Origin: Tannerellaceae bacterium
Lineage (GTDB): Bacteria; Bacteroidota; Bacteroidia; Bacteroidales; Tannerellaceae
Length of the DNA: 38,589 nt
Assembly (NCBI GenBank): GCA_031284375.1
Contig: JAISZY010000076.1
Location: 1-38,589 of the forward strand
Reading direction: 5' to 3'
Shown: piece after piece, positions 1 through 38,589 of the stretch
How the letters are laid out: every line of letters starts with the position of its first letter
Position numbering within the stretch: the first letter of the stretch is position 1
Program-made: the position numbers and the translations under genes
The notes under the pieces: model-generated
The model's database searches: none
Told to the model about the DNA's origin: nothing
Seen by the model: only the letters and a program-made list of their open reading frames with translations

Positions 1-165
1 GGATTGCTTCACTTCATGCGCAAGGACGAATACCTCACGCCGGATTGTTGCACTTTGTTCGCAAGGACATGCCGGACAAAAAAACCTTATCCCTCAAAAG
101 CCCCCTTAGTAGCACACAGGAACACCGCCCCAAGACGCTACCCTTATTCCCTTATTTTCCTGTTC
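1..165. repeat. Composite interspersed repeat, locus 1: degenerate REP-like module A (GGATTGCTTCACTT..GCGCAAGGACG, twice) plus module B (AAAGCCCCCTTAGTAGCACACAGG..CCCTTATTCCCTTATT)
   Basis: Same two modules recur at about 8757-9021, 25349-25605 and 38155-38362. Confidence 0.8.
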
Positions 166-192
166 CCAAACAGTTATTTACATCTTATATGA

Positions 193-777
193 TTGCAGCG
201 AATGAAAAAAGAGAAAGAAGATAAGAACAACCTTATCACCCGGAAGAAATTTCTGCGTATGTGCGGAACAGCGGTGGCGGGAACGGCGGCCGTTGCCGTA
301 TCGACCGTAGCCTTCCGACGCTTGGCCTTGCAAGACGCCTCGTGCTTCTGGCAAATAGACCCGCACAAATGCACCTTTTGCGGACGGTGCGAAACCCATT
401 GCGTTTTGCCCATCTCGGCCGTAAAGTGTATCCATGCCAACCGGGTATGCGGCTATTGCGATTTGTGCGGAGGGTATTATCGCAATAATGTGAAAGACCT
501 CAATACCGCGGCCGAAAATCTGATGTGTCCCACCGGCGCCATCCGGCGTGCGTATGTAGAAGACCCGTATTTCGAATACGCCATAGACGAAAGTCTGTGC
601 AACGGCTGCGGGAAATGCGCCAAAGGATGCAATTCGTTTGGCAACGGCTCGCTTTATCTCCAGGTGAAACAAGAACTGTGCAAGGGCTGTAATGCGTGCC
701 GGATTGCCGATGTATGCCCTTCGGGAGCTATCCGGCGGGTTGCCTATGCCACGGCTTATCTTTTGAAAGACGATTAA
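193..777 (+). CDS. Multi-cluster 4Fe-4S ferredoxin-type protein with N-terminal Tat-like/signal-anchor segment
   Basis: ORF 194 aa; TRKKFLRMCGTAVAGTAAVAVSTVAF leader; CTFCGRCETHC, CNGCGKCAKGC and CKGCNAC motifs. Confidence 0.85.
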   Translation: MQRMKKEKEDKNNLITRKKFLRMCGTAVAGTAAVAVSTVAFRRLALQDASCFWQIDPHKCTFCGRCETHCVLPISAVKCIHANRVCGYCDLCGGYYRNNVKDLNTAAENLMCPTGAIRRAYVEDPYFEYAIDESLCNGCGKCAKGCNSFGNGSLYLQVKQELCKGCNACRIADVCPSGAIRRVAYATAYLLKDD

Positions 778-791
778 TAAAAACAAGACAA

Positions 792-2069
792 ATGAGAAAA
801 ATTTCGTCCGCCCTGCTTCTGCTTTTCTGCACCTTTCTGACCCATGGGCAGAATCGTTTTCCGAAACCCGATTTCGAGTCGGGCTATCAATATCCCACCT
901 TCCGCTATCCGGTACCGAACGAAACCGTGTGGATGGTTGTAGACCTGCTCCTGCTGACGCTGCTGATGAGCCTCGTGGCCTGGTCTGTTATCCGCAAGAG
1001 GAAACGTGCGCCGGTGATACTGACGTCTATCTTTTCGGTGGGCTATTTCGGCTTTTTCCGCACCGGGTGCGTGTGTAGCATTGGCGCGATACAGAACGTA
1101 GCCCTGGCATTGGTCGATTCGTCGTACGCCATGCCGCTTGTGGTGGCGCTGTTTTTTATTCTTCCCATCTTCTTCACCCTTTTGTTCGGGCGGGTATTCT
1201 GTGCCGGCGTATGCCCGCTCGGCGCCTTGCAGGAATTGGCGAATGTAAAGAACTACCGGCTCTCCGGAGCGCTTGCCTCGGCCTTAGGTCTTATTCCGTG
1301 GATATATCTCATTTTTGCGATATTGTTTGCCGTTACGCGCACAAGTTTTATTATCTGCCGGTTCGATCCTTTTATCGGCATCTTCCGTCTGGGAGGCGAT
1401 ATGGGCATGATTCTGTTTGGAAGCCTTTTGCTGATAGCCTCTGTTTTTACAGGGCGGCCGTTCTGTCGTTTCCTCTGTCCTTACGGCGCGATACTCAGTC
1501 TTTTTTCGCGGGTATCGGTTTGGAAGATGCGCCTCACCCCCTCGTGTATCAACTGCGAGCTTTGCCATAATGCCTGTCCGGTCGATGCCATCCGCCCGCC
1601 GTACGAGAATAAAGTAAAAGAAAGCCGAACGCAGGGCGTAAAGCGGATTCTCGCTTACCTGATATTTTTGCCGGTGATGACGGCCGGCGGCGCTTTTCTG
1701 TTGTCTCTGACGAGCGATTCCGTAAGCCGCGTTCACAAAGACATGCAATTGTACGATATGGCGGTGCAGAACGAAGCATCGCCGCAAAATATATTACCGC
1801 TGGAGCTGGAGGTCTTTTACGGACAGGGAGGCGCTTTTCAAGAGCTTACCTCGCGCAGCGAACGTCTTCGGGCCGATTTTGAACGATATGCCGCCATAGC
1901 CGGCGGTCTGATAGGTTTGGTTATCGGTCTTACGCTGATAAACCTGTCTTTGAAGCGCACCCGGCCCACGTACGAAATAGACGATGCCGCTTGCGTAAAC
2001 TGTGGTAAGTGCTTCAACTATTGCCCGCAAAACAGAATGAATGTAACACAAGGAAACAATAAATTATGA
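792..2069 (+). CDS. NapH/NosR-like polytopic membrane 4Fe-4S binding protein
   Basis: Likely start ATG 792 (MRKISSALLLLF) rather than 696; several TM segments; FCAGVCPLGA, FCRFLCPYGA, CINCELCHNACP and CVNCGKCFNYCP motifs. Confidence 0.85.
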   Translation: MRKISSALLLLFCTFLTHGQNRFPKPDFESGYQYPTFRYPVPNETVWMVVDLLLLTLLMSLVAWSVIRKRKRAPVILTSIFSVGYFGFFRTGCVCSIGAIQNVALALVDSSYAMPLVVALFFILPIFFTLLFGRVFCAGVCPLGALQELANVKNYRLSGALASALGLIPWIYLIFAILFAVTRTSFIICRFDPFIGIFRLGGDMGMILFGSLLLIASVFTGRPFCRFLCPYGAILSLFSRVSVWKMRLTPSCINCELCHNACPVDAIRPPYENKVKESRTQGVKRILAYLIFLPVMTAGGAFLLSLTSDSVSRVHKDMQLYDMAVQNEASPQNILPLELEVFYGQGGAFQELTSRSERLRADFERYAAIAGGLIGLVIGLTLINLSLKRTRPTYEIDDAACVNCGKCFNYCPQNRMNVTQGNNKL

Positions 2070-3820
2070 AGAGAATTATTTTAAGGAACATAGCGATTGT
2101 GTCGGCCATCTTTCTTGTCACCTTTTCGATTATGCTCGTCACCAATTATTTTCAGGTAAGAGAAGTCAATCCCTTGCAGACAGGAGTAATCGAGACGCTC
2201 AAGCAGATGAACGAAGAGAACGCCAATAACGTAGAACTCCAAGAACAAATCAGACAACTCGATCTCTTAGCCCGCAGAGCCTATTTTGTAAGTATGGATC
2301 ATTTAATGACGGGCGTTTATATCTTAATCGGCATGTTGCTGGTATTCGTCGTATCGCTACGCTTATATTTTGCCGGGGATCAGCATATCCCCGGCAAGCA
2401 AATACATCCGGTAGACGATTGGGCCATCAAAACGCATGCCCGCGAATATGTTAGTTGGGCAGCCGGCGGATTTGTGGTAGCGGCCTTGGTCTTCGTATTC
2501 CTCACCTCGCCCTATCTCCAAACAAAGACCGACCAACCACCCGAAACGCTGGCCGAAGCGGAAGTCGCCCCGGAAGAATTGGCCGAGCAACCCGAACCGG
2601 AGGCCGTCGTCGAACCGGAGGCGGAATTGGCCGAAGAAGAATCGCCGGCCGAAGTAGAGGTATCCAAAGTAACGCACAACTGTTTTCGGGGAAATAATTC
2701 CAACGCCATATCTTCCGCCCGGAACGTGCCCGTTCAATGGAACCTGAGTACCAAAGAAAACATTGCCTGGACAACCGACATTCCCCGGCAAGGATATAAT
2801 TCTCCCGTGATTAACGGCTCCAGGGTATTCGTCACCGGAGCCGACGAACAAGCGCGCGAACTCTACTGTTACGACCTCAACAGCGGGGAACAACGCTGGA
2901 CATTGGCCGCCAACGACATTTCCGGTTCGCCTTCTCAGATGCCCAAGACTTCCGCCGATACGGGGCTTGCCGCTTCCACCGTAGCCACAAACGGCAAGCA
3001 AGTCTGCGCCATCTTTGCCTCCGGCGATTTGATTTGCGCCGACATGGACGGCAAACGATTGTGGGCAAAAAACCTCGGCGTGCCCGACAATCATTACGGA
3101 TATGCTTCCTCGCTCTTAGTGTTCGGAAACTTACTCATTGTACAATACGACAACCTTAATTCTCCCCGTCTGATGGCTTTGGATATGGCCACCGGCGCCG
3201 AACGTTGGAATAAGGCGAGAACAGACAAGATTACCTGGAGTTCGCCCATCATTGCCTACGTAAACAACCAACCGCAATTGGTTCTGATGAGCAACCCGGC
3301 CATCACGGCTTATAATCCCAACAACGGCGAACAATACTGGCGGGTAGAAGGTCTGAGCGGCGAAGTAGCCTCCAGTCCTTGCAGCGCCGGGGGACTTGTA
3401 TTCGGAGCCAGCGAATATGCCGCCCTGATAGCCGTAGACGCCACAACGGGTCAGACGCTATGGCAGGCCAATGATTTTCTGCCCGAAGTATCGTCGCCGG
3501 TTGCTACGGCCGAGCATGTGTATTTAGCTACGAGCTATGGCGTCTTAGCCTGTTATGACGCAAAGACGGGCGAGTTGAAACAGTCGCACGAACTGAATAC
3601 GGAGTTTTACTCTTCGCCCGTCATTACGGAGGGAAAGCTTTATGTGTTCAGCAACAGCGGCCGGATGTACATTTATTCTGCCAACAACGATTTCCGGTTG
3701 CTTTATTCCTTCGAGACCGGTCAGCCTACCTTTGCCACTCCGGCTTTCACGGACGGGAAGATTATTGTTCGCACGCAAAACTCCCTGTATTGTGTTACCA
3801 ATTCATCCGTACATTCATGA
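2066..3820 (+). CDS. Membrane-anchored PQQ-binding-like (WD-like) beta-propeller protein
   Basis: ORF 584 aa; N-terminal TM helices; acidic P/E-rich linker; repeated blades of the type DLNSGEQRW / NPNNGEQYW / DATTGQTLW; ATGA overlap with upstream gene. Confidence 0.85.
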   Translation: MKRIILRNIAIVSAIFLVTFSIMLVTNYFQVREVNPLQTGVIETLKQMNEENANNVELQEQIRQLDLLARRAYFVSMDHLMTGVYILIGMLLVFVVSLRLYFAGDQHIPGKQIHPVDDWAIKTHAREYVSWAAGGFVVAALVFVFLTSPYLQTKTDQPPETLAEAEVAPEELAEQPEPEAVVEPEAELAEEESPAEVEVSKVTHNCFRGNNSNAISSARNVPVQWNLSTKENIAWTTDIPRQGYNSPVINGSRVFVTGADEQARELYCYDLNSGEQRWTLAANDISGSPSQMPKTSADTGLAASTVATNGKQVCAIFASGDLICADMDGKRLWAKNLGVPDNHYGYASSLLVFGNLLIVQYDNLNSPRLMALDMATGAERWNKARTDKITWSSPIIAYVNNQPQLVLMSNPAITAYNPNNGEQYWRVEGLSGEVASSPCSAGGLVFGASEYAALIAVDATTGQTLWQANDFLPEVSSPVATAEHVYLATSYGVLACYDAKTGELKQSHELNTEFYSSPVITEGKLYVFSNSGRMYIYSANNDFRLLYSFETGQPTFATPAFTDGKIIVRTQNSLYCVTNSSVHS

Positions 3821-6231
3821 GCCGTGAATCCACAAACTGTTCGTGCAACGGACGGACGGAAAACCCGGAAGAGTCCATCCTTGGCCGCACAGACAGAAGG
3901 ATAGATACCGTAGGACGGGGAAGGGAAACCATCATCCCTTTGCTGCAAGCCCTTCAAACGGAATTTAGCTACCTCCCCCGCGAAGCTATCGAGCGGGTGT
4001 ACGAACGTACGGAAATCAACCGGGCGCAACTCATCAGCGTATCTACGTTTTATTCGCAGTTCAGGCACATCCCGTTGGGGAAGTATTTGATTAAGGTCTG
4101 TACCGGCACGGCCTGTCATGTGAAAGGAGCAAGCAACGTATACGACGCCTTCCTTCGGCAGTTAGGCATTGAAGAGGGAGGTACAACTACGTCCGACCGT
4201 CTCTTCTCCGTCGAGAAAATAGCCTGTCTCGGCTGCTGCACCCTGGCGCCCGTCGTACAGATAGAAGAGAAGATATACGGCCACGTGATGCCCGGACGAG
4301 TAGACGAAGTCGTTGCCGATTTCTTGGAAATGCAGGAAAGCAAAAAGAAAGACGAGCTTGTACCATCTGCCGGACAAATAGCCGGAGAGGTGCGGCTCGG
4401 CATGGGTTCGTGCTGCATGGCCAGCGGCTCGGCAGACATCTACCGGGAGTTGAAGACGGCTTCCGCCCAACTGGGGATTGATATACGCATCAAGCCGGTA
4501 GGATGCGTAGGCGTATGCAATAAAGTTCCGCTGATTGATGTAGTCGAGGCAAACGGGAACATAGCTCGTTATCCCAATGTGAAAGCCATCGAGATAAAAG
4601 AAATCCTGCATCATCACTTTCAGCCGGCCGGCTATCTGAAGCGACTGAAAAACCGGGTCTGGGGTTATGTCGATACGTTTCATACAGACCTCACCTGGGA
4701 TAATGTGGTATGGAAACCGGAACAGGAACGTACCGGACTTATCAATAGTTTCCTTTACAACCAACAACATATTTCTACCGAAGGATACGGGGTTCTTACG
4801 CCGCTCAACATAGAAGAATACAGCGCCCACGGCGGATTCGAAGCCTTGCAACAAGCGCTCTCCGTTACACCCGCCCACGTGGTGGATACCGTAAGGAAAA
4901 GCGGCCTGCGCGGACGCGGCGGCGGCGGATTCCTTACCGGACAGAAGTGGAGCATCGTAGCCTCGGCGCCGGGAGAACACAAATACATGATATGTAACGG
5001 CGACGAAGGAGACCCCGGAGCCTTCATGGATCGTATGATGCTCGAATCGTATCCCTTCCGTGTAATCGAAGGGATGCTGATTGCCGCTTATGCCGTAGGC
5101 GCCGACCGGGGGATTTTCTACATACGGGCCGAATATCCGTTGGCCGTAACGCGGATAAAGACGGCCATCGGTCTATGCCGGGAGAAAGGATGGATTGGGC
5201 CTCGGATAGCCGGCAGCGATTTCTCTTTCGATGTTTCGGTCTTTGAAGGAGCCGGCGCTTTTGTGTGCGGAGAAGAAACGGCCCTCATTGCCTCTATCGA
5301 AGGAAACCGCGGATTCCCCAAACAACGTCCCCCCTACCCTGCCGTACAAGGACTGTATGCTCGCCCTACGTTGGTGAATAATGTAGAAACACTCAGTCAG
5401 ATTGCTTACATCGTAAAGCACGGGGCAGAGCATTATGCGGCGATAGGAACGGAGAAAAGCAAGGGAACGAAGGTCTTTGCCTTAGCCGGGAAAATCAATC
5501 ACGGCGGACTTATCGAGGTGCCTATGGGGATTACGCTCCGTCAAATCATTGAAGAGATAGGCGGAGGTGTGGAGAAGGGAGAAAAACTCAAGGCGGTGCA
5601 GATAGGAGGTCCGTCGGGCGGTTGTATCCCTGCCGAACTCTGCGATATGCAAGTGGACTTCGACGCCTTCACACAATTGGGGGCTATGATGGGGTCGGGA
5701 GGATTGGTGGTATTGAGCGATCGGGATTGCATGGTAGACGTAGCCCGCTATTTCCTGAGCTTTACGTGCGACCAGTCTTGCGGCAAATGCACCTCTTGCC
5801 GGGTCGGAACACGCAGGATGCTCGATTTGCTCAACAAAATATGCAGCGGCAAAGCTCGGATGAGCGACATCGACCTGCTGGAAGAACTTGCCCTGCACAT
5901 CAAACAATCCGCCCTTTGCGGACTGGGGAAAACGGCGCCCAATCCGGTACTGACTACCCTCAAGTATTTCCGCCACGAATACGAGGAACACGTCCGCGGT
6001 ATCTGCCGGACAGGCGTCTGCAAGGATTTGATAAAGTACGAAGTCACCTCCAACTGCATCGGCTGTACCAAGTGCGCCAAAGCTTGCCCGGTCGAAGCTA
6101 TCCCCTACACGCCCTACGAGATACATATAATAGATGTAGGGCGATGCGTACTCTGCGGTTTGTGCGCAGAAGAATGTAGATACGAAGCCATTCAAAAAGT
6201 AGCATTATATGACGAACATCGTAATCAATAA
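3817..6231 (+). CDS. NuoE/NuoF-type fused NADH dehydrogenase (HydB-like) subunit with C-terminal ferredoxin domain
   Basis: Start ATG 3817 overlaps upstream stop; NuoE-like thioredoxin-fold Cys set; GLRGRGGGGFLTGQKW FMN/NADH loop; CGKCTSCRVGTRRM; C-terminal CIGCTKCAKACP and CVLCGLCAEEC. Confidence 0.92.
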   Translation: MSRESTNCSCNGRTENPEESILGRTDRRIDTVGRGRETIIPLLQALQTEFSYLPREAIERVYERTEINRAQLISVSTFYSQFRHIPLGKYLIKVCTGTACHVKGASNVYDAFLRQLGIEEGGTTTSDRLFSVEKIACLGCCTLAPVVQIEEKIYGHVMPGRVDEVVADFLEMQESKKKDELVPSAGQIAGEVRLGMGSCCMASGSADIYRELKTASAQLGIDIRIKPVGCVGVCNKVPLIDVVEANGNIARYPNVKAIEIKEILHHHFQPAGYLKRLKNRVWGYVDTFHTDLTWDNVVWKPEQERTGLINSFLYNQQHISTEGYGVLTPLNIEEYSAHGGFEALQQALSVTPAHVVDTVRKSGLRGRGGGGFLTGQKWSIVASAPGEHKYMICNGDEGDPGAFMDRMMLESYPFRVIEGMLIAAYAVGADRGIFYIRAEYPLAVTRIKTAIGLCREKGWIGPRIAGSDFSFDVSVFEGAGAFVCGEETALIASIEGNRGFPKQRPPYPAVQGLYARPTLVNNVETLSQIAYIVKHGAEHYAAIGTEKSKGTKVFALAGKINHGGLIEVPMGITLRQIIEEIGGGVEKGEKLKAVQIGGPSGGCIPAELCDMQVDFDAFTQLGAMMGSGGLVVLSDRDCMVDVARYFLSFTCDQSCGKCTSCRVGTRRMLDLLNKICSGKARMSDIDLLEELALHIKQSALCGLGKTAPNPVLTTLKYFRHEYEEHVRGICRTGVCKDLIKYEVTSNCIGCTKCAKACPVEAIPYTPYEIHIIDVGRCVLCGLCAEECRYEAIQKVALYDEHRNQ

Positions 6232-7492
6232 CCGGGAAGTAAAGGCGCACGAAGGGGAAACCCTGATAGAAACCGCTCGCAGGTGTGGGTTTTCTATCCC
6301 CTCCCTCTGTTACTCCGGACATGCGAAGCATCAATCTTCCTGTATGGTATGCGCCGTCCGGAACGGGAAGACAGGACAAATCATCCCCTCTTGCACCACC
6401 CTGCCCACCGAGGGAATGGAGATAGATACCGAAAGCAACGAAGTAATATCCTCCCGAACCCTCTCGCTCGAATTACTGCTGAGCGACCACCGCGCCGATT
6501 GCGAAGCGCCATGCCGCACAGCCTGCCCCGGCAACATGGACGTGGCAAGGATGAACCGGTTGTACGACCAAGGACGATACGAAGAAGCCTTGCATTTGCT
6601 TCGGGATACCCTTGTCATCCCCGCTACGCTTTGCTACATCTGCAATGCGCCCTGCGAAAAGATTTGCCGGCGGGGAGATGTGAGCGCGTCCGTTTCCATC
6701 CGGGAAATCAAAAAGGCGTTGGTGGCAAAAACAGATCTGAACAAGATACCGAAGCCTCCCGGAAACGGCAAACGGATAGCCGTAAAAGGTTCCGATCCGA
6801 TGGCGCTGTCGGCTGCCTATCATTTGCGCAAACAAGGGTATGAGGTGCACGTGTTCGAACCGGCCGGCGAGATACTGCTCCCGCATATCGCTCAGCCGGA
6901 AAGAGCGCCGGCTGAGCTGCTGGCGCTGGAAATAAACGTGATGAAACAAATGGGCGTGGAGTTTATCCTGCTGCAAGAACCGGAACCGGAGGCCTACCAT
7001 CGTGTGATTACGCCGCAGACAAAAACAAAGCAACCGGCCAAGCTATCGCTCGAAGGTCGCTATCTGGCGCAAGGGCAAGACAGCAAACCGTTCAACTCTA
7101 CATACTCTCGCTTCAGCGATTCGGAGAAGAAAGCATTGGCCGGCGATACGGAAACAATGACCAACAAAAGCGGATGTCTCTACTGCGATTGCGACGCAAA
7201 AACGTCCTGCCTACTCCGTCAATATGCTTCCGAATACGGCATCCGCAGCAGTCGCTACACAAAGACCCTCACACAGGAAGCCCTCCGCCGGCAAGCGGTA
7301 TCGGCTACCATGTACTTCGAACAAGCCAAGTGTATCAAATGCGGTCTCTGCGTCTATAATAGCGTGAATGGTTTTACTTTCAGAGACCGGGGCTTCGTGA
7401 TGCAAGTGGTATTGCCCGAAGAAAACGCCTCTCATATATCGGAAGAACTTTGCGAACTATGTCCCACCGGGGCTTTATACAGGAGGGAATAG
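6209..7492 (+). CDS. 2Fe-2S ferredoxin / NuoG-N-terminal-like protein with truncated, degenerate flavin-oxidoreductase domain and C-terminal Fe-S segment
   Basis: N-terminal CYSGHAKHQSSCMVC 2Fe-2S pattern; DCEAPCRTACPGNMDVA and CYICNAPCEKICRRG (GltD/DPYD Fer4_20-like); GKRIAVKGSDPMALSAAYHLRKQGYEVHVFE; C-terminal CIKCGLC and CELCPTGAL. Confidence 0.8.
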   Translation: MTNIVINNREVKAHEGETLIETARRCGFSIPSLCYSGHAKHQSSCMVCAVRNGKTGQIIPSCTTLPTEGMEIDTESNEVISSRTLSLELLLSDHRADCEAPCRTACPGNMDVARMNRLYDQGRYEEALHLLRDTLVIPATLCYICNAPCEKICRRGDVSASVSIREIKKALVAKTDLNKIPKPPGNGKRIAVKGSDPMALSAAYHLRKQGYEVHVFEPAGEILLPHIAQPERAPAELLALEINVMKQMGVEFILLQEPEPEAYHRVITPQTKTKQPAKLSLEGRYLAQGQDSKPFNSTYSRFSDSEKKALAGDTETMTNKSGCLYCDCDAKTSCLLRQYASEYGIRSSRYTKTLTQEALRRQAVSATMYFEQAKCIKCGLCVYNSVNGFTFRDRGFVMQVVLPEENASHISEELCELCPTGALYRRE

Positions 7493-7498
7493 AAGAGG

Positions 7499-8647
7499 AT
7501 GAAAGCATTGTATTTCCTTCCCCTGCTTCTGTTCTGGGGATGTGCCGGAGAGCCGGGAGCCGGCACGGACGCCGGAGTGTCGGATTGGCCATTCTTCCGC
7601 GGAGACGCCGGACTGCGGGGATATAGCGCAGTAGAGCTACCGGAGAAACCGGTTTTGCGGTGGACGTACCCAAGCGAGGCGCGCACGGCTTCATCGCCCG
7701 TTGTATACCGTCAAACGGCCTATTGGTGCGACAAACGGGGACAGACGTATGGGGTAGATATAGACGGAAACCGCTGTTTTGCTTACAACTTTGCCACTGC
7801 CGTAGAAGCTACGCCCATGATATACGATTCGGTACTTTACATCGGACGCATCGACGGCTATATGAGCGCCCTCTCGCTGGAAAAACAGGATACGTTGTGG
7901 AACTTTGAAACGATGGGACAAATCTCGGCTTCGCCTAATATAGTCCTCTTCGAAGGCCGGCCGGCGGTGGTCTTCGGCAGTTACGACAACTATCTTTACT
8001 GCATCGACAAAGAGAACGGGCGGGAGATTTGCCGTTTCGAATCGGGCTATTACATCAATGGCGCCGTGGCGCTGATGGAACATTATTTCCTTTCCGGAGG
8101 ATGCGACGCCTGGCTGCGGATTATAGACGGAAGCAACGGACAGCCTTCCGATTCGCTACTGTTGGACACGTATATCCCGGCTTCTCCGGCCATCGACGGC
8201 GAATACGGTTATATAGCCGACCATTCGGGCAATGTCTACGAACTGGTGGTTCGCGACGGGAAAATCCTTCGTTCCGGAAAGATAGTAACGGCTACCAACG
8301 ACAGCGGCTCTTTTGTTTCCGTCCCCGCCCTATCGTCCACCACCTTGTTCCTGCTCTCGGACGACCGCTATCTGTATGCCATAGACCGGAGCAGCGGAGC
8401 CGTTCGGTGGAAATATCTCCAGAAAGGCCCTTCGGGCGAAAGCTCTCCGGTTGTATGCCGCAACAAGGTGATCTCCTGCACGCGGTCGGGCATAGTTTCT
8501 GTGCTCGATGCAAAGAACGGCGAATTATTGTGGGAATACGACACCGGCGAGTCCATCACGGCTTGTCCGGCGGTTATCAAAGGATATTTCTACATTCTTA
8601 CGGCCAAGGGAACGCTTTTCTGTTTTGGCGATACACCTTCGATATAA
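7499..8647 (+). CDS. PQQ-binding-like beta-propeller lipoprotein
   Basis: ORF 382 aa; lipobox LPLLLFWGC; propeller blades (KENGREICRFES, DRSSGAVRWKYL, DAKNGELLWEYD). Confidence 0.85.
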   Translation: MKALYFLPLLLFWGCAGEPGAGTDAGVSDWPFFRGDAGLRGYSAVELPEKPVLRWTYPSEARTASSPVVYRQTAYWCDKRGQTYGVDIDGNRCFAYNFATAVEATPMIYDSVLYIGRIDGYMSALSLEKQDTLWNFETMGQISASPNIVLFEGRPAVVFGSYDNYLYCIDKENGREICRFESGYYINGAVALMEHYFLSGGCDAWLRIIDGSNGQPSDSLLLDTYIPASPAIDGEYGYIADHSGNVYELVVRDGKILRSGKIVTATNDSGSFVSVPALSSTTLFLLSDDRYLYAIDRSSGAVRWKYLQKGPSGESSPVVCRNKVISCTRSGIVSVLDAKNGELLWEYDTGESITACPAVIKGYFYILTAKGTLFCFGDTPSI

Positions 8648-8759
8648 TTTCACCTGGGCCTTGTTCGCCCCGCGTATTTTCCTGTCGCAAGGCTAAGTAG
8701 AGACTGCCTCCGCAGCTCCGCTTTGTTCGCAAAGAACTGTACAAAACCCTTATTTTTTA

Positions 8760-8884
8760 AAGCCCCCTTAGTAGCGCACAGAAACAATCCCGCAACCTCT
8801 GCCCTTATTCCCTTATTACCCAATAACCCAATAAGGGAATAAGGGAGAGAAATCAGATAGGTTTGCCTGCTACTAAGGGGGCTT
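8760..8884. repeat. Module B, full inverted-repeat form (125 bp hairpin)
   Basis: Perfect outer arms AAGCCCCCTTAGTAG (8760-8774) / CTACTAAGGGGGCTT (8870-8884) and inner arms CCCTTATTCCCTTATT (8802-8817) / AATAAGGGAATAAGGG (8830-8845). Confidence 0.9.
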
Positions 8885-8904
8885 GGGGAAGATAAGGGCG
8901 CCCG

Positions 8905-9021
8905 TCATCCTTGCGAACGCAGTGAAGCAATCCGGCAAACTCCAGCCCGTCATTGCGAACGCAGTGAAGCAATCCAGTGTTGCGTGTTTGCTGGATTGCT
9001 TCACTACGTTCGCAATGACGG
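8905..9021. repeat. Module A REP-like element: two direct copies and one inverted copy of GTCATTGCGAACGCAGTGAAGCAATCC
   Basis: Direct, direct, inverted layout; arms able to form a roughly 28-bp stem; repeated at 25488-25605 and 38155-38260. Confidence 0.88.
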
Positions 9022-9035
9022 AGTGGATAAAAAAC

Positions 9036-9533
9036 TTTTTTAGAAAGCCCGCCGATAATTCGATTTACCCTTTCTAAAAAAGTAGAAAGCCCGCCGACAA
9101 TTCGATTTGACCTTTCTAAAAAATTAGAAAGCCCGCCGACAATTCGATTTGACCTTTCTAAAAAATTAGAAGAGTCGCCGACAATTCGATTTGACCTTTC
9201 TAAAAATTAGAAGGGTCGCCGACAATTCGATTCACCCTTTCTAAAAATTAGAAGAGTCGCCGACAATTCAATTCACCCTTTCTAAAAATTAGAAAGCCTG
9301 CCGACAATTTGATTTGACCTTTCTAAAAAATTAGAAAGCCTGCCGACAATTCGATTCACCCTTTCTAAAAATTAGAAAGCCTGCCGACAATTCGATTTGA
9401 CCTTTCTAAAAAATTAGAAAGCCCGCCGACAATTCGATTTGACCTTCCACAAAAATTAGAAAGCCTGCCGACAATTCGATTTGACCTTTCTAAAAAATTA
9501 GAAAGCCTGCCGACAATTCGATTTGACCTTTAA
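9036..9533. repeat. Tandem hairpin array 1: 12 units of about 42 bp (41-42)
   Basis: GCCGA starts at 9051, 9093, 9135, 9177, 9218, 9259, 9300, 9342, 9383, 9425, 9467, 9509; each unit centres on CTTTCTAA..TTAGAAAG. Confidence 0.95.
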
Positions 9534-9560
9534 CCCAATTCTACACATATTGCAACAAAA

Positions 9561-9595
9561 GCCCCCAAAACCTGCATCACGCAGCTTTTGGGGGG
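9561..9595 (-). terminator. Probable Rho-independent terminator for the minus-strand operon 12082-9660
   Basis: CCCCCAAAAcCTGC..GCAGcTTTTGGGGG stem-loop, followed on the minus strand by a T-containing stretch. Confidence 0.55.
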
Positions 9596-9659
9596 CACAC
9601 TACAAATATTAAAAAAAAAGTATTTACAAAACGCACGTCTGCACTATGGCGTTCCGGTA

Positions 9660-11645
9660 TTACTGACTTATCACCCGCGAACGGAGGTGAGGATTGACCG
9701 GAACAGACATCGTGCAGGGCGCAACGGTTATGGATATTCTTTTCCGTTCGCTCGGCTTGTTCTCGCAAATCCCGTTGCCCGATACGCTTACGTAGAACTC
9801 CGTAGAGCTGGACAAGGCGGGCGTGGTATAGCTTGCTCCCGTATGGAACGCCGTTTCCGCAGCGTTTTGAGTGGTGTACCATTTAAAGACGGGATTGGTT
9901 ATGGTGGTAGTGGAGACCGTAAGGGTGGTGGCGCTTCCCGTGCACACCTCGACAACGCCGCTCACGTTGATGTCCGAAGCTTGTGCCGGCTTGTCTATCC
10001 AGATGTAGCCGGTGTAGAGCGAATCGACGGCGGCGCCGGAGTAACGTACCCGCATGGTGATGGAATCTTTTCCGCAAGGGAACAACGAAGCGGGAAAGGT
10101 AAGGGTGTTGTTGATGTTCGTGTTCTCCGTCACGCCGGTATAAACGGCGTCGTGGATAAGCCAGGAAACGCTGGTGAAGGCTCGTTCCAGCGTACGCTTT
10201 ACGGTGATATTGTCGGTAGGCGCGAAGGTGTGCGTAGCCGGGTCGGTGGCCGAGTAATACGTATCGTTATAAGGCTGCGTCTTGGTAGTGATGGTAAAGT
10301 AGTTTTGCAGATTAAAGGCGCCGGAGCCGGCCGAGTAGATATACGTTTCCGCATTTCCATACCCCGTCATATAGGCGATAAACCCGGCGGAATTGATGAG
10401 TTCTATCATTACATTGTCCGTGTTTGGATATTGCCGCGAAGCAATCACATAGTTCGGATTGGATGTATTGGTATAGAACGTGAGCGTGGGCGTCGTTACC
10501 ACCCCGCTGCGTGTTTCCCGGATAATCATATTCGGCTGAGCGCCGGCCGGTATCATAATATCCAATTGATGTAGGGTGATGTAACTGCTTCCCGTGGCGA
10601 CAAAAGGCGTAATCACCGCATGGGTGACACGCTGTTCTATGGAACTCCACCATTTAATGGTCGGGGCATAGCCTAAAAGATGATTTACGATGATGGGTTT
10701 ATCGGAAGTAAGCATCACGGGCGTTGTTGCGTTATTAACATGTACGGTCGTATCAAGCCAGAAGGCATTTGTATCGTGACGATTGAGGGGAATCGTACTT
10801 GTGGTAGCTCCCACTTTTTTTGTCACCGTAGTAGCATTTTCCAAGGCCACAATCACCACTTTGTCTTTTGTGTTGCCGGCCGCGTTGTATGTATTCTCTA
10901 CGCTTAAATTCCATAGGAAAAAATTCTTTCCGGCCGTAGCAGTAGGATAAATTTGCTCGTAATTATGGTCGCAACCTCCCGATGTTACTGGGTTGCCACA
11001 CCTACAACTACTAAAAACGGCCACATTATAATTTGACTCTACCGTATAACCTGTCAAATCGGCGGATACAACATAACTATATACCGGATTGGACGTGTTG
11101 GTAGCCTGATCCGAAACGACTGCCGTTCCTGCCGCATTGCGGATGGTAAAGATGGTACCGGCAGTGGGCGCTATAACAGTGATGGAATTATAAGAGCCGG
11201 TATTGCCAATCACGGTATAGTCCGTTCCCCACGTTGCTACGGGCAATACGGTTGTGGCATCCGTTGTATTTTGATACATATTGAGTGCATACACGCCGAT
11301 ATTTTGGGTAGAGGTTATGTGCAACATCAAACGGGATGCTCCGGTCGTCGTGCTCGTGGTATAGCATTTGCTTTTATCCACATCCCTTGTATATACCCCC
11401 GGCGTATACTGTACATTATTGTCCAAGTAGGTACCATCTCCGTATTGAGCGGTGATGCGGCAAGTTGTCGCCACAACATAACGTATTTGACAAATATTAG
11501 TGGTGCTGCCATTGTTCGATGTAAAGGTAACATAGAAATCCGTTCCCTCCGTGGCGCTGTCTTGTGCTCGGGCGGAGAGGATACAAAGGCAGAAGGAGAG
11601 AATTGTCCACAGAACGATTTTCAGGGAGGAATGAGTAGGCATCAT
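9660..11645 (-). CDS. Secreted IgGFc-binding-like N-terminal domain protein with C-terminal Ig-like region
   Basis: ORF 661 aa; signal peptide; TEGTDFYVTFTSNNG opening typical of IgGFc-binding N-terminal domains; Ig-like VCTGSATTLTVSTTTITNPVFKWYTT segment. Confidence 0.65.
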   Translation of the reverse strand: MMPTHSSLKIVLWTILSFCLCILSARAQDSATEGTDFYVTFTSNNGSTTNICQIRYVVATTCRITAQYGDGTYLDNNVQYTPGVYTRDVDKSKCYTTSTTTGASRLMLHITSTQNIGVYALNMYQNTTDATTVLPVATWGTDYTVIGNTGSYNSITVIAPTAGTIFTIRNAAGTAVVSDQATNTSNPVYSYVVSADLTGYTVESNYNVAVFSSCRCGNPVTSGGCDHNYEQIYPTATAGKNFFLWNLSVENTYNAAGNTKDKVVIVALENATTVTKKVGATTSTIPLNRHDTNAFWLDTTVHVNNATTPVMLTSDKPIIVNHLLGYAPTIKWWSSIEQRVTHAVITPFVATGSSYITLHQLDIMIPAGAQPNMIIRETRSGVVTTPTLTFYTNTSNPNYVIASRQYPNTDNVMIELINSAGFIAYMTGYGNAETYIYSAGSGAFNLQNYFTITTKTQPYNDTYYSATDPATHTFAPTDNITVKRTLERAFTSVSWLIHDAVYTGVTENTNINNTLTFPASLFPCGKDSITMRVRYSGAAVDSLYTGYIWIDKPAQASDINVSGVVEVCTGSATTLTVSTTTITNPVFKWYTTQNAAETAFHTGASYTTPALSSSTEFYVSVSGNGICENKPSERKRISITVAPCTMSVPVNPHLRSRVISQ

Positions 11646-12082
11646 GGTTGTTTGCTATAAACGGTGGATACTTGGTAGATAAAAGGAGGCACTATGCCCA
11701 AAAGCCATTGCTGGCGGAAGTATAGCATATTGTCCGTTATTTTGTATTCGACGCGGATGGGAGCGGCGGTGAAGGGGATTGAGATTTGGTTTCCCGTCCG
11801 TTCGTATAGTCCGTGATGGCCGCATCCGCAATTCTTGTCCGAGCCGGAAAGGATGAGGGTATCAGCCCTAAACTCCAGCGTTTGAGACAGCATATCGGCC
11901 AATTCTTCTTTTACCGTTTCGACGGCAACTTCTATGGTATCGGCGCCGGTGATTTTTGTTACAGCGACGCTTTCCAGCGTCCAGATTCCTTCCAATGGAA
12001 GAGAGGATTGTGCGTGTGCCGAACCGATAGTTGCGCAGCAGAAAAATGTAGCAAATAATGTAGCAAATAACTTGTTTGTCAT
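11642..12082 (-). CDS. Hypothetical secreted protein (lipocalin-like size and layout)
   Basis: Likely start at MTNKLFATLFATFFCCATIGSAHAQ (12082) rather than 12133; ATGA overlap with the downstream gene. Confidence 0.65.
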   Translation of the reverse strand: MTNKLFATLFATFFCCATIGSAHAQSSLPLEGIWTLESVAVTKITGADTIEVAVETVKEELADMLSQTLEFRADTLILSGSDKNCGCGHHGLYERTGNQISIPFTAAPIRVEYKITDNMLYFRQQWLLGIVPPFIYQVSTVYSKQP

Positions 12083-12124
12083 CTTTATTAAATTAAATGA
12101 TAAGTTGTTAGAGCGATATTTATA

Positions 12125-12158
12125 GTGTTGCAATTAAACCTTCGTTTAAATGCAACAC
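12125..12158. promoter_or_regulatory. 34-bp imperfect palindrome, copy 1
   Basis: GTGTTGCAATTAAACCTTCGTTTAAATGCAACAC; abuts a minus-strand TACATTTG (12158-12165) resembling the Bacteroidota -7 box. Confidence 0.75.
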
Positions 12159-12231
12159 AAATGTAGTAGAAAAAAACTAATATATATCAATAAAAGTCAG
12201 GATACTACAATTGTTTTTTTTCATCATTATA

Positions 12232-12265
12232 GTGTTGTATTTAAACGAACGTTTAAATGCAACAC
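12232..12265. promoter_or_regulatory. 34-bp near-perfect palindrome, copy 2
   Basis: GTGTTGTATTTAAACGAACGTTTAAATGCAACAC; 107 bp from copy 1. Confidence 0.75.
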
Positions 12266-12337
12266 ATACCCTCCTATTTTTCCGGATTTTTGAACCACTA
12301 AAGACGGCGCCGTTGAGAAGGCGCACGTATATATGCA

Positions 12338-12367
12338 CGTAGAGACGCAAGGATTTGCGTCTCTACG
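12338..12367. repeat. Perfect 13-bp stem hairpin CGTAGAGACGCAA-ggat-TTGCGTCTCTACG
   Basis: Direct reading; resembles widely dispersed GTAGAGACGC-type hairpin repeats and lies 3' of the minus-strand acyltransferase gene. Confidence 0.8.
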
Positions 12368-12424
12368 GTTGTGTATATTCTTCGCTCGTTCGGTATCGAG
12401 AGAACTACAAAGTTGTATACTATT

Positions 12425-13540
12425 TTATTGAAATTTCCTTAACCATTTTCTTACCGGAATATCGTACCATCTCATGGCGACGTACGAAAGCGCAAGCACA
12501 GCCACAAAAACGGCGTAAGGCGTCCAGCCCGCTTCGGTAAAGGTGTTCTTCGCCTCCGAGTTCCAAGCCGTATGCACGTAGCAGAGCGGATAATTAACAA
12601 GATAGATCGGATAGGACATATCGCCCAGGAACTTGCACAGTTGAGAAGTAAACTTCCCTTTCACCCGTCCGCCCGCACCCACGGCTACAATCAGGGGAAA
12701 GACAAGAAGGATAATGGCCGCCTCGTACAATCCGTTTGCCCACAACGATTCGGGCCCTCCTATCCTCGGTACGGAAAGCACGCCTACAAGCAGCAGACTA
12801 CACCACAAAAAGGCTTGCCGTATACGAATCACTTTGCCCAAGCGATACAGGAGCAGGCCGGCAAAGAAGGGATACATGAGCCGTGTAAATCCTATACGCA
12901 TGTTATTCGCGTCGATCGACCAGCCTCCTATCACGTCGCCCTGTGTGAGCGTAACATACAGCGTGGCGCAGGCGGCAAGCGAAACCAATATCGCGAGCGC
13001 CACCTTAGTAAATTTCCTTGCAAAGAGGGCATAAAACACGTTGGCAAAATACTCGAACGCCAGCGTCCAGATGGGCGCATCCAGCGTATACATCTCCTGC
13101 CACCCCCGGATGTCTACCGACGGAGGCGTGGGTATCATCAGCATACCCAGCACGGCATAGAGCAATACTTTCCACAGCGGCACGGCGCTCACAAGGGGAA
13201 AGACTTCCGATGCGCCGAAATAGAACAGCACAACGCCAAGCAACGTACCGAAAACAACCATCGGGTGAAGCCTGATGATGCGTCGCTTCAAAAAACCGCC
13301 TACGCTCATCCTGCCCCAACGCTCGTCGTACGCATATCCGATAACGAAGCCGGACAGGACAAAGAAGAAATCGACCGCCAGGTAGGCATGATTAAGCAGT
13401 TGGTCGAACTTGCCTGTGGGACTTGAAACATAATACGCCTCAAGTACATGGAATCCAAGTACCATGATTGCCGCCACTCCGCGTAGTCCGTCCAATATCT
13501 CGTAATGGGGCTTTGTTTGTGATAGTTCGTTTGTTTTCAT
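12425..13540 (-). CDS. Acyltransferase family 3 (OafA-like) membrane protein
   Basis: ORF 371 aa; LDGLRGVAAIMVLGFHVLE; YLAVDFFFVLSGFVIGYAYDERW; multiple TM segments. Confidence 0.9.
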   Translation of the reverse strand: MKTNELSQTKPHYEILDGLRGVAAIMVLGFHVLEAYYVSSPTGKFDQLLNHAYLAVDFFFVLSGFVIGYAYDERWGRMSVGGFLKRRIIRLHPMVVFGTLLGVVLFYFGASEVFPLVSAVPLWKVLLYAVLGMLMIPTPPSVDIRGWQEMYTLDAPIWTLAFEYFANVFYALFARKFTKVALAILVSLAACATLYVTLTQGDVIGGWSIDANNMRIGFTRLMYPFFAGLLLYRLGKVIRIRQAFLWCSLLLVGVLSVPRIGGPESLWANGLYEAAIILLVFPLIVAVGAGGRVKGKFTSQLCKFLGDMSYPIYLVNYPLCYVHTAWNSEAKNTFTEAGWTPYAVFVAVLALSYVAMRWYDIPVRKWLRKFQ

Positions 13541-13548
13541 AATGTAGG

Positions 13549-13605
13549 CAAAGATATGTTTTTCTTTTGTCCTGTCCGGGCAATAGGAAAATTAGAATAT
13601 CTTTG
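13549..13605. promoter_or_regulatory. Putative divergent promoter pair with identical TATCTTTG -7-like boxes
   Basis: Minus-strand TATCTTTG (13549-13556) and plus-strand TATCTTTG (13598-13605), each a few nt from its start codon; no clear TTTG at the usual -33 spacing. Confidence 0.35.
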
Positions 13606-13621
13606 TGCAAAAGAATTTGGT

Positions 13622-14287
13622 ATGATGATACAATTAAGGAATATAGAGAAGTCGTTTCCCGATGGAAAGAACCACCGGAATCATCTGCTACGCGGTATAT
13701 GTCTGGAAGCGGAGAAGGGCGAGTTTATCGCCATTATGGGAGCTTCCGGTTCGGGCAAGACCACCCTGCTGTCTATCTTAGGTACGCTGATACAACCGGA
13801 CAGCGGGAGTTACTTCCTCGACGGACAGGATATGACCGCCACACCTCCGGATATGCGAATACGCAACCGCTTCATCGGATTTATCTTCCAGGAGCATCGC
13901 CTGATGCCACAACTCAGCGTACAGGATAATATACTGCTGCCGGCGCTCGCCTACCAAACCGGAACGTATACGGCTCAGGAGGATTATGCCGAAAGGCTGA
14001 TGGAACTGACCGGTATTTCTTCCTTGGCAAAGCGGTACCCTCACACGTTGTCCGGGGGAGAGGCCGGGCGGGTGGCTTTATGTCGGTCGCTCGTTATGAA
14101 ACCCAAGCTGTTGTTGGCCGACGAACCGACGGGACAATTGGATGCCGATAACGCCAAGCAAATCACCTCACTGCTCTCTCGTGTGAATAAAGAATTGGAA
14201 ACGACGATACTCATGGTCACACATTCGGCAGAAACCGCCGCAGTGGCTCAGAAGCTGTTCACCCTTAAACATGGAATACTGAAGTGA
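13622..14287 (+). CDS. ABC transporter ATP-binding protein (LolD/MacB type)
   Basis: Start MMIQLRNIEKSF; Walker A GASGSGKTT; LSGGEAGRVALCRSL; Walker B LLLADEPTG. Confidence 0.92.
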   Translation: MMIQLRNIEKSFPDGKNHRNHLLRGICLEAEKGEFIAIMGASGSGKTTLLSILGTLIQPDSGSYFLDGQDMTATPPDMRIRNRFIGFIFQEHRLMPQLSVQDNILLPALAYQTGTYTAQEDYAERLMELTGISSLAKRYPHTLSGGEAGRVALCRSLVMKPKLLLADEPTGQLDADNAKQITSLLSRVNKELETTILMVTHSAETAAVAQKLFTLKHGILK

Positions 14288-17238
14288 ATCCGAGACATCT
14301 TACAAGAGCCAATGTAGTCTATTACCTCCGCTTTTATAAGCTGATAGCTTTGGCGGCGCTCATCCTTACGGCCGTCATCACGGGAAGCCTGCTGGTGGGC
14401 GAATCCGTCCGCGCTACCTTGCTGAATCGGGTAAACGAGCGTTTGGGAAAGGATACGGAAACAATCGTGTTCTCCCGGTATACCTTTATAGATAGTGAGC
14501 TGGCCGCACATCCTTTGTTTGAAGGCAAGGCAAAAGCGATTTTACTGACCCAAGGGTTTGTCTCCGATGCCGGCCGGCTTCTCCCCGTGATGGTCTGGGG
14601 CATCGACACCCCGTTTATTCTACGAGGCGACGCACGTGTAAATCCGACCTTAGCCGCAGAACTTTCTTCTGCCGATAAGGGGAGCAGCCTTGTTCTACGT
14701 TTGCCGGCAACCGGTCTGGTCCCCTCCGGTTCTCTCTTCGTGACGGATAATTACACCACAAGCGCCCGCCTGAATCTCCAAGGAGTTATCAAACCCGAAG
14801 AAGGCGGCAACCTGAGTATGAAAAACGAGCAGACGCTTCCTTACAATCTCTTCATGAACCGGGAAGAGCTGGCTTCTATCCTGGAAGTAGAAGGGAAGAT
14901 AAATCTGATATTATCTCCCGACCGGCTCAGCATGGCAGACCTATCCTCCGCCTGGACGCCGGCCATGTCGGGACTCCGCATAACCGGGCGGGAAGGATTC
15001 GCCGAAGTAACGTCGGACAGGGTGTTCCTTCCGCAGGCAGTAGTTGGGAACATCTGCGCAAACAATCCCGGAACCAATCGGCTGTTTTCTTATATGGCCA
15101 ACGAAATAACGCTCCACGCTCAAAGCGTACCCTACTCTTTTGTTACGGCCATGGATAGTTACAAGGGAAAGACCTTGCAGGCCGACGAGATAATTCTCCC
15201 GGATTATACGGCACGCCGTTTGAACGCCGGTCTGAATGATTCGATACGGATCACTTATTACCGTTCGGAAGATTTGAAGACGCTCCGCGTAGATACTTTC
15301 CGCGGACGTGTAGCCGCCATTCTGCCATTACAGGAATTGGTGGCCGACCCGACGCTGAGCGCCGATTTTCCCGGACTAACGGACGTAGAGCGATGCACCG
15401 ACTGGGATAGCGACATGCCTATCGACATGGGACGTATCACGCAGGAGGACGAAGACTATTGGGCGCAGTATCGTTCCACTCCCAAGGCGATACTGCCTTA
15501 CCGGGCCGTTGCCGATGATTGGAGCAATGCGTATGGAAATGCAACGGGTATCCGCATCGACTCGTTGGCCGTAGATATGGAAGGAGTACAACCTTCCATG
15601 TTTGGCCTGCAACTTATTTATCCCAGAGAAACAGGCTTGGAAGCAGCCCGAAACGGGGTGGACTTTTCATCTCTCTTTCTTTCGTTGGGCTTCTTTATTA
15701 TTCTGTCGGCCGTTTTATTAATGCTGGTTCCTCTCTCGGAGATGATTTATCTGCGGCGAGAGGAGATTGCCCTATTGAGAGCGCTGGGGTATCCGGGAAG
15801 ACAAATCGTAAAACTTTTCCGGCAAGAGGCTGCCCCGGTGATTCTTTTTGCCTCCATTGCAGGCGCTTTGGCCGGATTGCTCTATACCCGTCTGATACTG
15901 ATTTTGCTGGGAAGTCTGTGGAAAGGAGCTACGCATACCGGCGGGTTTATGCTGTTCACGGATATGCGGACTATTCCGGCAGGAGGAGTTATCGGTTTTG
16001 TCATTGCCTGGATATTGTTGCGTTTCGTTATCGGGAAGGCTGTAAACAAGCCGGCGGGAGGGAAGGCTGTAAGCGAATCTTCCTGGGGAGAGAGAGTTCC
16101 TTTAAATCGTTCCAAACTGATTCTTGCCGGTCTGTGGGCCAATAAGAAGCGCGCCCGGCTTTCTCTCATCACGCTTGCATCGGGTGTACTGATCGTATTT
16201 TCGGTCGGCCTGAACCGGCGAGGGTTTACCGACCGGTCTCAACTGCTGAGCGGAACCGGCGGGTTTGCTCTGTGGTGCGAAAGCAACGTACCCATTTACC
16301 ATAATATCCGTACGCCGGAGGGGAGAAGCAAACTTGCGCTGAACGCATTGCCGGAAGAAGTACAAACCTTGCAGTTATTCCGGTATGGCTCCGACGACGC
16401 CAGTTGTCTGAACCTGAATAAAGTTTCTCAACCCACCGTTCTGGGCGTAGATATGGATGCGCTTAAACAAAGTGACTTCAAGATACAGCGCAGTCTATAC
16501 CCCGACGGCACATCCGTCTTCGACGCCCTGCAAACAGCCGGCGATTCGGTCTATCCCGCCCTGATAGACGAAACGGTACTTACCTGGGGATTGATGTTAA
16601 AACTCGGCGATACGCTTCACTACGAGGGAACAAACGGCAAAAAAGTTTACCTGCAATTAGCCGGAACGCTGACTAATTCCATTTTCCAGGGCAATATCCT
16701 GATCGATAAAACGCTGTTTTCCGAAATCTGGAGTGAAATAACCGGCAGCGAAGTCATGCTGCTGAAAGTAAGTGAAGCAAAAACGGAAGAAACCCGGCAA
16801 CTCCTGTCGCAGGCATTGAGCGAATATGGAGTCAGGGTGACAAGCGCCTCCCAACGTCTGAAAGAATTTAACAGCGTGACCGATACGTATCTTACCATCT
16901 TCCTCACCCTCGGAGGCTTGGGGCTGCTTCTGGGCATGATGAGCCTTGTGATTGTGATTCGGAAAGACCTGGCTTCGCGAAAAGAACAAATCAGGCTTTA
17001 CCGTTCGCTGGGTTTCCCGGAAAAGAAAATAGCCGGTATTCTTTCTGCCGAGAACCGGATTGTTCCGCTCTGCGCCATCTTTTTGGGTGTAGTTGGGTCG
17101 TTGGCCGGCGTCAGTGGCGGGATACGGTACGTGAGCGTGTGGATATGGCTCACGGCTGGTGTGCTGGCTCTGTTTCTTGTGTTATGCGTTATTCTTTTCA
17201 TTCATCAATCCGTTAAGACATGTCTGTCCGTACATTAA
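14284..17238 (+). CDS. FtsX/MacB-like ABC transporter permease (984 aa)
   Basis: GTG start overlapping upstream stop (GTGA); C-terminal FtsX-type TM regions around LLRALGYPGRQIVKLFRQE and LYRSLGFPEKKIAGILSAE. Confidence 0.88.
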   Translation: MNPRHLTRANVVYYLRFYKLIALAALILTAVITGSLLVGESVRATLLNRVNERLGKDTETIVFSRYTFIDSELAAHPLFEGKAKAILLTQGFVSDAGRLLPVMVWGIDTPFILRGDARVNPTLAAELSSADKGSSLVLRLPATGLVPSGSLFVTDNYTTSARLNLQGVIKPEEGGNLSMKNEQTLPYNLFMNREELASILEVEGKINLILSPDRLSMADLSSAWTPAMSGLRITGREGFAEVTSDRVFLPQAVVGNICANNPGTNRLFSYMANEITLHAQSVPYSFVTAMDSYKGKTLQADEIILPDYTARRLNAGLNDSIRITYYRSEDLKTLRVDTFRGRVAAILPLQELVADPTLSADFPGLTDVERCTDWDSDMPIDMGRITQEDEDYWAQYRSTPKAILPYRAVADDWSNAYGNATGIRIDSLAVDMEGVQPSMFGLQLIYPRETGLEAARNGVDFSSLFLSLGFFIILSAVLLMLVPLSEMIYLRREEIALLRALGYPGRQIVKLFRQEAAPVILFASIAGALAGLLYTRLILILLGSLWKGATHTGGFMLFTDMRTIPAGGVIGFVIAWILLRFVIGKAVNKPAGGKAVSESSWGERVPLNRSKLILAGLWANKKRARLSLITLASGVLIVFSVGLNRRGFTDRSQLLSGTGGFALWCESNVPIYHNIRTPEGRSKLALNALPEEVQTLQLFRYGSDDASCLNLNKVSQPTVLGVDMDALKQSDFKIQRSLYPDGTSVFDALQTAGDSVYPALIDETVLTWGLMLKLGDTLHYEGTNGKKVYLQLAGTLTNSIFQGNILIDKTLFSEIWSEITGSEVMLLKVSEAKTEETRQLLSQALSEYGVRVTSASQRLKEFNSVTDTYLTIFLTLGGLGLLLGMMSLVIVIRKDLASRKEQIRLYRSLGFPEKKIAGILSAENRIVPLCAIFLGVVGSLAGVSGGIRYVSVWIWLTAGVLALFLVLCVILFIHQSVKTCLSVH

Positions 17239-18497
17239 AAATACTTTTTATCGTTCCCGGTTCCGGCGACCCTTTCTATTGTGGAAACTGTTTCAGAGAT
17301 AACCAACATGCTAACGCTTTACGCAAGGCAGGGCATGAAGTGGCGGTCATGCCGCTCTACCTACCGCTGAAAGACCCTTCTTTCTTGGCCGATACGCCAT
17401 TGTTCTTTCCTGCCACTTCGCTCTATCTGTCGCAGAAGTATTTCAAAAAGAAATCCCTTCCTCGATGGATGGAGAAAATACTTCAGTCGGATTTTTCGTT
17501 AAGTCTGGCCGCATCTTTTTCCGGTTCGACCTCCGCCGGAGGATTGGAAGAGATGACGCTCTCGATGATAACCGGAGATGACGATGTATTCCGCCGACAA
17601 GCACATACTTTAGTCGAATGGATCAAAGAGCACGAACGTCCGGATGTTATTCACCTGTCCAGTAGTTTGGTTATCGGCATTGGCAAGGAGATAAAGAAAG
17701 CGACCCACATACCGATTGTCTGTTCCCTGCAAGACGAGGAAGTCTGGATTGACGGCTTGGAAAAAGAATTTGCCGAAGCTGCCTGGAAAGGTATCCGAGA
17801 GAATATGCAATACGTGGATTGTTTCATTACCTCAAGCAAGTTTTATAAAAACGTGGCGACAAGCAAACTTCATCCCATGCAGCCTGTCCATGTTGTATAT
17901 CCGGGTCTGGATACCGCCAAGTACGCCTCGCCGCATTATCCGGAACATCCCACCATCGGTTTTTTCTACCGGATGAACGAACTGAACGGTCTACATATAT
18001 TGGCTGAGGCTTTTGCGAAAATCAAAAGAGAAAGACGCGTACCCCACCTCCGGCTTCGCATCGGCGGCGGTTTTACATCCGTCGATAAGCCTTTTCTGCG
18101 GAAAGTGGACCGAATCCTGTCGCCCTACAAACACGAGGTAGATTGGCGCCACACGTACAGTCTGCCGGAGCACGCGGCGTTTTACAAAGACATATCGGCC
18201 ATCTGTGTGCCCATCACGTTCGAAGAAGGCGTTGGGCTATATCTCTGCGAAGCATTTGCGGCAGGTCGTCCGGCTATCGAACCCAACACCGGGTCTTTTG
18301 CCGAAATCGTTGGAGACGCCGGCCTGCTGTATGAGCCGAACCACAGTCCGGCCTTGGCGGATGCAATCGAGAGATTGTTTACCACAAACGGTCTGTGGGA
18401 ACAATGCAGGGAGCAAGCTCTACACTTGGCCGAAACTCGCTACAACCACACTACATTGGCGGAAAAACTTCACGCCATCTATGCCGATTTATTGTAG
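17220..18497 (+). CDS. Glycosyltransferase family 4 (GT-B fold)
   Basis: ORF 425 aa; overlaps upstream gene by 19 nt; VVYPGLDTAKYA; CVPITFEEGVGLYLCEAFAAGRPAIEPNTGSFAEIVGDAGLL. Confidence 0.85.
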   Translation: MSVRTLKILFIVPGSGDPFYCGNCFRDNQHANALRKAGHEVAVMPLYLPLKDPSFLADTPLFFPATSLYLSQKYFKKKSLPRWMEKILQSDFSLSLAASFSGSTSAGGLEEMTLSMITGDDDVFRRQAHTLVEWIKEHERPDVIHLSSSLVIGIGKEIKKATHIPIVCSLQDEEVWIDGLEKEFAEAAWKGIRENMQYVDCFITSSKFYKNVATSKLHPMQPVHVVYPGLDTAKYASPHYPEHPTIGFFYRMNELNGLHILAEAFAKIKRERRVPHLRLRIGGGFTSVDKPFLRKVDRILSPYKHEVDWRHTYSLPEHAAFYKDISAICVPITFEEGVGLYLCEAFAAGRPAIEPNTGSFAEIVGDAGLLYEPNHSPALADAIERLFTTNGLWEQCREQALHLAETRYNHTTLAEKLHAIYADLL

Positions 18498-18553
18498 GCG
18501 CCGGAGATATGCGTATACATCCGGAGAATTTGTTTTTCTCCGGTTTCCGGCGC
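18498..18553. other. Nested double stem-loop 3' of the glycosyltransferase gene
   Basis: Outer GCGCCGGA (18498-18505)/TCCGGCGC (18546-18553); inner CCGGAGAA (18521-18528)/TTCTCCGG (18536-18543). Confidence 0.6.
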
Positions 18554-18613
18554 ATACTTCGTCGATTAAATAACTCCTTTGGTCTGTCGTATATTCTTCT
18601 CTACCGATTTTGT

Positions 18614-18644
18614 TTTGCTTGTTGCAGAGCGCCATATAAATTTG
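18614..18644 (+). promoter_or_regulatory. Bacteroidota-type promoter TTTG-N19-TAAATTTG
   Basis: TTTG 18614-18617, 19-nt spacer, TAAATTTG 18637-18644; 33 nt upstream of the TolC ORF. Confidence 0.65.
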
Positions 18645-18677
18645 CAGCACAAAGATTACCCAATTGATAAATAATAT

Positions 18678-19982
18678 ATGAAACGGAATCTATCCTTATT
18701 ATTCGTATTAGTTTTTCTCCTGCCTGCCGGAGCCGCGGCGCAAGGGAAACCGGACACATGGACGCTCCGGGATTGCATCGCCTACGCATTGGAACATAAT
18801 ATCCAACTCGGAAAAACAAAGGTGAACAAACAAATGAGCGAAGAAGATACTCAACAGGCAAAGGCACAGTTGTTCCCTTCGCTCTCGGCCTCCATTTCGC
18901 AGAACGTAACGAATGTTCCGGCCAATAACAACTTTTCTTATGCCGGCAATTACAATCTGAATGCGAATTGGACACTCTTCGACGGAAACCAACGATCCAA
19001 TACCGTAAAACAACGGGAATTGCAAGACCAAATAAACGACTTGAGCGTAGAAGAAAACGAACGGGAAATACAAATCTCGCTGGTACAAACCTATCTTCAG
19101 GTTCTTTATGCACAAGAAGCGGTTCGTATCAACGAAAATACGGTGGAGGTTTCGAAAGTACAACGAGACCGGGCCGAAGAATTGCTGAAAGCCGGCTCTG
19201 TTTCGCGCGTCTCGTTCGCTCAGATGGAAAGCCAGTACAGTACCGACAAATATCAGTTGGTGATGGCACAGAAGAATCTGGATAATTACAAATTGCAACT
19301 CAAACAATTGTTGGAACTGGATATCATGGAAGAGATAACGCTTGCCGCACCTAATCTGACCGACAACGATGTCCTTATCCCACTCCCCGGAAAAGAAGTG
19401 GCTTACGCCGCAGCTTTGGCCGTTATGCCGGAAGTGAAAAGCAGCGAACTGAATATCCGTATCGCCGAACTGGAAACCAAAAAGGCCGTGGCCGGATACT
19501 ACCCTACCCTCTCTCTCAATGCCGGAATGGGAACCGGAAATGCTTCCGGAGCAGATTTTGGCGACCAACTATGGGAGCGATGGAACGAAAGCGTAGGACT
19601 AACGCTCAGCATCCCCATCTTCAGCAACCGGACGCATAAGACGGCCGTCAACAAAGCCCGCTTCTCCCTTACCAACAATCGCCTGGAATTGCTCAATACA
19701 CAAAAAGCGTTGCTTCGCTCCGTGGAAACAGTCTACTTGGATGCTACTTCGGCACAAAACCAATACGTAGCCTCGTCCGAACGAGTGAAATACATCGCCG
19801 AAAGTTATCGACTCACGGAAGAACAATTCTTCCTCGGTATGAAAAATACCCTGGAACTCCTCACCGAAAAAAATAATATGCTCAACGCTCAGCAGGAAGA
19901 ATTGCAAAGCAAATACATGGCTATCCTGAGCATACAACTTCTTAATATATATCAGGGGAAACCCGTAAACGAGCATTATTAA
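18678..19982 (+). CDS. TolC family outer membrane efflux protein
   Basis: ORF 434 aa; signal peptide; WTLRDCIAYALEHNIQLGKTKVN; coiled-coil repeats. Confidence 0.92.
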   Translation: MKRNLSLLFVLVFLLPAGAAAQGKPDTWTLRDCIAYALEHNIQLGKTKVNKQMSEEDTQQAKAQLFPSLSASISQNVTNVPANNNFSYAGNYNLNANWTLFDGNQRSNTVKQRELQDQINDLSVEENEREIQISLVQTYLQVLYAQEAVRINENTVEVSKVQRDRAEELLKAGSVSRVSFAQMESQYSTDKYQLVMAQKNLDNYKLQLKQLLELDIMEEITLAAPNLTDNDVLIPLPGKEVAYAAALAVMPEVKSSELNIRIAELETKKAVAGYYPTLSLNAGMGTGNASGADFGDQLWERWNESVGLTLSIPIFSNRTHKTAVNKARFSLTNNRLELLNTQKALLRSVETVYLDATSAQNQYVASSERVKYIAESYRLTEEQFFLGMKNTLELLTEKNNMLNAQQEELQSKYMAILSIQLLNIYQGKPVNEHY

Positions 19983-20008
19983 CTTGAAACAAATACATTA
20001 ATTACGAT

Positions 20009-21202
20009 ATGAAAACGAAGAAAAAAATTATGATTAGCCTGCTTATAGTAGCCGGGGCGATTGTGGGCCTGGCGCTCTTTACGGGCAAATCCTCCGGGGC
20101 CGGAACGTATCAGCTTGCCATGGCGAAAGCGGAACGTAATGCTATCAACAATTCGGTTACGGCTACAGGAACCGTAGAACCGGTTGTGAAAGTGGAAGTG
20201 GGAACGCAAGTATCCGGTATCATCGACAAAATATATGTAGACTTCAACAGCGTTGTGACCAAAGGACAACTGATTGCCGAAATGGATAAAGTGAACCTTC
20301 AGGCGGAACTGATTTCCAAAGAAGCCGATTTAGCCAGCAGCAAAACAGAATTTGAATACCAAGAGAAGAACTATGCCAGAAGCAAAATGCTGCACGAAAA
20401 ACAACTCATAAGCGATACCGACTTTGAAACGGCTACCTACAATTACGAACGGGCCAAAAGCAGCTACGACCGCAACCTTTCCGATATGACCAAGGTGCGA
20501 CGCAATCTGCAATACGCCATCATCACCAGCCCCATAGACGGCGTGGTGATTAACCGGGCCGTGGAAGAAGGACAAACCGTTGCCGCCGGATTCAGTACGC
20601 CAACGCTGTTTACCATTGCCAACGACTTGACGCAGATGCGCGTGATTGCCGATGTGGATGAAGCCGACATCGGACAGGTGGAGGAAGGACAGAATGTGAA
20701 ATTTGCCGTAGACGCTTATCCAAACGATGTCTTTGAAGGGAAAGTGACGCAAGTAAGACTGGAGGCTGTGGTTACTTCCAACGTTGTGACGTACGAGGTA
20801 GTAATAAGCGCATACAATCCCGACCTTAAACTCAAACCGGGACTGACGGCCAACGTGACTATCTATACCCTGGAACGACCCGACGTGCTGACCATCCCCG
20901 GAAAAGCGCTTCGATTCGTGCCCGACGAAAATATCCTCGAAACCATGCAACTCTCCGTTGCCAAGGAAGAACAAACAACAGCCCCAGGAAAGAAAATCGT
21001 ATGGCAGAAAGTGGGTGGAACCTTGCAGCCTAAAGTAATTACAACCGGCGTATCGAGTCTGAACGTGACGGAAGTGATAGACGGACTTTCCGATGGAGAA
21101 GAAATTGTGCTGGAACTGGTATCCACCGCTTCCGCAACGTCTGCCGCACCGGGCAATTCCTTCATGATGGGGCCGCGTCCGCCGGGGGGAGGGCCGAGAT
21201 AA
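20009..21202 (+). CDS. Efflux periplasmic adaptor (HlyD/MacA type)
   Basis: VEVGTQVSGIIDKIYVDFNSVVTKGQLIAEMD; lipoyl and beta-barrel domains; N-terminal TM. Confidence 0.92.
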   Translation: MKTKKKIMISLLIVAGAIVGLALFTGKSSGAGTYQLAMAKAERNAINNSVTATGTVEPVVKVEVGTQVSGIIDKIYVDFNSVVTKGQLIAEMDKVNLQAELISKEADLASSKTEFEYQEKNYARSKMLHEKQLISDTDFETATYNYERAKSSYDRNLSDMTKVRRNLQYAIITSPIDGVVINRAVEEGQTVAAGFSTPTLFTIANDLTQMRVIADVDEADIGQVEEGQNVKFAVDAYPNDVFEGKVTQVRLEAVVTSNVVTYEVVISAYNPDLKLKPGLTANVTIYTLERPDVLTIPGKALRFVPDENILETMQLSVAKEEQTTAPGKKIVWQKVGGTLQPKVITTGVSSLNVTEVIDGLSDGEEIVLELVSTASATSAAPGNSFMMGPRPPGGGPR

Positions 21203-21206
21203 GAAG

Positions 21207-21986
21207 ATGGAAATAGAATCTAACAAGATAGACAGCACAATGACAAAAAAGGAAGTCATCCGACTTGAAAACATATCCCGCAATTTTATCGTAGGAGACG
21301 AAACCGTTCATGCCCTCCGAGGCGTATCCTTCGTAATCCGCGAAGGAGAGTTCGTTACCATCATGGGTACTTCGGGTTCCGGCAAGAGTACCCTGCTCAA
21401 TACCTTGGGATGCTTGGATACGCCAACAAAAGGCGAGTATTATTTAGATGGCGTCTCGGTCAGGTTGATGGGGAAAAACGCCCGAGCTACGTTGCGCAAC
21501 CGTAAAATCGGGTTTGTGTTTCAGAGTTACAACCTCCTGCCCAAAACAACGGCTATCGAAAACGTAGAATTGCCGCTCATGTACAACGCTTCGTACAATG
21601 CGTCCGCCCGACGGAAAAAAGCCGTCGAATCGCTCGTGGCCGTAGGGCTGGGAGACAGACTCAACCACAAAAGTAACCAGATGTCGGGCGGACAAATGCA
21701 AAGGGTGGCCATCGCCAGAGCGCTGGTGAACGACCCGGCCGTAATCCTGGCCGACGAAGCTACCGGAAACCTCGACAGCCGGACAAGTCACGAAATATTG
21801 GTGCTCTTTCAGCGTCTCCACGCAGAAGGGAGAACCATCATCTTTGTGACCCATAACCCCGAAATATCTCAATACAGCAGCCGGAATATCCAGCTCAAAG
21901 ACGGACGAATAACCGCCAATGTAGAAAACCCGAATATACAATCGGCCGTCGAAGCGCTCGCCAAACTGCCGATAGAAAAAGACTAA
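21207..21986 (+). CDS. MacB-type ABC transporter ATP-binding protein
   Basis: [40 protein letters not shown]; alternative in-frame start at 21240. Confidence 0.92.
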
Positions 21987-21992
21987 AAAGAG

Positions 21993-23213
21993 ATGAACCT
22001 TACAAACTTATTCAGAATAGCGCTGAAAGCCTTGGCAAATAATAAAATGAGAGGCTTCCTCACCATGCTGGGGATTATTATCGGCGTAGCATCGGTCATA
22101 ACCATGCTCGCCATCGGACAAGGCTCAAAGAAAGGTATACAAGACCAAATCAGCGAAATGGGAGCCAATATGATTATGATACAGCCGGGCGCCGATATGC
22201 GTGGAGGCGTAAGGCAAAGCGCCTCCTCGATGGAAACCCTCAAAATGGCCGATTACGAAAACATACGAAACGAAGCGCGATTCATCGCAGCCATCTCCCC
22301 TACCGTAAATAGCTCCGGCCAACTTATCTATGGCGGAAACAATACGCCCACTACCATGTATGGCGTTAGCGCCGATTATCTGGACATCAGACGGTACAGC
22401 ATCGACGACGGAAATATGTTTACCGAACAAGACATCACAACGGCCGCCAAAGTATGCATCGTAGGCAAAACCGTAGTAGACGAACTTTTCCCCGGCGGAG
22501 AGAATCCCATCGGGAAAGTGGTCCGGTTCAACAAAATTCCTTTCCGAATCATCGGACTCCTTAAAAGCAAAGGATACAACAGCATGGGAATGGACCAAGA
22601 CAATCTGGCGCTGGCGCCTTATACCACGATTCAAAAGCGTGTCCTGGCCATTACTTACCTGCAGGGAATGACGGCGTCGGCCATCAAAGAGGAATATTCG
22701 AATGCAGCCATCGAAGAAATCTCCGAGATACTCCGTCGCAACCATAAACTAAAGGAAGCCGAAGAAGACGACTTTAATATCCGCTCGATGGAAGAACTCA
22801 GCTCCACCATCTCTTCCGTCATGGACATGCTCACACTCCTGCTCGGCTCCATTGCCGGTATATCGCTCTTGGTAGGAGGTATCGGGATAATGAACATCAT
22901 GTACGTATCCGTAACGGAACGCACGCGCGAAATAGGACTGAGAATGAGCATCGGAGCAAAAGGTCGAGACATACTGGCACAGTTCCTGATAGAAGCGATT
23001 CTTATCAGCATCACCGGAGGATTGATAGGGGTGCTCATTGGCGGAGGTCTTTCCTTCTTGATTCGGACGATGCTCAACTTTGCCACGGATGTACAGCCCT
23101 GGAGCGTGATTCTTTCGTTTGCCGTATGTACCGTTACCGGCGTATTTTTCGGCTGGTATCCGGCCAAGAAAGCGGCCGGGTTAGACCCCATAGAAGCCAT
23201 TCGATATGAGTGA
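21993..23213 (+). CDS. MacB-type ABC transporter permease
   Basis: MRGFLTMLGIIIGVASVITMLAIGQGSK; C-terminal FtsX domain; PAKKAAGLDPIEAIRYE. Confidence 0.93.
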   Translation: MNLTNLFRIALKALANNKMRGFLTMLGIIIGVASVITMLAIGQGSKKGIQDQISEMGANMIMIQPGADMRGGVRQSASSMETLKMADYENIRNEARFIAAISPTVNSSGQLIYGGNNTPTTMYGVSADYLDIRRYSIDDGNMFTEQDITTAAKVCIVGKTVVDELFPGGENPIGKVVRFNKIPFRIIGLLKSKGYNSMGMDQDNLALAPYTTIQKRVLAITYLQGMTASAIKEEYSNAAIEEISEILRRNHKLKEAEEDDFNIRSMEELSSTISSVMDMLTLLLGSIAGISLLVGGIGIMNIMYVSVTERTREIGLRMSIGAKGRDILAQFLIEAILISITGGLIGVLIGGGLSFLIRTMLNFATDVQPWSVILSFAVCTVTGVFFGWYPAKKAAGLDPIEAIRYE

Positions 23214-24258
23214 AACACTGCCGGCAATTAAGTCGCCATCCAAACGCATCGGCTGGCTGATACATATCGCAGCCTGGGGAGTTCTGTTCGTGTTTCCTTT
23301 CCTTCTTGCAGGAAGGGAAACGGAACCCTTTGTATGGAAGCGTTATTGTGGTTTTGTCCTTACACTTAGTTCGTACATCGCCGTCTTCTATGCCAATTAC
23401 CTTTGCTTTGTGAAAAGATTTCTTCTCACAAAGCAATTTACACGTTTCATTCTCTCCAATCTGGCCTTGATTATTTGCCTCATCCCGATAGTTCATTTCC
23501 TGTTATTACTCTTCTTCCCGAACGAGATCGAAGAAATGTCCGATTTCTCCGACTGGGGCATCCTGCGCTTCATCATTGTAGACATGCTGGGATACATCTT
23601 TATCATCACCAACAGCGTAGCCTACAAGATGACCGGCAGTTGGTACGCCATGGTAGCCGAACGGCAAGAGCTGGAACGCAGCCGGAGCGAAGCCGAACTG
23701 AAAAATCTGAAAAGCCAACTCAACCCGCATTTCCTCTTCAATACCCTCAATAATATTTACAGTCTGATAGCCTCCAGCCCCGAACGAGCGCAAGAGGTGG
23801 TGCACGAACTGAGCCGTCTGCTCCGGTATGTGCTGTACGAAAGCAGTCAGCCGTTTGTGACGATGGAGAAAGATCTCGACTTTATCCGCAACTATGTGGA
23901 GCTGATGCGTATTCGTCTGCCGGGACACGTATCGGTAGAGATATCCATCCGGACTACTTCGCCCGATTTTCTGATTGCCCCGCTCCTCTTTATCACTCCG
24001 ATAGAAAACGCCTTCAAACATGGCGTAAGCAACAACAAACCCTCGTTTGTACGCATCGACATACAGGCGGACGACAAGGAAATAAACTGCCACATACACA
24101 ACAGTTACTTCCCCAAAAACGAGAACGACAAAAGCGGTTCGGGCATCGGCCTCGTAAACCTCAACAAACGTTTACATCTGATTTATCCCGATAAATATAT
24201 GTTTACCTACGGACGGAAAAACAGCGAATATCATTGCACGCTGAAGATTTGGCGATAG
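23206..24258 (+). CDS. LytS/YehU-type sensor histidine kinase
   Basis: LKSQLNPHFLFNTLNNIYSLI; C-terminal ATPase GSGIGLVNLNKRL; start inside ATGAGTGA shared with permease stop. Confidence 0.92.
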   Translation: MSETLPAIKSPSKRIGWLIHIAAWGVLFVFPFLLAGRETEPFVWKRYCGFVLTLSSYIAVFYANYLCFVKRFLLTKQFTRFILSNLALIICLIPIVHFLLLLFFPNEIEEMSDFSDWGILRFIIVDMLGYIFIITNSVAYKMTGSWYAMVAERQELERSRSEAELKNLKSQLNPHFLFNTLNNIYSLIASSPERAQEVVHELSRLLRYVLYESSQPFVTMEKDLDFIRNYVELMRIRLPGHVSVEISIRTTSPDFLIAPLLFITPIENAFKHGVSNNKPSFVRIDIQADDKEINCHIHNSYFPKNENDKSGSGIGLVNLNKRLHLIYPDKYMFTYGRKNSEYHCTLKIWR

Positions 24259-24269
24259 AAGGGCGGAAG

Positions 24270-25280
24270 TTATTTTGTCCACTCATCCAGTTCCAGATAA
24301 GCGAATTGTATATCGTCGTCCATATTCATGATCATACGATTCGTATCCTTGTCGTAGAGGAAGCTCATTATTTTGTGTCCGGTTTCTAAGGTTTGGAGGT
24401 AATTACCCTCCAGGTCGAAGACAAGGAATTTAGTGGGAAAGTTCCCCCCACTGCCGTCTTCGTTATACGTATTTTCTCCCAGATAGAGCGCCCATATCCG
24501 GTTGGCAAAAACGGCAGGCTGACCGTAAAAGGTGACCCGGCGGGACGTCTCGCTCTTTTTCCAGTTCGTACCGTAAATATTGTATTTCAGATCTCCGTTT
24601 AGCGTGCAGACCGTCAGCAAATCATAGTGATGATACGCCTTAACTATCAACTGATGCTCCGTAGAGACGGCAAACGACAGACGACGGTTTTCTATATCCA
24701 AACGTTCGTATCCCAGCGGAGTGATTTCTCCTGTACGCATATTCCAGCGGGCAACGGATTGATTGAATTTTGAATTACCCAACCGTTCTATTATCACACC
24801 GATACAGAGCGTATCCTGGAGGTAATCGTACTTATCGGGAAATGACTTCTCGCCCATCGTTGTTTTTTCTTCGGGCAGATAATCGGGATTGGCAAACAAA
24901 CTATCGGGATAATAGACAAATATTTTGTTTTTGCCATGGTCGGAGGCGTAAAACCTGCGATTCGTTTCGTCTACGGCAAGGTGTCCGATATTGGCTATTT
25001 CGCCGGGACCTTGTCCTCTGGGAATAAAGTCGCCGATAAACCGGAAAGTATATTTATCGAAAAAATACACCAGGTTTCTTAGCGAATGATAATCTTTTAT
25101 CATCAAATAATCCCCCAGGATGTAGATAAAATTAATGTGACTGATGGGCGTTTCTTCGGTAGAAATTTCCTTTATTCGGTCGCGAATATCCACAATATTG
25201 TTGCGTCTTGCCTGATGTTTCTCCGTCGGATTGGGTGAACAGCTACAAAGGAATATGAAAAGGTATACGAAATACTTCAT
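24270..25280 (-). CDS. 6-bladed beta-propeller lipoprotein (Bacteroidota TolB-like/BF3164-like)
   Basis: ORF 336 aa; lipobox LFIFLCSCS; FIPRGQGPGEIANIGHLAVDE. Confidence 0.75.
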   Translation of the reverse strand: MKYFVYLFIFLCSCSPNPTEKHQARRNNIVDIRDRIKEISTEETPISHINFIYILGDYLMIKDYHSLRNLVYFFDKYTFRFIGDFIPRGQGPGEIANIGHLAVDETNRRFYASDHGKNKIFVYYPDSLFANPDYLPEEKTTMGEKSFPDKYDYLQDTLCIGVIIERLGNSKFNQSVARWNMRTGEITPLGYERLDIENRRLSFAVSTEHQLIVKAYHHYDLLTVCTLNGDLKYNIYGTNWKKSETSRRVTFYGQPAVFANRIWALYLGENTYNEDGSGGNFPTKFLVFDLEGNYLQTLETGHKIMSFLYDKDTNRMIMNMDDDIQFAYLELDEWTK

Positions 25281-25348
25281 GGGTAAAATTTTAAATTCAA
25301 CGCGGCGAAGCTACAAATATATTCTTACATATCCTTTGTTCACTACCA

Positions 25349-25605
25349 AACCCCAAAGCCCCCTTAGTAGCCATCGCGCCCTCCTGCAAATCTTTCCCTT
25401 ATTCCCTTATTGACGAGCCATCAGGCAAGGGAATAAAGGAAAACGTTTGGGGCTACATCAAAGTATCAAAAATCCGGCGTAATGTCCCCGTCCTTGCGAA
25501 CGCAGTGAAGCAATCCGGCGTATTTTTCCCCGTCCTTGCGAACGTAGTGAAGCAATCCAGCCTACACGCACCCTGGATTGCTTCACTTTGTTCGCAATGA
25601 CGGGG
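25349..25605. repeat. Composite repeat, locus 3: module B followed by module A (direct, direct, inverted)
   Basis: AAAGCCCCCTTAGTAG..CCCTTATTCCCTTATT, then CCGTCCTTGCGAACGCAGTGAAGCAATCC twice and inverted GGATTGCTTCACTTTGTTCGCAATGACGG. Confidence 0.88.
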
Positions 25606-25639
25606 AGAAAAACAAAGGTCTTTCGCCGGATTACATCAT

Positions 25640-26090
25640 TGCAAATGAAATACCCCCTTCGGCGTTAAACGAAAAGACTATTGTGTTTGAAATATCGCCT
25701 TCGGCTTTAGCCAAAGATACTATTGCATTTAAAATATCATCTTCGGCTTCAACCAAAGAGACTATTGCATTTGAAATATCGCCTTCGGCTTTAGCCAAAG
25801 ATACTATTGTGTTTGAAATATCGCCTTCGGCTTTAGCCAAAGAGACTATTGCGTTTGAAATACCATCTTCGGCTTTAGCCGAAAAGACTATTGCATTTAA
25901 AATACCCCTTCCGGCTTTAGCCGAAGATACTATTGCATTTGAAAAACCCCATTCGGTTTTAGCCGAAGGCGATAATGTGTTTCGGAAACTCTTTCCGGCT
26001 TTAGCCGAAGGCGCTTTTGCATCCCCTGAACCCTTTCCGGCTTTAAACCAAGGCAACTTTACGTCCGAAATACCCCTTCGGTAGCGCTAC
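25640..26090. repeat. Tandem hairpin array 2: 11 units of exactly 42 bp
   Basis: TTCGGC/TCCGGC registers at 25658, 25700, 25742, 25784, 25826, 25868, 25910, 25952, 25994, 26036, 26078; palindromic core TTCGGCT-TT-AGCCGAA; 3' units more diverged. Confidence 0.95.
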
Positions 26091-26192
26091 GGAAAGAAGA
26101 AAACAGACGAGATGCTTTCTATCTAAAACTTAAACAGGCTCTAAAATAATATAAATATTACCCCACATTCGATGTAAAGCCAAAAATGTTTC

Positions 26193-26200
26193 TACTTTTG
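26193..26200 (+). promoter_or_regulatory. Putative -7 box TACTTTTG upstream of DUF6242 gene
   Basis: Matches TAnnTTTG; 32 nt upstream of ATG 26233; no clear -33 element. Confidence 0.4.
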
Positions 26201-26232
26201 TTGCTCGAATACGTAATCAATCTATCATATAG

Positions 26233-27579
26233 ATGAAAAATAACATTGTATTGTTTATAACAGGATGCACTCTGATGTTGATGGCCTCGTGCCTGGGTAG
26301 TGGAGAAACATATTCCACGGATGATATAAAAGATGCACAAATAGCCTCTCTGACGCTTTCTCACGACTCGGTGGCGGGGCTGGAGAATGTAAAATTTACA
26401 ATCGACCAAGTAAGCGGGCTGATATTCAACAACGATTCCCTTCCCTACGGAACAAAAATAGAGAAAGTAGTATGTACCCTCACCTATTCCGTAGGCGTTA
26501 GCGCCATCAAGGTGGAGCAAAAAGCCGAAGGAGACACCGCCATCTGGTGGAACGGAACCGATTCGCTAAACTTTGCCCTCCCCATAGCGTTCACCACCAT
26601 CGCCTACGACGGCGCAACGTCCAAAAACTATACCGCCTGGGTGAATATCCATCAGGAAAAACCCGATTCGATGGTATGGCAATTCTACGCCACCCTGCCC
26701 GAAGCCGATGCCCGGGAACGAAACACAATAAAATATACTTACAACGGCTCCGAAGCCTACCTGATGTACACAAAAACATCCGCCGGCGCCAACCTATACT
26801 ATGCCCCAACCCATTATATGGACACATGGCAGGAATTGCCCCTCGCCGATCTGCCTCAAACAACGGATATTACCCAAATTGCCGCATACGAATGTACGTT
26901 GTATGCTCCGGCAGACGGCGAGGGTCTCTACCAATCGGACAATGGATTAACGTGGACGAAAACCGAAAACGCACCCCCCGTTAAAACCATTCTGGGCGTG
27001 ATAAGCGAACAACGCAACGGCCCGCCCCTATTGGCCGTAATCCTAAAGGGTGAAACGGCCGACGTGTTTGCATCCATGAACCGCGAAAATCAGTGGACGG
27101 AAGGCGACACCGTGCCCGGAAACTTCCCCCGGAACGGCTTCGCACACATAAGCTACACCCGCATGAATAGCGCGTACCTGTCTGTCGTAGCCGGGAAAAA
27201 CGCCGAAGCCCAGCCCCTCAACACCACCTGGACTACATCCAACGGCACCGCCTGGGCGCTCCTTTCCGGAGAAGAGGAAAACTTCTTTGAGAAAAAATCC
27301 GGCGCCATGCTCGCCCAATACGACGATAAATTTTATCTGATAGGCGGCATCCATGCAGACAACAAAGCATCGAAAGACATTCACCTATCGGTCGATAACG
27401 GCGCAACCTGGTTTCCGGTCGATTCCCTGAAAACCCTACCGGAATCCTACCAATCCAGAGGCTACGCCTCCGTAGACGTAAACGAGGAAAAATATCTGCT
27501 ACTCTTTGGCGGAAAAACAAGCGAGGACGGAAAATCCCTGAACGAACTCTGGCGCGGACGTATCAACCGCCTGAAATAA
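26233..27579 (+). CDS. DUF6242-like lipoprotein (Kelch-like C-terminal part)
   Basis: Lipobox LMASC; SLTLSHDSVAGLENVKFTIDQVSGLIFNNDSLPYGT typical of this Bacteroidota family; RGYASVDVNEEKYLLLFGGKT. Confidence 0.75.
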   Translation: MKNNIVLFITGCTLMLMASCLGSGETYSTDDIKDAQIASLTLSHDSVAGLENVKFTIDQVSGLIFNNDSLPYGTKIEKVVCTLTYSVGVSAIKVEQKAEGDTAIWWNGTDSLNFALPIAFTTIAYDGATSKNYTAWVNIHQEKPDSMVWQFYATLPEADARERNTIKYTYNGSEAYLMYTKTSAGANLYYAPTHYMDTWQELPLADLPQTTDITQIAAYECTLYAPADGEGLYQSDNGLTWTKTENAPPVKTILGVISEQRNGPPLLAVILKGETADVFASMNRENQWTEGDTVPGNFPRNGFAHISYTRMNSAYLSVVAGKNAEAQPLNTTWTTSNGTAWALLSGEEENFFEKKSGAMLAQYDDKFYLIGGIHADNKASKDIHLSVDNGATWFPVDSLKTLPESYQSRGYASVDVNEEKYLLLFGGKTSEDGKSLNELWRGRINRLK

Positions 27580-27588
27580 TCCGGAAAT

Positions 27589-28302
27589 ATGGCTCCCGTG
27601 TCCTTTCGTCGCATAGAAGTTTTCGTTATCCTATTGCTCGGCGCCTGCCCCGCACTCCGGTCGCAAGAATACAAATACGAAATAGGAGGAATGGCCGGAG
27701 GCGCTTTCTATATGGGAGATGTAAATAAAAACAGCCTGTTTAGAGAAACAAATCCCGCCTTTGGCGGCGTATTCCGCTACAACCCCAACCTCCGATGGGC
27801 CGTAAAAGCCAACCTGATGTGGGGCCGGATATCAGGCGCAACCTCCGAACAGGAAAATGCGTACCCCCATCAAGCGCAAGCCTCATTCGCAAGAAACCTG
27901 TTTGAATTAGGCGGGCAGATGGAGTTCAACTTCTTCCCATACAGCGACAAATTTGCCTATGCAAACGCAAAACGTTTCACACCATACGTCCTGATGGGCT
28001 TAGGAGCCACCGTAGCGCCCGGCAGCGGAGAAACATTTGCAGGACCAAACCTCTCGATAGGCGTAGGAGCGAAATACAAAATAAAAAACAGAATCAACGT
28101 AGGATGCGAGTTCTCCGTCCGCAAATTGTTTGCCGACAACTTAGACGTAACCGACAGCGAAAATACGCTACTCAACAACCCCTATGGCATCAGCGGCAGC
28201 GTATGGAAAAACAACGACTGGTACTCCTTTCTACTCCTATCCGTTACGTGGGACTTCGGTCTCCGTTGCGGCACATGCAACAACAAAAATTTAGAATTTT
28301 AA
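27589..28302 (+). CDS. DUF6089-like outer membrane beta-barrel protein
   Basis: ORF 237 aa; [36 protein letters not shown]; upstream of uppS as in other Bacteroidota. Confidence 0.8.
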
Positions 28303-28318
28303 CAACACAGGAAAATAC

Positions 28319-29062
28319 ATGTCGTTGATAGAAAAGATAGATAAAGAACATTTACCGCAACACGTGGCTATCATAATGGATGGCAACGGCCGGTGGGCCA
28401 AAGCGAAAGGAAAAGATCGCAGCGCCGGACATCAGGAAGGCGTGGCAACCGTCCGCAAGATTGTAGAAGCCGCCACAGCTATCGGTTTGAAATATCTTAC
28501 CATCTATACTTTTTCCAACGAGAACTGGGATCGCCCGGAAGAAGAAATCCAAGCCCTGATGGAACTCTTAGTCATAGCCATCCGCCGCGAAACGCCGGAC
28601 TTGGTTAAAAACAATGTCCGCCTCACGGCCATAGGCAATCTAAAACGTTTACCGGAAAAAGTATATACAACCTTGCGCCAATGTATGGAGCAAACCGCCG
28701 CCAACACAGGAACAACTTTAATTCTTGCCCTCAGCTATTCCTCCCGATGGGAAATAACGGAAGCCGCAAGACAAATAACCCTCGATGCGCTGGAGAAAAA
28801 AATCCTCCCCGGCGATATAAACGAAACCCTGATGGCAAGATATGTAACAACCGGCAACATCCCCGACCCCGATTTGTTAATTCGTACCGGAGGCGAGAAG
28901 AGAATCAGCAACTTCTTGTTGTGGCAAATCTCGTACTCCGAACTATATTTTACCGACATCTATTGGCCGGATTTCAGAGAAGAAGAATTGTATGGAGCGA
29001 TATTGCTCTACCAACAACGCGAACGCAGGTTTGGTAAAACAAGCGAACAATTAAATCTATAA
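28319..29062 (+). CDS. uppS: Isoprenyl transferase (undecaprenyl diphosphate synthase)
   Basis: [73 protein letters not shown]. Confidence 0.97.
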
Positions 29063-29077
29063 AACAAGAGCTATAAT

Positions 29078-31786
29078 ATGTGTAAGAGAATCGTGCTGTT
29101 TTTTATTTCCTTAAGCTTTGTTTTTGGAGCATTTGCACAGGAAACCGACACCGTAACGGTAGTAGAAACGCCGGCCCCCGTACCGGTCATCTCGTACTCC
29201 TCTACCCCCAAAAGCTACAAGATAGCCGACATCAAAGTATCGGGACTGAAAAAAGAAGTGTATGAAGACTTCACCATCATCGGCCTGTCGGGCCTATCGG
29301 TGGGAGACGTCATCACCGTACCGGGCGAAGATATAACCACCACCGTGAAACGCTTCTGGAGGCATGGCTTATTTTCGGACGTCAAAGTACTGGCCACAAA
29401 AATAGAAGCCGATCAAGTCTGGCTGGAAATACAATTGAAACAACGCCCCCGCGTTTCGCAAGTAAACTATAACGGAATCAAAAAAGGAGAACGCGAAGAA
29501 CTGGAAACCCGTCTGGGTTTCAGAAAAGGCTATCAGGTAACACCCAATCTGGTAGATCGAGCCAAAACACTTATCCAAAAGTATTTCGACGGAAAAGGAT
29601 TTAAGAAAGTAGATGTAGATATTGTTCAGAAAGACGACCTCGCTCACGAAGGAGAAGTAATCCTGGACATTAATATCGACAAAAATGAGAAGACAAAGAT
29701 TAACCAAATCGTTTTTACCGGCAACGGTCAATTAACCGACTTCCAACTAAAGAAGGCGATGAAGAAAACCAACGAAACCTTCTCCCTCCCCCGCCGCTTC
29801 AAGACCAGCATACTGGAATTGTTCAGCACCAAAAAGTTCACAACCGAAGAATACGAAAACGACAAGAAGAACCTGATAAGCAAATACAACGAACACGGCT
29901 ACCGAGACGCCACCTTATTGGCCGACAGCGTAGCGGAACACAACGAGAAGTCGGTAAACATCTATCTCACGATAGACGAAGGCCGTCAGTACTTCCTGAA
30001 AGACATCCGCTTTGTAGGAAACACCCAATACCCCACCGACCTGCTGACGGCTATCCTCCAAATGAAGCCGGGAGAAGTATACAACCAGAAAAAACTGGAC
30101 GAGCACCTCAATACCGACGACGAATCCGTAGCCAATATCTACTACAACAACGGCTACCTCTTCTTTGGCGCCGATCCGGTGGAAGTAGAAGCCGACAACG
30201 ACTCCATTTCGCTGGAAATACGTATCCAGGAAGGGCCTCAGGCAACCATCAACCGCATTATCATCGAAGGGAACGACCGGCTGTATGAAGACATCATACG
30301 TCGGGAATTACGCACCAAGCCCGGCGCTTTGTTCAGTCGGGAAGAATTGGTCCGCTCCGTTCGGGAGTTGGCGCAAATGGGACATTTCGACCCCGAAAAC
30401 CTCTCTCCCCAGCCCATCCCCGACCCCGAAAGCGGTACGGTAGACATTCGTTTCCCCTTGGTATCGAAAGCCAACGACCAGGTAGAATTTTCGGCCGGAT
30501 GGGGGCAGGTTGGCGTCATAGGTAAATTAAGTCTGAAGTTCACCAACTTCTCTATGAAAAATCTTATGAATCCCAAGACCTACAAAGGAATCATTCCTCA
30601 AGGCGAAGGACAAACACTCACGATAAGCGGACAAACAAACGGACGCTATTATCAAGGATATAGTATATCCTTTATGGATCCCTGGTTTGGCGGAAAGCGT
30701 CCCAACACCTTCTCGCTTAGTGCGTATTATTCCAAACAATCGGACATCAACACGGATTTCTATTCAAATACCATGTCGAATTATGGATACGGCTATGGAG
30801 GATATCCTTACAGCAGCTACGGAGGATATGGAGGCTACGGAGGATATGGATATGGCTATGGAGGTTACGGCGGCTACGGAAGTTACGACCCGTACAACAG
30901 TTATGAGTTAGCCTACGACCCCAACAAATCTATCGAAATGATAGCCATTTCCGCAGGATACGGAAAACGCCTGAACTGGCCGGACGACTACTTTCAGTTT
31001 ATGGCAACGCTGAGTTATCAGATATATAAGTTAAATAATTGGACGTACTATCAGTATCTCATGGGATTTACATCCGGCGTGAGTCATAACATCAATCTGG
31101 AATTATTGTTGCAACGCAGTTCGATAGACAACCCACTTTATACACGTCGGGGATCTCAGTTTACACTCTCTCTGAGCGCTACGCCTCCGTATTCTTTGTT
31201 CGACGGAAAAGACTACGCTTCCATGTCTGCGGCCGAAAGAAACAAACTGATAGAATACCACAAATGGAAATTTAAAGCAAAAGTATTTACTCCTATCATC
31301 CCCTCGGCAACACGCACACCGGTCTTGATGTCTCGCTTGGAGTACGGTTTCCTTGGTCATTACAACCCATATAAAATCTCCCCCTTCGAAGCCTTCTACA
31401 TGGGCGGAGACGGCATGACCGGGTACAGCAGTATCAATGCCTCCGAAATCATTGCCTTGCGAGGATACGAAAACGGGAGTATTGCCGGCAACAGCTCCTA
31501 CGGCTATGCCTACACCCGTTTGGGATTAGAGCTTCGTTATCCGTTTTTGCTCGAACCTTCGTCCACCATCTTTGGCGTTGCCTTTGTAGAAGCCGGTAAT
31601 GCCTGGCCATTACTGAAAGACTTCAATCCCTTCGCGCTGAAACGTTCGGCCGGAGTAGGAGTGCGCATCTTCCTGCCGATGATTGGTCTGATGGGAATCG
31701 ACTGGGCATACGGATTCGACATTCCGGATGCCGGAACAACAAGAGGTGGCAGTAATTTCCACTTCATCATTGGTCAGGAATTTTAA
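29078..31786 (+). CDS. bamA: Outer membrane protein assembly factor BamA
   Basis: ORF 902 aa; POTRA repeats; C-terminal barrel ending FHFIIGQEF; adjacent to uppS and ompH. Confidence 0.95.
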   Translation: MCKRIVLFFISLSFVFGAFAQETDTVTVVETPAPVPVISYSSTPKSYKIADIKVSGLKKEVYEDFTIIGLSGLSVGDVITVPGEDITTTVKRFWRHGLFSDVKVLATKIEADQVWLEIQLKQRPRVSQVNYNGIKKGEREELETRLGFRKGYQVTPNLVDRAKTLIQKYFDGKGFKKVDVDIVQKDDLAHEGEVILDINIDKNEKTKINQIVFTGNGQLTDFQLKKAMKKTNETFSLPRRFKTSILELFSTKKFTTEEYENDKKNLISKYNEHGYRDATLLADSVAEHNEKSVNIYLTIDEGRQYFLKDIRFVGNTQYPTDLLTAILQMKPGEVYNQKKLDEHLNTDDESVANIYYNNGYLFFGADPVEVEADNDSISLEIRIQEGPQATINRIIIEGNDRLYEDIIRRELRTKPGALFSREELVRSVRELAQMGHFDPENLSPQPIPDPESGTVDIRFPLVSKANDQVEFSAGWGQVGVIGKLSLKFTNFSMKNLMNPKTYKGIIPQGEGQTLTISGQTNGRYYQGYSISFMDPWFGGKRPNTFSLSAYYSKQSDINTDFYSNTMSNYGYGYGGYPYSSYGGYGGYGGYGYGYGGYGGYGSYDPYNSYELAYDPNKSIEMIAISAGYGKRLNWPDDYFQFMATLSYQIYKLNNWTYYQYLMGFTSGVSHNINLELLLQRSSIDNPLYTRRGSQFTLSLSATPPYSLFDGKDYASMSAAERNKLIEYHKWKFKAKVFTPIIPSATRTPVLMSRLEYGFLGHYNPYKISPFEAFYMGGDGMTGYSSINASEIIALRGYENGSIAGNSSYGYAYTRLGLELRYPFLLEPSSTIFGVAFVEAGNAWPLLKDFNPFALKRSAGVGVRIFLPMIGLMGIDWAYGFDIPDAGTTRGGSNFHFIIGQEF

Positions 31787-31858
31787 TTAACGTTATTTAG
31801 TTCCTATGACGTAAACGAATGATTACATATATAGTCATAAGAAAAATATATAAAAAGA

Positions 31859-32380
31859 ATGAGTATGAAAAAAATTATTGTTTTATGCGGCATGATGCTA
31901 CTCTGCACATGGGCAGGGATAGCTCAGAAATTTGCCTTGATTGATACGGAATACATCCTGAAAAATATTCCTGCATACGAGATGACAAACGAGCAACTCA
32001 GCCAGATTTCCAAACAATGGCAAAATGAAGTGGAAGCCCTCCAACAGGAAGCGCAGAATATGTATAAAGCATATCAGAGCGACTTAGTATTTCTCTCGGC
32101 AGAAATGAAAACCAAACGAGAAGAGGCTATCGTGAAAAAAGAACAAGAGGCTCAGGAACTCAAACGGACATATTTCGGCCCGGAAGGAGAGCTTCAGAAG
32201 AAACGCGAAAGTTTGGTGAAACCCATTCAGGATGAAATTTATACTGCCGTAAAGGAGATTTCGGAAGCCAACAATTATCAGTTGGTAATAGACCGTGCCT
32301 CGGCGATGAGCATCATCTTTGCATCTCCGAAAATTGATATCAGCAATGAAGTACTTCGGAAATTAGGATATTCAAAATAA
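31859..32380 (+). CDS. OmpH/Skp family periplasmic chaperone (copy 1)
   Basis: Signal peptide; KFALIDTEYILKNIPAYEMTNEQL; coiled-coil; downstream of bamA. Confidence 0.92.
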   Translation: MSMKKIIVLCGMMLLCTWAGIAQKFALIDTEYILKNIPAYEMTNEQLSQISKQWQNEVEALQQEAQNMYKAYQSDLVFLSAEMKTKREEAIVKKEQEAQELKRTYFGPEGELQKKRESLVKPIQDEIYTAVKEISEANNYQLVIDRASAMSIIFASPKIDISNEVLRKLGYSK

Positions 32381-32385
32381 ATCCT

Positions 32386-32393
32386 TACATTTG
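32386..32393 (+). promoter_or_regulatory. Putative -7 box TACATTTG between the two ompH genes
   Basis: Matches TAnnTTTG; 53 nt upstream of ATG 32447; -33 element not clear. Confidence 0.35.
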
Positions 32394-32446
32394 TGCGCTT
32401 TACTGCAAAGAGTATACATTGATTACTAATAAATAGAGAATAAAAA

Positions 32447-32950
32447 ATGAAGAAACTTATTGTATTATTGTTTATGATCCTTCCGTTGAGTATATGGGCT
32501 CAGGATTTGAAGATCGCACATGTGAATATTCAAGACATTTTCATGGCTATGCCCGAAATGGCTACCATCGAAAAGAAAATCGCAGATTTGAACGAGGAAT
32601 ACTCCAAAGAGCTGAAACAAATGGAAGATGAATATACCAAGAAATATTCGGATTTTGCTGCTCAACAAGATTCCTTGACGGAAAATATCAAATTGAGGAG
32701 AATGCAGGAAATTGAGGATATGCGTACCCGAATGGAAAATTTCGTGCCCATCGCACGGGAAGATATGCAGAAAAAACAACAAGAACTCTATCAGCCCGTT
32801 CAGGATAAAATAAGAAACGCTATCAAAGCGGTAGGAGACGAAAAAGGCTATACGTATGTGGTGAGTATGGAACCCTCCTTGTTCCTCTATACAGGAAACA
32901 ATGCGATCGACGCCACTCCCTTTGTTAAAACTAAACTTGGGTTACAATAA
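32447..32950 (+). CDS. OmpH/Skp family periplasmic chaperone (copy 2)
   Basis: Signal peptide; LKIAHVNIQDIFMAMPEMATIEKKIADLNEEY; coiled-coil. Confidence 0.92.
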   Translation: MKKLIVLLFMILPLSIWAQDLKIAHVNIQDIFMAMPEMATIEKKIADLNEEYSKELKQMEDEYTKKYSDFAAQQDSLTENIKLRRMQEIEDMRTRMENFVPIAREDMQKKQQELYQPVQDKIRNAIKAVGDEKGYTYVVSMEPSLFLYTGNNAIDATPFVKTKLGLQ

Positions 32951-32972
32951 AATAATAAGAACAAAAAATAAA

Positions 32973-33005
32973 AGAGACTGCCCGGAGTTCGGGCAGTCTC
33001 TCTTT
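32973..33005 (+). terminator. Rho-independent-terminator-like hairpin directly before murI
   Basis: AGAGACTGCCCG-gagtt-CGGGCAGTCTCT followed by CTTTGTGTTT. Confidence 0.8.
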
Positions 33006-33013
33006 GTGTTTAC

Positions 33014-33832
33014 ATGGCTACAATCGGTATATTTGACTCCGGATACGGCGGGCTGACTATCTTCAACAAGATACAGGACACTTTACCTCAATACGACTAT
33101 ATTTACCTTGGCGATAACGCCAGAGCGCCCTACGGAACACGTTCCTTTGAAGTAGTGTACCGCTTTACACGCCAAGCTGTGATGCGATTGTTTGAAGAAG
33201 GTTGCCGCCTGGTAATCCTGGCTTGCAATACTGCCTCGGCAAAAGCTCTGCGAAACATCCAGCAGAAAGACCTTCCCCTACTCGACCCGTCCTTGCGCGT
33301 ATTGGGCGTTATCCGTCCTACGGTAGAGGCAATAGACCGTATCAGTCGGACAAAGCACATTGGCATACTTGGAACAACCGGCACCATTTCTTCGCAATCG
33401 TACACGATTGAAATCAATCACTTGTTTCCGCATATTACCGTAACCGGAGAAGCTTGCCCCATGTGGGTGCCATTGGTCGAAAACAATGAGTTTACTTCTC
33501 CCGGCGCCGATTATTTTGTGAAAAAACATATCGAACATATCCTTTCCCTCGACCCGGCCATTGATACGCTTATCCTCGGATGCACGCATTATCCTCTCTT
33601 GTCGGATAAGATAAAGGCGGTTCTTCCTCCCGGTATTACCTTGTTCGCACAAGGGGAAAGAGTGGCGGAAAGCTTAGCCGATTATCTGCTTCGCCATCCG
33701 GAAATAAACGAACGACTTACCCAAAAAGCCTCTCGCCGGTTTCTTACAACCGAATCGGTAGATAAATTCGCCGAAACAGCCTCCGTCTTTCTGCATCAAT
33801 CCGTAGATGTAGAACATGTCAGCATCCATTAA
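33014..33832 (+). CDS. murI: Glutamate racemase
   Basis: MATIGIFDSGYGGLTIFNKI; VILACNTASAKAL; LILGCTHYPLL. Confidence 0.96.
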   Translation: MATIGIFDSGYGGLTIFNKIQDTLPQYDYIYLGDNARAPYGTRSFEVVYRFTRQAVMRLFEEGCRLVILACNTASAKALRNIQQKDLPLLDPSLRVLGVIRPTVEAIDRISRTKHIGILGTTGTISSQSYTIEINHLFPHITVTGEACPMWVPLVENNEFTSPGADYFVKKHIEHILSLDPAIDTLILGCTHYPLLSDKIKAVLPPGITLFAQGERVAESLADYLLRHPEINERLTQKASRRFLTTESVDKFAETASVFLHQSVDVEHVSIH

Positions 33833-34504
33833 ATGGGAATGAAACAACTACTGTGTTTGCTTGCGTTATGTTTCTCGCTTCCCGGATACGGACAAGCGGA
33901 CAACCTTGACCGCTATCTGTCTTCCCTCGGTTTGGTGGATGTTTTGAGAATGGATACCTCCCTGCGAGTTTTACTCCAATATGCCACGCCGCAGAATGTG
34001 ATAGGGAAAGCCGTCTACACCCATATCACCGGAGCATGGTTGCACCCCGACGCAGCAAACAAACTGCTGAAAGCGCAACGTTTGCTGAAAGCTAAACATC
34101 CCGCTTATTCCCTCCTTATATACGATGCCGCACGTCCTATGTCGGTACAACGCGCCATGTGGAACGTGGTGAGAGGAACAAATAAAACAAACTATGTAAG
34201 CAATCCGGCCAAAGGCGGTGGATTGCATAATTACGGCATGGCGGTGGATGTAACAATCGTGGATGCTTCGGGCGCTCCGTTACCTATGGGCGCTCCTTTC
34301 GACTATTTTGGAGAAGAAGCGCATACCAACAAGGAAGATGCCTTGTTGCAATCGGGCAAAATCTCGCGCGAAGCTTTCCTCAACCGACGTTTGCTTCGTC
34401 AAGTGATGAGGCAGGCCGGATTCCGCACCATCCTCTACGAATGGTGGCACTTCAACGCCTGCTCCCGCGAGGAAGCCCGACAGAATTACCGCCTGATAGA
34501 TTAA
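33833..34504 (+). CDS. M15 family D-alanyl-D-alanine dipeptidase (VanX-like)
   Basis: IYDAARPMSVQRAMW; GGGLHNYGMAVDVTIVD; YEWWHFNAC; abuts murI stop. Confidence 0.9.
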   Translation: MGMKQLLCLLALCFSLPGYGQADNLDRYLSSLGLVDVLRMDTSLRVLLQYATPQNVIGKAVYTHITGAWLHPDAANKLLKAQRLLKAKHPAYSLLIYDAARPMSVQRAMWNVVRGTNKTNYVSNPAKGGGLHNYGMAVDVTIVDASGAPLPMGAPFDYFGEEAHTNKEDALLQSGKISREAFLNRRLLRQVMRQAGFRTILYEWWHFNACSREEARQNYRLID

Positions 34505-34517
34505 CCGGGACGACAAA

Positions 34518-34886
34518 TTACGAAATAGTTTTCCCGAAAGGGGTAAGCGCCAGTCCGGCCATTTTGAAATGCTGCAAACCGAAGGGGATTCCGATAATCG
34601 TAATGCAGAGCAGCAAACCGAAAACCAAATGCGTCAAACTAATCCAAATACCGCCAATCAATATCCAGATGATATTCATCAGAACAGACAGGCAGCCGGA
34701 GCCGCCGCCGCTATCGGTTACTTTACTGCCGAATGGCGATAAGGCCAGCATAGCCAACTTGAGCGCCTGCAAACCGAAAGGTATGCCGATAATTGTTATA
34801 ATCAGCACGAGGCCGGCCAATAGGTATTCTAAAGCAATGATTACTCCGCCGAAAATTAACCAGATGATGTTTCCTAATAGTTTCAT
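34518..34886 (-). CDS. YccF domain-containing inner membrane protein
   Basis: Likely start MKLLGNIIWLIFGG at 34886; repeated GIPFGLQALKLAMLALSPFG / GIPFGLQHFKMAGLALTPFG. Confidence 0.85.
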   Translation of the reverse strand: MKLLGNIIWLIFGGVIIALEYLLAGLVLIITIIGIPFGLQALKLAMLALSPFGSKVTDSGGGSGCLSVLMNIIWILIGGIWISLTHLVFGLLLCITIIGIPFGLQHFKMAGLALTPFGKTIS

Positions 34887-34986
34887 ACAGGTGTTGTGTA
34901 AAGGATGTTTAATATTTACGTGGCAAATGTATGGAAATTTGTTGTACTTTCGTCGATGAAACTGTTTATGCTCATATCTCAAAGCC

Positions 34987-35592
34987 ATGAAAAAAATCAT
35001 GTCCCCAACTACCGCCGTTGTATTCCTGCTCTTTCTGTGCATCCCCTGCGCAAAAGCGCAAACAGAAAAGTGGCAGGAATTAGTGAACCGCCGACAGTAT
35101 GCCGAAGTAATTGCACAGGCCGGGAATCTCAACCCGGCGGATTCGGCCGATTTCGGGAAAATGTATGCCTTGGCATTAGCCTACGAAGGAATGTTGAAGT
35201 ATCCCGATACCCTGGACATCTGCGATACGGCCCTGTATTATAATCCCAACAACTTGCCGCTCAAACGAAGCAAAGCCATGGCGCTTTTTGTGAATAAAAA
35301 GTTCGCCCAAGCCGATACGCTCTATTCTTCCCTGCTGATGGTGGGGGATTCTCTCCCTACCACCGTGGCCTACGGAGGATTCTCCCGCTACTATGTATGT
35401 CTCAAATCCGACATTCCACCGGAAGAGCTTGACGCCGAACGCAGACTGCTTACTTCTTTCCCGGAAGATACTTTCTTCCGAAACCAATCCGAACGGACTA
35501 TGATAGCTCCCGATGGGAAAAAAAGCCTCCTCTCCGTCAATATCCTCCGGTCGCTTATCGCCCGGATACCAACCACACCGCTTTTTTATTAA
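34987..35592 (+). CDS. Secreted TPR-like hypothetical protein
   Basis: Signal peptide CIPCAKAQ; helical repeat-like DICDTALYYNPNNLPLKRSKAMALFVNKKFAQADTLY. Confidence 0.7.
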   Translation: MKKIMSPTTAVVFLLFLCIPCAKAQTEKWQELVNRRQYAEVIAQAGNLNPADSADFGKMYALALAYEGMLKYPDTLDICDTALYYNPNNLPLKRSKAMALFVNKKFAQADTLYSSLLMVGDSLPTTVAYGGFSRYYVCLKSDIPPEELDAERRLLTSFPEDTFFRNQSERTMIAPDGKKSLLSVNILRSLIARIPTTPLFY

Positions 35593-35638
35593 CTTGCAGC
35601 CATTTTTAAAACATATACATATTATACTCTATCTTATT

Positions 35639-37309
35639 ATGCAGAAATTAAATGATATCCTTACCCTTGTTGATTCCTACTTCGGAGGATCCCAGTGGTT
35701 TGTTTTCCTTTTGTTGGGAACAGGTATTTTCTACACCATTTACCTGAAACTTCCCCAGGTGCGTTTTTTCCGTCATGCCGTGAGGGTGCTGAGCGGAAAA
35801 TACGACAGTGATAAACACGTGGGCGATACGTCGCACTTTCAGGCGCTCTCTACGGCGCTGTCCGGCACGATTGGCACCGGAAATATTGCCGGCGTGGCGC
35901 TGGCGATACACCTGGGAGGGCCGTCGGCCGTCTTCTGGATGCTCGTAACGGCCTTTGTGGGAATGACAACGAAGATGGTAGAAGTCACGCTCTCGCACAA
36001 ATATCGCGAGAAAGCCCAGGACGGCTCCATTTCCGGAGGCCCCATGTATTATATGAAAAACCGGCTGCGTATGCGATGGCTGGCCGCTTTGTTTGCCGTG
36101 GCCACCATCTTTTCGTCGTTCGGGACAGGCAGTTTGCCGCAAATCAACAGTATCTCCAACGCTATTTTCTCCTCCTTCGGCATCCAACACTACATCACGG
36201 GCATAGTGCTGGCCGTGCTGCTGGCTTTGATTATTATCGGCGGCATCAAACGCATCGCGAAGGTTTCGGAAAAGCTTGTCCCTTTTATGTCGGTGGTCTA
36301 TGTGCTGGGAGCGTTCAGCGTGCTGATATATAATTATCAGAATATATGGCCTTCTTTGGTATCCATTTTCGGCGATGTATTCAGCGGAACGGCGGCCACG
36401 GGGGGATTTCTGGGCGCAACCATTGCGTTTGCCTTCAACCGGGGAGTGAACCGGGGATTGTTCTCCAACGAAGCCGGGCAGGGTTCCGCCCCCATCGCCC
36501 ATGCCGCCGCGCGGACCGAAGAACCCGTATCCGAAGGGATGGTAGCCTTGCTGGAACCGTTTATCGACACCATTGTAATTTGCTTCTTTACCGGGCTAAC
36601 GCTGCTTTCTTCGGGCGCATGGCTGGAGAAGTACAACAATCAGTTTCAGCAAACAGACCTGATGGTCTTGGACGGAACGTACAACGAGAAGAATCCGGAA
36701 GATAATGCCAAGGTATCCGATTATATCCTCAAGAAATCTACGCTGCCGCTCTTTACCGGCCGGATTACGATTCGCGAAGGACAACCCGTTACCGGAAATA
36801 TCACCATCCTCCATGCCCGCTCTTTTGCCGAAGAGGTGGTGGTGAAGGACGGAAACAAATTATTCGACGGCGAACTACCCGTCGTGAACGGACGCATTGC
36901 CTTTGCTTCCATGAGCGAAAAAATTGCCGTAAGCGGCAAATCGCTCCTTCATTCCGCCCCGCTTTCTACCGAAGCCTTCAAGAAAGGATTGCTGGGCGAT
37001 TGGGGAAAATACGTTATCCCGCTGGCTCTGCTGCTGTTTGCCTTTACCACCTCGGTGGCCTGGTCGTACTACGGAGACCGGGCGGTTACCTATCTGTGGG
37101 GCAGCAAATACGTGCGATACTACCATATTATCTATGTAGTAGCTTTCTTCCTGGCTTCGTTTACGGATACAACTATTATCTGGACGCTGTCCGGCATCGC
37201 CATTGCGCTGATGGCTCTCCCCAACTTAGTGGGCATACTGTTGCTGCATAAAGAAGTAAAAAGTTCGGTTTCCGATTATTGGAAGAAAGTGAAGCAAAAG
37301 ATGTTGTAG
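35639..37309 (+). CDS. AgcS family sodium:alanine/glycine symporter
   Basis: Start MQKLNDILTLVDSYF at 35639; GTGNIAGVALAIHLGGPSAVFWMLVTAFVGM; FNRGVNRGLFSNEAGQGSAPIAHAAA. Confidence 0.93.
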   Translation: MQKLNDILTLVDSYFGGSQWFVFLLLGTGIFYTIYLKLPQVRFFRHAVRVLSGKYDSDKHVGDTSHFQALSTALSGTIGTGNIAGVALAIHLGGPSAVFWMLVTAFVGMTTKMVEVTLSHKYREKAQDGSISGGPMYYMKNRLRMRWLAALFAVATIFSSFGTGSLPQINSISNAIFSSFGIQHYITGIVLAVLLALIIIGGIKRIAKVSEKLVPFMSVVYVLGAFSVLIYNYQNIWPSLVSIFGDVFSGTAATGGFLGATIAFAFNRGVNRGLFSNEAGQGSAPIAHAAARTEEPVSEGMVALLEPFIDTIVICFFTGLTLLSSGAWLEKYNNQFQQTDLMVLDGTYNEKNPEDNAKVSDYILKKSTLPLFTGRITIREGQPVTGNITILHARSFAEEVVVKDGNKLFDGELPVVNGRIAFASMSEKIAVSGKSLLHSAPLSTEAFKKGLLGDWGKYVIPLALLLFAFTTSVAWSYYGDRAVTYLWGSKYVRYYHIIYVVAFFLASFTDTTIIWTLSGIAIALMALPNLVGILLLHKEVKSSVSDYWKKVKQKML

Positions 37310-37345
37310 AACAACTTATTTATCAACCAACAAAAGTCACGCAAA

Positions 37346-38112
37346 ATGAAGAAGAAAGAATTATGTATCGTATGCCTGCTCTTTGTCTTCTGCCGATGCG
37401 GAGACGATCTGGGCACCTTAACGTTTTCCGGACAAGGATGTATCCCCGATGTGGCCGACAAATACCGGTACCCGGCCAACGACCCGAAGAAGCAAATCTC
37501 CTATGCTCAATCTCAAGAGGAGCGATGCCAGGTTCCCGCTTCCGAGGTAAAAAAGATGTCAACCTTCGGCCTTATCCGGACACTGTTGGATGCCCCCTGT
37601 CTGTCGGCGACATCCTTGATGCTGTCGAGCGATTTGTCGTCTATCAACAGACGCAATAATCTCTATTGGTATAATGCAGCAAAGGAATTGGTTGAGCGTA
37701 AAGAAGCCGCTCACGCTTTGCTTACTTTTTACAATGCCATCCATTTCGATTGTGTCGGCAAGATAGATTTCGAACAGCTAACAGATTATGAACAGAAAAT
37801 AGTACTTGTAAAACAGGAAATGGATTTCTTCGTCCATCTTGCAACACTTGAGCTATTGTTTTCGGAAGAAAAACTATTATACTTCTAGAAAAACACAGGG
37901 CCAAGCAACAGATAAAGACAGATTTCCACCCGTATACCTATTCTTTGTTTGCCATGCTGCACACGATGCTTCATGCCGGGTATCAACCGGCAACGGACTA
38001 TGTAAACCAATGGGGGGAATCATCGAGGGAAAAAGATTCTCTATTAGACGGTTATTACACTCCGGAACAGGCCGGAGATATCGTTGCCTTGGCAGAAAAT
38101 TATATCCGGTAA
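37346..38112 (+). pseudogene. Lipoprotein-like hypothetical gene interrupted by an apparent -1 nt frameshift
   Basis: ORF 37346-37888 stops at TAG 37886-37888; the next open frame reads TIILLEKHRAKQQIKTDFHPYTYSLFAMLHTMLHAGYQPATDYVNQWGESSREKDSLLDGYYTPEQAGDIVALAENYIR* ending at 38112; one extra A in AAAAA (37869-37873) would join them. Confidence 0.7.
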
Positions 38113-38154
38113 AGCCAACCGAAGCAAACCAAACAGGTATTTCAAATTATCACC

Positions 38155-38362
38155 CCGTCATTGCGAACAAAGTGAAGCACACAGCTCGTCATTGCGAACA
38201 AAGTGAAGCAATCCAGAATAGCGTGGAGGCTGGATTGCTTCACTTTGTTCGCAATGACGAAGTGCATAAAAACCCTTATTCCCCCAAAAGCCCCCTTAGT
38301 AGCACACAGCTCCCCTCCCCTCGAAACCTCTGCCCTTATTCCCTTATTGGGTTACTTGGGAA
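38155..38362. repeat. Composite repeat, locus 4: module A (direct, direct, inverted) then module B
   Basis: CGTCATTGCGAACAAAGTGAAGC(AATCC) twice, inverted GGATTGCTTCACTTTGTTCGCAATGACG, then AAAGCCCCCTTAGTAGCACACAG..CCCTTATTCCCTTATTGGG. Confidence 0.9.
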
Positions 38363-38401
38363 AAGAGCATTATTTTTGTACCGACAACATCAAAAAAAAA
38401 C

Positions 38402-38418
38402 AGGGCACCTCTAAAAAC
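38402..38418. repeat. First copy of AGGGCACCTCTAAAAAC end sequence
   Basis: Identical 17-mer recurs at 38473-38489. Confidence 0.8.
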
Positions 38419-38472
38419 TCAGTATCTCATTAAGGATAATAAATATATTGTTGAACAGTAGGATATTATTAT

Positions 38473-38589
38473 AGGGCACCTCTAAAAACCCCAAAATCAA
38501 GGCTTGCGACAGAGGCAAAAGCGGAGTTTACTAAAGTAAATGAGCATTTTGCCGACGGAGCGTAACGCAGAGTTTGGGGTTTTTAGAGG
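38473..38589. mobile_element. MITE-like element or IS-derived fragment, truncated by the window edge
   Basis: Terminal inverted repeats CCTCTAAAAACCCCAAA (38479-38495) / TTTGGGGTTTTTAGAGG (38573-38589), perfect 17 bp; no ORF inside. Confidence 0.65.

Follow-up and report, generated by a model that had tools for sequence, protein, structure and literature searches.

The stretch at positions 12125-12265 is very probably an invertible promoter of the Mpi kind, a phase-variation switch of the surface-protein operon that runs on the minus strand from 12082 to 9660. The window, meaning the whole 38,589-nt stretch of DNA analysed here, belongs to a draft genome (G000) of 3.17 Mb in 271 contigs, 84% complete. 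The original prediction had offered two accounts of this locus, an invertible promoter and a looping operator pair, and the first is supported by inverted site pairs, matched cores, a −7 element at a fixed distance, promoters that point both ways, two Mpi-family invertases and palindromic contig ends. The features of the locus are as follows.

9660..11645, minus strand: second gene of the operon, encoding a 661-aa secreted protein with IgGFc_binding (PF17517) and Ig_7 (PF19081) matches
11642..12082, minus strand: first gene of the controlled operon, encoding a 146-aa secreted protein with no Pfam or NCBIfam match
12125..12158, plus strand: gene-proximal recombination site, with outer arm GTGTTGCAATTAAACC, central TT at 12141-12142 and inner arm CGTTTAAATGCAACAC
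12141..12249, no strand: segment predicted to invert by exchange at the central dinucleotides, from site symmetry, matched 2-bp cores and the family alignment
12158..12165, minus strand: −7 promoter element TACATTTG(T), consensus TANNTTTGY, reading towards 12082 (ON orientation)
12188..12190, minus strand: candidate −33 element (TTG) located 22 nt upstream of the −7 box, weaker than the TTTGG of sister loci
12188..12208, minus strand: conserved block up to and including the −33 element, here GTAGTATCCTGACTTTTATTG; sister consensus approximately TATTxTCCTGATTTTTATTTGG
12232..12265, minus strand: gene-distal recombination site, inverted relative to the proximal one, with central AA at 12248-12249 on the plus strand; its reverse complement is GTGTTGCATTTAAACGTTCGTTTAAATACAACAC
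12338..12367, plus strand: terminator-like hairpin past the distal site, a perfect palindrome with a 13-bp stem (CGTAGAGACGCAAGGATTTGCGTCTCTACG) and a weak T-tail; putative function
12425..13540, minus strand: Acyltransferase-3 gene on the distal side, convergent

The two 34-bp palindromes lie exactly where they had been predicted, with starts 107 bp apart. Copy 1 matches the reverse complement of copy 2 at 31/34 positions and its direct sequence at 29/34, reproducing the earlier scores, and the direct repeat reaches 40 nt once the shared TTATA flank is counted. Each copy is itself largely palindromic (28/34 and 30/34, respectively). No further copy of the 34-mer was found in the window, where 0 matches are expected from 100 dinucleotide shuffles. 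The resemblance to Mpi sites also holds: the distal site, which reads AAACGTTCGTTTAA in reverse complement, contains ARACGTTCGTN and GTTCGTTTAA, the published cores of Mpi-type sites in Bacteroides fragilis and B. intestinalis (PMC8375218). The window thus carries an inverted repeat pair with the core that marks Mpi-type sites. In the proximal site one core position is occupied by C (AAACCTTCGTTTAA), a feature shared by the gene-side sites at most sister loci of its arm type (type A). The proximal site is identical to the one at C41:206-239.

A wider search for 34-bp sites, which the original prediction had recommended, revealed a dispersed and mostly paired family. Pattern searches allowing up to 3 mismatches, whose counts are a lower bound, returned at least 13 complete pairs in G000, on different contigs and nearly all inverted about a central TT/AA, while the reversed-pattern control gave 0 matches over the same genome. 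Eight pairs have type-A arms (the window, C41, C145, C7, C269, C105, C143 and C77) and five have different, type-B arms (C222, C82, C136, C118 and C205); within the pairs of G000 the sites are 96-197 bp apart. For seven type-A pairs a target gene could be identified, and in every one of them the outer arm on the gene side is AATTAA(A/T)CC. The exact type-A site pattern had 0 matches in GTDB r220 contigs, a set from which the window's own genome or close ones may be absent. A generic switch pattern applied to 100 relatives gave few matches outside the genus, and its reversed control also gave some.

Serine recombinases such as Hin and the resolvases demand a matching 2-bp core in both partners. 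The central dinucleotide does match within pairs; usually, on a given strand, one site reads TT and its partner AA. Two pairs have AT on both sites instead of TT, namely G000:C118 (22701-22849) and, in the genus-mate G003, C96 (3213/3407; region 3213-3440). As AT is self-complementary, these pairs are not expected to recombine with TT-core loci, and in principle deletion is open to them as well. Lone sites were seen near contig ends in G000 (C79:7557 and C120:4040) and in the genus-mate G002 (C119:65 and 4006, C120:30); they have inner sequence in common and lack the −7 box. The 4-kb contig of G002 bounded by inverted sites raises the possibility of a larger invertible gene cassette.

The segment between the sites carries a predicted promoter of the Bacteroidales type, for which the consensus is −33 TTTG / −7 TANNTTTGY (PMC8748976). 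In the window the −7 element is perfect and stands at the position that is fixed across the family, with an imperfect −33 element (TTG, at 22 nt). The −7-like element had been said to abut copy 1, and it was found to do so on the minus strand at 12165-12158, where it shares one base with the site (the last G of the element and the first base of copy 1). We scored 16 pairs for TAnnTTTGY (12 from G000 and 4 from G002, a set that does not include C205): 15 have exactly one match, on a single strand, and the sixteenth (C136) has a near match, TACTTTTGG, at the corresponding place. From the last G of the box to the centre of the downstream site the distance is 16 bp in the type-A pairs and at C222, and 17 bp at C82 and C118. 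The background rate of TAnnTTTGY in the window is only 3e-4 per strand-base, and this placement is therefore not due to chance. At the C205 pair, a −7 box was sought and none was found. The sister consensus of the −33 block, at 3 mismatches, has matches in this genome only inside invertible segments, and the type-A switches thus resemble copies of a single promoter cassette; the window copy has diverged from the consensus by more than 3 mismatches. At two separate G002 loci, C40:25481 and C78:15423, the promoter segments are nearly the same, as though one had overwritten the other. Matches in a sigma-70 promoter scan did not exceed the chance level, which is what a promoter of the Bacteroidales type should give, and Rfam gave no match over 11500-12700.

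In the assembly, the predicted promoter of the window switch is directed at 12082-9660, the ON state. The promoter also faces the adjoining gene at C269, C222 and C118, and it points away from the gene at C41, C145, C7, C105 and C143. 'Away' may in some cases mean towards another gene, since C145, C82 and G002:C110 are flanked by genes on both sides. The clearest comparison is between C41 and C269, where ECF-sigma genes that are 83% identical, with homologous leaders, have opposite promoters (OFF and ON, respectively). ECF sigma genes lie directly behind the switches at G000:C41 and C269 (by family model) and at G002:C40 (by eye). At G002:C110:21677-21807 the switch stands between two divergent SusC-like genes, and is possibly an either/or selector rather than an on/off switch.

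Traces of both orientations were found at two contig ends. The start of C77 in G000 repeats, in inverted orientation, the flank on the far side of the switch (68/68, with one indel in a G homopolymer run), and the end of C121 in G002 is an inverted duplication around its switch (97/99), whereas the same comparison at 11 internal switches gave 12-24 matching positions of 68. Since reads of both orientations yield an assembly path of flank, segment and flank, ends of this kind suggest such reads, and the ends of C77 and C121 are as expected if both orientations occur at these loci, which are other than the window. Palindromic contig ends could in principle also come from assembly error or from true long inverted repeats. 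The window locus is mid-contig and assembled in a single orientation. The C121 switch precedes a SusC gene whose product is 89.6% identical to the SusC at C7.

Mpi-like serine invertases, which it had been proposed to look for genome-wide, are present. G000 has two serine recombinases of invertase size, on C1 (8174-8761) and C189, and both exceed the curated cut-off of the NCBIfam Mpi 'master DNA invertase' equivalog NF009949 (336 and 304 vs. 272 bits). They are 57% identical and fall in separate clades, and residues 1-191 of the C1 protein can be aligned to a DNA invertase of known structure in the PDB (E 6e-17). The nearest relative of the C1 invertase is a syntenic protein of G002 (91% identity), and G002 is the only relative with type-A arms; G003 and G009 have invertases at 75-76% and TGTCTA-type arms. 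The C1/G002 pair differs from other invertases in the C-terminal helix region, and comparison of these sequences suggests, as a lead, that the site arms and the DNA-binding part of the invertase have changed together. Either invertase, C189 or C1, could act on the type-B sites. We tentatively consider it possible that there are two parallel Mpi invertase/site systems with a common AAACGTTCGTTT core, each with its own outer arms (TGTYRCA vs. TGTGTA/TGTATA/TGTCTA) and its own invertase, with arms and helix-turn-helix co-changed between species of this genus (G000/G002 vs. G003/G009) and with the AT-core pairs as private switches. The C189 invertase gene adjoins a gene for a large, C10-type peptidase-like protein.

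We propose that both inverted 34-bp sites are bound by a serine invertase, for which the Mpi-family protein of C1:8174-8761 is the most likely candidate, and that this enzyme would cut at the central TT/AA dinucleotides and invert the roughly 107 bp between the sites (12142-12248). The segment would carry a single Bacteroidales-type promoter (−33 / TACATTTG-T), with the transcript expected to start within the proximal site. In the assembled orientation this promoter would transcribe 12082-9660, giving the small secreted protein and the IgGFc_binding/Ig_7 surface protein. In the inverted orientation it would read into the hairpin and antisense to the convergent gene, and the operon would be off; as the Acyltransferase-3 gene is convergent, the OFF promoter has no nearby sense gene. 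The hairpin at 12338-12367 may end transcription from the OFF promoter, or may be a dispersed repeat.

Conservation of the palindromes in relatives, on which both original accounts had been made to depend, holds in part. The orthologous operon of G003 has its own switch upstream, with the promoter facing away. A site pair was sought upstream of the orthologous operon in G002, G009 and G030 and not found, and the switch is therefore not conserved at this operon in all relatives. In G002 a promoter is retained at a similar position, together with a degenerate palindrome, and in G009 and G030 the promoter, TATATTTG, is fixed. Paralogues of the operon lie behind switches at G000:C82, G003:C96 and G003:C123, and an Ig_7 protein lies behind the C118 switch. 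With the orthologue and paralogues thus placed, the IgGFc_binding/Ig_7 class appears to have come repeatedly under switch control.

In the alternative account, a dimeric repressor, TetR-like or of another family, would bind the palindromes as a pair of operators and loop the roughly 10 helical turns of DNA between them, in front of the operon. This account draws on the dyad symmetry of the sites and on the 107-bp spacing of the window, which is close to 10 turns. Over all pairs, however, the spacing runs from 96 to 211 bp (besides the window: 96, 97, 106, 115, 129, 156, 172, 186, 197 and 211), without helical phasing or a common period, and the promoter points away from the gene at about half of the loci. 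Nor would an operator need the inversion of the central dinucleotide that almost all pairs show, and looping leaves the pairing, the fixed place of the promoter, the invertases and the occurrence of both junctions at two contig ends unexplained. We consider looping operators highly improbable and reject them on spacing and promoter direction.

Two other explanations retain the switch and change its state or its enzyme. The window copy might once have been invertible and now be locked with its promoter ON, as the 3/34 differences between its sites, the single assembled orientation and the relic-like orthologue of G002 would allow. This is unlikely given that the proximal site is identical to one at C41, that the distal site keeps an intact core and arms, and that differences within pairs are equally large at sister loci. 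It is also rather unlikely that the enzyme running the switch is not C1 but the other Mpi-family invertase (C189) or a tyrosine recombinase, even though the genome has two Mpi-family genes and eight tyrosine-recombinase matches. The layout of the sites, symmetric around a 2-bp core that matches between partners, is that of serine recombinases, and G002, which shares the arms, has the C1 orthologue alone past E 1e-30 in a genome that is about 84% complete.

A switch inverted by a C1-type serine invertase is of a kind already known, that of the Mpi-type invertible promoters, and what is new is this member and the less usual targets of the family (IgGFc/Ig-like proteins, ECF sigma factors and SusC/D). 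The locus resembles the Mpi (FinA) promoters of B. fragilis in its equivalog invertase, the ARACGTTCGTN core and the TAnnTTTG promoter within the segment. There, one enzyme acts on many distant promoters, mainly at capsule loci; here, there are at least 13 pairs and two invertases, each site is a 34-bp palindrome whose arms are species-specific, the spacing is about 100-200 bp, and among the targets seen are SusC/D, ECF sigma factors, IgGFc/Ig_7 proteins and an acyltransferase. The capsule promoters PVR7-12 of B. intestinalis APC919/174 likewise have GTTCGTTTAA repeats and Mpi homologues, and their transcription starts in the proximal repeat, as we predict here, but they have segments of 183-186 bp, drive capsule operons and were described by the 10-bp repeat alone (PMC8375218). 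In the Tsr0667/Tsr19 regions of B. fragilis (the SusC/D shufflon and a large capsule locus), promoters or genes of SusC/D and surface loci are also inverted (PMC4747536), but by tyrosine recombinases, another class of enzyme. Hin, Gin and Pin share the small serine recombinase and the inverted sites with a central 2-bp core, and act on one target, in contrast to the many dispersed targets seen here.

Globally, these data extend Mpi-type phase variation from the capsule loci of human-gut Bacteroides to a genome-wide family in a Tannerellaceae genus that is apparently uncultured and possibly from the insect (termite) gut, where switches stand in front of genes for nutrient uptake, ECF sigma factors and IgGFc/Ig-like surface proteins. 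With a switch placed before an ECF sigma factor, a single inversion could move a whole regulon. The arms, which vary by species around a constant core, form a natural data set on site choice by serine invertases.
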